From: Mastigocoleus testarum BC008
Lineage (GTDB): Bacteria > Cyanobacteriota > Cyanobacteriia > Cyanobacteriales > Nostocaceae
Reading direction: 5' to 3'
DNA: 64,000 bases
NCBI RefSeq assembly: GCF_001456025.1
Contig: NZ_LMTZ01000094.1
Span: forward strand, 62,001 to 126,000
Within the stretch, counting starts at the first letter, position 1. Every line of letters begins with the position of its first letter. The notes beneath the pieces were generated by a model. That model made no database searches and was not told the origin of the DNA. It was given only the letters and a program-made list of their open reading frames with translations. Below are positions 1 through 64,000 of the stretch, one piece after another. Both the position numbers and the translations under genes were made by a program.

Positions 1-373
1 AGAGGTGCTTGAAGGAGTTGCACCCTATGTTGGAGCGATAGATATTACTTTTTATCGGGATGACCTTGACAAAATTAGTTTGCGAACACCAGCAAAAACT
101 AATATTCCCATCGATTTGACAGGGAAAACGGTTCTGCTGGTAGACGATGTAATTTTCAAAGGTAGAACAGCCCGAGCAGCCTTAAATGCAGTTAATGAAT
201 ATGGTAGACCGGAAACGATTAGATTAGCAGTTTTGGTAGACCGGGGTCATCGAGAAGTTCCAATTCATCCGGACTTTATTGGCAAACAACTACCCACAGC
301 AAAAGAAGAAATCGTCAAAGTTTACTTGCAAGATTACGATGGACGCGATGCTGTAGAGTTGATGGAAGATTGA
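1..373 (+). CDS. pyrR: PyrR-type phosphoribosyltransferase, 3' end only
   Basis: This is the C-terminal part of a type I phosphoribosyltransferase. The reading frame is open to the left edge, so the start lies outside the window. The PRPP-binding loop is visible as [17 protein letters not shown], preceded by a beta strand and followed by the conserved VLVDRGHRE stretch and the basic/hydrophobic end of PyrR proteins. Family knowledge: PyrR is a bifunctional uracil phosphoribosyltransferase and pyrimidine-operon regulator. In cyanobacteria it usually stands alone, so its regulatory role here is open. The stop at 371-373 is followed by a structured repeat. Confidence 0.88.
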
Positions 374-413
374 ATTAAATTCAGTTAACAGTTGATGGTT
401 AGTGAGTTTGTAG

Positions 414-458
414 AGACGCGTTAACGCAGTGTGACCGTAAGGTCATAATATCGCGTCT
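414..458. repeat. REP-like palindromic repeat
   Basis: The outer arms AGACGCG (414-420) and CGCGTCT (452-458) pair, and an inner hairpin TGACC-GTAA-GGTCA lies at 432-445. The same TGACC/GGTCA core recurs at 44460-44473 inside the tnpB relic. It may also act as a transcriptional stop after pyrR, but it has no clean T-run. Confidence 0.6.
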
Positions 459-608
459 TTAGCTGTATGGTAACTATCACTTACATGACAATATAAGAAT
501 TTTGAACTGTAATCTTTTTGATAATCGATAACCCATTCCTTAGTATGCTGTTAGTGTCAGCATATAAAAATACGTTGCAAATTTAATAAAAGCTGTAGCT
601 ATCCATTA

Positions 609-3600
609 TTGGGTATAAACGCTGTGTTCGACCTTCAGTCTATCCGGCAATTTTATCAACTCCACAAGGAATTCATTGATAATCTAATCTCCGGTGCTTT
701 GCCTGCGATCACACCCTTGATTATTGGTTTTATATGGTGGTTGAAATGGCGACACCGCCAGCGTCGTATTCCTCCGGATATTTTTGCATTTGAAGTAATT
801 AAACCCAAAAGTCCAGATCTGAAAAAGCGAATTTTGGGTGGTGATGATAAAGATGTTTTAGCCGACCGTAACATCCCCTATCAACAAAGGGTAGCAAATT
901 GCAACGTTCGTAGAGAATTACAGCAGCAGCTAGAAGAGCATCGCTGGGTATTAATTTTAGGACGTACCGGAATCGGTAAAACACGGGAAGCAATAGAGTT
1001 AGCAAATAATCTTAACCAATTAGGTTGGACGGTACTTTACCTTAAGCCAGGTGAATGGCTAGATATTCCGGCGCGGATGCCCACAGAAATTGGCACTGAT
1101 CGCAAGTTACTGTTTATACTTGACGATCTAAACCGGAAAATGCATCGCAGTCACCAAGAAATATCCCCAGAAGCAGAGAAAAGTCCGGTAGAAAAGTTTT
1201 ATGTACCGTTACAAGAACGATTGCTACAAGCTTTGAAAAAATATGAGAGTTTCTGCGGTCAAGAAGAAGTAAGGGTAATTGCTACAGCACGAAATGAGAA
1301 ACAGTCACAGTTTAAGGAAGAAGCAAGTCCTTGGGAACAACTGCAATGGGATAAATACCCTAAACTCTGGCAACGGTTTAAAAGTTATGAATTACCAATT
1401 CCAGAAGATGATGCCATTATTGGGGTGCTTGCAGATGTAGTTAACAATATAGACATTTCTGCAAAACCTGAACAGTATCCTGAATTAGCAAAGCGTAACG
1501 ATGCCACTTTCAGAAATGTAGTGGAAAATTTGCGTAGGTTAAAAAGCGATCGTTTACCTTTGAATCCAAACACTTACCGAGAAAGCTTAGGAAAGACTTG
1601 GGAAAAACGTTATCAGGAAGCAGTGAGGAGGTACCCCGCTAGTCACCATATTTATGATGCGGTGGACTTGATACAGCAATTTGGCATTTTACTAGAACGT
1701 TTTACCGTAGGACCGACTGCACAAATGTTAGCGGGTGGAAATTTTTGGCAGAGGTTGCGGCGTTTGTGGCGAATTCGCCAAGCAATTAATTTTTTGGTTG
1801 ATGCTGAACGTATTCTCACACCCCGTGAGGGACAAATTGAAGGAAAGGGTAAGCAAATAGAAGTAGGGGAATATATTCAGTTTTTACTGAATTTTTTATT
1901 GAAACTAACAAAAAGACCATCAGTTTCAGGGGACATACTAATTTCGTTATATAGTTTTGGTAGTAAACTTTCGGAATCAAATCGCCACAAAGAAGCCCTA
2001 ATTTGTTTCAATAGACTGATAGATTTTAGACCAGAACTAGATTTTATTTGGGTAGATCGAGGAAATGAGTTGGCTGAACTGAAACGATATGAAGAAGCTA
2101 TTGTTTCATTCGAAAAAGCCATAGAAATTAAACCTGATTACTATTTCGCTTGGTTGAAGCGGGGTTATACGCTGTTTTGGCTAGAAAAATACGAAGATGC
2201 CGTTGTTTCCTATGAAAAAGCTTTAGAAATAGATCCTGAGGGAATTTTAGCCTGGTTTCCCAGGGGTGTAGCATTAGCACAATTAGGGCAATATGCAGAT
2301 GCTATTGCTTCGTTTGATAAAACCATAGAAATCAAATCCGACTACTTAATCTGGTATTTTCGGGGTTCGGCATTGTTAAATCTGGGAAAATATCATCAAG
2401 CAGTTGTTTCATTTGACGAAGCCTTAAAATTACAATCAGAGGACAAAAATACTTGGTATTTACGGGGTAAGGCACTGTTAAATTTAGAACATTGTCATGA
2501 CGCAATTATTTCATTTGACGAAGTCCTAAAATTGCAATCAGATCACGCAAGTGCTTGGTATTTTCGGGGTAAGGCACTGTTAAATTTAGAACATTATCAT
2601 GACGCAATTATCTCATTTGACGAAGTTCTAAAATTACAGTCAGACGACGAAAATACTTGGTGTTTGAGGAGTTTGGCACTATTTAATTTAGAAAGATATG
2701 ATGAAGCGGTTGCTTCTTTTGACAAAACCTTAGAAATCAAATCCAGCTTCTCAAGCTGGTATTTTCGGGGTTCAGCACTGTTACATTTGAGAAGATATCA
2801 TCAAGCGGTTGCTTCATTTGACGAAGCCCTAAAATTAAAGTTAGATGACGGAAATACCTGGTATTCCCGGAGTTTGGCACTATTTAATTTAGAAAGATAT
2901 GATGAAGCTGTTGCTTCCTTCGATAAAACCATAGAAATAAAATCCGACTTCTCAAGCTGGTATTTTCGGGGTTCAGCGCTGTTAAGTTTGGAAAAATACG
3001 AGCAAGCGGTTGCTTCATTTGACGAAGCCCTAAAATTACAACCTAGTGAAGAAGGCGCTTGGTACTTGCGCGGTAAAGCACTATCAAATTTAGAACAATA
3101 TGACAAAGCATTTGCATCCTTTAATAAAGCCATAGAAATTAACCCTGATAATGCAGAAACCTGGTATTTGCAAGGGGTAACATTGGGTATGTTGGGGAGA
3201 TTAGATGAAGCGATCGCATCTTTCGATAAAGTCATAGAAATAAACCCTGATAATACACAAATCTGGTTCTTTCGAGGTGTATTCCTGTACGACTTAGCAA
3301 AATATGAACAAGCAATTGCTTCCTTTGACAAAGCCATAGAAACCAGTCCTGATAATGGGGAAGTTTGGCATTTACGGGGTAAAGCATTTAGTCGTTTGGA
3401 GAAATACAAAGACGCTATCGCCTCGTTAGACAAAACCATAGAAATTGAACCCAATAACCCAGAATTCTGGTATGACCGAAGTGCGACCTTGGGTAACTTA
3501 GCAAGATATGGTGAAGCGATCGCATCTTGCGATCGAGCATTAGAAATACAGCCCGATAATGCGCAATTCTGGTACTACCAAGGTGCGTTGCTATACGGTT

Positions 3601-4910
3601 TGGCAAGATATGAACAGGCTAATACTTCCTTTGATAAAGGTCTAGAAATTAACCCTCACAGTGCAGAAGTTTGGCATCTACGAGGTAAAACGCTGATTAT
3701 TTTGCAAAAATACGATCTGGCGATTAGTTCATTTGAAAAAGCTGTAGAAATTAATCCCGATGATGCAGATTCTTGGTATTTTCGGGGTTTGGTAATGAGT
3801 CTTTTGGAAAAATATGAAGATGCTATAGCTTCTTTTAACAAAGCCATAAAAATCAAACCTGACAAACAAGAATTCTTATATTGCCGGGGTGTCGCGCTGC
3901 ACAATTCATCAAAATATGAACAAGCAATAGTTTCATTTGACAAAGTGATTGAAATTAATCCAGATAATCCAGGTGCTTGGTATTTCCGATGTGAGGCTTT
4001 GGTCTGTTTAGAAAGACATGAAGAAGCGATCGCATCTTGCAAACGAGCTTTAGAAATCCAGCCTGATGATGCATTGCTATGGTACTATCAGGCTTTCTTA
4101 TTTTATGAGTTGATAAAATATGATGAAGCCGTCACATCTTGTGATCGAGCAATAGAAATCAATTCAAATTGTGCAGAAGTTTGGCAATTGCGGGGTGACG
4201 CACTCAGTAATTTGGAAAGATACGAACTAGCGATCGCTTCCTTTGAGAAAGCAATAGAAATTAACCCTGATGATGCAGAAACTTGGAACAGTCGAGGTAA
4301 TGCACTTTATGATTTAGGAAAATTAGATGATGCAGTTGCTTCGTACAATAAAACTTTAAAAATTCAATATGATTTTTATGAAGCCTGGTATAATCGGGGT
4401 CTTGCGCTACAAAATTTAGGCAAATTAGAAGAAGCAGTTTTTTCCTTCGATAAAGTGCTTCAATTCATACTTGATGATTCCGAAATTTGGTATAACCGGG
4501 GGGTTGCACTCCAAAAGTTAGCAAAATTAGATCCTGCAATTGCCTGTTACGACAAAGCTATTCAAATAACACCTGATTTCTATGAAGCTTGGTACAATCG
4601 TGGTGTTGCATTACACAGTTTGGCCAAATTAGATCCCGCAATTGCTTCCTATTACAGAACTGTTCAAATAAAACCAGATTTTCAAGATGCTTGGTACAAC
4701 CGTGGTCATGCACTACATAGTTTGGGAAGATTAAATGGTGCAATTGCCTCTTTCGACAAAGCCATTGAAATTCAATCTAATGACCATAAAACTTGGTATA
4801 ACCGGGGTCTTGCACTACAAAATCTATCTGTCTCATTATTTTTCCAAATTGGTATAAGTAAGCAATTTCCAGTGAGATGGCTTCTCAGAAGAAGAGAATT
4901 TTACAAGTAG
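609..4910 (+). CDS. membrane-anchored P-loop ATPase with about 28 TPRs
   Basis: This is a 1433-residue protein. Residues about 25-45 form one membrane segment followed by a basic WRHRQRR stretch. A STAND-like NTPase region follows, with Walker A LGRTGIGKT at about 118-126 and a Walker B-like strand LLFILDDLN at about 167-175. From about residue 440 to 1405 there are about 28 tetratricopeptide repeats, mostly 34 residues and some 33, with the WY..RG.AL..L..Y..A..SFDKA.EI.P consensus. The start is uncertain: TTG at 609 or GTG at 624. No ribosome-binding site is evident. Alignment with the decayed copy near 51.8 kb fits a start close to 624. The TPR array ends abruptly and the last 27 or so residues are not TPR-like, which suggests a truncated or rearranged 3' end. 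A signalling or conflict-sensor scaffold is inference. Confidence 0.85.
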   Translation: MGINAVFDLQSIRQFYQLHKEFIDNLISGALPAITPLIIGFIWWLKWRHRQRRIPPDIFAFEVIKPKSPDLKKRILGGDDKDVLADRNIPYQQRVANCNVRRELQQQLEEHRWVLILGRTGIGKTREAIELANNLNQLGWTVLYLKPGEWLDIPARMPTEIGTDRKLLFILDDLNRKMHRSHQEISPEAEKSPVEKFYVPLQERLLQALKKYESFCGQEEVRVIATARNEKQSQFKEEASPWEQLQWDKYPKLWQRFKSYELPIPEDDAIIGVLADVVNNIDISAKPEQYPELAKRNDATFRNVVENLRRLKSDRLPLNPNTYRESLGKTWEKRYQEAVRRYPASHHIYDAVDLIQQFGILLERFTVGPTAQMLAGGNFWQRLRRLWRIRQAINFLVDAERILTPREGQIEGKGKQIEVGEYIQFLLNFLLKLTKRPSVSGDILISLYSFGSKLSESNRHKEALICFNRLIDFRPELDFIWVDRGNELAELKRYEEAIVSFEKAIEIKPDYYFAWLKRGYTLFWLEKYEDAVVSYEKALEIDPEGILAWFPRGVALAQLGQYADAIASFDKTIEIKSDYLIWYFRGSALLNLGKYHQAVVSFDEALKLQSEDKNTWYLRGKALLNLEHCHDAIISFDEVLKLQSDHASAWYFRGKALLNLEHYHDAIISFDEVLKLQSDDENTWCLRSLALFNLERYDEAVASFDKTLEIKSSFSSWYFRGSALLHLRRYHQAVASFDEALKLKLDDGNTWYSRSLALFNLERYDEAVASFDKTIEIKSDFSSWYFRGSALLSLEKYEQAVASFDEALKLQPSEEGAWYLRGKALSNLEQYDKAFASFNKAIEINPDNAETWYLQGVTLGMLGRLDEAIASFDKVIEINPDNTQIWFFRGVFLYDLAKYEQAIASFDKAIETSPDNGEVWHLRGKAFSRLEKYKDAIASLDKTIEIEPNNPEFWYDRSATLGNLARYGEAIASCDRALEIQPDNAQFWYYQGALLYGLARYEQANTSFDKGLEINPHSAEVWHLRGKTLIILQKYDLAISSFEKAVEINPDDADSWYFRGLVMSLLEKYEDAIASFNKAIKIKPDKQEFLYCRGVALHNSSKYEQAIVSFDKVIEINPDNPGAWYFRCEALVCLERHEEAIASCKRALEIQPDDALLWYYQAFLFYELIKYDEAVTSCDRAIEINSNCAEVWQLRGDALSNLERYELAIASFEKAIEINPDDAETWNSRGNALYDLGKLDDAVASYNKTLKIQYDFYEAWYNRGLALQNLGKLEEAVFSFDKVLQFILDDSEIWYNRGVALQKLAKLDPAIACYDKAIQITPDFYEAWYNRGVALHSLAKLDPAIASYYRTVQIKPDFQDAWYNRGHALHSLGRLNGAIASFDKAIEIQSNDHKTWYNRGLALQNLSVSLFFQIGISKQFPVRWLLRRREFYK
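2050..4830 (+). repeat. tandem 102-bp TPR-coding repeats with higher-order copies
   Basis: TPR units are nearly identical at DNA level in places. The units ending near 2560 and 2662 differ by only a few bases. A two-TPR block of about 200 bp beginning near 2680 recurs near 2880, including the shortened 33-residue repeat with the SSWYFRGSALL phrase. This indicates recent unequal recombination or gene conversion within the gene. Confidence 0.75.
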
Positions 4911-4985
4911 AGAAAAGGACGTTCTTCACGCCCTTTGCGAACAAACGGATATAAACAAATACTATTCGCCAGCACAGGATAAACT

Positions 4986-5444
4986 TTATCCTTCGTTAGT
5001 ACAGCAACTCAAAGCGCGATCGTGACTTTGTCCTGCATCGTTGTCAAGCACAACAAAGACCTCCCACTTGTTCCCATCAGGGTCTTTCACCCACATTTTG
5101 TCCTGTACCGCATAGCAACAAGTTGTCTGTTTTTCTACCTTAGTCTCTAATCCAATTCGATCGAAACGGCGAATAGCTTCATCTACTGCTGCTTTTGATT
5201 TTACTTGAATCCCAAAATGCTCAACAGCAAGTCGTTCTTGGGAAATATTTTTGACCCTGTTCAATGTCAGATTAACTGATGGTTCTGAAGGTTCAAATTT
5301 CACATAATTGGAACGTATTTTGCTGGGATTGACACCTAAAAGAGTTTGGTAAAAAAGCTGGGACCGTTCAAGGTCGGTAACAGCAATACCAATATGAATG
5401 CGACGCTCACCTAAAAAGTTAACAGCAGATTGATTATTCATCAT
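4986..5444 (-). CDS. arsI: ArsI/CadI-type VOC dioxygenase (C-As lyase-like)
   Basis: This is a vicinal-oxygen-chelate (glyoxalase fold) protein of 152 residues. It carries the ArsI/CadI hallmarks: H17 in RIHIGIAVTDL, H76 in EHFGIQV and E128 in KWEVF fit the Fe(II) triad. The TTCCYA motif gives a vicinal cysteine pair, C109-C110, that binds trivalent arsenicals, and DKMWVKDPDGN follows it. Another CC pair stands near the C-terminus. Known ArsI enzymes split the carbon-arsenic bond of methyl- or aromatic arsenite with O2; CadI relatives are cadmium-induced. The gene lies 94 bp downstream of the sigma gene on the same strand, so co-transcription is likely. Two ATGs in a row (5444, 5441) are possible starts. 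Confidence 0.85.
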   Translation of the reverse strand: MMNNQSAVNFLGERRIHIGIAVTDLERSQLFYQTLLGVNPSKIRSNYVKFEPSEPSVNLTLNRVKNISQERLAVEHFGIQVKSKAAVDEAIRRFDRIGLETKVEKQTTCCYAVQDKMWVKDPDGNKWEVFVVLDNDAGQSHDRALSCCTNEG

Positions 5445-5538
5445 TTGGCTCCATTGGTTGATGTTTTTTTATTTCAACCCTATGGACGGAGAGTTTATTG
5501 AAAAGACGCAAACAAGAAAATCAAAACATACCATTGAA

Positions 5539-6099
5539 TCAACAACTGGAGCAATTAGCCGACTTAGATTCGAAATCAACTAGATTACCTCGAACATCGA
5601 GTTGATAATGGCAACATTCTTGAAATAGTTCTCTGAGCATATGTCGAGCGCGTTGTACTCGTGATTTGATCGCTGAATGAGATAATTGCAGTTCAACAGC
5701 TAGTGCTTTTTGAGACATACCTTGTAAATCAACAGCTTCTATTGCATCTCGATACTTGGGAGGAAGCTGTTGGAGAAAAGGATGAATACACTTAGTCAAT
5801 TCCCTTCTGACTTGTTCATACTGCTCTGATTCTTCATCCGTAAATATAGCTTTTTCTACAATTTCCTGATGTGAAGTATCTCTATGGGACTTGCGATAGT
5901 AATCAGTTAATGTGTTACGTGCTATTTGAAATAGCCATGCTGAAAATTTGTCTGCTTCTTTTAAAGTATTTAGCTTTTGATAAGTTTTAATTAAAATTTC
6001 TTGAAGTAAATCATCTACATCAGAAGGATTCTTTACTTTCGAAAGTAAGAAATTACGCAGCTGATGGCGGTATTCTTGCCAAAGTTGTTTAAATTCCAT
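5539..6099 (-). CDS. sigZ: RNA polymerase sigma factor, SigZ-like ECF type
   Basis: This is a 186-residue group 4 sigma factor. Region 2 is recognisable as DVDDLLQEILIKTYQKL followed by KFSAWLFQIARNTLTDYYR. Region 4 carries the helix-turn-helix GMSQKALAVELQLSHSAIKSRVQRAR. The tail is cysteine-containing (ECCHYQ near 160 and CSSC at the very end), as in SigZ-annotated proteins. The cysteines could bind metal or sense thiol chemistry (inference). It is the first gene of a probable two-gene unit with the downstream arsI. No anti-sigma gene is adjacent, so the cysteine tail may itself be the control element. Confidence 0.85.
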   Translation of the reverse strand: MEFKQLWQEYRHQLRNFLLSKVKNPSDVDDLLQEILIKTYQKLNTLKEADKFSAWLFQIARNTLTDYYRKSHRDTSHQEIVEKAIFTDEESEQYEQVRRELTKCIHPFLQQLPPKYRDAIEAVDLQGMSQKALAVELQLSHSAIKSRVQRARHMLRELFQECCHYQLDVRGNLVDFESKSANCSSC

Positions 6100-6183
6100 A
6101 ACCGCTACTAAAAATCAAATCTATTTCAGATATTTCTTCCCTTAATTTTATTTACCTAAATTTTCTAGTCGATCGCCAAATAT

Positions 6184-6570
6184 TCAACGTACTACCGGGC
6201 TAGCATGGTGATGCACCAAATACCACTTACCACCGAGTAGTTCAAATACATTGGTTGCTAGTGATTTAGCTTCCATTTTTTTTCCATTTACTACCTGCAT
6301 AACATTCTCAGTGAGAACAATATAAGCAATGTTTTCTCGAACTTCTGTTGAATGAATATCCGTATTTATCTCAATATATGCAGTATTTTGAAATATTTTC
6401 TCCCAAGATTTACTAATATCCTTCCATCCTCGCAACACATTCCAACCTGGATGAACACAAATACTCCCAGTACCCTGGGACCAAACCGAACTCATGGTCT
6501 TAATATCTTTTTTCTCAAATGCTCGATAAAAAGCTGTATTTGTAGCGAACAATTCAGAATGGTCGGTCAT
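6184..6570 (-). CDS. NTF2-like (SnoaL/DUF4440-type) protein
   Basis: This is a small 128-residue protein with the NTF2-like cone fold pattern: an N-terminal helix (NTAFYRAFEKKDIKTMSSVW), the CVHPGW motif, a helix in GWKDISKSWEKIF, then four strands ending with LVHHHASPVV. Cyanobacterial relatives with CVHPGW...HHHASP are common and are usually annotated nuclear transport factor 2 family. No enzymatic role can be stated. The gene lies 84 bp upstream of sigZ on the same strand, so it might be read as the first gene of the sigZ-arsI group, although the spacing leaves room for a separate promoter. Confidence 0.82.
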   Translation of the reverse strand: MTDHSELFATNTAFYRAFEKKDIKTMSSVWSQGTGSICVHPGWNVLRGWKDISKSWEKIFQNTAYIEINTDIHSTEVRENIAYIVLTENVMQVVNGKKMEAKSLATNVFELLGGKWYLVHHHASPVVR

Positions 6571-6650
6571 AATTTTTGATGGGGATTGGGGATAGCACTG
6601 CGTGCCGCCGCAAGCGGCATATGGGGACTGGGTAATAATTATCCAAAACT

Positions 6651-6697
6651 GATAACTGTTAACTGTTAACTGTTAACTGTTAACTGTTAACTGATAA
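6651..6697. repeat. heptanucleotide tandem array (GTTAACT)n
   Basis: About six head-to-tail copies of the 7-mer GTTAACT, bounded by GATAACT variants, abut the stop codon of the downstream hybrid kinase. It is a typical short tandemly repeated repetitive (STRR) sequence of heterocystous cyanobacteria. The unit is also a near-palindrome. Confidence 0.85.
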
Positions 6698-8587
6698 CTA
6701 ACCCATTTTCACGTTACCAATAGTTTGCAACAATTGTTTAGCGGTGTAAGGTTTGGCAAGAAAAGCTTGGACGCCGATATCAGTTACAGCATTGAGTTTT
6801 TCGGTTGTAGCCAGTCCGCTAACAGCAATGATTTTGACCGTGGGATTAATTTTTTGCAAAGTACGAATAGTTGTAATTCCATCCATTGACGGCATAATCA
6901 TATCAGTAAGAACAATTGAAATTTCATCGCGATGTTCTGCATACAACGCAATAGCTTCAATTCCATCTTTAGCAGTAATGGCTTTATAGTTGTGAGTTTC
7001 CAAAGATGTTTTGGTCACATTACGAATTGAATCTTCATCATCAACAACTAAAATTAACTCGCCATTACCATGGGGAAATTCCAAGTCTGCTTCTTCCTGA
7101 TACTCCTTAATTTGCTGCGCTGGTAAATATATTTTAAATTGACTCCCGCGACCAACCTCACTAAATACTTGGATAAAACCTCCATGGCTTTTGACTATAC
7201 CAAGTACAGTAGAAAGTCCAAGCCCCGTACCTTTACCCAATTCTTTTGTAGTGAAAAATGGTTCAAATATGCGATCGAGAATTTCTGAACGAATACCTAC
7301 TCCAGTATCAGTAATATTAATTACTATATAGCTGCCTTCGCGGGCATCAAGATCCATGTGAGCATAGTTTTCATCAACAACCATATTTTCGGCTGCGATA
7401 CTCAATTTACCACCATTGGGCATGGCATCGCGGGCATTAACACACAAGTTCATTAGTACTTGATGTAGTTGGGTTGTATCGCCAGAAACCGTCCACAAAT
7501 TTTGTGGAATGTAAGTGGAAACTTCTATTGATTTGGGAAAAGTTTCTCTGACCACTTGTTTAATTTCCCAAATTAAATGTCTGATTTGTAAGATTCTGCG
7601 ATCGCCTTCAATTCCCCGAGTAAATGAAAGCACTTGTTTAACTAAGTTAGCACCGCGTTTGGAATTATTAATTAGTATTGGTAATAGCTTTTTACTGCGT
7701 TCGTCTTTAAGTTGTAATTCTAGTAACTGAGCAGTCATTAAAATCGGCGCTAGAACGTTATTTAAATCGTGAGCAATACCGCTAGCCAAGGTGCCAATAC
7801 TTTCCAGTCTTTGAGCACGTAAAAATTGTGATTCTAGTAACTTTTTCTGGGTGACATCGGTATTTACAACTAGGATAGTTTGTGATTCATGGTCGAATTC
7901 TCTGACTAAAGTCCAACGACTTTCAACAATAAGATTTTTACCAGATTTTGTTGTTTGGTGTAATTCCCCTTCCCAAGCACCTTTTTCAATTAAAGTATTT
8001 TGGGCTGCTTCGATTTGCTGTAAATTTTTTTCATGCCACAACTGCGATATCGTTTTCCCAATTGCTTTTTCTCTCGAATATCCATAAAGATACTCTGCTG
8101 CTTTGTTCCAAAATAAAATTTTACGTTCCAGATCGCAAACAAAAATTGCATCGGTTGCTATATCTAGCAATGCTGCTTGGGCGCGGATTTTTTGCTCAGT
8201 TTGCTTGCGTTCGATCGCATAACGTATAGAACGTTCTAATAAGGGTGCATTTATCTGGCTTTTTTCCAAGTAATCTGCCGCACCGGCTTTCATCGCTTCA
8301 ATATCTATTTCTCGATCGCCTTTACCTGTAAGTAAAATAATAGGAGCACTACAACCCATCTCTTGGGCTTCGCGCAATAGGTCTAGCCCGTTGCTAGTAC
8401 CCAAGCGATAATCTATAAGGTAAACATCAAATTCGTTATTTTTTATAGCAGTTTTAGCAGCTTGATAATTGTCAACCCATTCCACAGAACAATAATCTGA
8501 CTGGAATTCGCCAAACCAGTCACGAATTAAAATGTAATCGTCCTCATCATCATCTAATAATAGAACTTTGATCGGGGTGTTGTTCAT
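6698..8587 (-). CDS. hybrid histidine kinase, REC-PAS-HisKA-HATPase-REC
   Basis: This is a 629-residue soluble sensor kinase. Domains in order: an N-terminal receiver (acidic cluster DDDEDD near 12-17, phospho-acceptor D59 in LIDYRLG, K109); a PAS domain at about 135-245; HisKA with H273 in ASGIAHDLNNVLAP; a HATPase_c domain with N-box NLCVNARDAM and glycine boxes GVGI and GTGLGLS; and a C-terminal receiver with DD pair and acceptor D in VLTDMIMPSMDG at about 560. There is no transmembrane segment, so the input is probably phosphotransfer to the first receiver and/or the PAS ligand. It is read 19 bp after the response regulator at 8607-9053, surely as one operon. The target is unknown. Confidence 0.93.
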   Translation of the reverse strand: MNNTPIKVLLLDDDEDDYILIRDWFGEFQSDYCSVEWVDNYQAAKTAIKNNEFDVYLIDYRLGTSNGLDLLREAQEMGCSAPIILLTGKGDREIDIEAMKAGAADYLEKSQINAPLLERSIRYAIERKQTEQKIRAQAALLDIATDAIFVCDLERKILFWNKAAEYLYGYSREKAIGKTISQLWHEKNLQQIEAAQNTLIEKGAWEGELHQTTKSGKNLIVESRWTLVREFDHESQTILVVNTDVTQKKLLESQFLRAQRLESIGTLASGIAHDLNNVLAPILMTAQLLELQLKDERSKKLLPILINNSKRGANLVKQVLSFTRGIEGDRRILQIRHLIWEIKQVVRETFPKSIEVSTYIPQNLWTVSGDTTQLHQVLMNLCVNARDAMPNGGKLSIAAENMVVDENYAHMDLDAREGSYIVINITDTGVGIRSEILDRIFEPFFTTKELGKGTGLGLSTVLGIVKSHGGFIQVFSEVGRGSQFKIYLPAQQIKEYQEEADLEFPHGNGELILVVDDEDSIRNVTKTSLETHNYKAITAKDGIEAIALYAEHRDEISIVLTDMIMPSMDGITTIRTLQKINPTVKIIAVSGLATTEKLNAVTDIGVQAFLAKPYTAKQLLQTIGNVKMG

Positions 8588-8606
8588 ATTGTTCGTCTCT
8601 CACTGC

Positions 8607-9053
8607 TTATAGTGGCAGTTTTACAGTTTCAAACCAGTACTTCCCTATAGTTTTCATTACTTCGACTAAAGAAGAAAAAGTCATCGGCTTGATAATAAAC
8701 GAATTAGCACCCAAATCATAACTCCGATGGATATCTTCTTCAGCTTTTGACGTGGTTAGAACAATAATGGGGATTGAGCGTAACTGGGAATCTGCTTTGA
8801 TTTCTCGCAATGCTTCTCGACCATCTTTTTTCGGCATATTTAAATCCAGAAAAATTAAATCTGGACGAGGTGCAAGTTTTTTATCAGTATATTGACCCCG
8901 ATTATACAAATAGTCCATTAGCTCTTCACCATCTTTCACTATACGTGCTGCATTTGCTAGTCGGCTTTCTGCTAATGCTTCTTGCGTCAACATACAATCA
9001 TCGTCATCATCATCAGCGATCAAAATTATGAAGCTTGTTTGCCGACCCTTCAC
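8607..9053 (-). CDS. single-domain response regulator, Rcp1-like
   Basis: This is a stand-alone receiver of 148 residues with the acidic run DDDDDD at about 14-19, phospho-acceptor D70 in LIFLDLNMPKKDG, the conserved T/K positions in VLTTSKAEEDI and FIIKPM, and no output domain. It belongs to the Rcp1-type regulators that act with bacteriophytochrome or other kinases in cyanobacteria. The start is taken as GTG at 9053 because an AAGGAG ribosome-binding site lies about 10 bases upstream; a nearer ATG at 9060 is in another frame. It is first gene of an operon with the hybrid kinase, 19 bp downstream, and is probably the partner of that kinase's first receiver. Confidence 0.9.
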   Translation of the reverse strand: MKGRQTSFIILIADDDDDDCMLTQEALAESRLANAARIVKDGEELMDYLYNRGQYTDKKLAPRPDLIFLDLNMPKKDGREALREIKADSQLRSIPIIVLTTSKAEEDIHRSYDLGANSFIIKPMTFSSLVEVMKTIGKYWFETVKLPL

Positions 9054-9817
9054 TCTGCATTTTCTCCTTTAGATTATGTCTGTAATTAATAAATTATTAA
9101 ATTGCAACAAAAAAAGACAATGAAAAACTTCCCCAAGGGCTGGGGTATGAGAGGATTTTTGATAAATATAAAATTAAGCTTAAATATTGAAGGGCTAACA
9201 GTAGCAATTAATTAACCAGAAGTTATTTAACAATATCAGTCAGTTTAATGATATCAAGCAAATGTTAAATAATATCAACGACTATCGATAACCATATAAA
9301 AATATCCATACCAGAAAGACAAAGCAGGTATATTTTAGCTGAAAGTCGTTGCCATATCGTAAAAGCAAAAGGTTATTGGGAGTAGTCTGTTATTTTCAGT
9401 TAACCCTCTACTTTTATTGTAGCTTCAATACACTTAGTAATTTAAACTACTAAACAATGTCATTGTAAGTGCTTGTACTAATGCCGAAAATGAGTAATCT
9501 TGATTCTTTCGGTCTGTTTATTATCTCTCCCTAGGCAGAATTAAATTACCATTTTTTTATGTCATTTTAAAAGTCATCGGAGATATTAAGAGTAGCTTTT
9601 CACTCTATCAAAGTTCTATGCAAACCGTAAAAAAGATTGATTTTTTCATTTTTTTTGCTGCTTTGTGTTTAGATAACTTTCACGAACTTAAACAAGGAAA
9701 TTATTAATATTTTTTCTTAGTTTGTGCAGACATATTTAAAAATATGAAAAAATGAAAATTTTTTAGTACTTTAGTTTTATTCGCCATCGTTGAAAAAGAA
9801 GAAGAGGAGCAGTTTTG
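9054..9817. other. 764-bp AT-rich intergenic region
   Basis: This divergent spacer lies between the response-regulator operon and the lipoprotein gene. I see no coding potential, RNA gene or clear repeat. It must contain two divergent promoters; no confident -10/-35 could be fixed by eye. Confidence 0.5.
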
Positions 9818-10651
9818 ATGTTAAATAGAAAGAATTATTTGCGACAGTTTACCGTACCCACGAGCGTTTGTGCGGTTGCACTCTCCGCTTTACTTATCGG
9901 AGCTTGTAATAATACTAACCCCGAAGCTAACGCGCCGAATGAAACAACTGCATCTGAGCAAACTAATACTACGGCGTCTGAGGTTGTCAATAAAACCGAT
10001 GAGTTGATAGGCAAAACTGTAACCATTCGTAGCGAACCTGTAAAGAAAATTTCCCCAGCCACATTTACAGTTTCTGACAACCAGTTTTTTAGCGGCGAAA
10101 CAATATTAGTCGTCAATGCTTCTGGAGAGACTGCAACTCTCCCAGAAGATACTGAACTTCAGATTACCGGCGAGGTTGGGAAATTTGTAGCTGCTGATAT
10201 TGAAAGAAAATATAACCTGAAGTTAGATCCGCAACTTTACGTGGACTACGAAAGTAAGCCAGCAATAATTGCCCAGTCAATCGCACAAGCTCCTAAACCA
10301 GGTGAGATTACCAATAATCCAAGTCAGTATTATAACAAAATACTTGCTGTCCCCGGCGAAATCGAGGATGTGAAAAGTGATAATACTTTTACTTTAGATG
10401 AGGATCGCTTGATTGGTGGTAGCGACTTGCTGGTTCTAGTTGCCGATTCGAAGAAAGCTACAGTTAAAGATGGGGAAACAGTAGTCGCGACAGGGGTTTT
10501 GCGTCCGTTTATAGTTGCAGAGTTAGAGAAAGAGTACGAATTTACTTGGGATGCTGGTTTAAAGCAAAAATTAGAAGCAGAATTTAGAGATAAACCAGTA
10601 CTAGTTGCGACATCCGTATACCCTTCAGCTCTACCCGAGGAGAAAAAATAA
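9818..10651 (+). CDS. cyanobacterial lipoprotein with two related beta-rich domains
   Basis: This is a 277-residue exported protein. A type II signal peptide ends in the lipobox LIGAC, with the lipidated cysteine about 30 residues from the start. A Thr/Ser/Asn-rich linker follows. The body has two similar halves, each running from K-x-V..(I/V)x...F-T-(V/L)x(D/E)..L and ending with K-(K/R)-(E/K)-Y followed by ..KP.(L/I)(I/V)A.S. These look like duplicated OB-fold-like modules with acidic surfaces. The start is ATG 9818 because GAAGAGGAG (9801-9809) sits at proper distance; a TTG at 9815 is ignored. A terminator-like hairpin follows. Its function is unknown. Confidence 0.78.
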   Translation: MLNRKNYLRQFTVPTSVCAVALSALLIGACNNTNPEANAPNETTASEQTNTTASEVVNKTDELIGKTVTIRSEPVKKISPATFTVSDNQFFSGETILVVNASGETATLPEDTELQITGEVGKFVAADIERKYNLKLDPQLYVDYESKPAIIAQSIAQAPKPGEITNNPSQYYNKILAVPGEIEDVKSDNTFTLDEDRLIGGSDLLVLVADSKKATVKDGETVVATGVLRPFIVAELEKEYEFTWDAGLKQKLEAEFRDKPVLVATSVYPSALPEEKK

Positions 10652-10702
10652 GCGAAGTAAATACTATTTGTCCATTGGCTAAGTCTGTTCTTTAAAACTT
10701 AT

Positions 10703-10723
10703 GGGTTCCCACTAGAGGAACCC
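10703..10723 (+). terminator. hairpin after the lipoprotein gene
   Basis: GGGTTCC (10703-10709) pairs perfectly with GGAACCC (10717-10723) around a 7-base loop and is followed by TATTTAGTT. It is a probable intrinsic terminator, though the T-run is imperfect. The rest of the spacer up to 11000 is AT-rich and without visible features. Confidence 0.6.
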
Positions 10724-11000
10724 TATTTAGTTAGCTGTTATGTTTATACCCATTTAGCAAACGATCTTAAATTTAAAGAAAAAATTACTAACGAAACAAT
10801 TAATAGGAACATTAAAAATTATTAGATAACTGGCTTTAAAAATAAGCTCAAATCCTCGATTACGACGGTTAATTAATTACCGTATTTACCAACATATTTA
10901 TGTTATTTCAGCTACTGATGGGTAACTAAAATTATTTAACCCAAGCTGGAGTTATATAAATTACCTTCAAATTTTGAATAAATTTAAATCAGGAGAGAAA

Positions 11001-11564
11001 ATGTCAATCCCTTTGAAATCAGCTTCTCCCCCCAGCAAACAAAAATTTGCCGGTGTATTTCGCATGCTCGGTCGAATTAGTTTTTGGGCTCATATACTTC
11101 TTGGTGGTGCTGCTGGAATTATTATTTTGCTAGTGATGTTGAGTCGTAATTTCAGCAACGCAAACAATTCTTATATTGGGTTCGGAATATTTCTGGCAAT
11201 TTGTAGTATTTTGGCTGTCGGTTTTCGGATTTATTGGGCTTATCGCTATACACGTTTGGCTAGACTTCTGGAGTCGTCCGATAGGAGTGTTCATCCTCAA
11301 AAAGCAGAGGTGATCGAAGTTCTCAGAATTGGTTTATACGTCAGTCTAGCGGGACTCTTTATTGCTTTTTTAGCTACCGAACAAACTGTAATTGCTGTTT
11401 TGGCTAAATCTCTGGCTCGACCTGAAGGAGTCACAATTTACGAAGCAAGAATTGGTGTCAGACCGATAGATTTATTTCTTATACTTGCAAACGTCAATAT
11501 TATGGGAGCTCATTTTCTTGGAAGCGTTAACTCTTTAGGATTACTTGATTGGTTAGATTCTTAA
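11001..11564 (+). CDS. DUF3611 family membrane protein
   Basis: This is a protein of about 187 residues with four predicted membrane spans (about 32-52, 62-82, 113-133 and 156-176) and a short basic N-terminus ending in the RMLGRISFWAHILLG stretch. The pattern fits the DUF3611 family, found in cyanobacteria and plastids. The start is ATG 11001, with AGGAGAG about 6 bases upstream; the frame is open to a TTG at 10974 but that lies before the ribosome-binding site. It is a single gene with 153 bp before cobO. The function is not known; a thylakoid or inner-envelope location is inferred from the family's distribution. Confidence 0.75.
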   Translation: MSIPLKSASPPSKQKFAGVFRMLGRISFWAHILLGGAAGIIILLVMLSRNFSNANNSYIGFGIFLAICSILAVGFRIYWAYRYTRLARLLESSDRSVHPQKAEVIEVLRIGLYVSLAGLFIAFLATEQTVIAVLAKSLARPEGVTIYEARIGVRPIDLFLILANVNIMGAHFLGSVNSLGLLDWLDS

Positions 11565-11717
11565 ACTATTCAAACAGAGTATAAAGACTTTAGCAACCGC
11601 CATTAGCAGGAAACTGGATAGCACAAAAATGTTAAACTGTAGAGCAATTTACTTGAGTTAGATTGTAATTTTTACTGCATTTTCCTACTAAGAAACGGTT
11701 ACTTTTGTTTGAATATT

Positions 11718-12377
11718 ATGAAAACAGATGAAAATTTAGCAACAACCAACGACGCATCTATTAGAGAAGATTTATCTTTAACAAAAGAGCAGTATCGTAA
11801 AAAGATGCAACGTCGCAAAGAAGTACAAGACCAGCGTATGGCGCAAGCTGTACCTGAAAAAGGATTAATTATTGTTAATACCGGCAACGGAAAAGGCAAA
11901 ACTACAGCAGCTTTAGGAATGATACTACGTTCCCTAGGCCATGGTTACAAAGTAGCCATTATTCAATTTATTAAAGGGGGTTGGGAGCCAGCGGAGAAGA
12001 AAGTATTCGGTCCTTGGGAAGAACAAATTCGATTCCACGCGATGGGAGAAGGTTTTACTTGGGAAACTCAAGATCGCGACCGCGACATCGAAAAAGCCCT
12101 TGCTGCTTGGCAAAAAGCAAGGGAATATATCCGCAATCCGGAATTCAAATTGGTGTTGTTGGACGAAATTAATATTGCTATTAAACTTGGTTATTTGAGA
12201 GTTGATGAAATTTTAACGGGATTAGAAGAAAAGCCAGATAACAGTCATGTAATTTTAACCGGTAGGGGAGCCCCACAAGCCTTAATCGAACGCGCCGATT
12301 TAGTAACGGAAATGAATTTAATTAAACACCCATTCCGAGACCAGGGCGTAAAAGCCCAACCTGGGATTGAATATTAG
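11718..12377 (+). CDS. cobO: cob(I)yrinic acid a,c-diamide adenosyltransferase
   Basis: This is a CobA/CobO/BtuR-type ATP:corrinoid adenosyltransferase of 219 residues, which transfers the adenosyl group from ATP to reduced corrinoid in coenzyme B12 synthesis or salvage. The Walker A-like loop NTGNGKGKTTAALG is near residues 53-66. Further family motifs are QFIKGGW, GEGFTWETQDRDRD, LVLLDEIN, VILTGRGAP and the C-terminal KHPF.DQGVKAQPGIEY. The basic KKMQRRKEVQDQRM helix before the P-loop is usual for the family. The start is ATG 11718; an in-frame TTG lies 9 bases upstream. It stands alone; other cob genes are not in the window. Confidence 0.95.
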   Translation: MKTDENLATTNDASIREDLSLTKEQYRKKMQRRKEVQDQRMAQAVPEKGLIIVNTGNGKGKTTAALGMILRSLGHGYKVAIIQFIKGGWEPAEKKVFGPWEEQIRFHAMGEGFTWETQDRDRDIEKALAAWQKAREYIRNPEFKLVLLDEINIAIKLGYLRVDEILTGLEEKPDNSHVILTGRGAPQALIERADLVTEMNLIKHPFRDQGVKAQPGIEY

Positions 12378-12748
12378 ATGGTGACGGGTAATGGGTAGTG
12401 GGTACTTTTTAGATAATTCAATATAAAAATATTAGAAAATTTGTTCAATAATCCCATTCCATTACCATTGATTTTTGATTTATGTGAAAAAGGGTCTAAA
12501 AAAAGGACTTAAAAAAATAGAGTTGGAAATAATGAGGAATTGACAAAATATTAAAGCGAAATCTCAAAGATTTAGAAAAGAGAAGAGGCAACAATTTTTT
12601 TGGTTCATCCCCAAACTGCAATACAAACTAACTAATATTTGGAAAATAACAGCAAATTCGAATAACAGTATTGTTGGCGATTTGCCCACTGATACTTATC
12701 TCATAACTTTTACAATCGGAATAAATTAGAAGCATTTGTCATCCCTAA
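12378..12748. other. 371-bp spacer between convergent genes
   Basis: This AT-rich sequence lies between cobO and the convergent M15 peptidase gene. It begins with short GGTAATGGGTAGTGGGTA repeats at about 12382-12405. No terminator with good T-run, no small ORF and no RNA was recognised. Confidence 0.45.
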
Positions 12749-13585
12749 TCAGGGAGATACTGGAGTTGGTTTGAGGTTTCTCGCCCTGTAAAATGTTTCT
12801 AAACTATCGCGATCACCGACAAAACGCCAATGCCAAGGTTCATAACTTACACCTTGTGAATTATTCAGAGGAAAAGATAACTCAAAATTATATTTTGCTG
12901 CGTTGGCTTCTAACCATTTATAAGCTCTAGTATTTTCAAACTTAGTACTGAGATTAGTTGCTGGAACAGCTCCATCCCCGATATCAATCGCATAACCAGT
13001 ATGATGTTCGCTATGTCCAGGAGGAGCGCTTACAGCAGCCCGTTCAGACGGAGTTTGATTGCGACGCGCCGCAGTACCGAAGAATAGGGGATCTTGATCT
13101 TTTTCGGAGCGAAAACCAGAAAGTGGAGCTAAAATCACCCCTTGAGCCCGGGCTGCAGCTGCCATTTCTTTAAATCTCTTAGCAGCAGATGTGCGCATTT
13201 TAATTCGTCCGTCGGCAGAAATTGGCATCAATTCCGACGGTGGTGCTTCTGGGTAAGAAAAATGTCCTAGAATCGCATCACTATTTGTTTCGTCTTCGGG
13301 ATTTTCATCCTCAACAGGTGGAGTAACTTCGGATTCTACAACTGTTTGAGGATTTCTGTTATTTTCTACGAGAAAAAACCAGACACCACTAACGGTAGCC
13401 AGCAGCAAAAAACCCACAAACGAACTGATTATCAAAAACGGCGTGAGACGTATTTTTGAAGTCTGCTCTGGATTATCGCGCAATGCTGCCGGAATATCCC
13501 CGTCCATTCCAAGCGATGAATTTTCTGGCTCTTCTGGAAACCCAGCATTATTCAAGGGTCTACTCCTGCTTTTAAGTATCTTCAT
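12749..13585 (-). CDS. D-alanyl-D-alanine carboxypeptidase, VanY/M15 family
   Basis: This is a type II membrane protein of about 278 residues. A cytoplasmic N-terminus of about 45 residues is followed by one membrane span (ISSFVGFLLLATVSGVWFFL), an acidic linker and a periplasmic M15 peptidase domain. Zinc ligands are visible in SEHHTGYAID (SxHxxGxAxD) and EPWHWRF, and the upstream SGFRSEKDQ motif is typical. Such enzymes trim the terminal D-Ala from peptidoglycan stem peptides. The start is set at ATG 13585 (the MKILKSRSR reading); the frame stays open to 13618. No adjacent van-type regulator or ligase, so this is housekeeping cell-wall maturation and not resistance. Confidence 0.88.
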   Translation of the reverse strand: MKILKSRSRPLNNAGFPEEPENSSLGMDGDIPAALRDNPEQTSKIRLTPFLIISSFVGFLLLATVSGVWFFLVENNRNPQTVVESEVTPPVEDENPEDETNSDAILGHFSYPEAPPSELMPISADGRIKMRTSAAKRFKEMAAAARAQGVILAPLSGFRSEKDQDPLFFGTAARRNQTPSERAAVSAPPGHSEHHTGYAIDIGDGAVPATNLSTKFENTRAYKWLEANAAKYNFELSFPLNNSQGVSYEPWHWRFVGDRDSLETFYRARNLKPTPVSP

Positions 13586-13658
13586 AAAAGATTGTAAACT
13601 TGAGAGTAAGAGACACAATAGGTGCCATTTTACATCTTGACTCCCAGAAATACTGATT

Positions 13659-14576
13659 TTGAATAATCTCCTAGTACTATACTTTAGGCTAATAATATTA
13701 GTCCTCGTAGGATTTACCTTAGGACGTAAACTTCCAGTTAAAGTTACGAGGTATTTGGGTCAAGTACTCTTCTGGGTAGGTGTACCTATAAGTATTGTAG
13801 CTTTTTTGAGAAAAGCAGAATTATCTGGAGAAGTATGGATTGCCCCGATAATTGCCTATTTAGCTGTTTTTTTGGGGATAATCTTAGTTTTAATTGCTCT
13901 AAAAACAAAAAAATGTTTCACTCAAACTCCTCTACAGAAATCAACTGTTGGGAGCTTTATATTAACTAGTATAGTTGGAAACACCGGTTACTTAGGATTT
14001 CCAGTGACTTTAAGTTTAGTTGGTGATTCTTACTTTGCCTGGGCATTATTTTATGATTTGCTAGGAAATTTCTTTGCTGCTTACGGTTTGGGAGTACTAA
14101 TTGGGGCCCGTTTTAGCGATCGTATTCAAGAAAATTGGCAGATTGTAAAGGCAATATTAATTAATCCTGCTTTGTGGAGTTTTGGTTTTGGTTTAGCGTT
14201 TCGAGAGTTAGCAATTCCTGACTTTTTTGCCGCCCTTCTAGACATATCAGCTATGATTGCCATAAGTTTATCTCTAGTATTAATTGGAATGCGACTAAGT
14301 CAGTTAAATTCCTGGGATAATCTACCTTTGGTTACCACGAGCTTAACTATCAAAATGCTGCTAATACCTTTAATCTTAGGTAGCGCCTTACCAATATTTG
14401 GTATTAGCGGTCAAGCAGCAAAAGTGATAGTTTTGCAAATGGCAATGCCACCAGCTTTTGCAACATTGGTAATAGCTGAAACTTTTAATCTCGATCCCAA
14501 TCTCTGCGTAAGTACGTTAACATTAGGGTCTATATTGTTGTTGGTAACCTTACCAATGTGGTTGTGGCTATTTTGA
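13659..14576 (+). CDS. AEC family (auxin efflux carrier-like) permease
   Basis: This is a 305-residue integral membrane protein with roughly ten hydrophobic spans. AEC features include an N-terminal GFTLGRKLP turn, the SIVGNTGYLGFP motif in the middle and LQMAMPPAFATLVIAETF near the C-terminus, where AEC carriers have a conserved sequence. The family exports or takes up small organic acids; the substrate is unknown. The start is a TTG at 13659; no closer ATG precedes the first membrane span and I see no strong ribosome-binding site. It is divergent from the M15 gene, with 73 bp between them. Confidence 0.85.
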   Translation: MNNLLVLYFRLIILVLVGFTLGRKLPVKVTRYLGQVLFWVGVPISIVAFLRKAELSGEVWIAPIIAYLAVFLGIILVLIALKTKKCFTQTPLQKSTVGSFILTSIVGNTGYLGFPVTLSLVGDSYFAWALFYDLLGNFFAAYGLGVLIGARFSDRIQENWQIVKAILINPALWSFGFGLAFRELAIPDFFAALLDISAMIAISLSLVLIGMRLSQLNSWDNLPLVTTSLTIKMLLIPLILGSALPIFGISGQAAKVIVLQMAMPPAFATLVIAETFNLDPNLCVSTLTLGSILLLVTLPMWLWLF

Positions 14577-14582
14577 GTAAAT

Positions 14583-14605
14583 GGGTATTGCTTGGCAATA
14601 TTTCC
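14583..14605. terminator. hairpin between convergent genes
   Basis: TATTGC (14586-14591) and GCAATA (14595-14600) form a short stem extended by GGG/CCC, between the AEC permease and the convergent phosphoribosyltransferase. It probably acts on both transcripts, but the stem is short. Confidence 0.4.
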
Positions 14606-14608
14606 CGT

Positions 14609-15151
14609 TTAGGGTTTGGGAACAAGGATTTCTCCCGGTTTTGAGTTAGTTTTTTCAACTAATTCTGCCGGATTTATAAATTCATAACCCTCAAAAGGTT
14701 GATGAATCCAAGGATTATCTAAGAGATAATCAACGTAGTAGTCAGGCGTGAAAACCGAGCAATCTTTATACCAAATTACGGCTGTTCGAATTTCTACAAT
14801 CGGAGATTCACTATTACTATGCAGCCAGGGTATAGTTTCTCGGAGCGTAACTCCGGAATCTACTAGATCGTCGACCAATAATATTTGGGAACCCAACTCT
14901 TTACTAGCCATAGTTAAATGGTTAGAAAATATCAGTTGACCCCTTTGTTGTTTGCCACAATCACTATAGGAAGATGTTGCCAATATTGCCAATGGTTGTT
15001 GGTATATACGGGAGAGAATATCTCCAACTCTTAGTCCCCCCCTAGCGAGGCAGACAATTTGATTGAATTTCCAACCGGACTGGTAAATTTGAACAGCTAG
15101 TTGTTCAATTTTTTGATGGTAATCTGACCAAGATACGTAAAGGTCTGACAT
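14609..15151 (-). CDS. phosphoribosyltransferase (hypoxanthine/xanthine type)
   Basis: This is a 180-residue type I phosphoribosyltransferase. It starts with YVSWSDYHQKIEQLA, as in xanthine/hypoxanthine-type enzymes. It has the pyrophosphate loop LARGGLRVGDIL at about 38-49, and the PRPP loop ILLVDDLVDSGVTL at about 90-103. The C-terminal YYVDYLLDNPWIHQPFE fits the purine-binding end of gpt-like enzymes. It likely salvages a purine base using PRPP; the exact base cannot be read from sequence. It is a single gene. Confidence 0.85.
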   Translation of the reverse strand: MSDLYVSWSDYHQKIEQLAVQIYQSGWKFNQIVCLARGGLRVGDILSRIYQQPLAILATSSYSDCGKQQRGQLIFSNHLTMASKELGSQILLVDDLVDSGVTLRETIPWLHSNSESPIVEIRTAVIWYKDCSVFTPDYYVDYLLDNPWIHQPFEGYEFINPAELVEKTNSKPGEILVPKP

Positions 15152-15268
15152 GGGGAGAAAATCAAAAATTACAAGTTCAGAAACTACAAGTTAAAAACTA
15201 AAAGTTCAACAATTAAAAATTAAAAAAGCCGAACAAAACTATACATCTTAATATGAGCGTACGACATT

Positions 15269-16714
15269 ATGAGCTATTATGCTTCTGATAGTTTTATTGA
15301 AAATGATTCTGAACCAGAGAGTAAGATAAATTTCGCGACAAAATTAGCCTTTGGTACCGGAGATTTAGGAACAGCCATTACAAGCATGATTTTGATTTCC
15401 TATTTGTCTCCATTTTTGACAGATGTTGCTGGTTTAAATCCCATACTTGCAGGTCGAACCCAACTGGTGGGTAAAATTTGGGATGCAGTGAATGACCCGA
15501 TGGTGGGTTTTGCTAGCGATCGCACTCAAAGTAAGGAGGGAAGGCGCTACCCGTGGATGATTTGGGGAGCAATTCCTTTTGGAGTATTCTTTTTTCTGCA
15601 GTGGATAGTACCCGATCTTAATCAGTGGGGTTTATTTTGGTACTACACTATAATTTCAATTTTATTTAACGCTTTCTACACAATTGTCAACTTGCCTTAC
15701 ACTGCTTTAACAGCAGAATTGACTGAAGACTATAACGAACGGACTAGCCTCAATAGCTTCCGATTTGCTTTCTCTATTGGTGGCAGTATCGTAGCTCTAG
15801 TAATCGCTTTAATTCTGTCTGGTATTTTTCCCAATAACAGTAATCAACAATACATGTTTTTGGGCGGTATTTGCGCATTGTTATCTATAATACCACTATA
15901 TTTGTGCGTTTGGGGAACAAAAAAACAAGCTCAACGTATTGCCAAACAAAATGCCAATTTAGAAAAGCCAGTTTCCCTGTCTTTTGGAGAACAAATAAAA
16001 ATAGTTTTACACAATCGCCCCTTCTTATTCGTACTAGGTATTTATTTATGTTCTTGGATGGCAGTACAGTTGACTGCTAGTATTATCCCCTACTTTGTCA
16101 GCAACTGGATGCGTCTGGAGAAAATTCATGTAACCTTAGTGCTGCTAGCAGTGCAAGGAACAGCTATGGTTATGCTGTTTTTTTGGAGTTCCATTAGTCA
16201 ACGTATTGGCAAAAAAGCAGTTTATTTTCTGGGAACTATTTTCTGGATAATTGCCCAAATTGGATTATTTTTTCTTCAACCCGGTCAAGTTGGATTGATG
16301 TACGCTCTAGCCGTAATTGCTGGGTTAGGAATTTCTGTAGCTTATTTAATCCCATGGTCAATGCTACCAGATGTAATTGAACTGGACGAATTGAGAACGG
16401 GACAACGGCGAGAAGGAGTTTTTTATAGTTTTGTTGTCTTTGTACAAAAAATTTGTTTGGGTATTGCCATTAGTGTTGTTTTACAAAGATTGGGGACAGC
16501 AGGTTATATTAAACCCACTTTAGATGTACCTTTACCAATTCAACCTGATTCCGTATTAGAGGTAATTCGTGTATCCATAGGACCTCTACCAGCAATAGTG
16601 TTAGTTGCTGGCTTGATATTAGCTTATTTTTACCCTATTACTCGTGAGAAACACGCCCAAATGTTACTGGAATTACGAGAACGGAGAATTAGAAAAAGAA
16701 ATGCTAACGTCTAG
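15269..16714 (+). CDS. MFS transporter, GPH (glycoside-cation symporter) family
   Basis: This is a 481-residue, 12-span membrane protein of the MelB-like GPH branch of the major facilitator superfamily. Diagnostic pieces are FGTGDLGTAITS in span 1, the cation-site motif KIWDAVNDPMVGFASDRT followed by GRRYPWMIWG, and YTALTAELTEDYNERTSL after span 4. An internal loop (about 205-235) is basic. GPH members use Na+, Li+ or H+ to import sugars; the substrate here is not evident. It stands alone, with 72 bp before the methyltransferase gene, which might be co-transcribed. Confidence 0.9.
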   Translation: MSYYASDSFIENDSEPESKINFATKLAFGTGDLGTAITSMILISYLSPFLTDVAGLNPILAGRTQLVGKIWDAVNDPMVGFASDRTQSKEGRRYPWMIWGAIPFGVFFFLQWIVPDLNQWGLFWYYTIISILFNAFYTIVNLPYTALTAELTEDYNERTSLNSFRFAFSIGGSIVALVIALILSGIFPNNSNQQYMFLGGICALLSIIPLYLCVWGTKKQAQRIAKQNANLEKPVSLSFGEQIKIVLHNRPFLFVLGIYLCSWMAVQLTASIIPYFVSNWMRLEKIHVTLVLLAVQGTAMVMLFFWSSISQRIGKKAVYFLGTIFWIIAQIGLFFLQPGQVGLMYALAVIAGLGISVAYLIPWSMLPDVIELDELRTGQRREGVFYSFVVFVQKICLGIAISVVLQRLGTAGYIKPTLDVPLPIQPDSVLEVIRVSIGPLPAIVLVAGLILAYFYPITREKHAQMLLELRERRIRKRNANV

Positions 16715-16786
16715 TTCATGGGAATGCATTTTTGAGATCTAGTTTTTGTTACTTGAAAACAATTTTAGTGCCTATTTCATAAATTC

Positions 16787-17413
16787 ATGACATTGACTGA
16801 CAATCCGGACTATTGGGAAAATCGTTATCAAGAAAACAATACACCTTGGGATTTAGGACAAGCCGCTCCAGCTTTTATAAGTCTGCTCCACTCTGAAAAT
16901 CCACCAGAACCAGGACGTGCAGCAGTTTTAGGTTGTGGGCGGGGGTACGACGTTTTAATATTTGCCGAGCGCGGCTTTGATGTGATTGGATTTGATTTTT
17001 CTGCTTCAGCGATTGAGGATGCCCAAATAATCGCTGATACAGCAGGTACTTCAGCAAGGTTTATGCAAAGAGATATATTCGACCTGTCTGCAGAGTTTGA
17101 AAATTATTTTGACTATGTCATAGAACATACCTGCTTTTGTGCGATCAACCCTCAAAAGCGTTTCGATTACGTAAACGTTGTCAATTCTATTTTGAAGCCA
17201 GAAGGGGAAATGATAGCGGTGTTTTTTACCCACAATCGCCCCGGAGGACCGCCCTATGGAATTGCTCCTGCTCAAATCAAGCAATACATGCATCGCAGTT
17301 TTGAAACTATTTCTTTGCGTCCGGTAATTAATTCTGTTCCCAAGCGGATTGATGAAGAATATCTCGGTAGATTTCGACCGATCCAGTCAAGTGAAACATT
17401 TGGGGAAAATTAG
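16787..17413 (+). CDS. TPMT-like SAM-dependent methyltransferase
   Basis: This is a 208-residue class I methyltransferase of the thiopurine S-methyltransferase type. It opens with YWENRYQENNTPWDLGQAAPAF, the family signature. The SAM-binding loop is VLGCGRGYDVLIFAERGFDV, and motif II contains YVIEHTCFCAI, as in bacterial TPMT and halide/thiol methyltransferases. The C-terminal end is somewhat short and lacks the long tail of some members. Substrates could be thiols, halides, selenite or tellurite derivatives (family knowledge). Confidence 0.88.
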   Translation: MTLTDNPDYWENRYQENNTPWDLGQAAPAFISLLHSENPPEPGRAAVLGCGRGYDVLIFAERGFDVIGFDFSASAIEDAQIIADTAGTSARFMQRDIFDLSAEFENYFDYVIEHTCFCAINPQKRFDYVNVVNSILKPEGEMIAVFFTHNRPGGPPYGIAPAQIKQYMHRSFETISLRPVINSVPKRIDEEYLGRFRPIQSSETFGEN

Positions 17414-17665
17414 AATACGTGTAACAAAATTCATTAGCGGTCACATTTGCAGATAGTAGTTTTGGCTAGTGTAATGATAGTGGACAAATAATTTTTTGTG
17501 TAATATCTTGCTTTATTCTAAAATCATCTTTTGAATTACGATAAAGCAAATTAACTGCACAAGTATTGCATAACTTTAACGTAAATATAGTCAAATATAG
17601 ACATATATCACATAGTTTTTGACTGATTGGCTAAAAATGATCATATCCTCATACAAATAGCTATA

Positions 17666-17895
17666 ATGTTTATTGTCAAATATCCTTTCCCCGATGCTAA
17701 GCAAAGACAGGAAATTTGGCGGCGCATTTTCCCCAAGATATACCAACTCAAGATCTGAATTTTGCCAAACTGGCAAGATTAAATGTGGCTGGTGGTAATA
17801 TTCGCAACATTGCTTTGAATGCAGCTTTTATTGCCGCTGATTTTGGCGAGCCAGTGATGATGAAGCATATTAAGATTGCAACTCAAAGTGAGTGA
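17666..17895 (+). pseudogene. relic of the C-terminal end of an AAA-family ATPase
   Basis: An ATG at 17666 opens FIVKYPFPDAKQRQEIWRRI, the arginine-finger/lid region typical of AAA ATPases. After FPK the frame shifts by one base near 17740. It continues from 17743 as PTQDLNFAKLARLNVAGG, then NIRNIALNAAFIAADFGEP, and ends VMMKHIKIATQSE with TGA at 17893. Together these are the last 75 or so residues of a cyanobacterial AAA ATPase. No Walker A or B upstream remains. Codon pattern is still conserved, which suggests recent decay. Confidence 0.8.
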
Positions 17896-18076
17896 GTACG
17901 TACGCAAAATTAGAAATGACCCTTACAGATTCAGAAATCAAAGGCTGGGTATGAGCAAAAAAATGTAATCGAATAATGGGTTTTCTTTTTTCTTCTCGAC
18001 CGCTATAAACGATCGTCAACACCTACAACGCGATGTTCATATAAAGTAAAGATAAGTATCAAAAATTAAAAATAAA

Positions 18077-18775
18077 ATGACATCTTTAAGTTTAGAAGAA
18101 ATTTCTGCTCAATTGGAAAGCTCCAATTTACGCGATCGTATGGTAGCACTGGCAAACTTGCGCGACGTACCAGCAGAAGATGCTGTACCTTTAATTAAAA
18201 AGGTTTTGGACGATGAATCGATTCAAGTAAGAGCAATGGCTGTATTTGCTTTGGGTTTGAAACCCACTGACGAATCCTATGATATGCTGATCGAAGTTTT
18301 GTCATCCGAAGCAGATTATAGTGTCCGTGCAGATGCTGCAGGAGCATTAGGGTATCTAGGTGATATTAGAGCATTCGAACATCTATCCCGCGTGTTTTAT
18401 GAAGACACCAATTGGTTAGTACGCTTCAGCGCAGCAGTTTCCTTAGGAAATTTAAAAGATATTCGTGCTCGCGAACTACTCATTCAAGCATTAGATAGCG
18501 ATCGAGTCGTCATGCAACAAGCAGCGATCGCAGCTTTGGGGGAAATTAAAGCGGTAGATGCTTTGGAGCACATTCTTCGTTTTGCTCAGTCAGAAGATTG
18601 GTTAGTAAGACAGCGTTTAGCAGAAGCTTTGGGTCATTTACCTTCTCCCAAAAGTGTGTCTGCTTTGAAATACTTAGAAAAAGATAGTCATCCTCATGTC
18701 AGAGAAGCTGCGGCAATTTCCCTGAAACTATTAGAAGAAGCAGATAAATCTGGAGAAAGCACAAGTCACAATTAA
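18077..18775 (+). CDS. HEAT-repeat protein, NblB/CpcE-lyase-like
   Basis: This is a 232-residue all-helical protein built from about six 31-residue HEAT/PBS-lyase repeats (DESIQVRAMAVFALG, ADYSVRADAAGALGYLG, NWLVRFSAAVSLGNL, RVVMQQAAIAALGEI, DWLVRQRLAEALGHL, HPHVREAAAISL). Size and pattern match NblB-like and CpcE-like proteins, which bind phycocyanobilin attachment sites and help detach or attach bilins during phycobilisome turnover. The next gene on the same strand encodes a CpcS-like bilin lyase, which supports a phycobilisome role; the specific assignment to NblB is inference. The start ATG 18077 has no strong ribosome-binding site. Confidence 0.78.
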   Translation: MTSLSLEEISAQLESSNLRDRMVALANLRDVPAEDAVPLIKKVLDDESIQVRAMAVFALGLKPTDESYDMLIEVLSSEADYSVRADAAGALGYLGDIRAFEHLSRVFYEDTNWLVRFSAAVSLGNLKDIRARELLIQALDSDRVVMQQAAIAALGEIKAVDALEHILRFAQSEDWLVRQRLAEALGHLPSPKSVSALKYLEKDSHPHVREAAAISLKLLEEADKSGESTSHN

Positions 18776-19111
18776 GACTTAACAAGGAACAAAATTTAGA
18801 AGAAACTCTTGATTTTGAAAGAAATTCTTTCTTTTCTTTCCAAGTCTGATATGGCGTAAGTACAATTTTTTGTCTGATTCACAAACAATATAGGATTTAC
18901 CCACAGAGCTATATTTTCTCGATTTTTATTTGCTAGCCAGAAATTTTTCCCATTGTGACTATGTAAAAAAATACTCCTACTAAATTATTGGATTGATAGA
19001 GTGGTATTTTTGGGAGAAAATTAATTAATCTTCCTTCTGTAGGCAATTATTCAGTTAATTATCGAGTTTAAATATCCTGTATCAAAGCAGTTCGCATAAG
19101 GTGATTGGTTC
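18776..19111. other. 336-bp spacer
   Basis: This is AT-rich intergenic sequence between the HEAT protein and the CpcS-like lyase. It includes an imperfect A/T hairpin just after the HEAT gene (GAAAGAAATTCTTTCTTTTC near 18818-18838) that could slow transcription. Nothing else was recognised. Confidence 0.4.
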
Positions 19112-19672
19112 ATGAATATTGAAGAATTTTTTGATTTAAGTGTTGGTAAATGGTTTGCTCATCGCAGCAGTCACAATTTAAATGCTCAGGAATCCCAAGA
19201 TGGTAAATCTGATGTTTTTATTGAAAAGCTAGCGACATCAGATCCAGAAGTTATAAGATTATGCGAACAACATCAAGTTTTATCTAGTCCTAATACTTTT
19301 GGCGTCAAAATTAACTGGAACGATACCACTAAATTAAATCAAAAAGATACTGGTTCTACAATTTTGGCATTTGTACCCGATGAGAAGAATAACAGTGAAG
19401 GAAAATTATTAAGTCACTCTAAAACTGGGGATAGACCGGTAGTTGGACGTTACCTTATGGGTAGTGATGAAGCTTTAAGTTTAACTATCCACAATGGAGC
19501 AATTTCAACTGAAGAGCGAATTTGGTTTGTCCATAAAAACGTCCGAATGCGCGTAAGTAGAGTACAAAATTCCCTAGGTTTAAATATCGCTACCTTCACT
19601 TCAGAAATTCGTATGGGTGGTACTCCCCCAGATGCAGAAATCTCTCAAAAGGCAAAGTTAGCATTTTCATAG
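19112..19672 (+). CDS. phycobiliprotein lyase, CpcS/CpeS family
   Basis: This is a 186-residue lipocalin-fold bilin lyase. The opening NIEEFFDLSVGKWFAHRSSHN is the family signature; the middle holds VGRYLMGSDEALSLT and the end has EERIWFVHKNVRMRVS and TFTSEIRMGG, all standard in CpcS/CpeS proteins. These enzymes attach phycocyanobilin or phycoerythrobilin to Cys-82-type sites of phycobiliprotein subunits. Several paralogues exist per genome, so the exact acceptor (allophycocyanin, phycocyanin or phycoerythrin) is undetermined. Its sequence is a little divergent from the common CpcS consensus in the central loop, which is rich in Lys/Asn/Asp. Follows the NblB-like HEAT gene. Confidence 0.88.
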   Translation: MNIEEFFDLSVGKWFAHRSSHNLNAQESQDGKSDVFIEKLATSDPEVIRLCEQHQVLSSPNTFGVKINWNDTTKLNQKDTGSTILAFVPDEKNNSEGKLLSHSKTGDRPVVGRYLMGSDEALSLTIHNGAISTEERIWFVHKNVRMRVSRVQNSLGLNIATFTSEIRMGGTPPDAEISQKAKLAFS

Positions 19673-19744
19673 ACTAAAAGAAATATCCTACTCTGCATCA
19701 TAAGTATTTATATCCCTATGAAATCATCGGAAAGGGTTTAATTT

Positions 19745-19762
19745 GGACGGTTAAAACCGTCC
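19745..19762. terminator. perfect hairpin between convergent genes
   Basis: GGACGGTT (19745-19752) pairs with AACCGTCC (19755-19762) around two bases, between the CpcS-like gene and the convergent coiled-coil gene. There is no T-run, so a terminator role for both strands is only likely. Confidence 0.5.
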
Positions 19763-19829
19763 ATTAGCAAAGACTGAAAGTTAATCTGCTGTTTTATAAA
19801 CACTTAAAACAGATATCGATAAGATTAAT

Positions 19830-20612
19830 CTACTTGGTTGGTCCCATTCCTTTTTTAGTACTCTTTGTCCTTGTTTTCTTTGCATCTAGCAACTTTTTGA
19901 TTCTAGTTTCTATCTCATTTGCTGTAGTTTGTACTAAAGCTTCGATCTGAGATTGATAATTTTCAATTTCTGTTAACTTATCGCTCAATGTCTGCAAATT
20001 TTGCAGTGTTTCATCCGGAATGCTATGGGTATTTTGACTACCCAAGTTTGCAATCATCTCCTGGGAATTATGACTAGTTTCCTGTAGTTTCGCCAACATA
20101 TTTTCCAGTTCGGAATTTTTTCCCTCAAGAGCTTCTACCTGGCTAACTAATTTGGTGACAGTTTCTAGCCTTTCTTCTAACAATTGTAGTTTTTCTGATT
20201 GTCCTTCAATGTTACTTTTCAGGATATTACTGATCACTTCTTCTCGGTCAGAGTTAGCACTAATGGAAGCTTGATGAGCAACTTGTAAGTTGTCGAATTC
20301 TGATTTCAAACTTGTATTACTTTGAATTAAAGCCTCAATTTGGGTTTTCAAACTTTCATAGGATGAGTTTAAACTTGTATTTGCTTGGGTAATTTCTCGT
20401 TCTAATTTTTGACTTGATTCATTTAGAACTGTAATTTTTTCAAGTAATTTACTGTTTTCAATTTTATCTTTATTGATATTTTTTTGAATTCTTGTTAACA
20501 GAACCAAAATTACTACGATTATTAATCCTAAAACTCCAGTAGAAATTAGTGGTAAAATCTCTCTTACTTCATAACCAGAAAAAATACTTAAGTATTCTTG
20601 CATAATCACCAA
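19830..20612 (-). CDS. membrane-anchored coiled-coil protein
   Basis: This is a 260-residue protein that I do not recognise. One N-terminal membrane span (about residues 21-41, LISTGVLGLIIVVILVLLT) is followed by almost continuous heptad-like helix from about 45 to 240 rich in Glu, Gln, Ser, Asn, Leu and Lys, and a basic C-terminus (KKLLDAKKTRTKSTKKG). It resembles envelope coiled-coil organisers (EzrA-like or chemoreceptor-like rods) in outline only. The start is ATG 20612 or 20603. The gene is isolated. Confidence 0.65.
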   Translation of the reverse strand: MVIMQEYLSIFSGYEVREILPLISTGVLGLIIVVILVLLTRIQKNINKDKIENSKLLEKITVLNESSQKLEREITQANTSLNSSYESLKTQIEALIQSNTSLKSEFDNLQVAHQASISANSDREEVISNILKSNIEGQSEKLQLLEERLETVTKLVSQVEALEGKNSELENMLAKLQETSHNSQEMIANLGSQNTHSIPDETLQNLQTLSDKLTEIENYQSQIEALVQTTANEIETRIKKLLDAKKTRTKSTKKGMGPTK

Positions 20613-21129
20613 TATTAATACTTAAAACAAGTATCATAGTAGCGCGTACAAATTAATCTGTAGAGGTAAAACTTTACTATTTCAATAGAACTTATAATCT
20701 TAGCAAAATATTTTGAAAACCTAATATTTTAATATTTAGTATCATAAAATTCAATTTTTTCTTATTCAGAAAGCCCTGAATAAATATTATTAGGACTTAC
20801 GCACTCGTTACTTTAGGGCTCAGCAAAGCGCACCATAGGTATTGCGAGTCCCTTCGGGGCTTACTTCCATTTATTTGGGATGGACCGCACCTACCGTGAA
20901 TACTATTTCAGAGCCGGAAACGTTTTACTAAGCTCGCGTTAAAATGAATGTAATTACGTTGTCATTACGTAATTCCTGATTATGTTCTCAAATTACTTTT
21001 AGTTTTTATTTAATGATTGGAAAAATATGATTTGCTTTTATAGTTATTTATTATTAGTTTGCTTTTATCATTGAAAGGCTTGATATTTGCTGTTTTTCTC
21101 AAGCCACACCATGGTCTAAATTTGACAGT
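20613..21129. other. 517-bp spacer with a dispersed-repeat fragment
   Basis: Mostly AT-rich and non-coding. Between about 20797 and 20945 the composition changes to GC-richer sequence beginning TTAGGACTTACGCACTCG, a phrase that I associate with ends of dispersed cyanobacterial repeats, and containing AGGTATTGCG, also seen at 42708-42717. It is probably an old mobile-element fragment. Confidence 0.45.
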
Positions 21130-22587
21130 CTAAATTTGCAAATAATTTGCTAGAAATTGGGGAAATGGTAAAACAATTAAAATTAGTAATACTAATGTTA
21201 GTAATCCCCAAAAATCACGCATGTTATCCAAATCAGTTACATCATCCAAAGCAGGCTCTTCAATTAAAGGCATAAATAGCAAAATTAATGCCCATAAGAA
21301 AAATTCTGGTTGTCTCCAAGCCAAGGAGCGAAGAATAAGTAATAAACGGGCAAATTGACCTATAACTATTGATGTTCGTTGTCCAAAAATGGCATGAGCG
21401 ATGTGACCTCCATCCAACTGTCCTACTGGAATTAAATTTAGTGCTGTAACAATCAATCCTAAAAATCCTGCAACAGCTATGGGGTGTAAATCTATCGCTG
21501 ATGTTATTGTTAGGCTGCTTCCTAAAGCTAACTTAGCAAATAATCCCAATAAGATTGAATCGCGGGGGTTCAGAGCATCAAAATTAAAAAGTCCAGCATT
21601 TTCCCCAAAAGGAACTACCGAAGAATTCACTAATCCCCACAAAAGTATGGGAATAGTTACAATAAATCCAGCAATAGGTCCAGCAATACTTACATCAAAT
21701 AAAGCTTTGCGGTTGGGAACTGGACCGCGCATTTGAATGAATGCCCCAAAAGTTCCTAAGAAAAGAGGCATCGGGATAAAGTAAGGTAAAGTAGTACGAA
21801 TTTTGTACCAACGAGCAGCGAAATAGTGACCTAGTTCGTGAGTACCCAAAATAGTCATTAACCCCAAAGCATAAGGTAATCCTCCAAATAAAGTGGGTTC
21901 GCCGGCAATTCTTCCTCCCACTAAATTAGTAGTCACTAAAGTCGCCAAGAGCAATAACAGAGCCATCCCCGGTCTAGTCAATTTTTCCGGTTTGCCAGAA
22001 ACATTTTTAGCAGCTTGAGTGTTGGGGACTAAAACAAAGATTGGTTTACCGTTAAGACCTTCTTGGAAAATCAGCAAGAAGCGATCATCAAATTCAGCTT
22101 CGATTTTAGCTTTTATCTGTTGGTAAGCCTTAGTTGGATCGGTTCTCAACTGACCCCGACAAATAATTGCTTGGGGTCGATACTCAATATTTTGAACGTA
22201 GTATATAGACCAGGGAAAACATTTCCGCAACTGGGTCTCTTCTAATCTCTCAATAGGACGCACTGGTGTTATTTGGGCGGTAGAGTTTGTTGCTACTCGT
22301 TTTTCTGCTGATTCCTGAGATTGATTTTGGTCATTGCTCGGAGGTATACGCCCCCACCGAAATAAAAGCCAGTATAACAAAGTACTGACAACGAAATAAC
22401 AAACTAATATTTCTGGCAGCGATGTATTTGTTGTTGTTGATATTGCACTTAAAATTACTGCGGGTAACATTAATGCCACCCATAATAGCCAGACCGGTGT
22501 TCTGGTTACCCTAGCAACACTTTGTCGCATCACCAGATAAGTAAATAATCCGAATAAAAACAGAAATAAGATAAACGAAAATGTCAT
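21130..22587 (-). CDS. site-2 protease family zinc metalloprotease (M50)
   Basis: This is an intramembrane protease of about 485 residues. Two or three N-terminal spans precede a soluble region of about 150 residues beginning near the IERLEETQLRKCFPW stretch. The M50 core follows, with the HExxH motif in GTHELGHYFAARW and the third zinc ligand in GQLDGGHIAHAIFG. Further hydrophobic spans run to the C-terminus. Close relatives are annotated as EGY1-like site-2 proteases in cyanobacteria and chloroplasts. The start is set at ATG 22587, because residues before it (frame open to 22680) do not match the family pattern I recall. Confidence 0.88.
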   Translation of the reverse strand: MTFSFILFLFLFGLFTYLVMRQSVARVTRTPVWLLWVALMLPAVILSAISTTTNTSLPEILVCYFVVSTLLYWLLFRWGRIPPSNDQNQSQESAEKRVATNSTAQITPVRPIERLEETQLRKCFPWSIYYVQNIEYRPQAIICRGQLRTDPTKAYQQIKAKIEAEFDDRFLLIFQEGLNGKPIFVLVPNTQAAKNVSGKPEKLTRPGMALLLLLATLVTTNLVGGRIAGEPTLFGGLPYALGLMTILGTHELGHYFAARWYKIRTTLPYFIPMPLFLGTFGAFIQMRGPVPNRKALFDVSIAGPIAGFIVTIPILLWGLVNSSVVPFGENAGLFNFDALNPRDSILLGLFAKLALGSSLTITSAIDLHPIAVAGFLGLIVTALNLIPVGQLDGGHIAHAIFGQRTSIVIGQFARLLLILRSLAWRQPEFFLWALILLFMPLIEEPALDDVTDLDNMRDFWGLLTLVLLILIVLPFPQFLANYLQI

Positions 22588-22859
22588 TTGAAATTGGGTT
22601 GTTTTGAAAAGGTGATAAAGAAAAAAATTTTGACTAATAAAATCTATCTGTAGTAAAAGGTTTACTATCGACAGAAACACAAACCTCTATTTTCTTTTGT
22701 TCGATCTTTAATGGCAGCATCAATTGATATTTAGATTGATATTTTAAAAGTTATGATGTATTGCTACCAGCAAATTTGTTTGCAATTTAATTCCACAAGT
22801 TGAACTTTACCAGTTAATTTTTTTCACAATTCAATCTTTTTCACAAGTTAATTTTACTT

Positions 22860-23546
22860 ATGCCTCCCTTATCTCAAGAGTCCAGTCAAATCTCAAAATC
22901 ACCACAAGCTGTTTTCGACAACATTTTTGCTTTTTCACCTAACAGGGACACTTTGGGTGGGACTTCTTATCTCATTTTAGAAAAAGGCGGCAATATTCTT
23001 GTCGATTGTCCCGCAGCAGATAAGGGGAATGAAGATTTTTTACGTTCTCATGGAGGTATCCGCTGGTTTTTTATCACTCATCGCGGTGCAATTGGTAAAG
23101 CTGCTCAAATTCAATCAAATTTTGAGTGCGAGGTGATTATTCAAGAACAAGAGGCTTATTTACTACCATCTGTGAATTTAACTACATTTTCTCAAGAATT
23201 AACGATTAATTCCCAGGTTAGGATAATTTGGACCCCAGGTCATTCTCCAGGTTCTTCTTGCCTGTATTATAAAGACTTTGGTGGCGTACTGTTTTCCGGG
23301 CGTCATTTACTCCCCAACCAGCAAGGAAAACCAGTTCCCTTGCGTAATAGCAAAACTTTTCATTGGCCCAGACAGTTAAAAAGCGTTCAAGCCCTACAAA
23401 CAAGTTTTACATCTTCTACTCTTCAATATATCTTGCCGGGCGCGAATACTGGTTATCTTCGAGGTAAGCGAATTATAGGTAATGCTTACCCCGAATTAGC
23501 GAACTTGGATATTTCTGACTTGCTTTTAAAGCAGGCGGTTGTATAA
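22860..23546 (+). CDS. metallo-beta-lactamase-fold protein without the metal motif
   Basis: This is a 228-residue MBL-fold protein, recognisable from the GGTSYLIL...NILVDC opening, the WTPGHSPGSSCLY segment and the VLFSGRHLLP segment. The canonical HxHxDH signature is replaced by H74-RGAIG (THRGAIGKA), and the usual Asp in the LFTGD position is Arg148. Only H74 and H128 of the usual ligands remain, so ordinary zinc hydrolase activity is unlikely. I recall cyanobacterial homologues with the same changed motif, suggesting a conserved non-catalytic or differently acting family. The role is unknown. It is divergent from the site-2 protease gene and may share a promoter region with it. Confidence 0.8.
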   Translation: MPPLSQESSQISKSPQAVFDNIFAFSPNRDTLGGTSYLILEKGGNILVDCPAADKGNEDFLRSHGGIRWFFITHRGAIGKAAQIQSNFECEVIIQEQEAYLLPSVNLTTFSQELTINSQVRIIWTPGHSPGSSCLYYKDFGGVLFSGRHLLPNQQGKPVPLRNSKTFHWPRQLKSVQALQTSFTSSTLQYILPGANTGYLRGKRIIGNAYPELANLDISDLLLKQAVV

Positions 23547-23590
23547 AAACTTATTTTTACCGGGAGACAAATGATTTTCCCCAAAAAATA

Positions 23591-23641
23591 ATTCTTCCCC
23601 TAGTAAAACTTAGTGGTTTCCTAAGTGTAGAAGGGAAGAAT
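23591..23641. terminator. stem-loop between convergent genes
   Basis: ATTCTTCCC (23591-23599) pairs with GGGAAGAAT (23633-23641), with a smaller inner stem CTTAG/CTAAG. It is positioned between the MBL-like gene and convergent ctpA and probably serves as a transcription stop or mRNA-end stabiliser for the MBL gene. Confidence 0.55.
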
Positions 23642-23802
23642 TGTGGTAGATTGAATCGAATTTTTTATTGAACCTAAGACAACTCTCAAAGAGTTAGAAT
23701 ACTTGCTGCATGTTATCAAAGCCAAAATATTAATTGGCAGATAACCAGAATAACCCCGTTTCTCACTTTAAAATTTTTACTCGCTAAAAATTTTGATTAA
23801 AT

Positions 23803-25038
23803 CTAAGCTGCTCCTGCGATCGTTAACTGTTTAGTCAATAATTTTACTGCTGCTTGATATTGAACATCTGCTGGGGTTCCTACTTGTTCGCGAGAGATTT
23901 GCTTTGACTCAATTTTTTCATCCGGCTCGATTCCAAGCTTGTTAATATCCCGATGATTGGGGGTTTCATATTTGGCGATTGTTACCGCCATACCCGAACC
24001 ATCAGATAATTCAAATAAAGATTGAATTAAACCTTTACCAAAAGTGGTTTCGCCGACTAATTGAGCACGACCATTATCTTGAAGCGCACCTGCTAAAATT
24101 TCGCTTGCACTTGCAGTTCCTTTATTTACTAGAACTACTAAGGGGTCATCAGTTAATGCTGGTCCAAAAGCATCAAAGCTACCCAAAATTCCTTGTCGAT
24201 TGACTGTGTAAACAATTGTACCAGAATCTAACCACTCACGAGCTACATCAATACCGGCTTGTAACAATCCTCCAGGGTTATTCCGTAAGTCGAGGATATA
24301 GGCATCGGCTCCCTCATTTTCCAAACTAGAAATAGCTGTAGCGAGTTCAGCAGAAGCATTAGCATTAAATTGAGTGAGACGAATATAACCGATTGGCAAT
24401 CCATCAGGTGATGATTTTAATTTTGCGATGACTGGATTGAGTTCGATGCGATCGCGCACCAAACTAATTTCTTGGGCTTGTTCCCCATCTCTCTCCACTA
24501 ATAAAGTTACTACCGAGCCAATGGGACCGCGCATCTTGGCAGCAGCTTCATCTAAAGTCAAGTCTTTTGTTGACATTCCTTCAATTTCGAGGATGCGGTC
24601 GCGAGATTTAATCCCGGCTTTATCTGCGGGCGAATCAGCGATAGGAGCAACAACCTCGATCTCCCCAGTATCAGGATGTAGGGCAATTTGCAGTCCTACA
24701 CCAGTCAACTCCCCAGAAGTGTTATATATCATACTTCGATATTGCGCTGGGTTTAAAAAACGGGTAAAAGGATCGTTAAGACTCGCTAACATTTGCCCGA
24801 TTGTCTGATAAACTTCTTCTCGATCTGGAAAAGATTTGTGAAGAGCTTTTCTTCTTACCGATGCCCAATTTTGATGATTGAATGTATGGTCCAAGTAAGA
24901 TCTATTTACTATCCGCCAAGCTTCTGATACTAATCTTTGTTCCTCGCTTAAAGCTGTCGCTGGTTGACAAAAGCTACAAAAAGCGAGCAAAAACGCCAAC
25001 AGCAGCGATAATCCAGCCCGAAAAACTTGTTTGTGCAT
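23803..25038 (-). CDS. ctpA: carboxyl-terminal processing protease CtpA-like (S41)
   Basis: This is an exported serine protease of about 411 residues. A signal peptide (hydrophobic AGLSLLLAFLLAF then ATALS) is followed by an N-terminal helical region, a PDZ domain at about 100-185 (GVGLQIA...IADSPADKAGIKSRDRIL) and the S41 core. The catalytic Ser is in GTASASEIL (about 310) and the Lys in TTFGKGLIQ (about 333). CtpA of cyanobacteria removes the C-terminal extension of the photosystem II D1 protein in the lumen. Its position divergent from petB fits a photosynthetic role. The start is ATG 25038 (MHKQVF reading); an in-frame ATG at 25047 is also possible. Confidence 0.88.
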   Translation of the reverse strand: MHKQVFRAGLSLLLAFLLAFCSFCQPATALSEEQRLVSEAWRIVNRSYLDHTFNHQNWASVRRKALHKSFPDREEVYQTIGQMLASLNDPFTRFLNPAQYRSMIYNTSGELTGVGLQIALHPDTGEIEVVAPIADSPADKAGIKSRDRILEIEGMSTKDLTLDEAAAKMRGPIGSVVTLLVERDGEQAQEISLVRDRIELNPVIAKLKSSPDGLPIGYIRLTQFNANASAELATAISSLENEGADAYILDLRNNPGGLLQAGIDVAREWLDSGTIVYTVNRQGILGSFDAFGPALTDDPLVVLVNKGTASASEILAGALQDNGRAQLVGETTFGKGLIQSLFELSDGSGMAVTIAKYETPNHRDINKLGIEPDEKIESKQISREQVGTPADVQYQAAVKLLTKQLTIAGAA

Positions 25039-25425
25039 GAACCCCATTTTTCTTACAACTCTTAACCCAATTTTGACCCATTAAAAGGGTAAACACCTTT
25101 TTGTGATGCAATCTATCTCTCGATTATGTTACTTTTTTTATAGAAATGACGCATAATTTTTAATTAAGTTGTTTCTTCAACTAGTTGACAATTTGCATTG
25201 TTCTCTGAAAATTTCAGGCTTTGCCCATAACGTTGCCAGTTCTGGCTGCTGGTGCGAAGTCAGCAATAAATTCTCTTTTTATGTAAGTATGAGAGTGTGA
25301 AAGAATTCTTAATACTTTCACATTTTCTCAGCCAATCAGTCAAAAAACTGATAACTAAAATCCCAATAAACTTAAATATTGGGAGATCTATCAACCGCAT
25401 TTTTATTTCGGGAAACCAAGATTGT
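25039..25425. promoter_or_regulatory. divergent control region ctpA / petB
   Basis: This 387-bp spacer separates the outward-facing ctpA and petB genes and must hold both promoters. The petB reading frame is open far upstream of the true ATG (25426), but that part has no homology to cytochrome b6. Specific -10/-35 boxes could not be fixed by eye. Confidence 0.5.
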
Positions 25426-26073
25426 ATGGCCAACGTTTACGACTGGTTTGAAGAGCGCTTAGAAATTCAAGCGCTTGCTGATGATGTAACCAGCAAATAT
25501 GTACCTCCCCACGTCAATATTTTTTATTGTCTAGGTGGAATTACCTTAACGTGTTTTTTAATCCAGTTTGCCACTGGATTTGCAATGACTTTCTATTACA
25601 AGCCAACTGTGACAGAAGCCTATACTTCCGTACAGTACATCATGACGGACGTTAATTTTGGTTGGCTAATCCGCTCCATCCACCGCTGGTCTGCCAGCAT
25701 GATGGTGTTGATGATGATTTTGCACGTATTTCGTGTTTATCTGACTGGTGGTTTCAAAAAGCCCCGTGAATTAACTTGGGTAAGTGGTGTAGTCCTAGCC
25801 GTAATCACCGTTTCTTTTGGTGTTACCGGTTATTCACTACCTTGGGACCAAGTTGGCTACTGGGCGGTGAAGATTGTAAGTGGCGTACCAGAAGCTATTC
25901 CCGTAGTAGGAACTCTAATTGCTGACCTGTTACGTGGTGGTTCTAGTGTTGGTCAAGCAACTCTAACCCGTTACTATAGTGCCCATACCTTTGTACTGCC
26001 CTGGCTGATTGCAGTATTTATGCTGATCCACTTCTTAATGATCCGCAAACAAGGTATCTCTGGTCCTTTGTAA
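25426..26073 (+). CDS. petB: cytochrome b6 of the cytochrome b6f complex
   Basis: This is a 215-residue thylakoid membrane protein, exactly the family length, with four spans. It shows Cys35 (IFYCLGG), the attachment site of the extra heme cn. The heme b ligands are in [23 protein letters not shown]-like span B (two His) and in [19 protein letters not shown]-like span D (two His). With subunit IV it forms the quinol-oxidising core that passes electrons to plastocyanin or cytochrome c6. ATG 25426 starts [15 protein letters not shown], the standard N-terminus. The open frame reaching back to 25297 is not coding. Confidence 0.98.
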
Positions 26074-26406
26074 TTTTCACTTTCAGCGGTTCGGTAACAT
26101 TTAGCAATAATTTTCAGTTTCAATCAAAAGACAATTGTTTTACACTTGTGACAACAAACTCTCACAACAGTAATAACCTTTGTCCACAGTCAAACTGTAG
26201 ATGTCACCGAAAATTTGGCGAAAATCATCCAAGGTACTACTGAGTACTTTGAAATGTTAGCGAAGTTTGCGAATGAAGTTTCTCCCCAACATCATTGATG
26301 AGGAAAATAACTTTATCCGGATGCTTCTTTACGCCAAGGCTGTGGTGAAAGCTAACGAACCGAGACTTCTGTGACTAAACCTTAGTAGGAGAGCACGTTA
26401 CTAAAG
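26074..26406. other. 333-bp spacer within petB-petD
   Basis: This spacer has no convincing gene. One frame is open for about 36 codons before 26298 but has no usable start codon. A good ribosome-binding site, TAGGAGAG near 26383-26390, lies before petD. Whether petB and petD are one transcript cannot be told from sequence. Confidence 0.5.
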
Positions 26407-26889
26407 ATGGCAACTGTAAAAAAACCCGATCTGAGCGATCCTAGTTTAAGAGCCAAACTGGCGAAAGGCATGGGCCATAATTACTATGGCGAACCTGCAT
26501 GGCCGAACGATCTACTATATGTGTTTCCCATAGTAATTATGGGTTCTTTTGCCTGTGTAGTAGCTTTGGCAGTACTAGACCCAGCAATGACAGGAGAGCC
26601 AGCAAATCCTTTCGCTACACCTTTGGAAATTTTACCGGAATGGTATTTATACCCGGTATTCCAAATTTTGCGCTCCGTTCCTAACAAACTTTTAGGAGTA
26701 CTGTTGATGGCTGCGGTACCCTTAGGTCTAATTCTCGTTCCATTTATTGAGGGCGTGAATAAGTTCCAAAATCCATTCCGTCGCCCAGTAGCAACCACAG
26801 TGTTCCTATTTGGAACCCTAGTTACTCTGTGGTTAGGTATTGGCGCAACCTTCCCAATTGATAAATCTTTCACCTTTGGGCTGTTCTAA
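26407..26889 (+). CDS. petD: cytochrome b6f subunit IV
   Basis: This is a 160-residue membrane protein with three spans, the C-terminal half of the ancestral cytochrome b. Typical phrases are [31 protein letters not shown] at the N-terminus, the quinol-site PEWY motif (about residues 77-80) and [21 protein letters not shown]. It pairs with cytochrome b6 and contributes the plastoquinol oxidation site. ATG 26407 is preceded by TAGGAGAG. It is followed by a very strong terminator. Confidence 0.98.
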
Positions 26890-26913
26890 ATTCAGTCTTT
26901 ATGGTATAAAAGT

Positions 26914-26984
26914 TTGACGCCTGTAAGTTTCAAAAGCATATACAAAATACACATATGCTTTTGAAACATTTTAACAGGCGTCAA
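26914..26984 (+). terminator. nested double-stem terminator of petD
   Basis: An outer stem TTGACGCCTGT / ACAGGCGTCAA (26914-26924 with 26974-26984) encloses an inner 15-bp perfect stem GTTTCAAAAGCATAT / ATATGCTTTTGAAAC, followed by TTTTAATAATTT. It is the strongest intrinsic terminator-like structure in the window. Confidence 0.85.
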
Positions 26985-27111
26985 TTTTAATAATTTAGGA
27001 TGCATTTATTCTGAATTTAGATTTTGGATTTAAATAACTTTCCAAAATATGAAATCGATAGGTTAAAACAGGATCAAACCTTCTTTACCATTTATATTTT
27101 AATTGCGGTCA

Positions 27112-27549
27112 ATGCTTAGCATAGTGCAGCAAGACCATCTAACTGTAAAAAGTGAACTTAAGTATCTCAACCAAGTACAACAATGGTTTGAAGATTTTTG
27201 TTTGCAAAATCTATTAAAACTTGGTTGGTCAGAAAGCCAGTTGTATCGCCTTAATCTTGCTTTAGCAGAAGGCTTTACTAATGCAGTTCGTCATGCCCAT
27301 CATGCCTTACCACCAGAAACAAAAATTGATATCGATCTTTGCTTATGGGCCGATAGGTTGGAGATCAAAATATGGGATCACGGAAAACCTTTTAATCCAG
27401 ATGCTATTGCCGAACCAGAACCTGGCACTTTACAGGTGGGTGGGTATGGTTGGTTCCTTCTTAGACGCTTAGTGGATCGCGTTGCATACGAACGCGGTAC
27501 AGATGGCAGAAATTGCTTGCTAATCGTCAAGTATGGTTTAGCGGAATGA
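27112..27549 (+). CDS. RsbW-like anti-sigma / serine kinase ATPase
   Basis: This is a protein of about 145 residues with a GHKL ATP-binding fold of the HATPase_c_2 type. N-box: ALAEGFTNAVRHAHH (E and N that bind Mg-ATP). G1: IWDHGKPF. G2: GGYGWFLLRRL. Such proteins are anti-sigma factor kinases (RsbW, SpoIIAB) or regulators of PP2C-type partner-switching. No antagonist STAS gene or PP2C phosphatase is nearby, so the partner is unknown. ATG 27112 was preferred to TTG 27103. Confidence 0.88.
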   Translation: MLSIVQQDHLTVKSELKYLNQVQQWFEDFCLQNLLKLGWSESQLYRLNLALAEGFTNAVRHAHHALPPETKIDIDLCLWADRLEIKIWDHGKPFNPDAIAEPEPGTLQVGGYGWFLLRRLVDRVAYERGTDGRNCLLIVKYGLAE

Positions 27550-27717
27550 TATTGTGTCTAAATTACAATGCCAAATAACCGTGTAATTAGAATTAGATCG
27601 GAGTCAATAAATTAATTTGTCATCGCTTAGCATGAATGATGATAAGAATGAGTACTTGCCTAAAGTAAGTTGCAAGAAATTAAAATTAAACTTACTGAAT
27701 TATTAATCTACAAACTA

Positions 27718-27754
27718 TAGCACTGCGCAATTAGGTTGGACATTCATAAATGCT
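27718..27754 (+). repeat. dispersed repeat, copy 1 (partner at 53149)
   Basis: About 37 bp starting TAGCACTGCGCAATTAGG and ending AATGCT, matched with a few changes at 53149-53186. A weaker third fragment occurs at about 39565-39590 (CGCACTACGTAATAAGGTTAG). Confidence 0.55.
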
Positions 27755-27833
27755 CAAACCGATAGTAATCCTATTTGACTTGCGAACAGATAAATTATCT
27801 AGAGATATGCGACGTGTTCCCCTACGGTAATGT

Positions 27834-28043
27834 TAACGGGACTTAAACAAAAAACAGGCAGGAGAAAGCCTCAAATCCAGTCATGACAAAAGATTAACTT
27901 CAAAGCCCTTGCGTATCACTCTTAGCGTGGCGTGGCGCTGGCTAAAAGCAAATATATTAAGAAAGCAACTGATTGGCGTAAAAACATTGATTTATAAGGC
28001 TTTGAGGATGTTTTTCGAGCAAAAAAACGTCTAAGTCCCGTTA
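27834..28043. mobile_element. candidate 210-bp MITE
   Basis: Terminal inverted repeats TAACGGGACTTAAAC (27834-27848) and GTCTAAGTCCCGTTA (28029-28043) match at 14 of 15 positions. There is no transposase or open frame inside. No clear target-site duplication was found. A non-autonomous transposable element is the best guess. Confidence 0.45.
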
Positions 28044-28464
28044 GTGTTTTATTATCGGTTGCTATATTTTCTTTTTATACATAATCCGCAATGAAAGGCT
28101 GGAGAATAGCTATCAATATTTTCTTTGTCTTTTTCTCATAATCAAAAACTAAGACCGCAATAATACTATTACTTAAGTGTATTAAAAAAAAAACTTAATC
28201 TAGTGAAGTCAGCATTCGAGTTCAATATTTGTTCTTGTTAAAATTTGGCATTAGCAATTGGATACTTCAATTATTTGAAGTTATTTTGAAAAAATAAATT
28301 GCAAAAACCTCAAAATTATAGGTTTTGGAATTTAGCAATGTCCTGACCTTATCACCTAGTAGAACATATTTACTATCAATTAAATCCACAGGAAAGTACT
28401 AAAACTGATTTGGAAATTAATATAAAAAACTGTAATGACACCAGTGTAGAGAATATAAAAAGAT

Positions 28465-29664
28465 ATGTTAGCTAGTAAAGTAGAAAAAACTTTAAGAAAT
28501 TATCGAAAGCAAGCTGCTAAATTTACTAACTCCGACCCCAAACATTTATTTATATTTTTAGAAATTTTCCAGCGCGAAGGTGGTATTCAATCTTATGTTA
28601 AAGATATATTCAGGGCTTACACTAGTGTAAATACGGGGTATCATGCAGATGTATTTTTACTGCGAGATGATTCTACATGTCCCAATCCTTATAAATCTGA
28701 AAATTTAAAATTTTATTATTTTAACAGTCGATATCCTCAAATCGGAAGATTAAAAATCACTACGGCTTTACTTCAATATCTATTAAAACAACGACCTCAA
28801 CATGTTTTTTGCGGTCATATTAACTTAGCAGTATTAGTTCAAAGCCTTTGCCAGCCATTGAGTATTCCCTATACAGTTTTGACCTATGGTAAAGAAGTAT
28901 GGGAACCCCTCCCTAAACGATCGCAATCTGCTTTAGCAAGCGCTGCAAAAATTTGGACAATTAGTCGCTATAGTCGTGACAACATCTGTAGTGCAAATGA
29001 TATCGATCCGTCAAAAATACAAATGGTCCCTTGCGCAATTGATCCAGAAAAATTTACGCCCGGTGTCAAGGATCCAAAACTACTTGATAAATATGGTTTG
29101 CGCAATAACAAAGTATTAACTACTGTTGCGCGACTATGGTCTGGAGATATTTACAAAGGTGTGGATGTCACCATTAGAGCTTTACCCCGGATATTAAAAG
29201 TATTTCCAGAAGTAAAATATTTAGTCATTGGTCGTGGTGACGATCAAGAAAGACTAGCTAAGCTAGCTCAAGATTTGGGTGTTGCAGATCGAGTGGTATT
29301 TGCAGGTTTTGTTCCCACAGAAGAATTAATAGAGCATTATCGACTCGCAGATGCTTATGTTATGCCTTCCCAAGAAGGTTTTGGTATTGTTTATCTGGAA
29401 GCAATGGCTTGTGGAATACCGGTAATTTCTGGCGATGCCGATGGTTCTGCCGATCCATTGCAAAATGGTAGACTGGGATGGCAAGTCCCCCATCGCGACC
29501 CTAATGCAGTTGCTGCAGCTTGTATAGAACTTTTACAAGGAAAGGATCGACGCTCTCAAGGTCAATGGTTACGGGAAGAAGCGATCGCAAATTTTGGTAT
29601 TACTGCTTTTCAAAAGCATCTGCAATTGCAGCTTTTCCCTAAATCTTCAGTCGAAGTTAAGTAA
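28465..29664 (+). CDS. glycosyltransferase family 4 protein
   Basis: This is a 399-residue GT-B glycosyltransferase. The N-terminal domain begins at about residue 27 with HLFIFLEIFQREGGIQSYV, the usual acceptor-side GG loop. The C-terminal domain contains LTTVARLW near 210, KGVDVTIRALPRIL, the VVFAGFVPTEEL region and the nucleotide-sugar motif EGFGIVYLEAMACGIPV (E-x7-E) near 300-318. It transfers a sugar to a lipid- or polysaccharide-type acceptor at the cytoplasmic face of the membrane. No other polysaccharide genes are adjacent, so its pathway is unclear. Confidence 0.92.
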   Translation: MLASKVEKTLRNYRKQAAKFTNSDPKHLFIFLEIFQREGGIQSYVKDIFRAYTSVNTGYHADVFLLRDDSTCPNPYKSENLKFYYFNSRYPQIGRLKITTALLQYLLKQRPQHVFCGHINLAVLVQSLCQPLSIPYTVLTYGKEVWEPLPKRSQSALASAAKIWTISRYSRDNICSANDIDPSKIQMVPCAIDPEKFTPGVKDPKLLDKYGLRNNKVLTTVARLWSGDIYKGVDVTIRALPRILKVFPEVKYLVIGRGDDQERLAKLAQDLGVADRVVFAGFVPTEELIEHYRLADAYVMPSQEGFGIVYLEAMACGIPVISGDADGSADPLQNGRLGWQVPHRDPNAVAAACIELLQGKDRRSQGQWLREEAIANFGITAFQKHLQLQLFPKSSVEVK

Positions 29665-29826
29665 ATATTTATTATCTGGTTATAAGGCAAATTACTTAGA
29701 TATTCTGATTTTCTTACAATTTGAGATGATTAAAAATCATCAAAAAATGTACTGACGGCGAGGAAATGGTTATGACTAACCCATAAAATCGTTATCCTAG
29801 AAGGAGAACAGAAAGATACTTAAAAA

Positions 29827-30195
29827 ATGAGCTTTAAAACCTCACAGTTGAATTTTCAGAGCATCCGACCCTGGGTGACTCTTCTAGTCATTATTTGGTT
29901 ACTGAGTGCTTTGGGCTTAGGTTGGTTAGTAAATTCTTTGTTGATTTTATTTGGATTTTTATTGCTAGCACCCGTCCTGGCTTTTTTTGGCTTGCGTTGG
30001 TGGTTACAACGCAGTTTAGTAACCGACAATTGTCCTGTTTGTTCCTACGAATTGACTAGCTTAAAGCAAACAGAGCTACAATGTCCCAACTGTGGCGAAC
30101 AACTTGTTGTAGAAGAAGGACATTTTCAGCGTTTAACGCCGGAAGGTACCATTGATGTCAAAGCAGTAGAAGTTTCTACCCCATCCGAAGAATGA
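29827..30195 (+). CDS. small membrane protein with zinc-ribbon
   Basis: This is a 122-residue protein with two hydrophobic spans (about 17-37 and 38-58), then a four-cysteine zinc ribbon CPVC..(16 residues)..CPNC at about 69-91, and an acidic Thr/Glu-rich tail. Cyanobacterial genomes have many such uncharacterised proteins. ATG 29827 has AAGGAGA (29801-29807) well upstream. The function is unknown. Confidence 0.8.
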   Translation: MSFKTSQLNFQSIRPWVTLLVIIWLLSALGLGWLVNSLLILFGFLLLAPVLAFFGLRWWLQRSLVTDNCPVCSYELTSLKQTELQCPNCGEQLVVEEGHFQRLTPEGTIDVKAVEVSTPSEE

Positions 30196-30202
30196 ACAGT
30201 CG

Positions 30203-30242
30203 TGAATGATGAGAAAGCTTAGTAAGATCTATTCATCATTCA
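30203..30242. terminator. hairpin between convergent genes
   Basis: TGAATGATGA (30203-30212) and TCATCATTCA (30233-30242) pair perfectly around a 20-base loop between two convergent small genes. It is a likely bidirectional transcription end. Confidence 0.5.
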
Positions 30243-30246
30243 TGCT

Positions 30247-30687
30247 TTATCGCTTGGGTGTTTTTTGTTGCGAGATTGATAGTGTATAGCTATACTCTCC
30301 TTGAGATATATCGCCGACGTGAAGCGAGTACCGACCAGGATTCCAGTAACCAGATATTTCTGGCTTATCCCCAGAATAATTATCTGCTAATACGCAGAAG
30401 CGCCCTCCAGGACCTTCAATTAATAGAGTTGGTTTTCCTGTGCCTTCAACTGTAAATCGTAAGTAAGGTAGCGATTCTGCGATTTGAATAATTTGATTGG
30501 GTTTTGCAGTAATGAAACCACAGTTACTATTCCGGTCGCCACCTGATTTACCATTGACAACTAATGGGTCTGGTTTCAGTTGAGAATCAAGTCTGATAAC
30601 TTGTGCACTTGATGAATTTCTACTGATAAGATTTAAAATAGTAGATATGACTGCGATTAAAACTGCTGAATGAACCGGTTTATTCAT
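30247..30687 (-). CDS. secreted protein with PPC-like beta domain
   Basis: This is a 146-residue protein. An N-terminal hydrophobic segment (about 7-22) then a Ser/Ala-rich cleavage region (SSSAQ) indicates export. The mature part is a single beta domain: L..D..V.G.SGG..NSNCGFI..KPNQ..QI...LPYLRF.VEG.GKPTLLIEGPGG.FCVLAD, followed by PEISGYWNPGRYSLHVGD. Motifs of this kind are widespread in cyanobacterial exported proteins and resemble pre-peptidase C-terminal (PPC) domains. No catalytic residues were identified. Confidence 0.72.
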   Translation of the reverse strand: MNKPVHSAVLIAVISTILNLISRNSSSAQVIRLDSQLKPDPLVVNGKSGGDRNSNCGFITAKPNQIIQIAESLPYLRFTVEGTGKPTLLIEGPGGRFCVLADNYSGDKPEISGYWNPGRYSLHVGDISQGEYSYTLSISQQKTPKR

Positions 30688-31060
30688 GTTTTCATACTTT
30701 TAAATTTATTCGAATAGATTTATTTGAATAGGTTTGATAGAAGGATGTCTGGATGAGTAATCATAATTTGCAGACGAGATGAATAATTTGTAGTTCCAAA
30801 AAAGAATGTATAAAGTTTTATCTTTTTGGGAAAATAACTGGGAAAATAGGTATAGCAAATTTGAAATATAAATAATAGCAGTATTTTGATATTTCGATCG
30901 TATAGAACGAAAAATAATTGTAAAAATAACCAACTTTTCAAGACAAAGTTGTATATAAAACAAATAGTTTAAATAAAATCGCACAAACTATTACTATTAA
31001 TTGTGGTCAGAATCCTGGTATTTGATGTCACAAATGTTTTATGTGAGGTGACTGGTATTA
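30688..31060. other. 373-bp spacer
   Basis: AT-rich divergent spacer. Reverse-strand open frames here have extreme Phe/Ile/Tyr composition and are not genes. Nothing else was recognised. Confidence 0.4.
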
Positions 31061-31396
31061 ATGAATTCCAAACATGAAAACGATTTACAGTATCGCTTAG
31101 AAAAACTAGAAGCGGAAGTTAATTCTTCTTCAATCAACCCTTCCCCATTGCCAAAAATAGTTTCAACTGATTCTTCAGATCATAGATCGCCCGTGAAAAA
31201 ATTCTTTGTTTGGTTTGGTTCTCTATCCAGAATCAAGAAAATAGGAGTTGTAAGTGTTTTAGTGGTATTTGGTTTTGCAATCTTAGAAGCAGCTTTAAAG
31301 TTAGTAGCTTCTGCAATCGCCTTTACGCTATTGGCGGTGCTAGCATACCTAGGATACAAATTTATTGTGCCGAACAATATTGAACGTAGGCAATAA
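31061..31396 (+). CDS. small membrane protein upstream of the RDD gene
   Basis: This is a 111-residue protein that I cannot name. N-terminal coiled region (DLQYRLEKLEAEV) resembles short self-association helices; a basic segment (SPVKKFFVWFGSLSRIKK) precedes one long or two short hydrophobic spans at about 65-103. It ends 33 bp before the RDD-pentapeptide gene and is probably its operon partner. Confidence 0.65.
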   Translation: MNSKHENDLQYRLEKLEAEVNSSSINPSPLPKIVSTDSSDHRSPVKKFFVWFGSLSRIKKIGVVSVLVVFGFAILEAALKLVASAIAFTLLAVLAYLGYKFIVPNNIERRQ

Positions 31397-31429
31397 CACA
31401 TCAAGATATTATTGAAAGGGAATCGTTTG

Positions 31430-33592
31430 ATGGCAACTCCAGCTACAAGGAGAACTGGTAATCGTTCAAGTCACGGAATTGAGCAGGACAGTATAGGTAC
31501 TTTCCCCCTAAAAACAAGACGTTTTTTGGCTTGGACGGCAGAAATTACCATAGTAGTTGTCAGTGGGTTAATACCTTTTGGTATTGGTGCGTACATCAAT
31601 GCTAAAAGTGATATGAATCGAGTACCACTCAATCCTCCAGTGACGATCGCGCGCAGAGAAGTAGCACGTCCATTGGCTCTTCCTGTGAGTCTGGGTGTTA
31701 CTAATGTCGCTTGGGGGACAAATGTTTTATGGACCTTAAGTTTAATCGCGCCTGTGGTTGTTTCTGGTTGGCAATTATATTTATTAGCCAAAACTGGTAG
31801 CACTACTCCGAAGCGCTGGTTTGCTGTCAAGGTCGTCAAACAAGATGGTGGCATCCCAGGTTTTCAAGCTGTATTTATGCGAGAATGTATTGGTAAATGG
31901 TGTTTACCGGTATCTGTTGCTTACTTATTGTGGCGAAACAGCTTGCTTTTCCCGAACCTAGGTGTTTTTACAATTTTGGTAAGTGTAATGATACTGGGGG
32001 AAAGTAGTGGCTTTCCTTGGCGCAAACAACGACAACGGGCACTACATGACAACATTGCAGGAACATATACTATAGACGCGCATCAATCCTTCACACCTGG
32101 GCTGCTAGATGATGACACTACTACTAAGTCTCAGTTGTTGGAAGAAGATGAAGAAGCAGCAATCGAGTCAATTGTGATTACACCAGAACCGAGAAAAAAA
32201 ATTAGCCTCTGGCGACGGATGCGGCAAAATCCAAGCTTGACCTTATTTTTAGTGTCACTTATAAGTATATCTGCCGTATTAACAACACTTATATTAACTC
32301 AAGTTTATATCCAAGCTCAAAAAAATCGTCGCGCACATCTCAATGTTAATGCACGCCAGTTAGATATATTAAGAGAAAAATTAAACCCAGAATCAAATAC
32401 TTCTTTAAGAGAACGCCAGCAGGCAATTTTAGCGCTGGGAAGTCTTAATGACCAACAAGCAACTAAATATTTAGTTAACTTACTGATTGAAGAAAACGAA
32501 CCTATATTACTAAATAATATTAAACGTTCTCTGGAATTAATTGGACCGAAAGCCATACCCCACTTATTGCGCCAAAATCGATCTCTTGTTAAAGAATTAG
32601 ATTCAGCAAATGGCGATAATTCGAACGTTCAAGAATCGCCAACAGTTAGCTTACACAATAACCAACAGGCTATTAATAGAATTTTAGCCGTTTATAACGG
32701 TCAAACAAATGGAATCGATTTAAATCGGGTTAATTTAGGTCAAAGTGGTTCGGGGAAAACTTCCTTCTTTAATCTTGTTTTAGATCGAGCCGATCTATGG
32801 GGAATCAACTTTAAATATGCAAATTTAAATCAAGCTAGTTTCCGAGGTAGTCGTTTTCGCGGTCCTGGGGAAGATCGTCGTTGGAATACTTTTGATGATT
32901 GGATAGCTAATTTTAGCGAAGCTGAATTGACAAAAGCAGATTTTAGTAATGCTAACCTCAGTCGCGTATTAATGAATCGTGCGGATCTTAGTCGTGCGAA
33001 TCTCCAAGGGGCTAATTTATCTAGTGCTCGTTTGGTAGAAGCAAACCTGAGCAGTGCAAGATTACCAGGAGCAGACTTAAGACGTGCAGTGCTAGAAAAT
33101 GCCAGTCTTACTGGGGCGGATTTAGGAGATGCAAAACTCAACGATGCGGATTTATTTTCAGCGCGTTTGGGTAGAGTAATTGCAACGGGAGCAAACTTTT
33201 CCTTCGCCAATTTAACAAAAACAGATTGGCAAGGGGCAGATTTATCATCCACAGATTTCCAGGGAGCAAATCTCAGTAATGCTAATCTAAGCGCAACTCG
33301 TTTAACTACTGCAAGATTACGAAACGTTAATTTACAAAATGCCAATTTGCGCAATGCTAATTTGCAGAATGCGGACTTGCGAGGAGCAAATCTAGTAGGA
33401 GCAGATTTTCAAGGAGCTATTTTGTACCCCCAGAGGCAAAATCCATCTGATGATTTTGTTCAAACACCGGTTACGGGTTCTGAATCAGCAGTTGTTAAGG
33501 GAGTTGACTTTAGTCAAGTGAAAAATAGTTTGAGTTCCAGACAATTGGCTTATATTTGTACCCAAGGTGGTCTTCATCCCCGGTGTCCGTAG
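31430..33592 (+). CDS. RDD-domain / HEAT / pentapeptide-repeat membrane protein
   Basis: This is a protein of about 720 residues. The N-terminal half has an RDD-type membrane domain (RRFLAWTAEI in place of the usual Arg-Asp-Asp start, then spans near 30-50, 100-125 and 165-190). Another span at about 265-288 follows a basic stretch. Residues about 315-380 look HEAT-like (QAILALGSL...IKRSLELIG). From about 425 to 670 there are some 35 pentapeptide repeats A(D/N)Lxx forming a right-handed quadrilateral helix. The start is ATG 31430 with AAAGGGA before it; the TTG at 31412 is rejected. The stop codon lies inside a dispersed repeat at 33583-33603. The function is unknown; a membrane protein carrying a pentapeptide rod is inference. 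Confidence 0.8.
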   Translation: MATPATRRTGNRSSHGIEQDSIGTFPLKTRRFLAWTAEITIVVVSGLIPFGIGAYINAKSDMNRVPLNPPVTIARREVARPLALPVSLGVTNVAWGTNVLWTLSLIAPVVVSGWQLYLLAKTGSTTPKRWFAVKVVKQDGGIPGFQAVFMRECIGKWCLPVSVAYLLWRNSLLFPNLGVFTILVSVMILGESSGFPWRKQRQRALHDNIAGTYTIDAHQSFTPGLLDDDTTTKSQLLEEDEEAAIESIVITPEPRKKISLWRRMRQNPSLTLFLVSLISISAVLTTLILTQVYIQAQKNRRAHLNVNARQLDILREKLNPESNTSLRERQQAILALGSLNDQQATKYLVNLLIEENEPILLNNIKRSLELIGPKAIPHLLRQNRSLVKELDSANGDNSNVQESPTVSLHNNQQAINRILAVYNGQTNGIDLNRVNLGQSGSGKTSFFNLVLDRADLWGINFKYANLNQASFRGSRFRGPGEDRRWNTFDDWIANFSEAELTKADFSNANLSRVLMNRADLSRANLQGANLSSARLVEANLSSARLPGADLRRAVLENASLTGADLGDAKLNDADLFSARLGRVIATGANFSFANLTKTDWQGADLSSTDFQGANLSNANLSATRLTTARLRNVNLQNANLRNANLQNADLRGANLVGADFQGAILYPQRQNPSDDFVQTPVTGSESAVVKGVDFSQVKNSLSSRQLAYICTQGGLHPRCP

Positions 33593-33603
33593 GACATAAG
33601 TCA
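33583..33603 (+). repeat. dispersed palindromic motif, copy A
   Basis: GTGTCCGTAGGACATAAGTC with central palindrome TGTCC-GTA-GGACA. Related copies lie at 33764-33784 and 60763-60783. This copy overlaps the last codons and the stop of the RDD-pentapeptide gene. Confidence 0.65.
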
Positions 33604-33666
33604 AAATTTAAAAGTCAAAAGTTATATCATGTCCGCTTAATTACTTACGAAAAAATATGTTTGTTT

Positions 33667-33718
33667 GTAGTAGCGCTTTAGCGTCATAGTAAATATATTG
33701 GCGCTAAAGCGCTACTAC
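33667..33718. repeat. 17-bp perfect inverted repeat (hairpin)
   Basis: GTAGTAGCGCTTTAGCG (33667-33683) and CGCTAAAGCGCTACTAC (33702-33718) form a perfect 17-bp stem with an 18-base AT-rich loop, between two convergent genes. It is a dispersed cyanobacterial repeat type that may double as a transcription stop. Confidence 0.75.
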
Positions 33719-33763
33719 GAACCTTATCGCAAGTGTTTTACCGGACACGATATTAAACGCAGT

Positions 33764-33784
33764 GTGTCCCTAGGACATAAGTCA
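33764..33784 (+). repeat. dispersed palindromic motif, copy B
   Basis: GTGTCCCTAGGACATAAGTC: differs at one central base from copy A. It is followed by ATTAGCG, as in the 60.7 kb region. Confidence 0.6.
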
Positions 33785-33859
33785 TTAGCGCCTAGCGCAG
33801 CAAGCAGTAAGGACGGACCACCGTACCTAACTCAGGTAAAATTTTGACTTTTGCTGTGT

Positions 33860-36157
33860 TCACTTTACATGAATTATGGGAGTTAAATTTTCCGGGATTC
33901 CGGCTATGGCGATCGCATTACATCCGAGTTTGTAAGCAAAATCAATTGATTCTCCAGCGCCTAAGGCGCTATAGAAACCCACTGCAAATTCAATTGCGGC
34001 TTGATCTCCAACAGCTTGATTCATTCCAATTACGTAGGGAATATGTTGGGAAATTGCTGTTGCTTGTACTTCGGAATAACAAGCATTAAGAATCACGCAT
34101 TCAACTTTCTGGTTAGATTTTGGGCTAAATAACTCGAATAATCCTGCCAGTGCTGCTGTAGATACGTACTGTAATTGTCCAGTTTGGTTTTGAAATGCTA
34201 AACCATCATCGCCACCACCATGACCGCAAAAATGAACAATATGTGGTTTAAAGTCTAATAAAGCTTGGGAAATATCTCGAACTCCCACCGCCCAACGTTG
34301 TTGTAAATCAAATTTTTCTCGCTTTCTTGCTCTTTGCAAGCCAGCATCAATTTCTCGTACTTCTTCATCTAATCGTAAATGTGAGGTAGTTTTGGGATTG
34401 GCAGCTAATACTAAAATTGTTTTGATATCAGTAGCAGTAGAATGAGGATGACCTAATGCAGTTCCTATCATATTTTCAAAACTAGCAAGCTGTTTTTGTT
34501 GTAGTCCAATTTCTTTATCTTTTAGTTCAATTTCTTTATTTTTTTCTGATAGCTGATTTAAATAATGTTGTTTCTGCTCTGCTGGAGACAAAGTTTTAAG
34601 ATAATTATAAGTTTCAAAATATTGCTGGTTTAATTCAGATTTATCTGCTTCCGGTGCGACTTTGGCGCGGATTAAAAATTTGTCTGCTCCCCGTTTTTCC
34701 ATTGCTACGAGTTCTAAATCTGCATCGGGGTTCTTTTCTGCTAATTCTTTAAAAGAAATAGCTATCGCTCTGGGGTCAACACCTTGATTATGATAAAGGT
34801 CGAGGGTGTCAACTATTGGTTTAATAAAATCCCCAAATTCTCCATCCCCAAATACTTCTTCCCTGTTATCAGGTTTGCGCCAAGGTTCCGGGTTATCATC
34901 GGTGGGGAGACGCATATAAACGTACTCACACCTGACACCACGAAAATTTGTGTGAGTAGTAATATTCCAATCCTCAATATACGCCCCGGTAAGTGTAGCG
35001 CCTGTAAAATCCGTTGCGTTTAATTGGGTTTGGACTAGCTTTGCTCTCGATAAATCGCTATCCTGCAAATTAGCTTTACTTAAATCAGCACCGATCAAAC
35101 TAACATCTACTAAATCTGCTCCTTGCAGGTTAATTCCTCGCAAGTTTTGACGCTCGAAATTTTTCTGACGTCCATTTCCCGTAATTAGTACCTGACGGAG
35201 TTGAGGATACTTCAAATAAGTGTTACCTGGACGCGCATAGTCAAGTTTTTTAACATTTCTTAAACAAGTACGAGTCAAAGTAGCATTTCTAAAATCAGTA
35301 TTTTTTAGTGTAGCGGAAGTAAAATTAGCATTAGTTAAATCGGCATTGCGAAAACTTGTACCCCCAAACGCCGCAAAAGCAATAGCAATATTACGGATAA
35401 AAGCATACTTTTCATCTCCTTTCATTGCTCGCCAACCAATGTAAGCACTAACTAGGGCTCCGGCGATAGCGACGGCTCCGGCTCCGGTGAGGGCGACGGC
35501 TCCGGTGAGGGCGAGGGTGAGGGCTCCGGTAAGGGCTCCGGTGAGGGCGACGGCGACGGCGATGACTCCGGCGACGGCGAGGGCTCCGGTGAGGGCGACG
35601 GCGACGGCGATGGCTCCGGCGACGGCGAGAGCGAGGGCGACGGCGAGGGCGACAGCTCCGGTTCCTACTCCGGCTCCGGCTCCGGTGAGGGCTCCCGCTC
35701 CGGCTCCGGTGAGGGCGACGGCGAGGGCTCCGGCGAGGGCGACGGCGAGGGCGACGGTTCCCGCTCCGGCTCCGGCTCCGGTGAGGGCTCCCGCTCCGAA
35801 AGCAAATTGTATTCCTCGGCGAACTGCAGCGACAAAGAAGATTATTGTTATTATTATCGTAAGCCAGCTAATTACTTGATTCTCTAAACTTTTATTATTA
35901 AACATGAATGATGCCAAGAAACCATTAAAGGCAAATAAAAATCCCGACAGACCTGCGAGCAATAACGAAACAAGCACCAAGAAAATCGCTTGACGTTTTT
36001 GTAACCCAGCCTTAGCGTGGCTAAAGTTTGCACCTTTTAAAACGGCATTGGTAAAGTTTGCGCCGCGAATATCTGCATGGCTAAAATCAGCGTTCGTCAG
36101 GTTTTGTCCTTTAAATGATTTTCCCCGTAGATTTCGACCAGAGTAATCTAAAGACAT
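33860..36157 (-). CDS. pentapeptide-membrane-CHAT protein (caspase-like)
   Basis: This is a 765-residue protein of unusual build: a short pentapeptide block (1-50), hydrophobic spans at about 57-80 and 93-112, then about 120 residues of Ala/Gly/Val/Leu/Thr low complexity (ALTGAGAG, ALAVALA motifs; 118-238). A second pentapeptide block lies at about 262-400, an alpha/beta segment with coiled tail at about 420-560, and a C-terminal CHAT domain at about 575-765. The CHAT dyad is intact: H646 in HFCGHGGG and C693 in VILNACYSE. CHAT domains are caspase-like proteases found in conflict and programmed-death systems. The low-complexity part may form extra membrane helices. Its partner or substrate is unknown. 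Confidence 0.82.
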   Translation of the reverse strand: MSLDYSGRNLRGKSFKGQNLTNADFSHADIRGANFTNAVLKGANFSHAKAGLQKRQAIFLVLVSLLLAGLSGFLFAFNGFLASFMFNNKSLENQVISWLTIIITIIFFVAAVRRGIQFAFGAGALTGAGAGAGTVALAVALAGALAVALTGAGAGALTGAGAGVGTGAVALAVALALAVAGAIAVAVALTGALAVAGVIAVAVALTGALTGALTLALTGAVALTGAGAVAIAGALVSAYIGWRAMKGDEKYAFIRNIAIAFAAFGGTSFRNADLTNANFTSATLKNTDFRNATLTRTCLRNVKKLDYARPGNTYLKYPQLRQVLITGNGRQKNFERQNLRGINLQGADLVDVSLIGADLSKANLQDSDLSRAKLVQTQLNATDFTGATLTGAYIEDWNITTHTNFRGVRCEYVYMRLPTDDNPEPWRKPDNREEVFGDGEFGDFIKPIVDTLDLYHNQGVDPRAIAISFKELAEKNPDADLELVAMEKRGADKFLIRAKVAPEADKSELNQQYFETYNYLKTLSPAEQKQHYLNQLSEKNKEIELKDKEIGLQQKQLASFENMIGTALGHPHSTATDIKTILVLAANPKTTSHLRLDEEVREIDAGLQRARKREKFDLQQRWAVGVRDISQALLDFKPHIVHFCGHGGGDDGLAFQNQTGQLQYVSTAALAGLFELFSPKSNQKVECVILNACYSEVQATAISQHIPYVIGMNQAVGDQAAIEFAVGFYSALGAGESIDFAYKLGCNAIAIAGIPENLTPIIHVK
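35445..35806. repeat. GC-rich hexanucleotide coding microsatellite
   Basis: This tract of about 360 bp is built on the plus strand from GGCTCC, GGTGAG, GGCGAC, GGCGAG and GGCGAT hexamers. It is far richer in GC than its surroundings. On the minus strand it encodes the Ala/Gly/Val/Leu repeats of the CHAT protein; the antisense frame is also open but is a by-product. Lengths in multiples of six keep the frame, so copy number could vary. Confidence 0.9.
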
Positions 36158-36459
36158 AAAAGCAAAATTTTTAAAATTTAAATAATTATTATTTAAATAA
36201 TAATGTGAGTTGCTGGTTATAAATACACTCGGTTTTTAATTTTTTCCCCAACTTATTCAAAGTTTCCCTAATTGATTTAGATGCACAGTGGTCTGTCCCA
36301 TTGGTTTTGAAGGATATACGTCTAATCCGCCAGATTTTCCATGTAGGGTTGACATTGGGAATGTTATTTAACCTACTATTTATCTATCTCAAATAACTTG
36401 CTTTCGGCACTCACACAATGGTAGCTTCAAAGACTATTGTAGGAGATGAACGGAATTGA
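36158..36459. other. 302-bp divergent spacer
   Basis: AT-rich upstream region of the CHAT gene (minus) and the FAD oxidoreductase (plus). It contains AGGAGATG at 36440-36447, a likely ribosome-binding site for the downstream gene. No other features were recognised. Confidence 0.4.
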
Positions 36460-38493
36460 ATGAAGATGAAACGGTCGCTGTCTTTATTGACTGTTAGCTC
36501 AACTTTACTATCTTTTATTGCACCTTCTTTTATTGCACCTTACCAAGCAATTGCAACACCACCAAGGACACCAGATAAAACTGTTAATTGCGATGTTCTT
36601 GTTGTTGGTGGCGGACTTTCTGGGGTTGCGACAGCTTACGAAGGATTACTAGCAGGGAAAAGGGTTTGTCTCACTGAAATTACTGACTGGGTAGGAGGGC
36701 AAATTTCGGCTCAAGGTACCTCTGCATTGGACGAACGTCCCACTCAGCGAAGAAGGTTATTTTACTCACGAGGTTATCTAGAATTACGCAAACGAATCAA
36801 AGATAAATATGGCGGACTCAACCCTGGTGATTGCTGGGTAAGCGATTCTTGTTTTTTACCCCGTGATGGTCATAAAGTATTAAATAAAATGCTCAAAGAC
36901 GCCGCCAGGGAGGGTCGGGGTAAATTAAGGTGGTTCCCAAATACGGTAATTAAAGACTTAGAAACCACTTCAGATGGAAAAATTATTAATGCTGCGATCG
37001 CAATTCAACATAAGCCAGCAAAAGGTGCAGCACCTCTGAATACTTCACCCCTGTCCCAAACAATTGAAGATGCTTATAACTACGATGATTCTTCTAAGTT
37101 TGCTAAAACAATTATTCGCTTCACTCCAAAACGAAAACAAAGCAATTCCCCCAATTGGTACATCGTTGATGCAAGTGAAACTGGGGAGATAGTTGGTTTA
37201 GCAGATGTTCCTTATCGTTTGGGAATTGATGAGCGTTCCTATTTAGAACCATCTTCTTCTAGTATCAGTAACGATCCTTACTGCACCCAAGGTTTTACCT
37301 ACACTTTTGCAATGGAGGCGACTCAAAATGCCCAGAAGCATGATATGCCTCCATTTTACATGCAGTATTCCCCTTATTACAGTTATGAATTACAGCGACT
37401 CGCCAGTTTTCCCCTAGTATTTACCTATCGTCGCATTTGGAGCCCCCAACAAGGAGCACAAATGACATTTGGAGGGATTAATTTTAGTACTCCCACACCC
37501 GGCGATATCTCAATGCAAAACTGGACTTGGGGTAACGATTATCGTCCAGGGACTTCCCAAGATAACTTAATTTATACTCGCCAACAACTTCAAAGCTCCG
37601 GACAATTAGTACCTGGTGGTTGGAAAGGAGGATTGCGAACTGAAGCACTACGTAAAGCTGAGGAAATCTCTTTAGGTTATTTTTATTGGTTAGTAGCGGG
37701 AACTACAGACTCCCAACTTGGTGAAGGTGTGAAAAAACCTCATCCCAACCATCGTTTTCTTTCTGGTTTAAATTCTCCCATGGGAACTGCTCATGGTTTG
37801 TCCAAATATCCTTATATGCGGGAAGGAAGACGAATTATTGGACGCCCGAGTTGGGGACATTCCAAAGGTTTTATGATTTGGGAAATTGATATTTCTCGCC
37901 GTGATTACAACGATGAATATTACCGTAAAACCCTTTCACCTAGCACCTATCGCAGCCTTAGAACTGCATTAGCAGGATTGGAAACTACTTCTGTGATTCT
38001 TGGAAGAAAAGATCCAAGTAGTGTCGCAAGAAGAACCCGTTCTACTATTTTTCCCGATGCAATTGGTATTGGTCACTATGCAATTGACTTTCATCCTTGT
38101 ATGACCAAAAGTCCCCCTGAAGCAGCTGGAAATACAGAACGTAAGGGTGAACGTCGGGGTGCAGGACAAGCTTACCCATTCCAAATTGCTTTACGGGCAA
38201 TGATTCCTCAAAAAATTGATAACTTGTTAGTAGCTGGCAAAAGTATTGCTACTAGTCATATTGCAGCTGCAGCTTATAGGGTTCATTCCTTTGAATGGTC
38301 TGCTGGTGCTGCTGCAGGTACAACTGCTGCTTTTGCACTCAAAAATAATATTGCACCTTATCAATTGGTAGATGAATTACCAAAAATTGAACCGAAACTG
38401 ATTGAATTGCAACGTCTTTTAAATCAAAATAATAATCCGACTGCGTTCCCGGATACTTCAATTTTTAACGAAAAATGGGATGATTGGCGGTAG
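36460..38493 (+). CDS. secreted FAD-dependent oxidoreductase
   Basis: This is a 677-residue protein with an N-terminal signal peptide (up to about residue 32, with a short FIAPS-FIAPY duplication) followed by the flavin fold: VLVVGGGLSGVATAYEGLL near 47-65 and the VGGQISAQGTSALDE motif of the FAD_oxidored (pfam12831) group. The C-terminus has the expected NLLVAGKSIATSHIA..AYR closing segment. Family members are often annotated xanthan lyase-like or FAD-dependent oxidoreductases without known substrate. Export of a flavoprotein suggests Tat-independent refolding or a lumenal role; no twin-arginine motif is present (MKMKRSLSL only), which is notable. It stands alone. Confidence 0.86.
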   Translation: MKMKRSLSLLTVSSTLLSFIAPSFIAPYQAIATPPRTPDKTVNCDVLVVGGGLSGVATAYEGLLAGKRVCLTEITDWVGGQISAQGTSALDERPTQRRRLFYSRGYLELRKRIKDKYGGLNPGDCWVSDSCFLPRDGHKVLNKMLKDAAREGRGKLRWFPNTVIKDLETTSDGKIINAAIAIQHKPAKGAAPLNTSPLSQTIEDAYNYDDSSKFAKTIIRFTPKRKQSNSPNWYIVDASETGEIVGLADVPYRLGIDERSYLEPSSSSISNDPYCTQGFTYTFAMEATQNAQKHDMPPFYMQYSPYYSYELQRLASFPLVFTYRRIWSPQQGAQMTFGGINFSTPTPGDISMQNWTWGNDYRPGTSQDNLIYTRQQLQSSGQLVPGGWKGGLRTEALRKAEEISLGYFYWLVAGTTDSQLGEGVKKPHPNHRFLSGLNSPMGTAHGLSKYPYMREGRRIIGRPSWGHSKGFMIWEIDISRRDYNDEYYRKTLSPSTYRSLRTALAGLETTSVILGRKDPSSVARRTRSTIFPDAIGIGHYAIDFHPCMTKSPPEAAGNTERKGERRGAGQAYPFQIALRAMIPQKIDNLLVAGKSIATSHIAAAAYRVHSFEWSAGAAAGTTAAFALKNNIAPYQLVDELPKIEPKLIELQRLLNQNNNPTAFPDTSIFNEKWDDWR

Positions 38494-38831
38494 TAATAGT
38501 TGTCGATTGTCGGTTGAAGTTGAATTTAATAGGTGACTGTTGACTATTAGTTGGTGGTTTTTTCCAAAATTATTTTTTCTTTGGTGCGGTACAAATTCTT
38601 GAACTAACTGATTTAATTCACTCAAAATCAGCAGAATTCAATAGTTTGTATTTTTTCCATTAAAAAATAGACTTATGACATTGAAACGAAAGTTGTTATA
38701 CTTTGGAAAACTTGTTAAACTCAACCGACAATTTAAGTCCACAAAAAGATGACATTAGCCATCAAATATATAGTGGACTTTAGACTAAACTATTTACTTG
38801 TGTTGTATTAGATTTGTTGGCTAACTGTTTT
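38494..38831. other. 338-bp spacer before clpS
   Basis: AT-rich spacer with no gene seen. The clpS reading frame is open up to TTG codons at 38814 and 38817 but ATG 38832 is the more likely start. Confidence 0.4.
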
Positions 38832-39158
38832 ATGGTGAAAAGACTTTCTGCAGTGGTTTATGGAATGGGGACGGCTCCAACGATTGCTCCTGAAAGATCT
38901 GGTCAAGTCACCCAGAAGCCTTACCCCAATTATAAGGTTATTGTTTTGAATGATGACTTCAATACATTTGACCATGTGGCTCAATGTTTAATGAAGTATA
39001 TTCCGGCTATGACTAGCGATCGGGCTTGGGAACTGACTAATCAGGTGCATTATGAAGGACAAGCAATTGTATGGATAGGACCGCAGGAACCGGCGGAACT
39101 TTATCATCAGCAATTACGCAGAGCTGGTTTAACTATGGCACCTTTGGAAGCCGCTTAG
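38832..39158 (+). CDS. clpS: ATP-dependent Clp protease adaptor ClpS
   Basis: This is a 108-residue N-degron adaptor. The core YPNYKVIVLNDDFNTFDHVAQCLMKYIP is classical: Asn-Asp-Asp just after the first strand binds the N-terminal residue of the substrate. A later VHYEGQAIVW segment fits strands and the docking helix. ClpS hands proteins with destabilising N-termini to ClpCP/ClpAP. The N-terminal extension before the core is about 37 residues, longer than in minimal ClpS, so a start further downstream (second ATG) is possible. It is followed 6 bp later by the DUF2103 gene and surely co-transcribed. Confidence 0.93.
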   Translation: MVKRLSAVVYGMGTAPTIAPERSGQVTQKPYPNYKVIVLNDDFNTFDHVAQCLMKYIPAMTSDRAWELTNQVHYEGQAIVWIGPQEPAELYHQQLRRAGLTMAPLEAA

Positions 39159-39164
39159 AATCCT

Positions 39165-39458
39165 ATGAGCAAACCCACGGATGGTAGACTTGTCTGGAAT
39201 CATTCCACCCATCTCCACGGTCTTATTCCCATCCTCGAAAGATTATGTAAACATGATGGAATTCAAACTGTGACTCCTGGAGAAATTAGGCGTGTTAAGG
39301 GTCATGCTCCTAAAATGCTCTTGCGAGTATCTGTTCCCATCCGGGGTGGCTTTAAAGCGATCGCGCGGCAAGGAAAAACTGTGCAAGAGGTGTTTATAGT
39401 TACAACTTTAGATAAAGGTGAATTAGAAAATGCCATTGCGATCGCTATGCGACATTGA
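39165..39458 (+). CDS. DUF2103 family predicted metal-binding protein
   Basis: This is a 97-residue cyanobacterial protein matching the DUF2103 pattern: GRLVWNHSTHLHGLIPILERL with three histidines that could bind metal, then TVTPGEIRRVKGHAPKMLLRVSVPIRGGFKAIARQGK. Metal binding is inferred from the family name and the HSTHLH cluster only. It starts 6 bp after the clpS stop and is probably translated from the same message, a pairing I recall from other cyanobacteria. Confidence 0.82.
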   Translation: MSKPTDGRLVWNHSTHLHGLIPILERLCKHDGIQTVTPGEIRRVKGHAPKMLLRVSVPIRGGFKAIARQGKTVQEVFIVTTLDKGELENAIAIAMRH

Positions 39459-39469
39459 AAGTTGCTTAT

Positions 39470-39500
39470 GGGTAATTGGTAATTGGTAATTGGTAATTGA
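39470..39500 (+). repeat. heptanucleotide array (TAATTGG)n
   Basis: Four to five tandem copies of TAATTGG after the DUF2103 stop. The same unit is found in the larger array at 42721-42795. Confidence 0.75.
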
Positions 39501-39689
39501 TGTTCAACCTAGCCTATATTTTATGTTGCGCGAGGTAGAAATTATTGCTTTCTTCTTTTTTATCGCACTACGTAATAAGGTTAGAATATTGGTAAGTCAT
39601 GTTTGTCGTAGACGCATCAAAGCTATGAGTTGTAAGCTTATGACTCATGTGTAATGCTACATTTTCTGATACGGAGTTTTTTTGCTCGT

Positions 39690-40013
39690 CTATTCTTCGA
39701 TTTGATGATGTACTGCGAATCTGTGTAGGGGTAAACTGACAATACAAGAAAAAGTTAAGAAGTATGACAGAGCAGTCGTAATTCGTAAAGTTGTCACTAT
39801 TATTTCTGATTCGGGTAAAAATAATTTTTCAATTCCAAAAGCAAAACAGTAGACAAGCCAATAAGAAAAACTCATTCTAAACAGAATAACTTCTGTGTCT
39901 TCAGAACTTTCTGCTTCTGATTTATTTTCCCAAAGTATTAATAAACCTACGATACAAGCAACAAAGGAAATAGCAACAAAAAATTCATGAATGATAGGAC
40001 TTGCCAAACACAT
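39690..40013 (-). CDS. small membrane protein, unknown
   Basis: This is a 107-residue protein with three hydrophobic spans (about 8-27, 46-64 and 75-95), an acidic loop between the first two (NKSEAESSEDTEV) and a histidine-containing tail. The family is not recognised. It is alone and convergent with the gene pair upstream. Confidence 0.5.
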   Translation of the reverse strand: MCLASPIIHEFFVAISFVACIVGLLILWENKSEAESSEDTEVILFRMSFSYWLVYCFAFGIEKLFLPESEIIVTTLRITTALSYFLTFSCIVSLPLHRFAVHHQIEE

Positions 40014-40436
40014 TTTTGATTATCCCAATGTTTTCTATTAAAAATCAGTGTATATTACCGAGATTTTTAACTTCAAAATATATTTACAAACTTACATAGA
40101 AAAATTAGTTAACTGTAAACAATTACAAATATTAATAAAGTTTTATTTCACCTAGTACCATTAAATTGAAAATATTATGAGACTTGGAAGTAAGTAATAT
40201 CATAGTGTTCAAGTGATTCAGCGATGAAGTCACTCGTACTTTCTGCAAATTTTTTACAAAATCTTAAGATTAAAAATGGGTTCATAAGTGTGATATGTCC
40301 TCAGCGAGGATCTGTTTTTTGCTGTTAACTAAGATGAAGTAGCCTAACAGTTTCTAGCTTTTGATAATTTGCGATATTTCTTGATGTAAGTGAGTCACTG
40401 TATGTGCAATAGTGATTTGAAAATAGTAAAAAATAA
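40014..40436. other. 423-bp spacer
   Basis: AT-rich spacer; upstream of the VOC protein gene. No ORF, repeat or RNA was recognised. Confidence 0.4.
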
Positions 40437-40820
40437 ATGAAAATCGATAGGATAGACCATCTTGTCTTAACAGTGGCAAATATTCAAATAACTTGTGACT
40501 TTTACACTCAAGTATTAGGAATGGAAGTTGAAAAATTTGCTAATAGGAGATTCGCGCTAAAATTTGGCAATCAAAAACTAAATTTGCACCAATTAAATCA
40601 AGAATTTAAACCACACGCAATAAAACCAACTCCAGGTTCAGTAGATTTATGTTTAATAGTCAGCAATTCTATGTCAGATGTCATTAATCATCTGCAAAAG
40701 AACAAAGTAGAAATTATTGAAGGTCCAGTGAAGAGAACTGGAGCAACAGGAGTCATAGCATCTGTTTACATTCGGGACCCAGATCTAAATTTAATAGAGC
40801 TTTCTAGTTATGACATTTGA
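40437..40820 (+). CDS. VOC family (glyoxalase fold) protein
   Basis: This is a 127-residue protein of the vicinal-oxygen-chelate fold: two beta-alpha-beta-beta-beta modules starting IDHLVLTVANIQITCDFYTQVLGMEV and VDLCLIVSN...VINHLQKNKVEIIEGPV, and ending with IRDPDLNLIELSSY. Candidate metal ligands are H8 (IDHLV), H51 (LNLHQ) and E122 (LIELS). Relatives are annotated VOC family virulence protein or glyoxalase; the reaction is unknown. It is isolated in AT-rich flanks. Confidence 0.85.
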   Translation: MKIDRIDHLVLTVANIQITCDFYTQVLGMEVEKFANRRFALKFGNQKLNLHQLNQEFKPHAIKPTPGSVDLCLIVSNSMSDVINHLQKNKVEIIEGPVKRTGATGVIASVYIRDPDLNLIELSSYDI

Positions 40821-41243
40821 ATAACTAAAACTCAATAGAATTAAATTTTATGTATCGTAAATATCTCTACAGGTTCTCTTAATTTAACTTGTAATAAAAT
40901 TGTTATTTATAGAGCATATAAAATACAAAATCATTTTGATATTTTTTTATAAATTTAATTACTTGAATAAATTATCGGTTATTAATACAAGCACAGTGAA
41001 ACTTCTGTATGTACAAAAGCAATTATGAATTTACATAACATAATAATAACCCATATCATGTATAAATTGAAAGTTATCTATCTTTATGTTTATTTTTTAG
41101 TTTGAAGTAATATATATAACTTTAATTATATTTCATAGGTTTTAGTATCTAATTCACTACTTTTTTATTCCAATCGTTATTTGCGTAATATATTTTTTAT
41201 GAAATTAATACGATAATTTGGAATAGTTGTAAATCAATGGAGT
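40821..41243. other. 423-bp AT-rich spacer
   Basis: Very AT-rich sequence upstream of the pentapeptide membrane protein; no gene or repeat was recognised. Confidence 0.4.
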
Positions 41244-42593
41244 ATGACTCAATATATGTCTGCTATTAAAACAGATGGTAGCACAAAAAGAGTCAGAGAT
41301 TTATTATTTGTTATTGGGTCGACATTTGTTGCAGTTTTTGTTGCTATTTATTTAATTTTATCTTATCAAGATAATCTGTACTCGGGAATAAGTATTAAAT
41401 ATCTACTCCACACATTAGCGGCTACTACAATTATTTTTGGAGGTATTATAGTTGGTATTAGTGGTTTCTATATTTTATTGATATTGCTGTCTGAAGATAA
41501 AAATATTTTAGGAAAATCCACTCTTTCTAAATTTAATATAAATAAAAATATTGAATTTGAGTGTAAATGTGTTGAGTCTGACTTAGAAAAAAATATTTCT
41601 CGTTTCTCTAGTGCAATTGAACATTTGGGTCACGAACAAATAGAAACGAGATTAGGAGCTATTTATGCATTAGAAAAAATTACTCAAGATTCTGATGATG
41701 ATACTTGGACAATATTAGAAACTCTTGCAGCTTTTATCAGAGAAAATGCTCCCATAATAGAGTTAGATGAAGTTATTGAGGAGTTTTCATTTTCTAGTAT
41801 ACCTACAGATATTCAAGCTGCTTTAACTGTAATTGGACGGATTAATTTAGAAACAAATCTAGAAAATCACAGAATAGATTTGCGCAACACCGATTTAAGA
41901 GGTGCAGACCTTACAGAAGCTAGTTTGCAATACATAGATTTTACAGGGGCTAATCTGCAAGGAGTAATGTTTTATGGAGCAAATCTTTCCGGTGCGCATC
42001 TCACAGCTGCGAACCTTTCAGAAGCAGTTTTGTACGAAACTAATTTGCAAGAAGTCAGTCTCTATGAAGCTAATTTAACAGGAGCGATCGCTAGAAAAGC
42101 AAATTTACAGCAAGCTATACTTCATAAGGCTAACTTAGAAAAGGCTTTACTTTACGAAGCTAATTTGCAGGACGCAACACTTTACGAAGCAAACTTACAA
42201 GAAGCTATGCTTTACGAAGCCAATTTAAGAGAAGCTAACTTGGAAGATACCAATCTTTATCGAGCGAATTTGATTGGTGCGAATTTGCGATCGTGTAAGT
42301 TGATTGGAGCTTATTTAGAAGGAACAATACTTAGTACTGCTGATATTACTGAAGCTAATCTTTTTGAAGCAAATCTACTTGAAGCCAATTTTTGTGAAGC
42401 TAATCTCAGCTATGCAAATCTGGTTGGGACTAATTTAAAAAAAGCAAAACTTGACGAAGCAAATCTTTCTGGTACGGACTTAACGAGAGCTGAAAATATA
42501 GAACAAGCACAAATAGAATCAGCATTTGGAAATAGCGATACTATTCTCCCAGAATATTTAGAAAGACCAAATTGGGAAGAAAAAAATGAATAA
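41244..42593 (+). CDS. pentapeptide-repeat membrane protein
   Basis: This is a 449-residue protein with two N-terminal membrane spans (about 18-40 and 52-78), a helical cytoplasmic region at about 105-190 with the widespread ETRLGAIYALEKI...WTILETLAAFIRE motif, then about 45 pentapeptide repeats from about residue 210 to 420 (A(N/D)L(x)E pattern, many with YEANLQEA). In cyanobacteria such proteins are numerous and mostly without known role; the LGAIYALE...AFIRE region is shared by many and is probably an adaptor. The repeats are followed directly by the heptanucleotide arrays. Confidence 0.85.
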   Translation: MTQYMSAIKTDGSTKRVRDLLFVIGSTFVAVFVAIYLILSYQDNLYSGISIKYLLHTLAATTIIFGGIIVGISGFYILLILLSEDKNILGKSTLSKFNINKNIEFECKCVESDLEKNISRFSSAIEHLGHEQIETRLGAIYALEKITQDSDDDTWTILETLAAFIRENAPIIELDEVIEEFSFSSIPTDIQAALTVIGRINLETNLENHRIDLRNTDLRGADLTEASLQYIDFTGANLQGVMFYGANLSGAHLTAANLSEAVLYETNLQEVSLYEANLTGAIARKANLQQAILHKANLEKALLYEANLQDATLYEANLQEAMLYEANLREANLEDTNLYRANLIGANLRSCKLIGAYLEGTILSTADITEANLFEANLLEANFCEANLSYANLVGTNLKKAKLDEANLSGTDLTRAENIEQAQIESAFGNSDTILPEYLERPNWEEKNE

Positions 42594-42678
42594 TAAGTAA
42601 TAAGTAATAAGTAATGAGTAATAAGTAATAAGTAATGAGTAATAAGTAATAAGTAATAAGTAATGAGTAATAAGTAAT
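42591..42678 (+). repeat. heptanucleotide array (TAATAAG / TAATGAG)n
   Basis: About 12 tandem copies of the 7-mer TAATAAG with a few TAATGAG variants. The array includes the stop codon of the preceding pentapeptide gene. STRR type. Confidence 0.9.
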
Positions 42679-42720
42679 GTTAGCGCAGCTAGCGTCAGCG
42701 TACCGTAGGTATTGCGCACA

Positions 42721-42795
42721 GTAATGAGTAATGGGTAATTGGTAATGGGTAATGGGTAATTGGTAATTGGTAATGGGTAATGGGTAATTGGTAAT
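42721..42795 (+). repeat. heptanucleotide array (TAATGGG / TAATTGG)n
   Basis: About ten 7-mers alternating TAATGGG and TAATTGG, separated from the previous array by a GC-richer unit (TTAGCGCAGCTAGCGTCAGC and following, 42680-42719) similar to REP-like sequences elsewhere in the window. Confidence 0.9.
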
Positions 42796-42807
42796 TTTTA
42801 CTCTTAA

Positions 42808-42948
<141 letters not shown>

Positions 42949-42957
42949 TAACTGAAA

Positions 42958-43752
42958 TTATTCGATAAATATTTCTACTGAATCTCCCAATTCTATTTGC
43001 AGTTGTAATTGAGCATTACCGCTATTCACTGCAATTTCTACCCAACCATGGCTACCAACTAAAGAAATTGCTTCTCCAACCATTACATCTGTATAAGTAT
43101 CAAACCCTTTGATGACTTTTTCAGCCACACTTATACTCCAGCTTTTACCTTCCAGGTAATTTCCAGGAATATTAGTTACTGAATTACCAAAATAGTCTAT
43201 GTATTGAATACAACCTAAAAACCCATTTTTCGTGCTACTACATTTAGGTAATTCCAACTGGATTAAACTTGCTGGATCGATTTCTTCTCCGAGTTGCTTT
43301 AGGGGAACTCCACTTGCAAGATGTGCGCCCACGGGTGCGAAAATATCTCTACCATGAAAAGTATTACTGATTTGCGATCTAACAGTAGTACGCCAGTACT
43401 TTGGATTTGTAAGTTCTACAGCTTTGTATATTCCACTTTGGTTGATTACTCCACTTAATAAACCGTTGTCCGGAGCTACAAAAAATCCTTCAGCAATTTC
43501 TACAGCTATTGCTCGTCTTTTTCCTCCGACTCCCGGATCTACCACTGCTACATGAACTGTTCCTTTAGGAAAATAACGATAAGCATTCATCAAACAAAAT
43601 CTACCAGCAGCTATGTTTTGTGGTGGTATGTGGTGAGTTATGTCTATTACTCGTAAACTTGGACCGATCTGGGCGATCGCTCCTTTCATGACACCAACAT
43701 ACTCATCACGAAGACCAAAGTCACTCAGCAAAGTTATAAGTGATTGTTGCAT
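42958..43752 (-). CDS. SAM hydroxide adenosyltransferase (DUF62 family)
   Basis: This is a 264-residue enzyme of the family that includes fluorinase and chlorinase. Signatures: LLSDFGLRDEYVGVMKG at the N-terminus, DITHHIPPQNI, VVDPGVGGKRRAI, FVAPDNGLLSGV and TFHGRDIFAPVGAHLASG. Ordinary members split S-adenosylmethionine with water to adenosine and methionine. The fluorinase-specific insert of 20 or so residues is not seen, so hydroxide transfer is the more likely reaction. It is a single gene, convergent with the repeat arrays. Confidence 0.92.
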   Translation of the reverse strand: MQQSLITLLSDFGLRDEYVGVMKGAIAQIGPSLRVIDITHHIPPQNIAAGRFCLMNAYRYFPKGTVHVAVVDPGVGGKRRAIAVEIAEGFFVAPDNGLLSGVINQSGIYKAVELTNPKYWRTTVRSQISNTFHGRDIFAPVGAHLASGVPLKQLGEEIDPASLIQLELPKCSSTKNGFLGCIQYIDYFGNSVTNIPGNYLEGKSWSISVAEKVIKGFDTYTDVMVGEAISLVGSHGWVEIAVNSGNAQLQLQIELGDSVEIFIE

Positions 43753-43871
43753 ATGCGATAAAACTCGAACATGCGAGAATTTTCAGAAATATAATACTTG
43801 GCTCGAAATAAAAAACAATAAATAGCAAGTAATAAAAATAATAAGTAATAATAATAAGCTGACTATTTTGA

Positions 43872-44285
43872 TTAAAAATTTGAAATCAAGTAACTATACC
43901 AACTTGCTTGGGTTTCATTTTCTTTTTTCTCAGGAACCAGTAAACGCCAAGTTTTACCTTCTTTCTGTAGTTGTAAGTAGACATTAAATGATTTCTGAGC
44001 TTGAGTAATTTCCCGTTCTGGTAACTTGAAAATCAGATCGTATGTCCCACTCAGCTTATAAGTCGGTAAATTATCTAGCTTAAACAGTTTTCTTTGATCG
44101 ATATGGAGATGATTGATATCAAATCCCCGAGTATCTAAATTCAATTTTTCACTGAGTTGCTCTTGGGTATGTTCCAAATTAAATCCGATCGCTTTTTGCA
44201 CTAAATCGGCGCTTGGTCCAATAGAAGTATTATTACAAGCGGTTAATAGCAGTGTTAGTAAACAAATAATTAGCCCCCGTATCAT
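43872..44285 (-). CDS. small lipoprotein of unknown function
   Basis: This is a 137-residue protein with a lipoprotein signal (LIICLLTLLLTAC, cysteine near residue 17). The mature domain includes VQKAIGFNLEHTQEQLSEKL and a beta-rich second half (YKLSGTYDLIFKLP, KSFNVYLQLQKEGKTWRLL). The pattern is one of small cyanobacterial periplasmic lipoproteins. No function can be given. It reads away from the DUF62 promoter but is on the same strand, 119 bp upstream; co-transcription is possible. Confidence 0.72.
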   Translation of the reverse strand: MIRGLIICLLTLLLTACNNTSIGPSADLVQKAIGFNLEHTQEQLSEKLNLDTRGFDINHLHIDQRKLFKLDNLPTYKLSGTYDLIFKLPEREITQAQKSFNVYLQLQKEGKTWRLLVPEKKENETQASWYSYLISNF

Positions 44286-44388
44286 TTATATTAACCCTCA
44301 AACTAAAGATACATATCAAAAATACATAACAGTTTTATTTGAGCATAATTTTACTTGTAATGAACTACGCGTTGCCGCCTACGGCTGT

Positions 44389-45736
44389 TCACGCATTAGC
44401 GTGCGGGCAAGCAACACGTTTCTGACGCTTCATTTGAGCGACTTGCTTGTTAGCGGAGCGTGACCTTCGGTCATAGCTTCCGCACCAAGTAGAGGTCTTC
44501 TCATCTACGTCTGTAGAGGCACGTTCCATACCCCTGTCTTGGAAAATTGCTCCACTTGGGGAAACCCCAAGACCGCATTTTCCGCTTGCATAATTAAGCA
44601 TCACCATTGCAGCCGCTACGTCCCTGTCGCAACGATATCCACATTTCTTGCCCCGCACTTCGTGAACGCAATGGTGTTCTCGCTCAGACAATGTTTTCTT
44701 TTTCTGATGACCGCAATTAGGACAAGTTTGAGATGGTTTTACTTTTCTGGTTGGGATTTCCACGTAAAACCCTCCGGCTTCGGTAACTTTATACTCGATC
44801 AAATCTTTTAAGTTACCAATACCAACATCGAGCAAAGACCTATTTAAACCAGACTTTTGACGTTTATTCTTGCCTTTTGACTTGCGGGTCATCCCTTTAA
44901 GACTTAGCTTTTCAGTTGCTACCAGGCTATTACAGCTAACTATCTGTGTAGAAACTTTGTGTTGCCAATCTTGTCTTTGACGAGCTACTTTTGACTGTAT
45001 TTTAGCTACAGCTTTATTTGCTTTTTTCCACCGACGAGAAGCTTTAACTTTTTTCTTAAAGTTTGGAGAACGCTTACGACGACTGGTTTTAGCAATTTTA
45101 TTGATTTTATTCTGAGCAGTTTTAACAAATAAGCGGATTACTCACTACGTCACCATTAGAGTCAGCGATTGCGTGGTGAGTACCAAAATCTAAACCAATT
45201 GCATCTTTATCAGTCTGATATCGGGTAGGTGTGCAACCAACAGTGATTGAAGCGTACCATTTACCTTGCTTAAAAATAATTGTACAAGTTTTAGGTGTCC
45301 CCCAATCACGCGCTTGACCACGCATTTTGATGTTACCCAGGTTAGTGATTTTCAGATAACCATTCTTCCCGTTGGTACAAGCTTTCCAACCAGATTTACA
45401 AGGATAAGTCCATCCTTTATATCTACGGCTGGCTTTAAATTTTGGATATCCCGATTTAAGTTTAAAAAATCGTTTGAATGCAAAATCAACACGTTTAACA
45501 GTGTCTTGCAATGCATGACTACCAAGTTCTTTATACTCTTCCCACTGCTCTTTGAATTCTGGTAAACAATTTTGCTGATCGTAATAATCAACAGACTTAC
45601 CAAATTTTTTATAAGAAGTCCTACGATTCTCAACGCAAGCGTTATACAGGTCTTTGTGTAACCTACGCCAGTAATGCATCTTATCGTTTTGAGTTTTTGA
45701 CGGATAAAGTCTAAAAGTAATTCGTTTGGTAGCCAT
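44389..45736 (-). pseudogene. tnpB: IS200/IS605-type tnpB, one frameshift
   Basis: The N-terminal frame starts at ATG 45736 (MATKRITFRLYPSKTQ) and covers the REC/WED-like part up to the RuvC-I motif GLDFGTHHAIADSNG. It ends at a TAA (45122-45124). A one-base shift around 45120-45135 would join it to the downstream frame running without stop to 44389, through KTAQNKINKIAK, the RuvC-II glutamate in ATEKLSLKGM, a zinc finger TCPNCGHQ...CGY, and RuvC-III CDRDVAAAM. All catalytic residues are kept, so inactivation is recent, or the shift is programmed. TnpB is an RNA-guided nuclease associated with IS605-type elements. No tnpA is present. The last 30 or so residues run through a REP hairpin. Confidence 0.88.
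44453..44483. repeat. REP-like hairpin inside the tnpB 3' end
   Basis: GCGGA (44453-44457) pairs with TCCGC (44479-44483), and inner TGACC-TTC-GGTCA pairs at 44461-44473. The core repeats the element at 414-458. It lies in the C-terminal coding extension of tnpB, in the region where IS605-type guide (omega) RNA is expected. Confidence 0.6.
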
Positions 45737-45794
45737 AACACTCGACCTGTATGTTACTCTTACATAGTAGCAAATTGAAAGCATATCGACAACT
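45737..45794. promoter_or_regulatory. divergent promoter region tnpB / RHH gene
   Basis: This 58-bp spacer contains an imperfect inverted repeat around TGTATGTTACTCTTACATAG (45750-45769), a plausible operator for the RHH protein. The operator role is inference. Confidence 0.4.
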
Positions 45795-45941
45795 ATGAAA
45801 CAAGTAACTACGCGAATATCAGACAGGGAGTACGAGCATTTAACGAAATTTTGCCAACTAACAGAAAGAACACAATCAGATGTAATCCGTGAAGTTATCA
45901 GGAGATTGTCAATCAAAGGGGCATTGAACCCCCTTGATTGA
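45795..45941 (+). CDS. 48-residue ribbon-helix-helix (CopG-like) protein
   Basis: A small ORF divergent from tnpB, 58 bp from its start. The protein begins MKQVTTRISDREYEHLTKFC and continues to a second helix SDVIREVIRRLSI, a clear ribbon-helix-helix pattern: a short strand (KQVTTRIS) and two helices separated by the RTQSD turn. It ends at TGA 45939-45941. RHH proteins bind operator DNA as dimers; the obvious operator would be the tnpB promoter region between the two genes. Its 3' end is part of a strong hairpin (45909-45941). Too short for most gene finders, but the pattern is strong. Confidence 0.8.
   Translation: MKQVTTRISDREYEHLTKFCQLTERTQSDVIREVIRRLSIKGALNPLD
45909..45941. repeat. long hairpin at the RHH gene end
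   Basis: TCAATCAAAGGGG (45909-45921) pairs with CCCCCTTGATTGA (45929-45941) with one mismatch and a 7-base loop. A second hairpin CCCCATTC/GAATGGGG follows at 45954-45980. One of them may be the left end of the IS605-type element or a terminator of the RHH gene. Confidence 0.65.
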
Positions 45942-45953
45942 CGCGCTATCCTT

Positions 45954-45980
45954 CCCCATTCCGCTGTGCTGAGAATGGGG
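45954..45980. repeat. hairpin near the presumed IS left end
   Basis: CCCCATTC (45954-45961) pairs with GAATGGGG (45973-45980), loop 11 bases. IS200/IS605 elements carry subterminal hairpins at both ends, so this could mark the element's boundary (inference). Confidence 0.5.
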
Positions 45981-46124
45981 ACTGCCGCGAAATACGTTCA
46001 AGATTTCATTGGGATTAGGGACTTCCAATAATAAAAATAACACTCAGGGCACACGTCGGTGCGCCCCTACAATCAAAAAATAATCTTAAATAGATTTTTC
46101 TATTTCTGCTTGCTATTTACTTTA

Positions 46125-47057
46125 TCAACCCAAATAAAACAAAACCAAAATTCCCACCAATGAGGTTAATACACCCAAAATTGCTCTTGGACTGACTCTT
46201 TCACCCATTCCAATTGCGATCGGGATAATAAATATTGGACTTGTTTGTAATAATGTTGAAGCAATTCCAACTGCAGTGAATTTAATCGCGACTTGCTGTA
46301 ACCATATCCCCAAATAGGTTCCACAAAAAACTGCAAAAAACACAACCGCCAAAATTCGCGGTGATTTCCAATAGGGAGTTGTTAATGTTGTTCTGTTTCG
46401 GGAATTCCGAGCTTGCAAATATAACCAAGGAAACAAAACTATCACACCAGCACTCAATCGTAGTAAAGCAGCCCATAATGGACTAATACTAATATCTTCA
46501 TTACTTAATGCAATACGAGAAAATACTGCTCCAATTGCATTTGCTAAGGCTGCTACAAACCCCAAAGTAATACCTTTACGCAAATTAATTTCTGTTCTTT
46601 GTTGTGATTCGTCCAAAATATCGTCACTAGATTGTGTCGTACGCTCTGTAACAACCCAAGCTACTCCGATAACGGTTAAAACGATCCCAAACCAAGCAAT
46701 TATTTTTAAATTTTCGCCCAAAAAAATCAGCGCCAATATTGCTGTTATTGGTGGGGAAAGTGTTTGCATTAGCAACGTACGACGTGCTCCCAATGCATTC
46801 ATTGCACTCAGAAAAGCTGTATCTCCTAAACCTATACCGATCGCACCACTAAGTAACAATAACCAGAAGGGAAGAAGAGGAATATTAGTAAGAAATTCAT
46901 TCCTCCACAAAATTGTAACTACAAACAGGATTATAGAAACAATTCCTTTTATTAAGTTGATTTGTAATGCGGGTATGCGCTCTCCTAAACGACTATAAAT
47001 CGCCGAAGCTACAGCCCACAGACAGGCTGCAACTATTGCTGCGAATTCACCTTTCAA
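46125..47057 (-). CDS. EamA/DMT family transporter
   Basis: This is a 310-residue, ten-span membrane protein with two EamA repeats (about 1-140 and 165-305). Typical features: AAIVAACLWAVASAIYSRLGERIPALQ at the start, GLGDTAFLSAMNALGARRTLLMQTLSPPITAILALIFLGE in the first repeat, and the corresponding WLQQVAIKFTAVGIASTLLQTSPIFIIPIAI in the second. Probable exporter or uptake carrier of metabolites; the substrate is unknown. A glutamine/aspartate-rich loop of about 20 residues joins the repeats. Confidence 0.9.
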   Translation of the reverse strand: MKGEFAAIVAACLWAVASAIYSRLGERIPALQINLIKGIVSIILFVVTILWRNEFLTNIPLLPFWLLLLSGAIGIGLGDTAFLSAMNALGARRTLLMQTLSPPITAILALIFLGENLKIIAWFGIVLTVIGVAWVVTERTTQSSDDILDESQQRTEINLRKGITLGFVAALANAIGAVFSRIALSNEDISISPLWAALLRLSAGVIVLFPWLYLQARNSRNRTTLTTPYWKSPRILAVVFFAVFCGTYLGIWLQQVAIKFTAVGIASTLLQTSPIFIIPIAIGMGERVSPRAILGVLTSLVGILVLFYLG

Positions 47058-47383
47058 ACTTCAGCTAAATGAATTAAGATTCTATAAAAAATAATATCTA
47101 ATACTTTTATATTGGTCAAATTATCCCATAATAATAATATAAAAATGAATAATTAATTAGCACTCAATCGGTTTATCTGCTAATGTTTGAATTTCAAAAA
47201 AAAATAGTACTCATAGCCATCAAGTGCTAGTTATAAATAATATTTTTTTTAGCACTCACAAGCTTTAATTGCTAATTTTTATGTCACTCTAAATTAGGGA
47301 TAATAGAGAAAAATAAATAAATTTGAGTGCAAAAAAAATAGTTTATCTCGCAACAAAAAAGATAAATATTTAGGAGTCGCAGC
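47058..47383. other. 326-bp divergent spacer
   Basis: AT-rich, with several spaced TAGCACTCA/GTACTCA phrases near 47160-47265 that resemble a loose repeat (TAGCACTCA twice, AGTACTCATAGC once). Possibly regulatory; nothing else was recognised. Confidence 0.4.
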
Positions 47384-47731
47384 ATGAAATACAGTTTTGA
47401 TATTGTCGGAGTTTCGTCAATATTGCACTTTTTTCATCATCAACAACAATCTTGGGACAATTCGGATCCTCAAGGGGTGGAATATGTAGGGAGTCACATT
47501 TGCTCTTTGGATGCAGTTCTAGAGTCTGTAGAACCTGTATTACCAAAATGGGGCTGGAATAAGGATGAAGTAGTTACGACGGTAATAAAATTTTGGATGA
47601 ATAACTCTGAAACTATTAATTATTGGAAATCGCGATTAACTGATGCAGGAACAAATAATTTACTTGTAGCTAGGGTTGCAGATACTGAGGCTTTACGTGC
47701 AGAACTGGATTCGCTTCTAAATAAGGAATAA
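47384..47731 (+). CDS. small cyanobacterial protein, unknown
   Basis: This is a 115-residue protein that opens MKYSFDIVGVSSILHFFHHQQQ and then carries YVGSHICSLDAVLESVEPVLPKWGW and VIKFWMNNSETINYWKSRL. The sequence looks like a compact alpha/beta domain and I recall similar hypothetical proteins in Nostocales, but no function. ATG 47384 is preceded by TAGGAGTCG. A bidirectional terminator follows. Confidence 0.65.
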   Translation: MKYSFDIVGVSSILHFFHHQQQSWDNSDPQGVEYVGSHICSLDAVLESVEPVLPKWGWNKDEVVTTVIKFWMNNSETINYWKSRLTDAGTNNLLVARVADTEALRAELDSLLNKE

Positions 47732-47855
47732 TAATTCTCATCTCACATTAAAAGAATATGGCTCAATATATCCTATGGAGATTGGCTTAAAAAGGCTATT
47801 TGGAAAGTAGCATTATTAATTCTGTAGTTATTTTTATGTTCTCTCCATGAAAAAA

Positions 47856-47872
47856 GGGGTATTAAATACCCC
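47856..47872. terminator. bidirectional intrinsic terminator
   Basis: GGGGTATT (47856-47863) and AATACCCC (47865-47872) are preceded by a run of A and followed by TGTTTT, so it works as an intrinsic terminator in both directions for the convergent genes at 47384 and 47904. Confidence 0.85.
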
Positions 47873-47903
47873 TGTTTTGCAATAATTATCATTTTATGAA
47901 TGT

Positions 47904-48323
47904 TCACTCGGATGGGGAAACATATGCTTGGGGTTGACTGCTTTCATTCGAATCAATACTTACAGGACCAGAACCAAAGTAGTAAATAAACAACATTCCA
48001 CCAATCAAGCCAATATTCTTGAGGAAGCTATTAAGTTCTGATGGATCTGCAACGGGATTATGGAAAACTAAACTTGCAGGGATTAAAAATACAATCAGTA
48101 AAATTGCTCCCCAACGTGCTTTAAAACCAAACAATATGGAAAGTCCACCTACTAAAAGACAAAAGATACTACCTGCAAGCAAGAGAGGAGCTACAGGTAA
48201 TCCTCGTTCAGTCATCATTTTGGTTAGTCCTGCAAAACCAAATATGTGACCTACTCCAGAATTCAGAAAAATTGCTGCGAGGAAAGCTCGACCAAGTAGG
48301 GGAAGGTATTTTTTGAAACCCAT
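47904..48323 (-). CDS. DoxX family membrane protein
   Basis: This is a protein of about 139 residues with four spans of the DoxX/SURF4 type: GFKKYLPLLGRAFLAAIFLNSGVGHIFGFAG, PVAPLLLAGSIFCLLVGGLSILFGFKARWGAILLI and IGLIGGMLFIYYFGSGP. DoxX proteins are quinone-linked or redox membrane components in several bacteria; function here is not known. The start is ATG 48323; a GTG at 48332 is also in frame. Confidence 0.88.
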   Translation of the reverse strand: MGFKKYLPLLGRAFLAAIFLNSGVGHIFGFAGLTKMMTERGLPVAPLLLAGSIFCLLVGGLSILFGFKARWGAILLIVFLIPASLVFHNPVADPSELNSFLKNIGLIGGMLFIYYFGSGPVSIDSNESSQPQAYVSPSE

Positions 48324-48513
48324 AGTGCACACCTAGTTTAGATAACAAGTTTTGCAATATTTTGCAACATTTTGCAATATTCAAATGTAGGGAAAATCTA
48401 AATGCAAAGAAATTTTAAAGTGAAAACAGTATTCGATTAAGTAAAATTATTTATTTTTTATAAATCTTATTTTCCTAGATAGATTTTTTTAAGATCAATT
48501 TTTTTTGGATTTT

Positions 48514-49785
48514 TTAATCTTTATTGTTACAAGTGGTATTATTAATTGCTATTCTGGACGCACCTTCTCCCTCGAAATAGCACTTGAGCCAATTGAATAA
48601 GACTCCCATGCGGTTACGAATTCCAGGAAGATAGAAAAGATGTACGTAAAGCCACATCCACCAAGCTAGGAAACCTGTGAAAGTAAACTTTCCTATTTTT
48701 CCAACTCCCCCATGACGACCAACAATCGCCAAGCGCCCTTTGTTATAATATGCAAACTTCTGAGGTGATTTACCGATTAATTCCCGCACAATATTGTTTG
48801 CTGCGGTTCTACCTTGTTGAATAGCTTCTTGTGCTACGCCATTAAAATCTTGTCCTTGTGATTCTACATATGATAGATCGCCAACTGCGTATACATTTGG
48901 ATATTGGCTAATTTGCAAAGTCGGTTTGACAATAACTTTTTCTCTATCGGCAGTTTCTATACTTTGTCTAATAATAGGTGTTGCTGCAAGAACACCTGCT
49001 GTCCAAATTACTGTATTAGTAAATAAAGTGTTTCCATCTTCTAAATGTACAGCCTCTTGAGTAACTTTGCAGACTTTAGAATTAAAGTTAACTTTTACTC
49101 CGCAGTTGCGTAAAAATCTTGCAGCGTATTTCCCTAAATGTTGGGGATAGCTGGTTAATAAATCTTCTCCTGATTGCAGAAGTATTACTCTGGCTTGTTT
49201 AGGGTTGAGACAAAGATAGTCTTTTCTTAAGGTGCTATCGAGTAATTCTTTTAATGCACCAGCTAACTCAACTCCCGTTGGTCCTCCACCTACAATTACA
49301 AAGGTTAATAGTCGCTGACGTTTTTCTATATCAATAGTTTTAGCTGCTTCTTCAAATTTACTAAATATCCAATTCCGCAGTGCGATCGCTTCTGGTAAAG
49401 TCCTCATGGATAGGGAATATTCCTGCGCACCAGGTACGCCAAAATAACTTGTTTGAGTACCTGTTGCAATTACTAAATAGTCATAATTAATCCCCACACC
49501 TTTGTGATGGATAATCTGACGCTCAAAGTCAATTTTTTCGACTTCTGTTTGTACGAAACGTACCTGAGGAAAATTCCGAAACAAGCGTCGCAATGGATAA
49601 ACTACCTGATGAGGATAGAGTACAGCAGTCGCTACTTGATAAAGCATGGGAATGAAGGTGTGATAATTATGACGATCTATCAGTAATACATCAACACCGT
49701 TTTTTGCTAGAGTTTTGGCTGCTTCTACCCCTGCAAAACCAGCACCGACGATCGCCACCCTTCTCGCTCTTTCAGATGCGCCCAT
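48514..49785 (-). CDS. type II NADH dehydrogenase-like flavoprotein
   Basis: This is a 423-residue two-dinucleotide-binding-domain flavoprotein. FAD motif: VAIVGAGFAGVEAAKTLAK at about 11-29, with LLIDRHNYHTFIPMLYQVA after it (typical NDH-2). NAD motif: FVIVGGGPTGVELAGALKEL near 163-182. C-terminal FAD segment: NVYAVGDLSYVESQG. The final region (FTGFLAWWMWLYVHLFYLPGIRNR) is the membrane-contact part of NDH-2. It oxidises NAD(P)H to reduce plastoquinone without proton pumping, as a redox sensor or valve. Confidence 0.93.
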   Translation of the reverse strand: MGASERARRVAIVGAGFAGVEAAKTLAKNGVDVLLIDRHNYHTFIPMLYQVATAVLYPHQVVYPLRRLFRNFPQVRFVQTEVEKIDFERQIIHHKGVGINYDYLVIATGTQTSYFGVPGAQEYSLSMRTLPEAIALRNWIFSKFEEAAKTIDIEKRQRLLTFVIVGGGPTGVELAGALKELLDSTLRKDYLCLNPKQARVILLQSGEDLLTSYPQHLGKYAARFLRNCGVKVNFNSKVCKVTQEAVHLEDGNTLFTNTVIWTAGVLAATPIIRQSIETADREKVIVKPTLQISQYPNVYAVGDLSYVESQGQDFNGVAQEAIQQGRTAANNIVRELIGKSPQKFAYYNKGRLAIVGRHGGVGKIGKFTFTGFLAWWMWLYVHLFYLPGIRNRMGVLFNWLKCYFEGEGASRIAINNTTCNNKD

Positions 49786-50056
49786 GTGTTATCTTCCTCA
49801 GTACCAGCAGTCTAGCTCGTAAGCGGTTTTGTAACATTTTCTATACAAATATTAACTACCCGATCAGGCAATTACTATGAATTGTAAAAAAATCTGACTT
49901 CGGACTTAATTTTTCAGGACTACATTCAGTAAAATATAGATGATTTGATACTATAAAATTATACTATTTGTTTCCTACGTGAGTTAGATTTTTAAACTCT
50001 GCACTCATAAAATAATATAATTATAGCTAAATTTTATATAATTATAATTAATGGCG

Positions 50057-50848
50057 TTAATGGCGTTTAGTATTAAACATTCTTTTGATTCGATTCAAAT
50101 CATAGTCAAGAACTTTGCCATTGGTATAGAGTTGGTGTCCTACAAATAACAAGGTTGATGAGATTAAAATTGCGAGTAAATTTACCGGAGCAGGAAAATT
50201 ATTCGTAAATAACATAATGACAATTCCGATCGCAATTGGAAGCCATCCCCAATTACGATTAATTCTATTTTGTAGTAGTAAAACGACTCCGGAAATTAAT
50301 AGAAGTAAGCTGGGAATACTGACAAGAATACCAATCCTAATATTGGAAGAAATAATGATTATTCCGGCTACCATCATAGCTAAACCAATAAATTTCATCT
50401 TTGGATCTACTGATGACAAAAATGATGTTGCAGGAGGTTTGGACTGAATTATGGTTGAACTCGGAGCAATATTCTCTGGCTGATACTGCTGTTTATATTG
50501 GAAGATAAATGTTACTTTATTTTCTCGGCAAAGGTCTATTCTGTCCCCGAGTCTCAGGGGATAAATTTTATTGGGCTCAAGGGGAACATTATTGAGAAAT
50601 GTGCCATTAGCGCTACCAAGGTCTTCTAAATAGTAGGTATTACCCTGGATTTTAATTGCAGCATGAATTCTTGATACTACGTCTGCGTGTGCTATTTTAG
50701 AAAGGTTAATTTCCGGGATAAATTCTTCGTTAACTCTACCAATACGGATAATATTTCGATCTGGTACTAGATCGAAGGAAGTATAAGATTGAAGATGAAA
50801 AAGTTCTAAATTTAAACTGAGTGTTTTGAAAATTTTACGCTTGCTCAT
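50057..50848 (-). CDS. FHA-domain membrane protein
   Basis: This is a 263-residue protein. The FHA domain is at about 30-105: RNIIRIGR opens it, SRIHAAI carries the phosphothreonine-binding Ser-Arg-(x)-His, and LEDLGSANGTFLNN closes it. After a Pro/Ser-rich linker there are four hydrophobic spans from about 148 to 245. FHA domains bind phosphothreonine, so the protein probably answers a Ser/Thr kinase at the membrane. No kinase or phosphatase gene is next to it. Confidence 0.86.
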   Translation of the reverse strand: MSKRKIFKTLSLNLELFHLQSYTSFDLVPDRNIIRIGRVNEEFIPEINLSKIAHADVVSRIHAAIKIQGNTYYLEDLGSANGTFLNNVPLEPNKIYPLRLGDRIDLCRENKVTFIFQYKQQYQPENIAPSSTIIQSKPPATSFLSSVDPKMKFIGLAMMVAGIIIISSNIRIGILVSIPSLLLLISGVVLLLQNRINRNWGWLPIAIGIVIMLFTNNFPAPVNLLAILISSTLLFVGHQLYTNGKVLDYDLNRIKRMFNTKRH

Positions 50849-51830
50849 GATTGACTTTAATCATTAGAACTGGTTTGAACACTACATTTTATATAACTAA
50901 AGTTTTTTCTTATAGTAAATATTGATTTTGGAATAACATGATAGATAAACTTCAACCAAGTTCAATTAGGTTTTTAGCAATCAGGTTTTTGGGTAAAACA
51001 GTATAGTTTTATACATATTTCATGGAACTATATAAGGCAAAATTTTACAGCAAAAACAAAATTATCTACCAAATTATCTTAGTTATTGGAACAGTTATTT
51101 GTTAGTAGTCTATCGGTTTAAGACGATATACATCTTCTCCTTCTGATAACTCAGCATGATATGCTAACACTACAATAATTCACACCGTCTATACACTTAA
51201 AAAGTAAGCGGGTTTAGAAATTAAATTTGAGTTTTTGGATAATACAAAAATTGCGTAAAATTATTGAAGTTTCAAGTATTACTTAAAACTCAATTATTAC
51301 ATCTGGCCGTTATTTACGATGTTATTTGCCACTTTGTGACGATCGCAAGCACTGGGAATTGACCTTTCTTTTCTCTTTTAAAAAATTAAGGCATCAAGTA
51401 TATGATACTTTCAATTGACACTAAACGCTCGCGATCGCAAGCGGTTTTTTTTAACTTTAAATTCAATATAAGTTGGTAGAAGTCCCCAAATATAAATTTT
51501 TGTTAAGTTGGGGAAGTGAAGAATTTTCAATTTTGCTGGGTAAATGTAAATGGAACTAAAGGTAGAGTTAATCTTGACCTGAAAATCAAATGAGGTGCAA
51601 TAGTCAATGGATGATTGTGATTGGTTGTCGGGTCTATATTATTCAAGTTATTATGAAGCGCTCCGGACTACATGGGAATAGATTTAGCATGGGAATAAAT
51701 TTAGCGAGCGAGTCGAAACATATGGCGCGATTAATTATTTTTAAGTAGTCCTAATTAGCTAGACGCGATCGTGTAGTTTTTCGCTACTATCACTATAGTA
51801 CTTGTAATTACTTCAAACTTCTGTGTCTGT
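50849..51830. other. 982-bp intergenic region
   Basis: No intact gene. Read on the minus strand, about 51103-51180 gives VVLAYHAELSEGEDVYRLK and a stop, a protein-like fragment that I cannot place. The rest is AT-rich with isolated GCGATCGC octamers (e.g. 51432-51439) and a shift to more mixed composition near 51600-51800. No promoter could be assigned. Confidence 0.45.
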
Positions 51831-52776
51831 ATGAAGTTCAATATTCCAAGCTCTTAAGGAATTTTACCAACAGAACAAAGATATCATTGACAACTTAATT
51901 TTTAGTGGTTTACCAAATATCGTATTACCATTTTTCCCTTTTGCTTGGTGGTTGAAATGGCGACACAGACAGCGCAAAATTCCACCCGTTCTGTTTCCAT
52001 TTGAGGTGATCGACCCGCAGAGCGATAATTTGAATAAACGTATTCTTGGTAACAAGGATGACAATCCTTTGGCTGACCGAAATATTAAATATCAGCAACG
52101 AGAGCATGACCTTCATGTGACTACAAAATAAAAGGAACTGCTCCAAGAACACCGTTGGGTATTAATTTTAGGTAAGTCGGGGTTGGAAAAACACGAGAAG
52201 CAATCCCATCCTATGACCGACTTTTACTAACGTAACGCTGCGCTAACGGAGGATGTTGAAGGAAGACGGAAGAGGGAAGATGTCAATAAGCGCGTTTTCC
52301 ATAAACGCAGTGTAAGCCCGCACTTGCGTGATGTGCGTAGCCAAAAAATCTTCCATCAAGCATTGCTGACGCAACGCTACGCTAACCGACCCCGAAAGGA
52401 TGCAAGCCCCGTCCTTCCAGGACCCAGAAGGTTAGAGCCTACGGCGTCGGCGAAGCCTCTGACTAACGTCACGCTATAGCTTCGCTACCTACGGATCCGC
52501 TAAGGGAGGAGTACAAGCAACTTCGGCAACATAAAACCTTCTTCCTTCTTCCTTCTTCCCTCTTCCTTCGCTGTGACAAAGACAGTAGAAATTAAACCTG
52601 ATAAGCACCAAGCTTGGTACATTCGCGTGATTGCATATGCTGATTTGAATAATATCGAACTGGCGCTTCAAAATTTACAAACTGCGATTAATTTAAATCC
52701 AGAATACCAAGAAACGCAGAAACTGATGCTGGTTTCGATGTTATTCGTGAAAATAAGGAGTTTAAGAGGTTGGTAA
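51831..52776 (+). pseudogene. decayed paralogue of the TPR-ATPase at 609-4910
   Basis: From 51841 the reading SIFQALKEFYQQNKDIID is related to the start of the large protein at 609. It continues through FAWWLKWRHRQRKIPP, FPFEVIDPQ, NKRILGNKDDNPLADR and NIKYQQREHD, each with a counterpart there. A TAA at about 52129-52131 interrupts it, then KELLQEHRWVLILGKSG runs into a one-base frameshift in the P-loop (readable as VGKTREAI in the next frame) near 52180. The interior is gone, replaced by repeat sequence (52230-52570). A single TPR (KPDKHQAWYIRVIAYADLNN...) remains at 52576-52776. Clear, dead paralogue with more than one lesion. Confidence 0.88.
52473..52503 (-). repeat. inverted dispersed repeat, copy 1 (partner at 60726)
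   Basis: 31 bp, GCTATAGCTTCGCTACCTAC and following, is the reverse complement of 60726-60756 with one mismatch. It lies in the repeat-filled interior of the decayed TPR-ATPase. Neighbouring tract 52540-52572 is a (CTTCTTC)n heptamer array. Confidence 0.75.
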
Positions 52777-53329
52777 TGGATAACGGGGAATAGGTCAGAA
52801 GAAACAAGAAAAAATTTACTGATTTTTTTAAGCACATTCCCAGCAATTATAAACAAAAATCACCAAACTATTTTTATATATGAATAATCTGCAGACTTGA
52901 TTATACAAGTTGTGAATAGATTTTAATTCGCATATATTTTTAAATCAAATAATATCTAACTTTTACTAAATTTATACATTACAAAGTTATCTCAAACCCT
53001 TGAATATATGAGCTAATAACCAAAACTTACCTTATTTTGTTATAATTTTTTGAACTAAAAATATATGGTATTTAGTCAACAAATATCACAAAATATTTAG
53101 TAAAAAATTTATCAATAAATTTAGCAATAATTTTTCTGTGCCATATTATAGCGTTACGTAATTAGGTTAGGACGTCTATGAATGCTACAAGCTATATGTA
53201 GCCAGCTTTTAACTTTTAACTTGCGCGTAGCGCTATACGTATCAATAATATGACCTAATATCGAACAGTATTAATCGGAACTATAGATATTAATTATTAA
53301 CCATTTGTCAGAGATATAAAGTTATTAAT
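52777..53329. other. 553-bp AT-rich spacer with repeat copy
   Basis: AT-rich leader of the beta-helix gene. Holds the dispersed repeat at 53149-53186 and a GCGCGTAGCGCTATACG motif near 53214 that is partly shared with 60961. No RNA gene was recognised. Confidence 0.45.
53149..53186 (+). repeat. dispersed repeat, copy 2 (partner at 27718)
   Basis: TAGCGTTACGTAATTAGG through AATGCT, sharing the order and spacing of the copy at 27718-27754. Possibly a truncated MITE end. Confidence 0.5.
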
Positions 53330-55171
53330 ATGAGCGCTATTGTTGTTGGGAAATCCGGCGATCCTCACTACACGACTATCAAAGAAGCGATTCAAAATGC
53401 TCAATCTGGCGCTAGGATTGTAGTAAATCCAGGGTTATATAAAGAAAGTTTGATTATTGATAAACCTCTGGAAATACTAGCTGTGGGAGAGGTAAAAGAT
53501 ACTGTCATTTTAAGTACTGATGCTCCTTGTATTTTAATGTCAACAGACTCAGCTACTGTCAGTGGTTTTACTTTACAAGAACTGAAGATAAATCAAGAGG
53601 ATCATTCTCCTGCTGTTGAAATTCCTGCAGGTAATTTAATACTAGAAAATTGTGATATTACATCTAAGTCTTTTAATAGTGTAAATGTCTGGGGTTGTGA
53701 TGCAAATCTTCTGATCCGGAGATGTCGGATTTATGATGGGAAAGGTAATGGTATTTCAATTAAAGAAAATGCTCAAATTACTATAGAAGATTGTGAAATA
53801 TATAATAATTGCGTTGGAATTACCGTAGTTGATAGTAATAATCTGACAATTTATAGATGTCGAATTTATGATTGCAGAGGTAATGGTATTTCCATTAAAG
53901 ATAATGATGGAGGTATTATTGAAGATTGTGAAATATACAATAATGCTTATGCTGGAATTTCCCTATTAGATAGTAGTAACCTTACCATTAGTAGGTGCCA
54001 CATTTTTGATGGCAAAGGAAATGCGATCGCGATTGAAGAAAATAGTCAAAGTATTATAGAAGATTGCGAAATTTATAATAACTATTATCCTGAAGTTGTG
54101 ATCGCTCGTGGTAGTAACCCCATCATTCGTAGATGTAGAATTTATGATGGGAAACAAAACGGGATTTTAGTTACCAAAAATGGTCAAGGTACCATCGAAG
54201 ATTGTGACATATATAGTAATGCTTATGCCGGAATAGTAATTAACGATCGAGGTAATCCAACGATTCGCGGATGTCGAATTTTTGATGGAAAAGGAAATGC
54301 GATCGCAATTCTTGAAGGTGGTGAAGGTATTATCGAAGATTGCGATATTTATAAACATCTCCATTCTGGGATTAAAATTACCAATCATAGCAATCCCATG
54401 GTTCGTGGATGTCGGATTTTTGATGGGAAAGGTTATGGAATTTCAATTCTTGAAAACGGTCGTGGGACTATAGAAGGCTGTGATATTTACCGTAATACAA
54501 ATCCAGGAATCTTAATTAATAAGCAAAGTAATCCTAGCATTCGTAGATGTCGTATTTATGATGGTAAATCCTACGGTATATGGATTACAGAAGATGCTCA
54601 AGGGACTATAGAAGATTGTAATATTTATCAAAATAAAATGGTGGCGGTAGAAATTGATCGTGGTAGTAATCCAACTATACGTCGCTGTCGTATACATGAT
54701 GGGAAAGATTTAGGAATCTGGATTAAGAAAAATGCACAGGCTACAATAGAGGACTGTAAAATCGAACGCATACCTTGTCCGGGGATAAAAATCGATTCTA
54801 AAATTAAGCCGACAATTCGTCATACGAATCTGAATACTCACAAACCATTTTATTTAGGACTTTTAGCGATTCTGATTTTACCTTTGCTTAGAGGTTTTCT
54901 TGTTAGTTCTATGGCTTTCATTACTGTAGCCTTAACTATATCCGTACTTGTATTTTATGTATTTCAAAAAAGGGGATTTAGTAATATTGGCAGCGGTTTT
55001 TTTCGAGGTGGCTTAATTACTTGTATTATTACTATGGCAACCCATATGGGTAATATTGTTGTTATGCCTGCTTTAGTTGTATTTTTATTGATATATTCTG
55101 CTTTTACGTACAATATCTTAAAGTTACCTTTGCAAGAATACAAGCTGAAGAAACAATATCGTCTGCGTTAG
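53330..55171 (+). CDS. membrane-attached right-handed beta-helix protein
   Basis: This is a 613-residue protein. Residues 1-100 match the N-cap of NosD/pectin-lyase-like proteins (TTIKEAIQNAQSGARIVVNPGLY). From about 120 to 510 there are nine or so double coils of about 46 residues, each with an (I/M)R(R/G)CRI(Y/F)DGKGNGI...IEDC(E/D)IY.N phrase. The last 100 residues hold about four hydrophobic spans (LGLLAILILPLLRGFL and following). The repeat unit is well kept at DNA level. Beta-helices of this type bind or process carbohydrates or act as adhesion or sensor scaffolds; I see no catalytic residues. No signal peptide precedes it, so the helix is probably cytoplasmic. It is 124 bp upstream of the Roco gene. 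Confidence 0.82.
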   Translation: MSAIVVGKSGDPHYTTIKEAIQNAQSGARIVVNPGLYKESLIIDKPLEILAVGEVKDTVILSTDAPCILMSTDSATVSGFTLQELKINQEDHSPAVEIPAGNLILENCDITSKSFNSVNVWGCDANLLIRRCRIYDGKGNGISIKENAQITIEDCEIYNNCVGITVVDSNNLTIYRCRIYDCRGNGISIKDNDGGIIEDCEIYNNAYAGISLLDSSNLTISRCHIFDGKGNAIAIEENSQSIIEDCEIYNNYYPEVVIARGSNPIIRRCRIYDGKQNGILVTKNGQGTIEDCDIYSNAYAGIVINDRGNPTIRGCRIFDGKGNAIAILEGGEGIIEDCDIYKHLHSGIKITNHSNPMVRGCRIFDGKGYGISILENGRGTIEGCDIYRNTNPGILINKQSNPSIRRCRIYDGKSYGIWITEDAQGTIEDCNIYQNKMVAVEIDRGSNPTIRRCRIHDGKDLGIWIKKNAQATIEDCKIERIPCPGIKIDSKIKPTIRHTNLNTHKPFYLGLLAILILPLLRGFLVSSMAFITVALTISVLVFYVFQKRGFSNIGSGFFRGGLITCIITMATHMGNIVVMPALVVFLLIYSAFTYNILKLPLQEYKLKKQYRLR

Positions 55172-55295
55172 TGATTTCGATTGCATGGGTTATGTGGTTC
55201 GATCTGGGAATAACTTATAGGTATCAGCACAGCATCGCGATCGCTTCCCTTAAGTCCAATTAAAATAGCAATATGTATATCTAAATGCTGACTAA

Positions 55296-58200
55296 ATGAC
55301 CGGGGAAGACCTGCTACATACAATTAAACAAGCAGTAAAACAAGGAGTAACAGAATTAGACCTCTCTGGTAGTGAATTGACAGTTGTACCACCTGAGATT
55401 GGACAACTTACTAATTTACAATCACTTAATCTTTATAATAATCAACTCACAGCTTTACCATCTGAGATTGGAGAACTTACCAATTTACAATCACTCAATC
55501 TCTATAATAATCAACTCACAGTTTTGCCTCCTGAGATCGGGAAACTTACCAATTTACAATTACTCGATCTCTACAATAACCAACTGATATCTTTACCGCT
55601 TGAGACCAGGAAACTCACCAATTTACAATCACTCAATCTCTATAATAACCAACTAACAACTTTGCTACCTGAGATTGGACAGCTTACCAATTTACAATCC
55701 CTTAATCTATATAATAATCAGCTAAGTATTCTACCAAGCGAGATTGGAAAACTTACAAACTTACAATCTCTGGACTTAAGCAATAATCAGTTGACTAGTT
55801 TACCAAAAGAATTTGGACAACTTAACAACTTGCTATTTCTCTACTTAGAGTATAACCAGCTAGATACTTTACCAGTAGGGTTTGGACAACTCAAAAACTT
55901 ACTATTTCTTGATTGCTATAATAATCAGCTAAGTGGTTTACCAGAAGAAATTGGACAACTCACTAATTTGCAATCTTTATATTTACGTAACAATAAGTTA
56001 GCCAGCTTATCAGAAAAAATTGGACAACTCAATAACTTGCTATTTCTCGACCTTGATGGGAATCAACTGAGTAGTTTACCAGCAGGAATTGTTCAACTCA
56101 GCAATTTACAATCTCTCGATCTACGCAATAATCAACTGACCAGTTTCCCACAAGAAATACTCAAACTTAGCAATTTGCAATCTCTTCTCCTTTATAATAA
56201 TCAACTTAGTTATTTACCTGAAGAAATAGTACAACTTAGCAATTTGCAATCCCTCGATCTAGGAAGAAATCAACTGACTAGTTTACCCGAAGAAATTGTT
56301 CAATTAATAAACTTACAATCCCTCTATCTGAGTAGAAATCAACTCAGTAGTCTACCAGCAGATATAAGAAAACTTACTAAGCTTGAAAAACTAGATTTAC
56401 GTGGAAATCCAGTTCCCATACCACCAGAAATTTTGGGAGAAAAGGAATTATGGAGAGATCCGGGAGATATAAATGAAATCTTTGATTTCTATTTCAGCGT
56501 GCAAGATCCTAATGAAACAGAACCGCTTTACGAAGCAAAACTTTTGATTCTTGGGGAAGGAGGAGCGGGTAAAACTTCCCTAGCGAAGAAAATAGAAGAT
56601 GAAAACTACAAACTTAAGTCTGATGAGGAGTCAACAGAAGGAATTGATGTAATCCAGTGGAAATTCCCACTACCTAACGGTAAAGAATTTCGCGTCAATA
56701 TCTGGGATTTTGGTGGTCAAGCGATTTACCACCAAACCCATCAGTTTTTTCTCACCAAACGTTCTCTCTATGCTTTAGTGGTTGATACCCGCAGAGAAAA
56801 CACCGATTTTTACTGGTGGATGAAGGTTGCAGAACTCTTAAGCGATGGTAGTTCAATTCTGATTATTAAAAACGAAAAACAAGACCGTCAATGTGAAGTG
56901 AATGAACGTCAGTTGCGGGGAGAATTTACCAATTTAAAAGAAGTTTTAGCAACCAATCTAGCTGATAACCGTGGTTTAGCAAAAATCAAAGAAGAGATTC
57001 AAAACCAGATCGTCAAACTTCCCCATGTTGGAGATAAATCACCCCTACCAAAAATTTGGGTGAGAATTCGTTCTGCTTTGGATAACTATTCTCGCAATTA
57101 CATCACTCTTCATGAGTATTACCAACTTTGCGAAACTAATCACTTAACCGATCGCCAAGACATGCTGCGCCTAAGTAGTTACTTACATGACCTGGGCGTT
57201 TGTTTGCATTTTCAAGATGACTCGACCCTCAAACACTATGTAATTCTCAAACCGGAATGGTCTACAACAGCAGTTTACAAAGTTCTAGACAATAAAACTG
57301 TTAGGAAAAATCTGGGATGTTTTACTCAAGAACAACTTACAGATATTTGGAAAGATGATGAATATGCTGACATGCGAGATGAATTGCTGCAATTAATGAT
57401 GCGGTTTAAACTTTGCTACCCAATTCCTAACCGTCCAAAACATTACATTGCACCACAATTACTTGATATCGAACAACCAGAATACATTTGGGATAAATCT
57501 AATAATCTAATTTTGCGCTATAAATATGAATTTATGCCCAAAGGTATTATCACTCGCTTCATTGTAGAAACACATCCTTGGATCGAACAACAAAGACTTG
57601 TATGGAGAAGTGGGGTTATTCTTAACAAAGATGAAACTCGCACCGAAGTTATTGAAAATTATAATCAACGGGAAATTAAAGTTAGCGTATCCGGAAATCG
57701 GAAAAAAGAATTACTTGCAGTTATTACCCACGAACTAGAAAAAATTCATGCTTCTTTTGAGCGTTTGGAATATGAAATTAAGGTTCCTTGTAATTGTGAA
57801 GAATGTGTAGGGACTGAAAACCCTTATGTTTACCCTTTAAAAGAATTACGCAAACGTTTAAATAAAGGTAGATTTCAAATTGAGTGTGGAAATAGCTATG
57901 ACATGGTTGATGTCCGCAGATTGATTGATGATGTAAATTTGTTACCTCAGCCAGAAAATTGGGAATTTCAAGTGCAAAATACATCTTTACAAGGGGACTT
58001 AGAAAAAGAGAGAGATTTAAACTTAAATGTGAAACGAGAAGAAATTTTAGAAAACCCACAAAAATTAGGCGAGAACCGGGGTAAAAAACTTAAAAAAATC
58101 AGAGATGCAATTATTAGCGCTTATCCAGATAAAGCTGATTTAGAGATGATGGTTTATTTTCAATTAGAAGAAAATCTAGATTCAATAGCTGGAGGAGAAA

Positions 58201-58340
58201 ATACCAAGCAAATTGTTTTTAAATTAATTAAATGGGCTGAGTCGGAAAGTAAGTTAGAACAATTAGTTAAAGGTGCATGTGAGGACAATCCTGAGAATAC
58301 AGAATTAAAAACTATCAGAGAAGACATTAATTGGGAATGA
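55296..58340 (+). CDS. Roco protein, LRR-Roc-COR with C-terminal EAD1-like domain
   Basis: This is a 1014-residue protein. Leucine-rich repeats: about 16 units of 23 residues (residues 15-375; LPxEIGQLTNLQSLNLYNNQL). Roc GTPase: P-loop LGEGGAGKTS at about 418-427, DFGGQ near 469-473, and an atypical G4 (KNEKQD). COR domain from about 580 to 905, including the CNCEEC and IECGNSYDMVDVRRLI phrases usual at its end. C-terminal 85 residues (LKKIRDAIISAYPDKADLEMMV, NLDSIAGGENTKQIVFKLIKWAE) match the pattern of EAD1, an effector-associated death-like domain of bacterial conflict systems. Roco proteins are multi-domain GTPases related to LRRK2. The C-terminal assignment and an immune-like role are inference. 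Confidence 0.9.
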   Translation: MTGEDLLHTIKQAVKQGVTELDLSGSELTVVPPEIGQLTNLQSLNLYNNQLTALPSEIGELTNLQSLNLYNNQLTVLPPEIGKLTNLQLLDLYNNQLISLPLETRKLTNLQSLNLYNNQLTTLLPEIGQLTNLQSLNLYNNQLSILPSEIGKLTNLQSLDLSNNQLTSLPKEFGQLNNLLFLYLEYNQLDTLPVGFGQLKNLLFLDCYNNQLSGLPEEIGQLTNLQSLYLRNNKLASLSEKIGQLNNLLFLDLDGNQLSSLPAGIVQLSNLQSLDLRNNQLTSFPQEILKLSNLQSLLLYNNQLSYLPEEIVQLSNLQSLDLGRNQLTSLPEEIVQLINLQSLYLSRNQLSSLPADIRKLTKLEKLDLRGNPVPIPPEILGEKELWRDPGDINEIFDFYFSVQDPNETEPLYEAKLLILGEGGAGKTSLAKKIEDENYKLKSDEESTEGIDVIQWKFPLPNGKEFRVNIWDFGGQAIYHQTHQFFLTKRSLYALVVDTRRENTDFYWWMKVAELLSDGSSILIIKNEKQDRQCEVNERQLRGEFTNLKEVLATNLADNRGLAKIKEEIQNQIVKLPHVGDKSPLPKIWVRIRSALDNYSRNYITLHEYYQLCETNHLTDRQDMLRLSSYLHDLGVCLHFQDDSTLKHYVILKPEWSTTAVYKVLDNKTVRKNLGCFTQEQLTDIWKDDEYADMRDELLQLMMRFKLCYPIPNRPKHYIAPQLLDIEQPEYIWDKSNNLILRYKYEFMPKGIITRFIVETHPWIEQQRLVWRSGVILNKDETRTEVIENYNQREIKVSVSGNRKKELLAVITHELEKIHASFERLEYEIKVPCNCEECVGTENPYVYPLKELRKRLNKGRFQIECGNSYDMVDVRRLIDDVNLLPQPENWEFQVQNTSLQGDLEKERDLNLNVKREEILENPQKLGENRGKKLKKIRDAIISAYPDKADLEMMVYFQLEENLDSIAGGENTKQIVFKLIKWAESESKLEQLVKGACEDNPENTELKTIREDINWE

Positions 58341-58363
58341 TAGTTATTTTGACAGATATAAGA

Positions 58364-59260
58364 TTAAGGATTAACCGGCGAATATTCCCCAAACTTCCAA
58401 CACCAAGGAGTCGCATGACGAATTTCTAATACTTGCTGAATATCAAATTCTACTAAACGTTCTGCTCCAGAAAATTCACTTAAATTATTCGCATCCCAAA
58501 TTACTTGTGATTTTCCTGTAAGTTGTAAAGTATGACCTCGTTCAAAATCGACAAACAAAATTCCAGAGTTGGGATTTTTTACAAAGTTACCAAAAGTCTG
58601 AAACATATTATTACCCGCATAATCGGGAAATATTAACTTATTATTATTCATCAATTGCACAAAACCGCGATTACCCCCTCTATGGGAAGCATCCGCACCA
58701 CTTTCGGGGTTGAAGCTAGCGATAAAAAAGGTATCAGCTTGGGATATCCAGTCTCGGTCGGAATTACTTAAAGCTGTTTTAGTTAAGATTTGAGATTGAC
58801 TTGGTGATTCGGTTGTACTTGTTTCCAAGTGACGTACTTGAATATATTTAGGACAGTTGAAAAATACCTGTTGAATTTCTAAATTGATTATTCCTTTCCG
58901 CTCTACTTGGGCTTTACCATTGAGACGCAAGCGGCGACGATTTGTTAAATCGATTACTAATAATCCGACTTGAGAATTATTTTGCAGGTTACTGTAGAGT
59001 AAATCGTTAATTGGGAAACTTGGATGAACTTGTGCTGTTTTTTCGTTCAAAACTCGTACAAAGCCTGGCTCTCCTAGTAATAAAGATGCCCATACTCTAC
59101 CTTCCACATCTACACTACTAGCTATTGCTAACTGTTGCGTGGGAAGAAATTTTTCGGCTGCAGGATTGATAAAGTTACGGATACCACCAGATAACCGTTC
59201 GGCTTCCGAGCGTACTCCCACTTTGGTTTGAACTGCTATTTCTCCGTTATGGAAAGACAT
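58364..59260 (-). CDS. FMN-binding split-barrel (pyridoxamine oxidase-like) protein
   Basis: This is a 298-residue protein with two related halves, each like a flavin split barrel: LAIASSVDVEGRVWASLLLGEPGFVRV in the first, FFIASFNPESGADASHRGGNRGFVQLM in the second, followed by RRLRLNGKAQVE and HTLQLTGKSQVI. The FNCPKYIQVR phrase is typical of the pyridoxamine 5'-phosphate oxidase-related group. It may oxidise or reduce a flavin-linked substrate, or act as a heme/flavin chaperone; the exact reaction is unknown. It is convergent with the Roco gene. Confidence 0.86.
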   Translation of the reverse strand: MSFHNGEIAVQTKVGVRSEAERLSGGIRNFINPAAEKFLPTQQLAIASSVDVEGRVWASLLLGEPGFVRVLNEKTAQVHPSFPINDLLYSNLQNNSQVGLLVIDLTNRRRLRLNGKAQVERKGIINLEIQQVFFNCPKYIQVRHLETSTTESPSQSQILTKTALSNSDRDWISQADTFFIASFNPESGADASHRGGNRGFVQLMNNNKLIFPDYAGNNMFQTFGNFVKNPNSGILFVDFERGHTLQLTGKSQVIWDANNLSEFSGAERLVEFDIQQVLEIRHATPWCWKFGEYSPVNP

Positions 59261-60041
59261 TTTATTATATATTTTACGTTTTAGTTTTATTTTTTAGAAA
59301 CCAGATTATTTGTAAGTATAAATTTGAATGATATTATCTAGCGATCGCTGATAGGGAGCCATCATCACTACACGTAGATGATTATTTTCCCTAAGTATAT
59401 TAATAACATAAAACTTACCGAAAAACCGATGCTCATATAATTCCGATAGTACATCTATTCAATTCGCCAGAGACTGTAAGTCTCTGTGTAATAGCACACA
59501 CAACTACTCTGAAGAGGAATAGAGATAATGATCATATCAAGTAGTATTCTTTTTCATATTAAACTCCTGAAGCAATACTACGAGCCTTACCTTCGCAAGG
59601 AAAATTTTTATGTCTGCGTGAAACATAACTAATCTAGTTTTTGTTAAAAGATTAACGAAAATAAAAATTATGACTCTTCTATTTTCGAATATTCAGTATA
59701 AAAAAAACATACTGCTTGTTCGCTACTGACTCTTGTTTTCTGTCACCCATTTTCTACTAATTGATAAGCGGAACACATTTTGTTTTAAATCAGTCTTTGA
59801 TTTCAGCATTAGTCTTGTCCTATATTGTGTCCGTTCGATCGCTTCTAAAAATATATTCCTTGCAGTTGTGCTTATGTCCTGAGGAAGGCAAGAAATTGTC
59901 AATAACGCCGTAGATTTATCTTGGTTATAAGGCTTAACTATCAACTTTATTTAGGTGCTCTATCGGACCGGACATTGAATGTAATTTGCATGACTTAATG
60001 TATTTACACCATTCCTCATCACAAAGCAGGAGACATCTATA
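59261..60041. other. 781-bp divergent region upstream of the sigma gene
   Basis: Mostly AT-rich. A GCGATCGC octamer is at 59341-59348. A minus-strand ORF at 59723-59944 (73 residues, MIVKPYNQDKSTALLTISC...) is listed separately because it is doubtful. An AGCAGGAGACAT ribosome-binding site precedes the sigma gene (60025-60036). Confidence 0.4.
59723..59944 (-). CDS. doubtful 73-residue ORF
   Basis: Reads as a plausible soluble basic peptide (IERTQYRTRLMLKSKTDLKQ), with normal composition and ATG start, but I recognise no family and see no ribosome-binding site. It is divergent from the sigma gene and could be a small gene, a relic or chance. Confidence 0.3.
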   Translation of the reverse strand: MIVKPYNQDKSTALLTISCLPQDISTTARNIFLEAIERTQYRTRLMLKSKTDLKQNVFRLSISRKWVTENKSQ

Positions 60042-60686
60042 ATGCTCTCAACAGAGTTACCAGAGTCTCAGGAAAAACTACTATTTGACTGGAAATATCG
60101 ACAACTCATTGAAAAAATTGCTCGTAAATACACCCAAAATAATTCCATTCATTGGGAGGATGCAGCACAAACGGCTCATTTCAAGATTCTTCAGGGGTTA
60201 AGAACAGGAAAATTTATTCGAAAAGGAGCAGAAGAGTTTTACCCTTGGGCTGCGATCGTAGCTCGAAATGCGGTGATAGATTTTGTACGTGGAGAAAAAA
60301 AGCACAATCGTCAAAGTTTAGATCGTAAAATTCCCGGAACCGATGTTTCACTCTTGGATACTATTGCTGACCAATTTGACTTGTGGGATGCTGTAGAACG
60401 GGCAAACTTGATCGTAAAAGTAAGGGAAATTATTGAAAACCTGGCTTTGAGTTATCCCAAGCGCGAATATATAAAATTGTGGAAAGGACTAGTTCAAGGT
60501 CAAAGTCAAACCCAACTTGCTTCTGAATTGGGAATTACTCAAAGTCAAGTTTCACGACGTCGTAAAGAGTTATTACATCAAGTAGCAGAAGAATTAGGAC
60601 TATTCAAACCTGAAGTAATTAAACAAGAACAGCACAACCTTCGTAAGTCTCAAGCAGCTAGAAAACGCTCCCAGACCCAGTGGTAA
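60042..60686 (+). CDS. sigma-70 family RNA polymerase sigma factor
   Basis: This is a 214-residue group 4-like sigma factor. Region 2 is visible in HWEDAAQTAHFKILQGLRTG followed by YPWAAIVARNAVIDFVRGE. Region 4 is the helix-turn-helix QTQLASELGITQSQVSRRRKELL. A basic C-terminal tail (RKSQAARKRSQTQW) follows. The class is widespread in filamentous cyanobacteria, usually next to uncharacterised genes. The gene ends 388 bp before the EPKN-repeat gene, likely a functional neighbour. No anti-sigma gene is present. Confidence 0.85.
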   Translation: MLSTELPESQEKLLFDWKYRQLIEKIARKYTQNNSIHWEDAAQTAHFKILQGLRTGKFIRKGAEEFYPWAAIVARNAVIDFVRGEKKHNRQSLDRKIPGTDVSLLDTIADQFDLWDAVERANLIVKVREIIENLALSYPKREYIKLWKGLVQGQSQTQLASELGITQSQVSRRRKELLHQVAEELGLFKPEVIKQEQHNLRKSQAARKRSQTQW

Positions 60687-60725
60687 AACTAGTACCACTG
60701 CGTGGAAGTCACAAGTTAAAAGTCA

Positions 60726-60756
60726 TTAGCGGATCCGTAGGTAGCGCAGCTATAGC
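60726..60756 (+). repeat. inverted dispersed repeat, copy 2
   Basis: TTAGCGGATCCGTAGGTAGC and following; reverse complement of 52473-52503 with one mismatch. Preceded by AGTCA, as at 33781. Confidence 0.75.
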
Positions 60757-60762
60757 TAGAGC

Positions 60763-60783
60763 GTGTCCGTGGGACATAAATCA
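60763..60783 (+). repeat. dispersed palindromic motif, copy C
   Basis: GTGTCCGTGGGACATAAATC, third copy of the motif at 33583 and 33764 with two changes. Sits 6 bp after the 60726-60756 repeat. Confidence 0.6.
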
Positions 60784-61073
60784 AAAGTATTATCTAGCTT
60801 TTAAGCTTTATAAATGGTTGTTTTATTTCCGCCGACTTTGCTATGACATATTTTGTAGATAAATATAGTACTACATAACAAAGTTAGGACCTAGGTAAAT
60901 CTGGTAAGGCTATAATACACAAACTTTTTACTCCTTACTTTTTACTTCTTACTCCTTACTTGCGCGTAGCACCGTAACATTTGTAAAGATTAAAGAAATT
61001 TGTCATATAGTCAAGGAAACCCTCGTTAACAGTAGTAGAAAGCTTCTATAACTGTGTCTGGAAGTATAAAAAA

Positions 61074-61952
61074 ATGGGTAGTAACTCTCATAAATATAGA
61101 TTTGGAAAACTTAAACGTGAAAAGCTCAAACCAGAAGAATTTAAGTTTGAAGACCTTGAGCTTACAAGTACTGAGATTGAAAATATTGAGCCTAAAAATG
61201 TTGAGCCTAAAAATGTTGAGCCTAAAAATGTTAAACCTAAAAATGTTAAACCTAAAAATTTTGAACCTAAAAATTTTGAACTTAATCGACAAGAAATATT
61301 AAGTCGGAGAACCCCAAAACCCGGAGAGATTTGGGAAGTCAGATCCTCAACAAAGTCTCCTGTTGAATTTTCCAGACATCAGCAAGACATACTTTACTCG
61401 GAAATCGCACAAAACTTTTTAGCAGGGAAATCACCACCGCGTTATGTACTTATTATTACTGACATTGAATACAATGGAAAACTTGAAGAGCAGTTGCAGA
61501 TAGTTTCTATAATGTTGCTATCCGAGGAAATTCAATATTTAAGTGATGTCGATCTGTTGATACCTTCAGAAATTTCTGGTTTGGGACGAGATATGTTAGC
61601 TCAAACTTGGTTACTTGAGGAGATGCTGAGTTGTAATTTACTCAAACCGGTTGGTAAGCGTCTGTCTCGTAAAATTTACGATTTGTTGTTGGATGTTAGC
61701 GATCGCGAACAGGGAGTTGAAAAACCTCCTCCTAAATCAGACCTTGAAGAGACACAATTAAAAATAGGAACTAGAAAAACTTCTGAGAGTAAAGAGATTC
61801 AAGCTTTTCATCAACGTGAATTAGGGTTTTGTGATGTGTTGAGTATCCCTGTTGCAGCTTACCGTAGTTATTTAAAAAGTATTAGGTTTACTGAAACGCT
61901 ATTAAATGAAGTATTTGAGATAGAACAAGAATTACTAGAAATTGATGATTAG
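61074..61952 (+). CDS. EPKN-repeat protein of unknown function
   Basis: This is a 292-residue protein that I do not recognise with certainty. The N-terminal 75 residues are very basic/acidic low complexity, including six EPKNV / KPKNF pentads encoded by a 15-bp DNA repeat at about 61186-61284. Residues about 80-190 form a domain: TPKPGEIWEVRS, RYVLIITDIEYNGKLEEQLQIVSIMLL, then LLSEEIQYLSDVDLLIPSEI and QTWLLEEMLSCNLLKP. The KPGEIWE...VLIIT start reminds me of PemK/MazF-like SH3-type barrels, but the match is weak. The tail (about 205-292) is charged, ending with a helix (SIRFTETLLNEVFEIEQELLEID). It follows the sigma gene and may share its regulation. Confidence 0.6.
   Translation: MGSNSHKYRFGKLKREKLKPEEFKFEDLELTSTEIENIEPKNVEPKNVEPKNVKPKNVKPKNFEPKNFELNRQEILSRRTPKPGEIWEVRSSTKSPVEFSRHQQDILYSEIAQNFLAGKSPPRYVLIITDIEYNGKLEEQLQIVSIMLLSEEIQYLSDVDLLIPSEISGLGRDMLAQTWLLEEMLSCNLLKPVGKRLSRKIYDLLLDVSDREQGVEKPPPKSDLEETQLKIGTRKTSESKEIQAFHQRELGFCDVLSIPVAAYRSYLKSIRFTETLLNEVFEIEQELLEIDD
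61186..61284 (+). repeat. 15-bp direct repeats encoding EPKNV pentads
   Basis: Six consecutive copies of the 15-bp unit (GAGCCTAAAAATGTT and variants), in phase with the reading frame. Recent expansion or slippage is likely. Confidence 0.8.
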
Positions 61953-62149
61953 TATTGATTATTTGTAAAATTAATGATGTATAAAATTAATAATTGCTAA
62001 GATTGACGATTTCTAGAAAATTGTGTTCGCCCCACGCATTGCATTCGCGTAGAGTACATCTACCGCTTATCGCACCCTTAGCAAAAGTGCAACATGCTTA
62101 TTTTATATATTTTTGATATGTATTTTTGAATTTATATATTCTTTATTTA
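61953..62149. other. spacer between EPKN gene and methyltransferase relic
   Basis: Short AT-rich region with one GC-richer portion (62030-62090, including CGCGTAGAGTACATC) of repeat-like character. No gene. Confidence 0.4.
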
Positions 62150-62282
62150 GGTATTCGTCGTTTCAATGATTTACTTGCAACCAATCCCTATGTAAGTTCA
62201 ACCGCGATTCAAACCGTTGGAAGCAAAGGATATGATGGTTTTGCGATTGTAGTTGTTACATCATGTCCAGTCACATCCTGAA
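62150..62282 (+). pseudogene. relic of an O-methyltransferase C-terminus
   Basis: The reading GIRRFNDLLATNPYVSSTAI followed by QTVGSKGYDGFAIVVVTS and a stop at 62280-62282 matches, in style, the C-terminal end of cyanobacterial class I SAM-dependent methyltransferases (QTVGxKGYDGFA). The SAM-binding core is missing. Upstream sequence shows no start. A hairpin follows 30 bp later. Confidence 0.6.
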
Positions 62283-62313
62283 GGTTAATTAACAGCTATT
62301 AGTTGCATTCATC

Positions 62314-62334
62314 CCACGGCTCAAAGCCGTGGGC
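62314..62334. repeat. perfect 9-bp stem hairpin downstream of bicA
   Basis: CCCACGGCT (62314-62322) pairs with AGCCGTGGG (62326-62334), loop CAA, followed by CTTTCT. Such hairpins are frequent at right ends of IS200/IS605 elements, and the same region would also be a terminator for the minus-strand bicA gene. Which applies is open. Confidence 0.6.
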
Positions 62335-62357
62335 TTTCTACTCCGATGCTGTAATTT

Positions 62358-64000
62358 CTACACCACCTCACTACTAGAACTACTGTGATGTTGATTGATA
62401 ATAGTTGACCCTTGCTGTAATGCTTCCAACCTATCATGGACTTGGTTTTCCAGTAAAACTTGTCTTAACACTTTCAAGCGTCTCAGTCTATCTTCAACTT
62501 TTTCACTAGCAGCAACTAGGAAGATTGCACGACGTTTTTCTTTTGCTTCCTTGACCATATTCTCAATCGCCAAAGTAGCAGTTACACCCACGTAGGGAAC
62601 ATTCTTGAAATCCAAAATTAATACATCATAATCTTCAACAATAGACATGCGGCGAGATATTGCTTTAGCCGCACCAAAACTCATTGGTCCTCCCAATTGA
62701 AATAACAGGATTCGACCTCTTGCTTGTTTGAGTAATGTTTCTTCTTCAGGATCTAAAGATAACTTACCATTTGGTGCTGTGATTGCTTGTACTCCATCGG
62801 CTTGAATTGCACAAAGTCGCTCGAGAGTAAATAAATTAGCAACGAAGACTCCCACTCCGACAGCAGTAATTAAATCGACAAATACTGTCAGAAATAGTAC
62901 TAAGTACATCAACCCGGTTGCTCGCCAGGATATCATGTGAGCGCGTCTGAGAAAGCCCCAGTCAATAATATCAATACCGACTTTAATTAAAATACCTGCT
63001 AAAACTGCATTGGGAATATTTTCAATTGATAGTAATTTTCCTACACCCAAAACAATAAATAACAGAACGAATCCGTGGATAATTCCAGACAAGGGTGTCT
63101 TACCACCAGCACGAACATTAACAACAGTTCGCATGGTTGCACCTGCACCAGGTAATCCCCAAAATAAACCGGAAATTAAGTTAGCAATTCCTTGTCCAAT
63201 TAGTTCGCGGTCGGAATCATGTTCGGTGCGGGTAATATTATCAGCTACCAAGGATGTCAACAACGAGTCAATAGAACCCAGAATTCCCAGCATTAAAGCA
63301 TAACCAATCATTTCTCTAAATTGATCTGGGCGAAATACTGGTAAATGCAGACTTGGTAAACCACTGGGAATCTCACCAATGGTTTGGATATTACCATTAG
63401 GGAAGAAGAAAACCGAAATCGTTGTACAAATGATTAGTGCTAATAAAGGTGCTGGTAATATGCGGTTTAACTTGGGCGGTGATGCAAATACGATCGCTAA
63501 GGTAATAAACCCTAAAAATGTTGCTTCTGGGTTTGCGGTAGTTACAAAAGTAGAAAAGTTTTTGACAGAATCAATTACATTCGCAGAACCCTCATGTCCA
63601 AAAAAAGGTCCAATCTGCAGTAGTAAAATAATAAAACCAATTCCAGACATGAAACCGGAAATTACGGTATAAGGCATCAGGGTGATATATTTACCCAATC
63701 GCAGCAATCCGAAGATAATTTGGAATAACCCACCCAACATCACGACCGTAAAAGCCATTGCTAAACCGAGATTATTATCGGGATATTTAGCAATCAAAGC
63801 CGTGAAAACAGTTGCCATGACCACCGTCATTGGACCAGTAGGACCAGAAATCTGAGACGGGGTTCCACCAAATAATGCTGCAAACAAGCCTACAAAAACA
63901 GCACCATAAAGTCCTGTAATTGCTCCTGCACCGGAGGAAACTCCAAATGCTAGCGCCAGTGGTAAAGCGACAATGGCTGCAGTTAAGCCACCAAATATAT
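62358..64000 (-). CDS. bicA: SulP-family bicarbonate transporter BicA-like, 5' end outside window
   Basis: This is a SulP/SLC26-type anion transporter with a C-terminal STAS domain; the open frame continues to the right edge, so the start is missing. The visible part begins with GGLTAAIVALPLALAFGVSSGAGAITGLYGA, then FAALFGGTPSQISGPTGPMTVVMA, YTVISGFMSGIGFIILLLQI, TRTEHDSDRELIGQGIANLISGLF and PGAGATMRTVVNVRAGG. The STAS domain (about the last 130 residues) includes LDFKNVPYVGVTATLAIENM. Strong resemblance to BicA, the Na+-dependent HCO3- transporter of the plasma membrane that supplies the carbon-concentrating mechanism. A sulfate role cannot be fully excluded. Confidence 0.9.
   Translation of the reverse strand, partial: IFGGLTAAIVALPLALAFGVSSGAGAITGLYGAVFVGLFAALFGGTPSQISGPTGPMTVVMATVFTALIAKYPDNNLGLAMAFTVVMLGGLFQIIFGLLRLGKYITLMPYTVISGFMSGIGFIILLLQIGPFFGHEGSANVIDSVKNFSTFVTTANPEATFLGFITLAIVFASPPKLNRILPAPLLALIICTTISVFFFPNGNIQTIGEIPSGLPSLHLPVFRPDQFREMIGYALMLGILGSIDSLLTSLVADNITRTEHDSDRELIGQGIANLISGLFWGLPGAGATMRTVVNVRAGGKTPLSGIIHGFVLLFIVLGVGKLLSIENIPNAVLAGILIKVGIDIIDWGFLRRAHMISWRATGLMYLVLFLTVFVDLITAVGVGVFVANLFTLERLCAIQADGVQAITAPNGKLSLDPEEETLLKQARGRILLFQLGGPMSFGAAKAISRRMSIVEDYDVLILDFKNVPYVGVTATLAIENMVKEAKEKRRAIFLVAASEKVEDRLRRLKVLRQVLLENQVHDRLEALQQGSTIINQHHSSSSSEVV

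Follow-up and report, generated by a model that had tools for sequence, protein, structure and literature searches.

The window, the whole 64,000-nucleotide stretch of Mastigocoleus testarum BC008 DNA analyzed here, carries on its minus strand a gene of 765 amino acids with an ATG start (33860..36157), whose extent is given by the open reading frame and by full-length relatives. The encoded chain runs pentapeptide-membrane-pentapeptide-alpha/beta-coiled coil-CHAT, and all of its parts named below lie on the minus strand. Pentapeptide repeats were detected in five stretches (Pfam PF00805, 109.9 bits against a cut-off of 20.2). Pfam places the N-terminal block at residues 5 to 50 (36008..36145). 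A Kyte-Doolittle scan identified two hydrophobic helices behind it, at residues about 55 to 84 (35906..35995) and about 91 to 120 (35798..35887), both predicted to insert into the membrane. The adjoining Ala/Gly/Leu/Val low-complexity stretch (residues 119 to 240; 35438..35803) comprises 122 residues, almost wholly A, G, L, V, T, and I, with zero charged residues; the GC content of its DNA is 0.75, versus 0.39 in the remainder of the gene. A GC-rich tandem array of 6-, 12-, 18-, and 24-bp units codes for the Ala/Gly stretch (35456..35798, assigned to no strand). The second pentapeptide region, recognized by Pfam and family matches, spans residues about 258 to 400 (34958..35386) and is made of two runs. 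It is followed by a conserved alpha/beta module defined by alignments and a structure model (residues 405 to 545; 34523..34945), a helical, coiled-coil-like linker (residues about 525 to 567; 34457..34585) in which structure and motif models revealed no docking motif, and the CHAT domain, delimited by profile matches and a structure model (residues 574 to 765; 33863..34438). The initial annotation had described pentapeptide blocks and a membrane/low-complexity section in one chain with CHAT, an architecture on which Pfam and the hydrophobicity scan agree.

The identified neighbors of the gene encode a pentapeptide-RDD protein, an FAD oxidoreductase, ClpS, a DUF2103 protein, and a glyoxalase-like protein; no NACHT, TIR, or similar gene lies next to it. 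The pentapeptide-RDD gene (31412-33592, plus strand) combines pentapeptides with an RDD membrane domain and a weak HEAT match, stands tail to tail with the fusion gene, and is also kept in the sister genome (L134). The gap at the 3' side of the fusion gene contains a 24-nt inverted repeat with a 12-nt loop (33663-33722). A third pentapeptide protein with a hydrophobic N-terminal part is encoded at 41244-42593 (plus strand), about 5 kb from the start of the fusion gene, and a family 4 glycosyltransferase, which also scores 44 bits against a cut-off of 26 in Pfam GT4-conflict, at 28465-29664 (plus strand). ClpS lies at 38814-39158; the next same-strand gene after a related fusion (L150) also appears ClpS-like by eye, perhaps by chance. 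The genome as a whole contains 107 CHAT matches, many of them as near-identical pairs on separate contigs, and its assembly is flagged as 37.5% contaminated, as if two close strains had been assembled together.

CHAT domain and alpha/beta module

The C-terminal domain matched the CHAT family of Pfam at 32.2 bits (PF12770, cut-off 24); other CHAT proteins of the same genome reach up to 290 bits against the 32 of this one. PADLOC returned matches to 'chat' and 'SAVED_CHAT', the latter spanning just profile positions 290 to 446 of 498 (residues 581 to 738), and the Pfam scan of the protein detected no SAVED domain N-terminal to CHAT. In an AlphaFold model of residues 405 to 765 (mean pLDDT, 84.6), the predicted CHAT domain superimposed on SAVED-CHAT (8tl0) with Z = 23.9 and an rmsd of 2.4 over 189 residues (28% identity); next came DdvA, an anti-sigma factor (Z = 14.9), and caspases (Z of about 13 to 14). 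The GHG and NAC motifs of the two domains line up, which places H646 (codon 34220..34222) as the His of HFCGHG and C693 (codon 34079..34081) as the Cys of LNACYS. Across 118 distinct CHAT domains of the subfamily, the Cys is present in all 118 and the His in 115. Two of the three His exceptions are fused proteins, in which the residue is Tyr (2/32 fused CHAT domains). These are direct fusions (L116/L148 and L144/L216) with GYG instead of GHG; at L148, a second CHAT gene nearby has GHG. The proposal of an intact H646/C693 dyad thus held in both sequence contexts and across the subfamily, and structure prediction over residues 405 to 765 returned the CHAT fold that had been proposed. Profile match, predicted fold, and dyad together mark the window protein as a CHAT-type cysteine protease whose proteolytic activity we infer.

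The alpha/beta module was modeled as beta-alpha-beta-beta-alpha, a generic ferredoxin-like half. Its best structural match was 3udc, an MscS-type domain (Z = 7.7), and a TRADD structure was not among the structural matches listed, an absence that carries no weight. The initial annotation had offered, as a guess, that this segment is an adaptor of the TRADD-N kind. Pfam TRADD-like_N (PF20694) gave no match in the module at E values up to 1; the genome contains three PF20694 matches, all on other contigs. Profile-profile comparison (hhalign) of the module with TRADD-N yielded probabilities of 0.5% and 0.4% from shallow profiles. A tiny-Ser motif in the beta2-beta3 turn of TRADD-N is described as strongly conserved in the excerpted text of Kaur et al. 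(PMC8195603); the corresponding turn of the window protein reads RGADK, and the alignment consensus has no Ser there. The profile tests and the turn motif speak against a TRADD-N identity for the module. Given how generic its predicted ferredoxin-like fold is, the module may still be a remote relative of TRADD-N.

Spread, joining, and splitting of scaffold and CHAT

The module was found fused to CHAT in at least 15 of the 217 genomes of the family (12 over the full span, 3 from residue 46 or 47). An even, order-wide sample of 291 genomes had hinted at a fusion unique to the window genome, the only one to span the query among the matches listed; the family search overturned this. At most seven candidates per genome were scored in the order sample and at most nine in the family search, so these fusion counts are lower bounds, and motif-bearing fusions (see below) appeared mostly as CHAT-only matches in both surveys. 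The search for the same architecture suggested by the initial annotation found full-length relatives, 92% identical in a second Mastigocoleus genome and 43 to 58% identical in other genomes. Among the best 80 of 196 loci, direct-fusion records include by name Mastigocoleus, Calothrix, Brasilonema, Scytonema, Richelia, and Rhizonema, and all 80 of these module-bearing records are cyanobacterial. Their genera are filamentous cyanobacteria. The motif-bearing form is also plasmid borne, in Tolypothrix sp. PCC 7910 and Calothrix sp. NIES-4105. Relative to the sister genome, dN/dS was 0.11 for the second pentapeptide region (7 changes), 0.15 for the alpha/beta module (8 changes), and 0.47 for CHAT (21 changes), the last value indicating no strong constraint.

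The chain pentapeptide-membrane-pentapeptide-alpha/beta (hereafter the scaffold) is common without CHAT, and two scaffolds of the window genome itself (L044 and L047) end in other C termini. Among 85 module-containing open reading frames (loci L154-L235, a set that includes one plasmid gene twice [L155, L178] and a 133-amino-acid fragment), 21 carry CHAT in frame, 6 are followed by a separate CHAT reading frame, and 58 have neither. The membrane part varies in its Ala/Gly character, with A+G reaching at least 0.45 in 10/19 fused and 22/64 unfused scaffolds. A partial match with internal stops (L070 and L087, equal to loci L098 and L099) was rejected as a differently built CHAT protein, the reading frame of which lacks the pentapeptide module. 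Calothrix sp. PCC 7716 (L143; also L166) has a fused copy (6353-8629) and a CHAT-less scaffold (10319-12190) 1.7 kb apart and co-oriented. Elsewhere, three consecutive CHAT genes occupy 865-3755 of L260. Plasmids of Staphylococcus and Agrobacterium encode CHAT proteins about 36 to 41% identical to the window protein, and some of the closest plasmid CHAT domains sit in proteins annotated as TIR, SAVED, AAA-like, or metallophosphoesterase.

Scaffold and CHAT occur together in three states: direct fusions without the motif M1 (19 distinct loci, the window counted), fusions with M1 in the linker (14 distinct loci), and pairs of genes that share a short motif. The M1 consensus is roughly SNFDLQGAQFGGGLVNADTVNAxQIGGNITNY. 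In the two-gene state the motif stands at the scaffold C terminus and at the N or C terminus of CHAT; such loci include the full module at L149, L241, L121, L160, and L190 and pentapeptides alone at L061. The closest to the window protein is a two-gene pair of Richelia UBA3308, sister to the window-type sequences for both scaffold (SH-aLRT, 100; 77% identity) and CHAT (SH-aLRT, 99; 70% identity), with one short motif on both the scaffold C terminus and the CHAT N terminus. The scaffold tree comprised 69 of 99 rows, with the copy of the sister genome standing for that of the window. A single clade of direct fusions was rejected (AU test, p = 8e-52) on 62 of 118 CHAT rows, long branches (including the direct fusions L150 and L151) and most unlabeled rows having been left out. 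The direct fusions do not form one clade, and the parts have therefore been joined, or split, repeatedly. C-terminal modules have also been swapped among scaffolds. The linker of several direct fusions keeps the beginning of the motif-bearing linker (RPSFYAQTYQNQGNT versus RPSFYAQTYNNQGDTM), and that of L152/L158 contains an apparent decayed M1. The retained linker start and the decayed M1 suggest an original docking step that was given up once the parts had been fused, the putative order being docking, fusion, and then motif loss.

Motif-coupled partners in the relatives

To quantify motif sharing, we compared 15 pairs of adjacent genes, chosen by eye after the resemblance had been noticed. 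Within these pairs, which include NTPase pairs, the motifs match and fall into five types, two of which resemble each other. The summed alignment score was 1,547, versus a mean of 898 and a maximum of 1,339 for re-paired genes (0 of 20,000 as high) and an average of 371 for letter-shuffled motifs. The own partner ranked first in just 6/15 rows because pairs of the same type also match one another. Upstream partners are not full scaffolds in two pairs: L061 has pentapeptides without the module, and L244 (1712-2701) is a repeat protein without the pentapeptide module, with a helical tail and a short motif that recurs in the CHAT gene just downstream. We left out repeats of included pairs (L130 and L191 for L241, L157 for L149, L192 for L190, and L222 for L128), a motif-less second CHAT next to L133/L188, and L169, a CHAT gene truncated at a contig end, whose 7-residue N-terminal extension shows no visible motif. 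In other standalone CHAT genes (L246, L248, L250, and more), inspection by eye revealed no motif in common with the upstream neighbor.

At the level of whole genomes, the short form was found in only two places each in G454 and G440, both in adjoining partner genes, and in G359 also in a third place, the tail of a GTPase-like protein. The short-form model was built from three of the five genomes searched, so matches there arise by construction and the absence of further matches alone is informative. At L307 (1246-2952), a GTPase-like protein, which appears to be of the Roc-COR type, has a tail with the coiled coil, KFGGGFAGTGGTQTGGT motif, and helical end of the scaffolds. Searches with the two forms matched the long form in 4/5 genomes and the short form in 3/5. 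Neither form was found in the window genome, and the motif model found no M1 in the linker of the window protein; in the sister genome (G371), a single M1 lies in another fused protein. Any link of the window protein to NLRs is therefore by ancestry only.

A partner starting with M1 lies within 3 kb downstream on the same strand in 10/17 M1 scaffolds versus 0/50 non-M1 scaffolds (Fisher test, 8e-8, a value that is too small because the loci are related). This table covers 67 of 80 loci, the 13 with less than 3 kb downstream having been left out. By class, the ten partners are NACHT (five), AAA_35 (three), and TIR (two), and by scaffold type they adjoin 10/12 unfused and 0/5 fused M1 scaffolds. 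When all 14 fused M1 loci collected were considered, 5 had an M1-starting partner within 1.4 kb and 9 did not; the three of these five partners that were scanned by profile are NACHT proteins. Direct fusions had no M1-starting partner at any of the 17 loci, out of 19, with enough sequence. At L236, an M1-bearing CHAT gene that stands alone precedes a gene for an iSTAND protein, which also has M1. The view of the initial annotation that a CHAT protease normally has a separate activator is thus borne out among the relatives, whose CHAT or scaffold genes adjoin NACHT, AAA-like, iSTAND, or TIR genes. At L300, an M1 CHAT and a P-loop protein (assigned by eye) starting with M1 form a divergent pair (533-1309 and 1486-3120); the latter ends in a long, repetitive hydrophobic tail of the GLIYGLI type, a further case of a membrane part made of repeats.

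Interpretation and relation to known systems

We propose, with a probability of roughly 0.58, that the window protein descends from an NLR-like conflict or cell-death circuit coupled by motifs and is a CHAT effector anchored at the membrane and hard-wired by covalent fusion; its activity, trigger, and toxicity are predictions of this reading. With the genes of some relatives split, carrying matching motifs, and often adjoining immune-type sensor genes, the fusion looks like a hard-wired suicide or immune switch. Its scaffold consists of pentapeptide rods and the alpha/beta-coiled-coil module, which would lie in the cytoplasm, held at the membrane by the two helices and the Ala/Gly stretch, with insertion and sidedness as predicted. 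In the relatives, the short motif matches in sequence on both proteins and would bring CHAT to the scaffold by binding. One frequent form is also found at the N terminus of proteins of the NACHT, AAA-like, iSTAND, or TIR type whose genes adjoin scaffold or CHAT genes. In the lineage of the window, the two genes would have been joined and the motif lost. Clustering or a change in shape of the scaffold may then gather CHAT domains and switch on proteolysis, the outcome most likely being growth arrest or death of an infected or damaged cell in the filament.

A wider form of this proposal, which we hold tentatively and at somewhat less than even odds, is that the scaffold is a general signaling platform of multicellular cyanobacteria, the interchangeable C-terminal motifs of which dock NACHT, AAA-like, or TIR sensors and CHAT effectors. 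Fusion would have replaced docking independently in several lineages, that of the window included, and produced a one-chain, inflammasome-like membrane protease platform.

HetF is a CHAT protein of heterocyst patterning, and the window protein could be of a similar kind, a protease that works at the membrane on a peptide or regulator, serves development or housekeeping in filamentous cyanobacteria, and has no part in defense. According to excerpted literature, CHAT takes its name from HetF; the best 80 named records with the module are all cyanobacterial, the pentapeptide region matches the heterocyst pentapeptide protein HetL (below cut-off), and the neighbors in the window are ordinary chromosomal genes. 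We nevertheless consider this reading unlikely. The family is patchily spread (at least 15/217 genomes), its motif-bearing form has plasmid copies, its parts have been joined or split repeatedly with swaps of C-terminal modules, and its relatives have NACHT, AAA-like, or TIR partners, a pattern better suited to conflict systems than to a conserved gene of development. The window CHAT also scores 32 bits versus up to 290 for others in its genome.

The chain might instead be mainly a membrane scaffold, in which CHAT is a docking or allosteric part that cleaves nothing or only itself. The GYG in place of GHG in two fused domains (L116 and L144), the 58/85 scaffold reading frames neither fused to nor directly followed by CHAT, and the dN/dS of 0.47 in CHAT point this way; the conservation of the Cys in 118/118 and of the His in 115/118 domains argues against it, and we regard it as rather improbable. 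A functionless product of chance read-through or assembly error would account for the repetitive, low-complexity DNA midway through the gene and for an assembly flagged as 37.5% contaminated. The full-length relatives (92% identity in the second Mastigocoleus and 43 to 58% in others) refute an assembly artifact, and the dN/dS of the pentapeptide and alpha/beta parts, well below 1 though based on few changes, also speaks against this explanation, to which we give almost no weight.

If this reading is right, the same switch exists in three natural states, so the function of the motif is directly testable: the fusions identify the partners that go together, and the split genes reveal what the motif does. 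Pentapeptide membrane proteins of many Nostocales-type genomes would thereby be tied to NLR-like sensors and caspase-like effectors.

Searches by title or excerpt in the open-licence literature returned no published treatment of the pentapeptide-CHAT fusion or its scaffold. SAVED-CHAT proteins have a role in type III CRISPR. SAVED-CHAT (8tl0) is the closest solved CHAT by sequence and fold and likewise joins an effector protease in chain to another part; in contrast, the window protein has no SAVED match and is predicted to be anchored by pentapeptides and hydrophobic helices. By profile, predicted fold, and dyad it belongs with the CHAT proteins, presumably as a protease. Craspase TPR-CHAT (PMC9935389, PMC9729208) also fuses a repeat scaffold to CHAT, whereas the window protein has pentapeptides rather than TPR and a hydrophobic membrane part. 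Cyanobacterial metacaspases and orthocaspases combine a caspase-type domain with pentapeptide repeats but belong to peptidase C14 families, and the excerpts mention no alpha/beta module (PMC2853523, PMC8283722). Conflict proteins that combine pentapeptides with caspases are treated in excerpts of Kaur et al. 2021 (PMC8195603); these TRADD-N/EAD proteins resemble the window protein in being multidomain, with pentapeptides, caspase-type domains, and a small alpha+beta middle domain, whereas its own module has neither a TRADD-N profile match nor the tiny-Ser turn.

CHAT effectors with NLR-associated amyloid motifs are already known: bacterial amyloid motifs (BASS) common to NLRs accompany BELL domains and, more rarely, CHAT and TIR domains, as excerpted from PMC7889193. 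Similarly, the relatives of the window protein share a short motif between an NTPase N terminus and an adjoining effector, a likeness in motif sharing to the excerpted BASS pairs (PMC7889193). These relatives form motif-coupled pairs. The window protein, in contrast, is not a member of such a pair: it lacks the motif, and a membrane scaffold with pentapeptides is joined to its effector. It most likely acts as a hard-wired version of the motif-coupled pairs.
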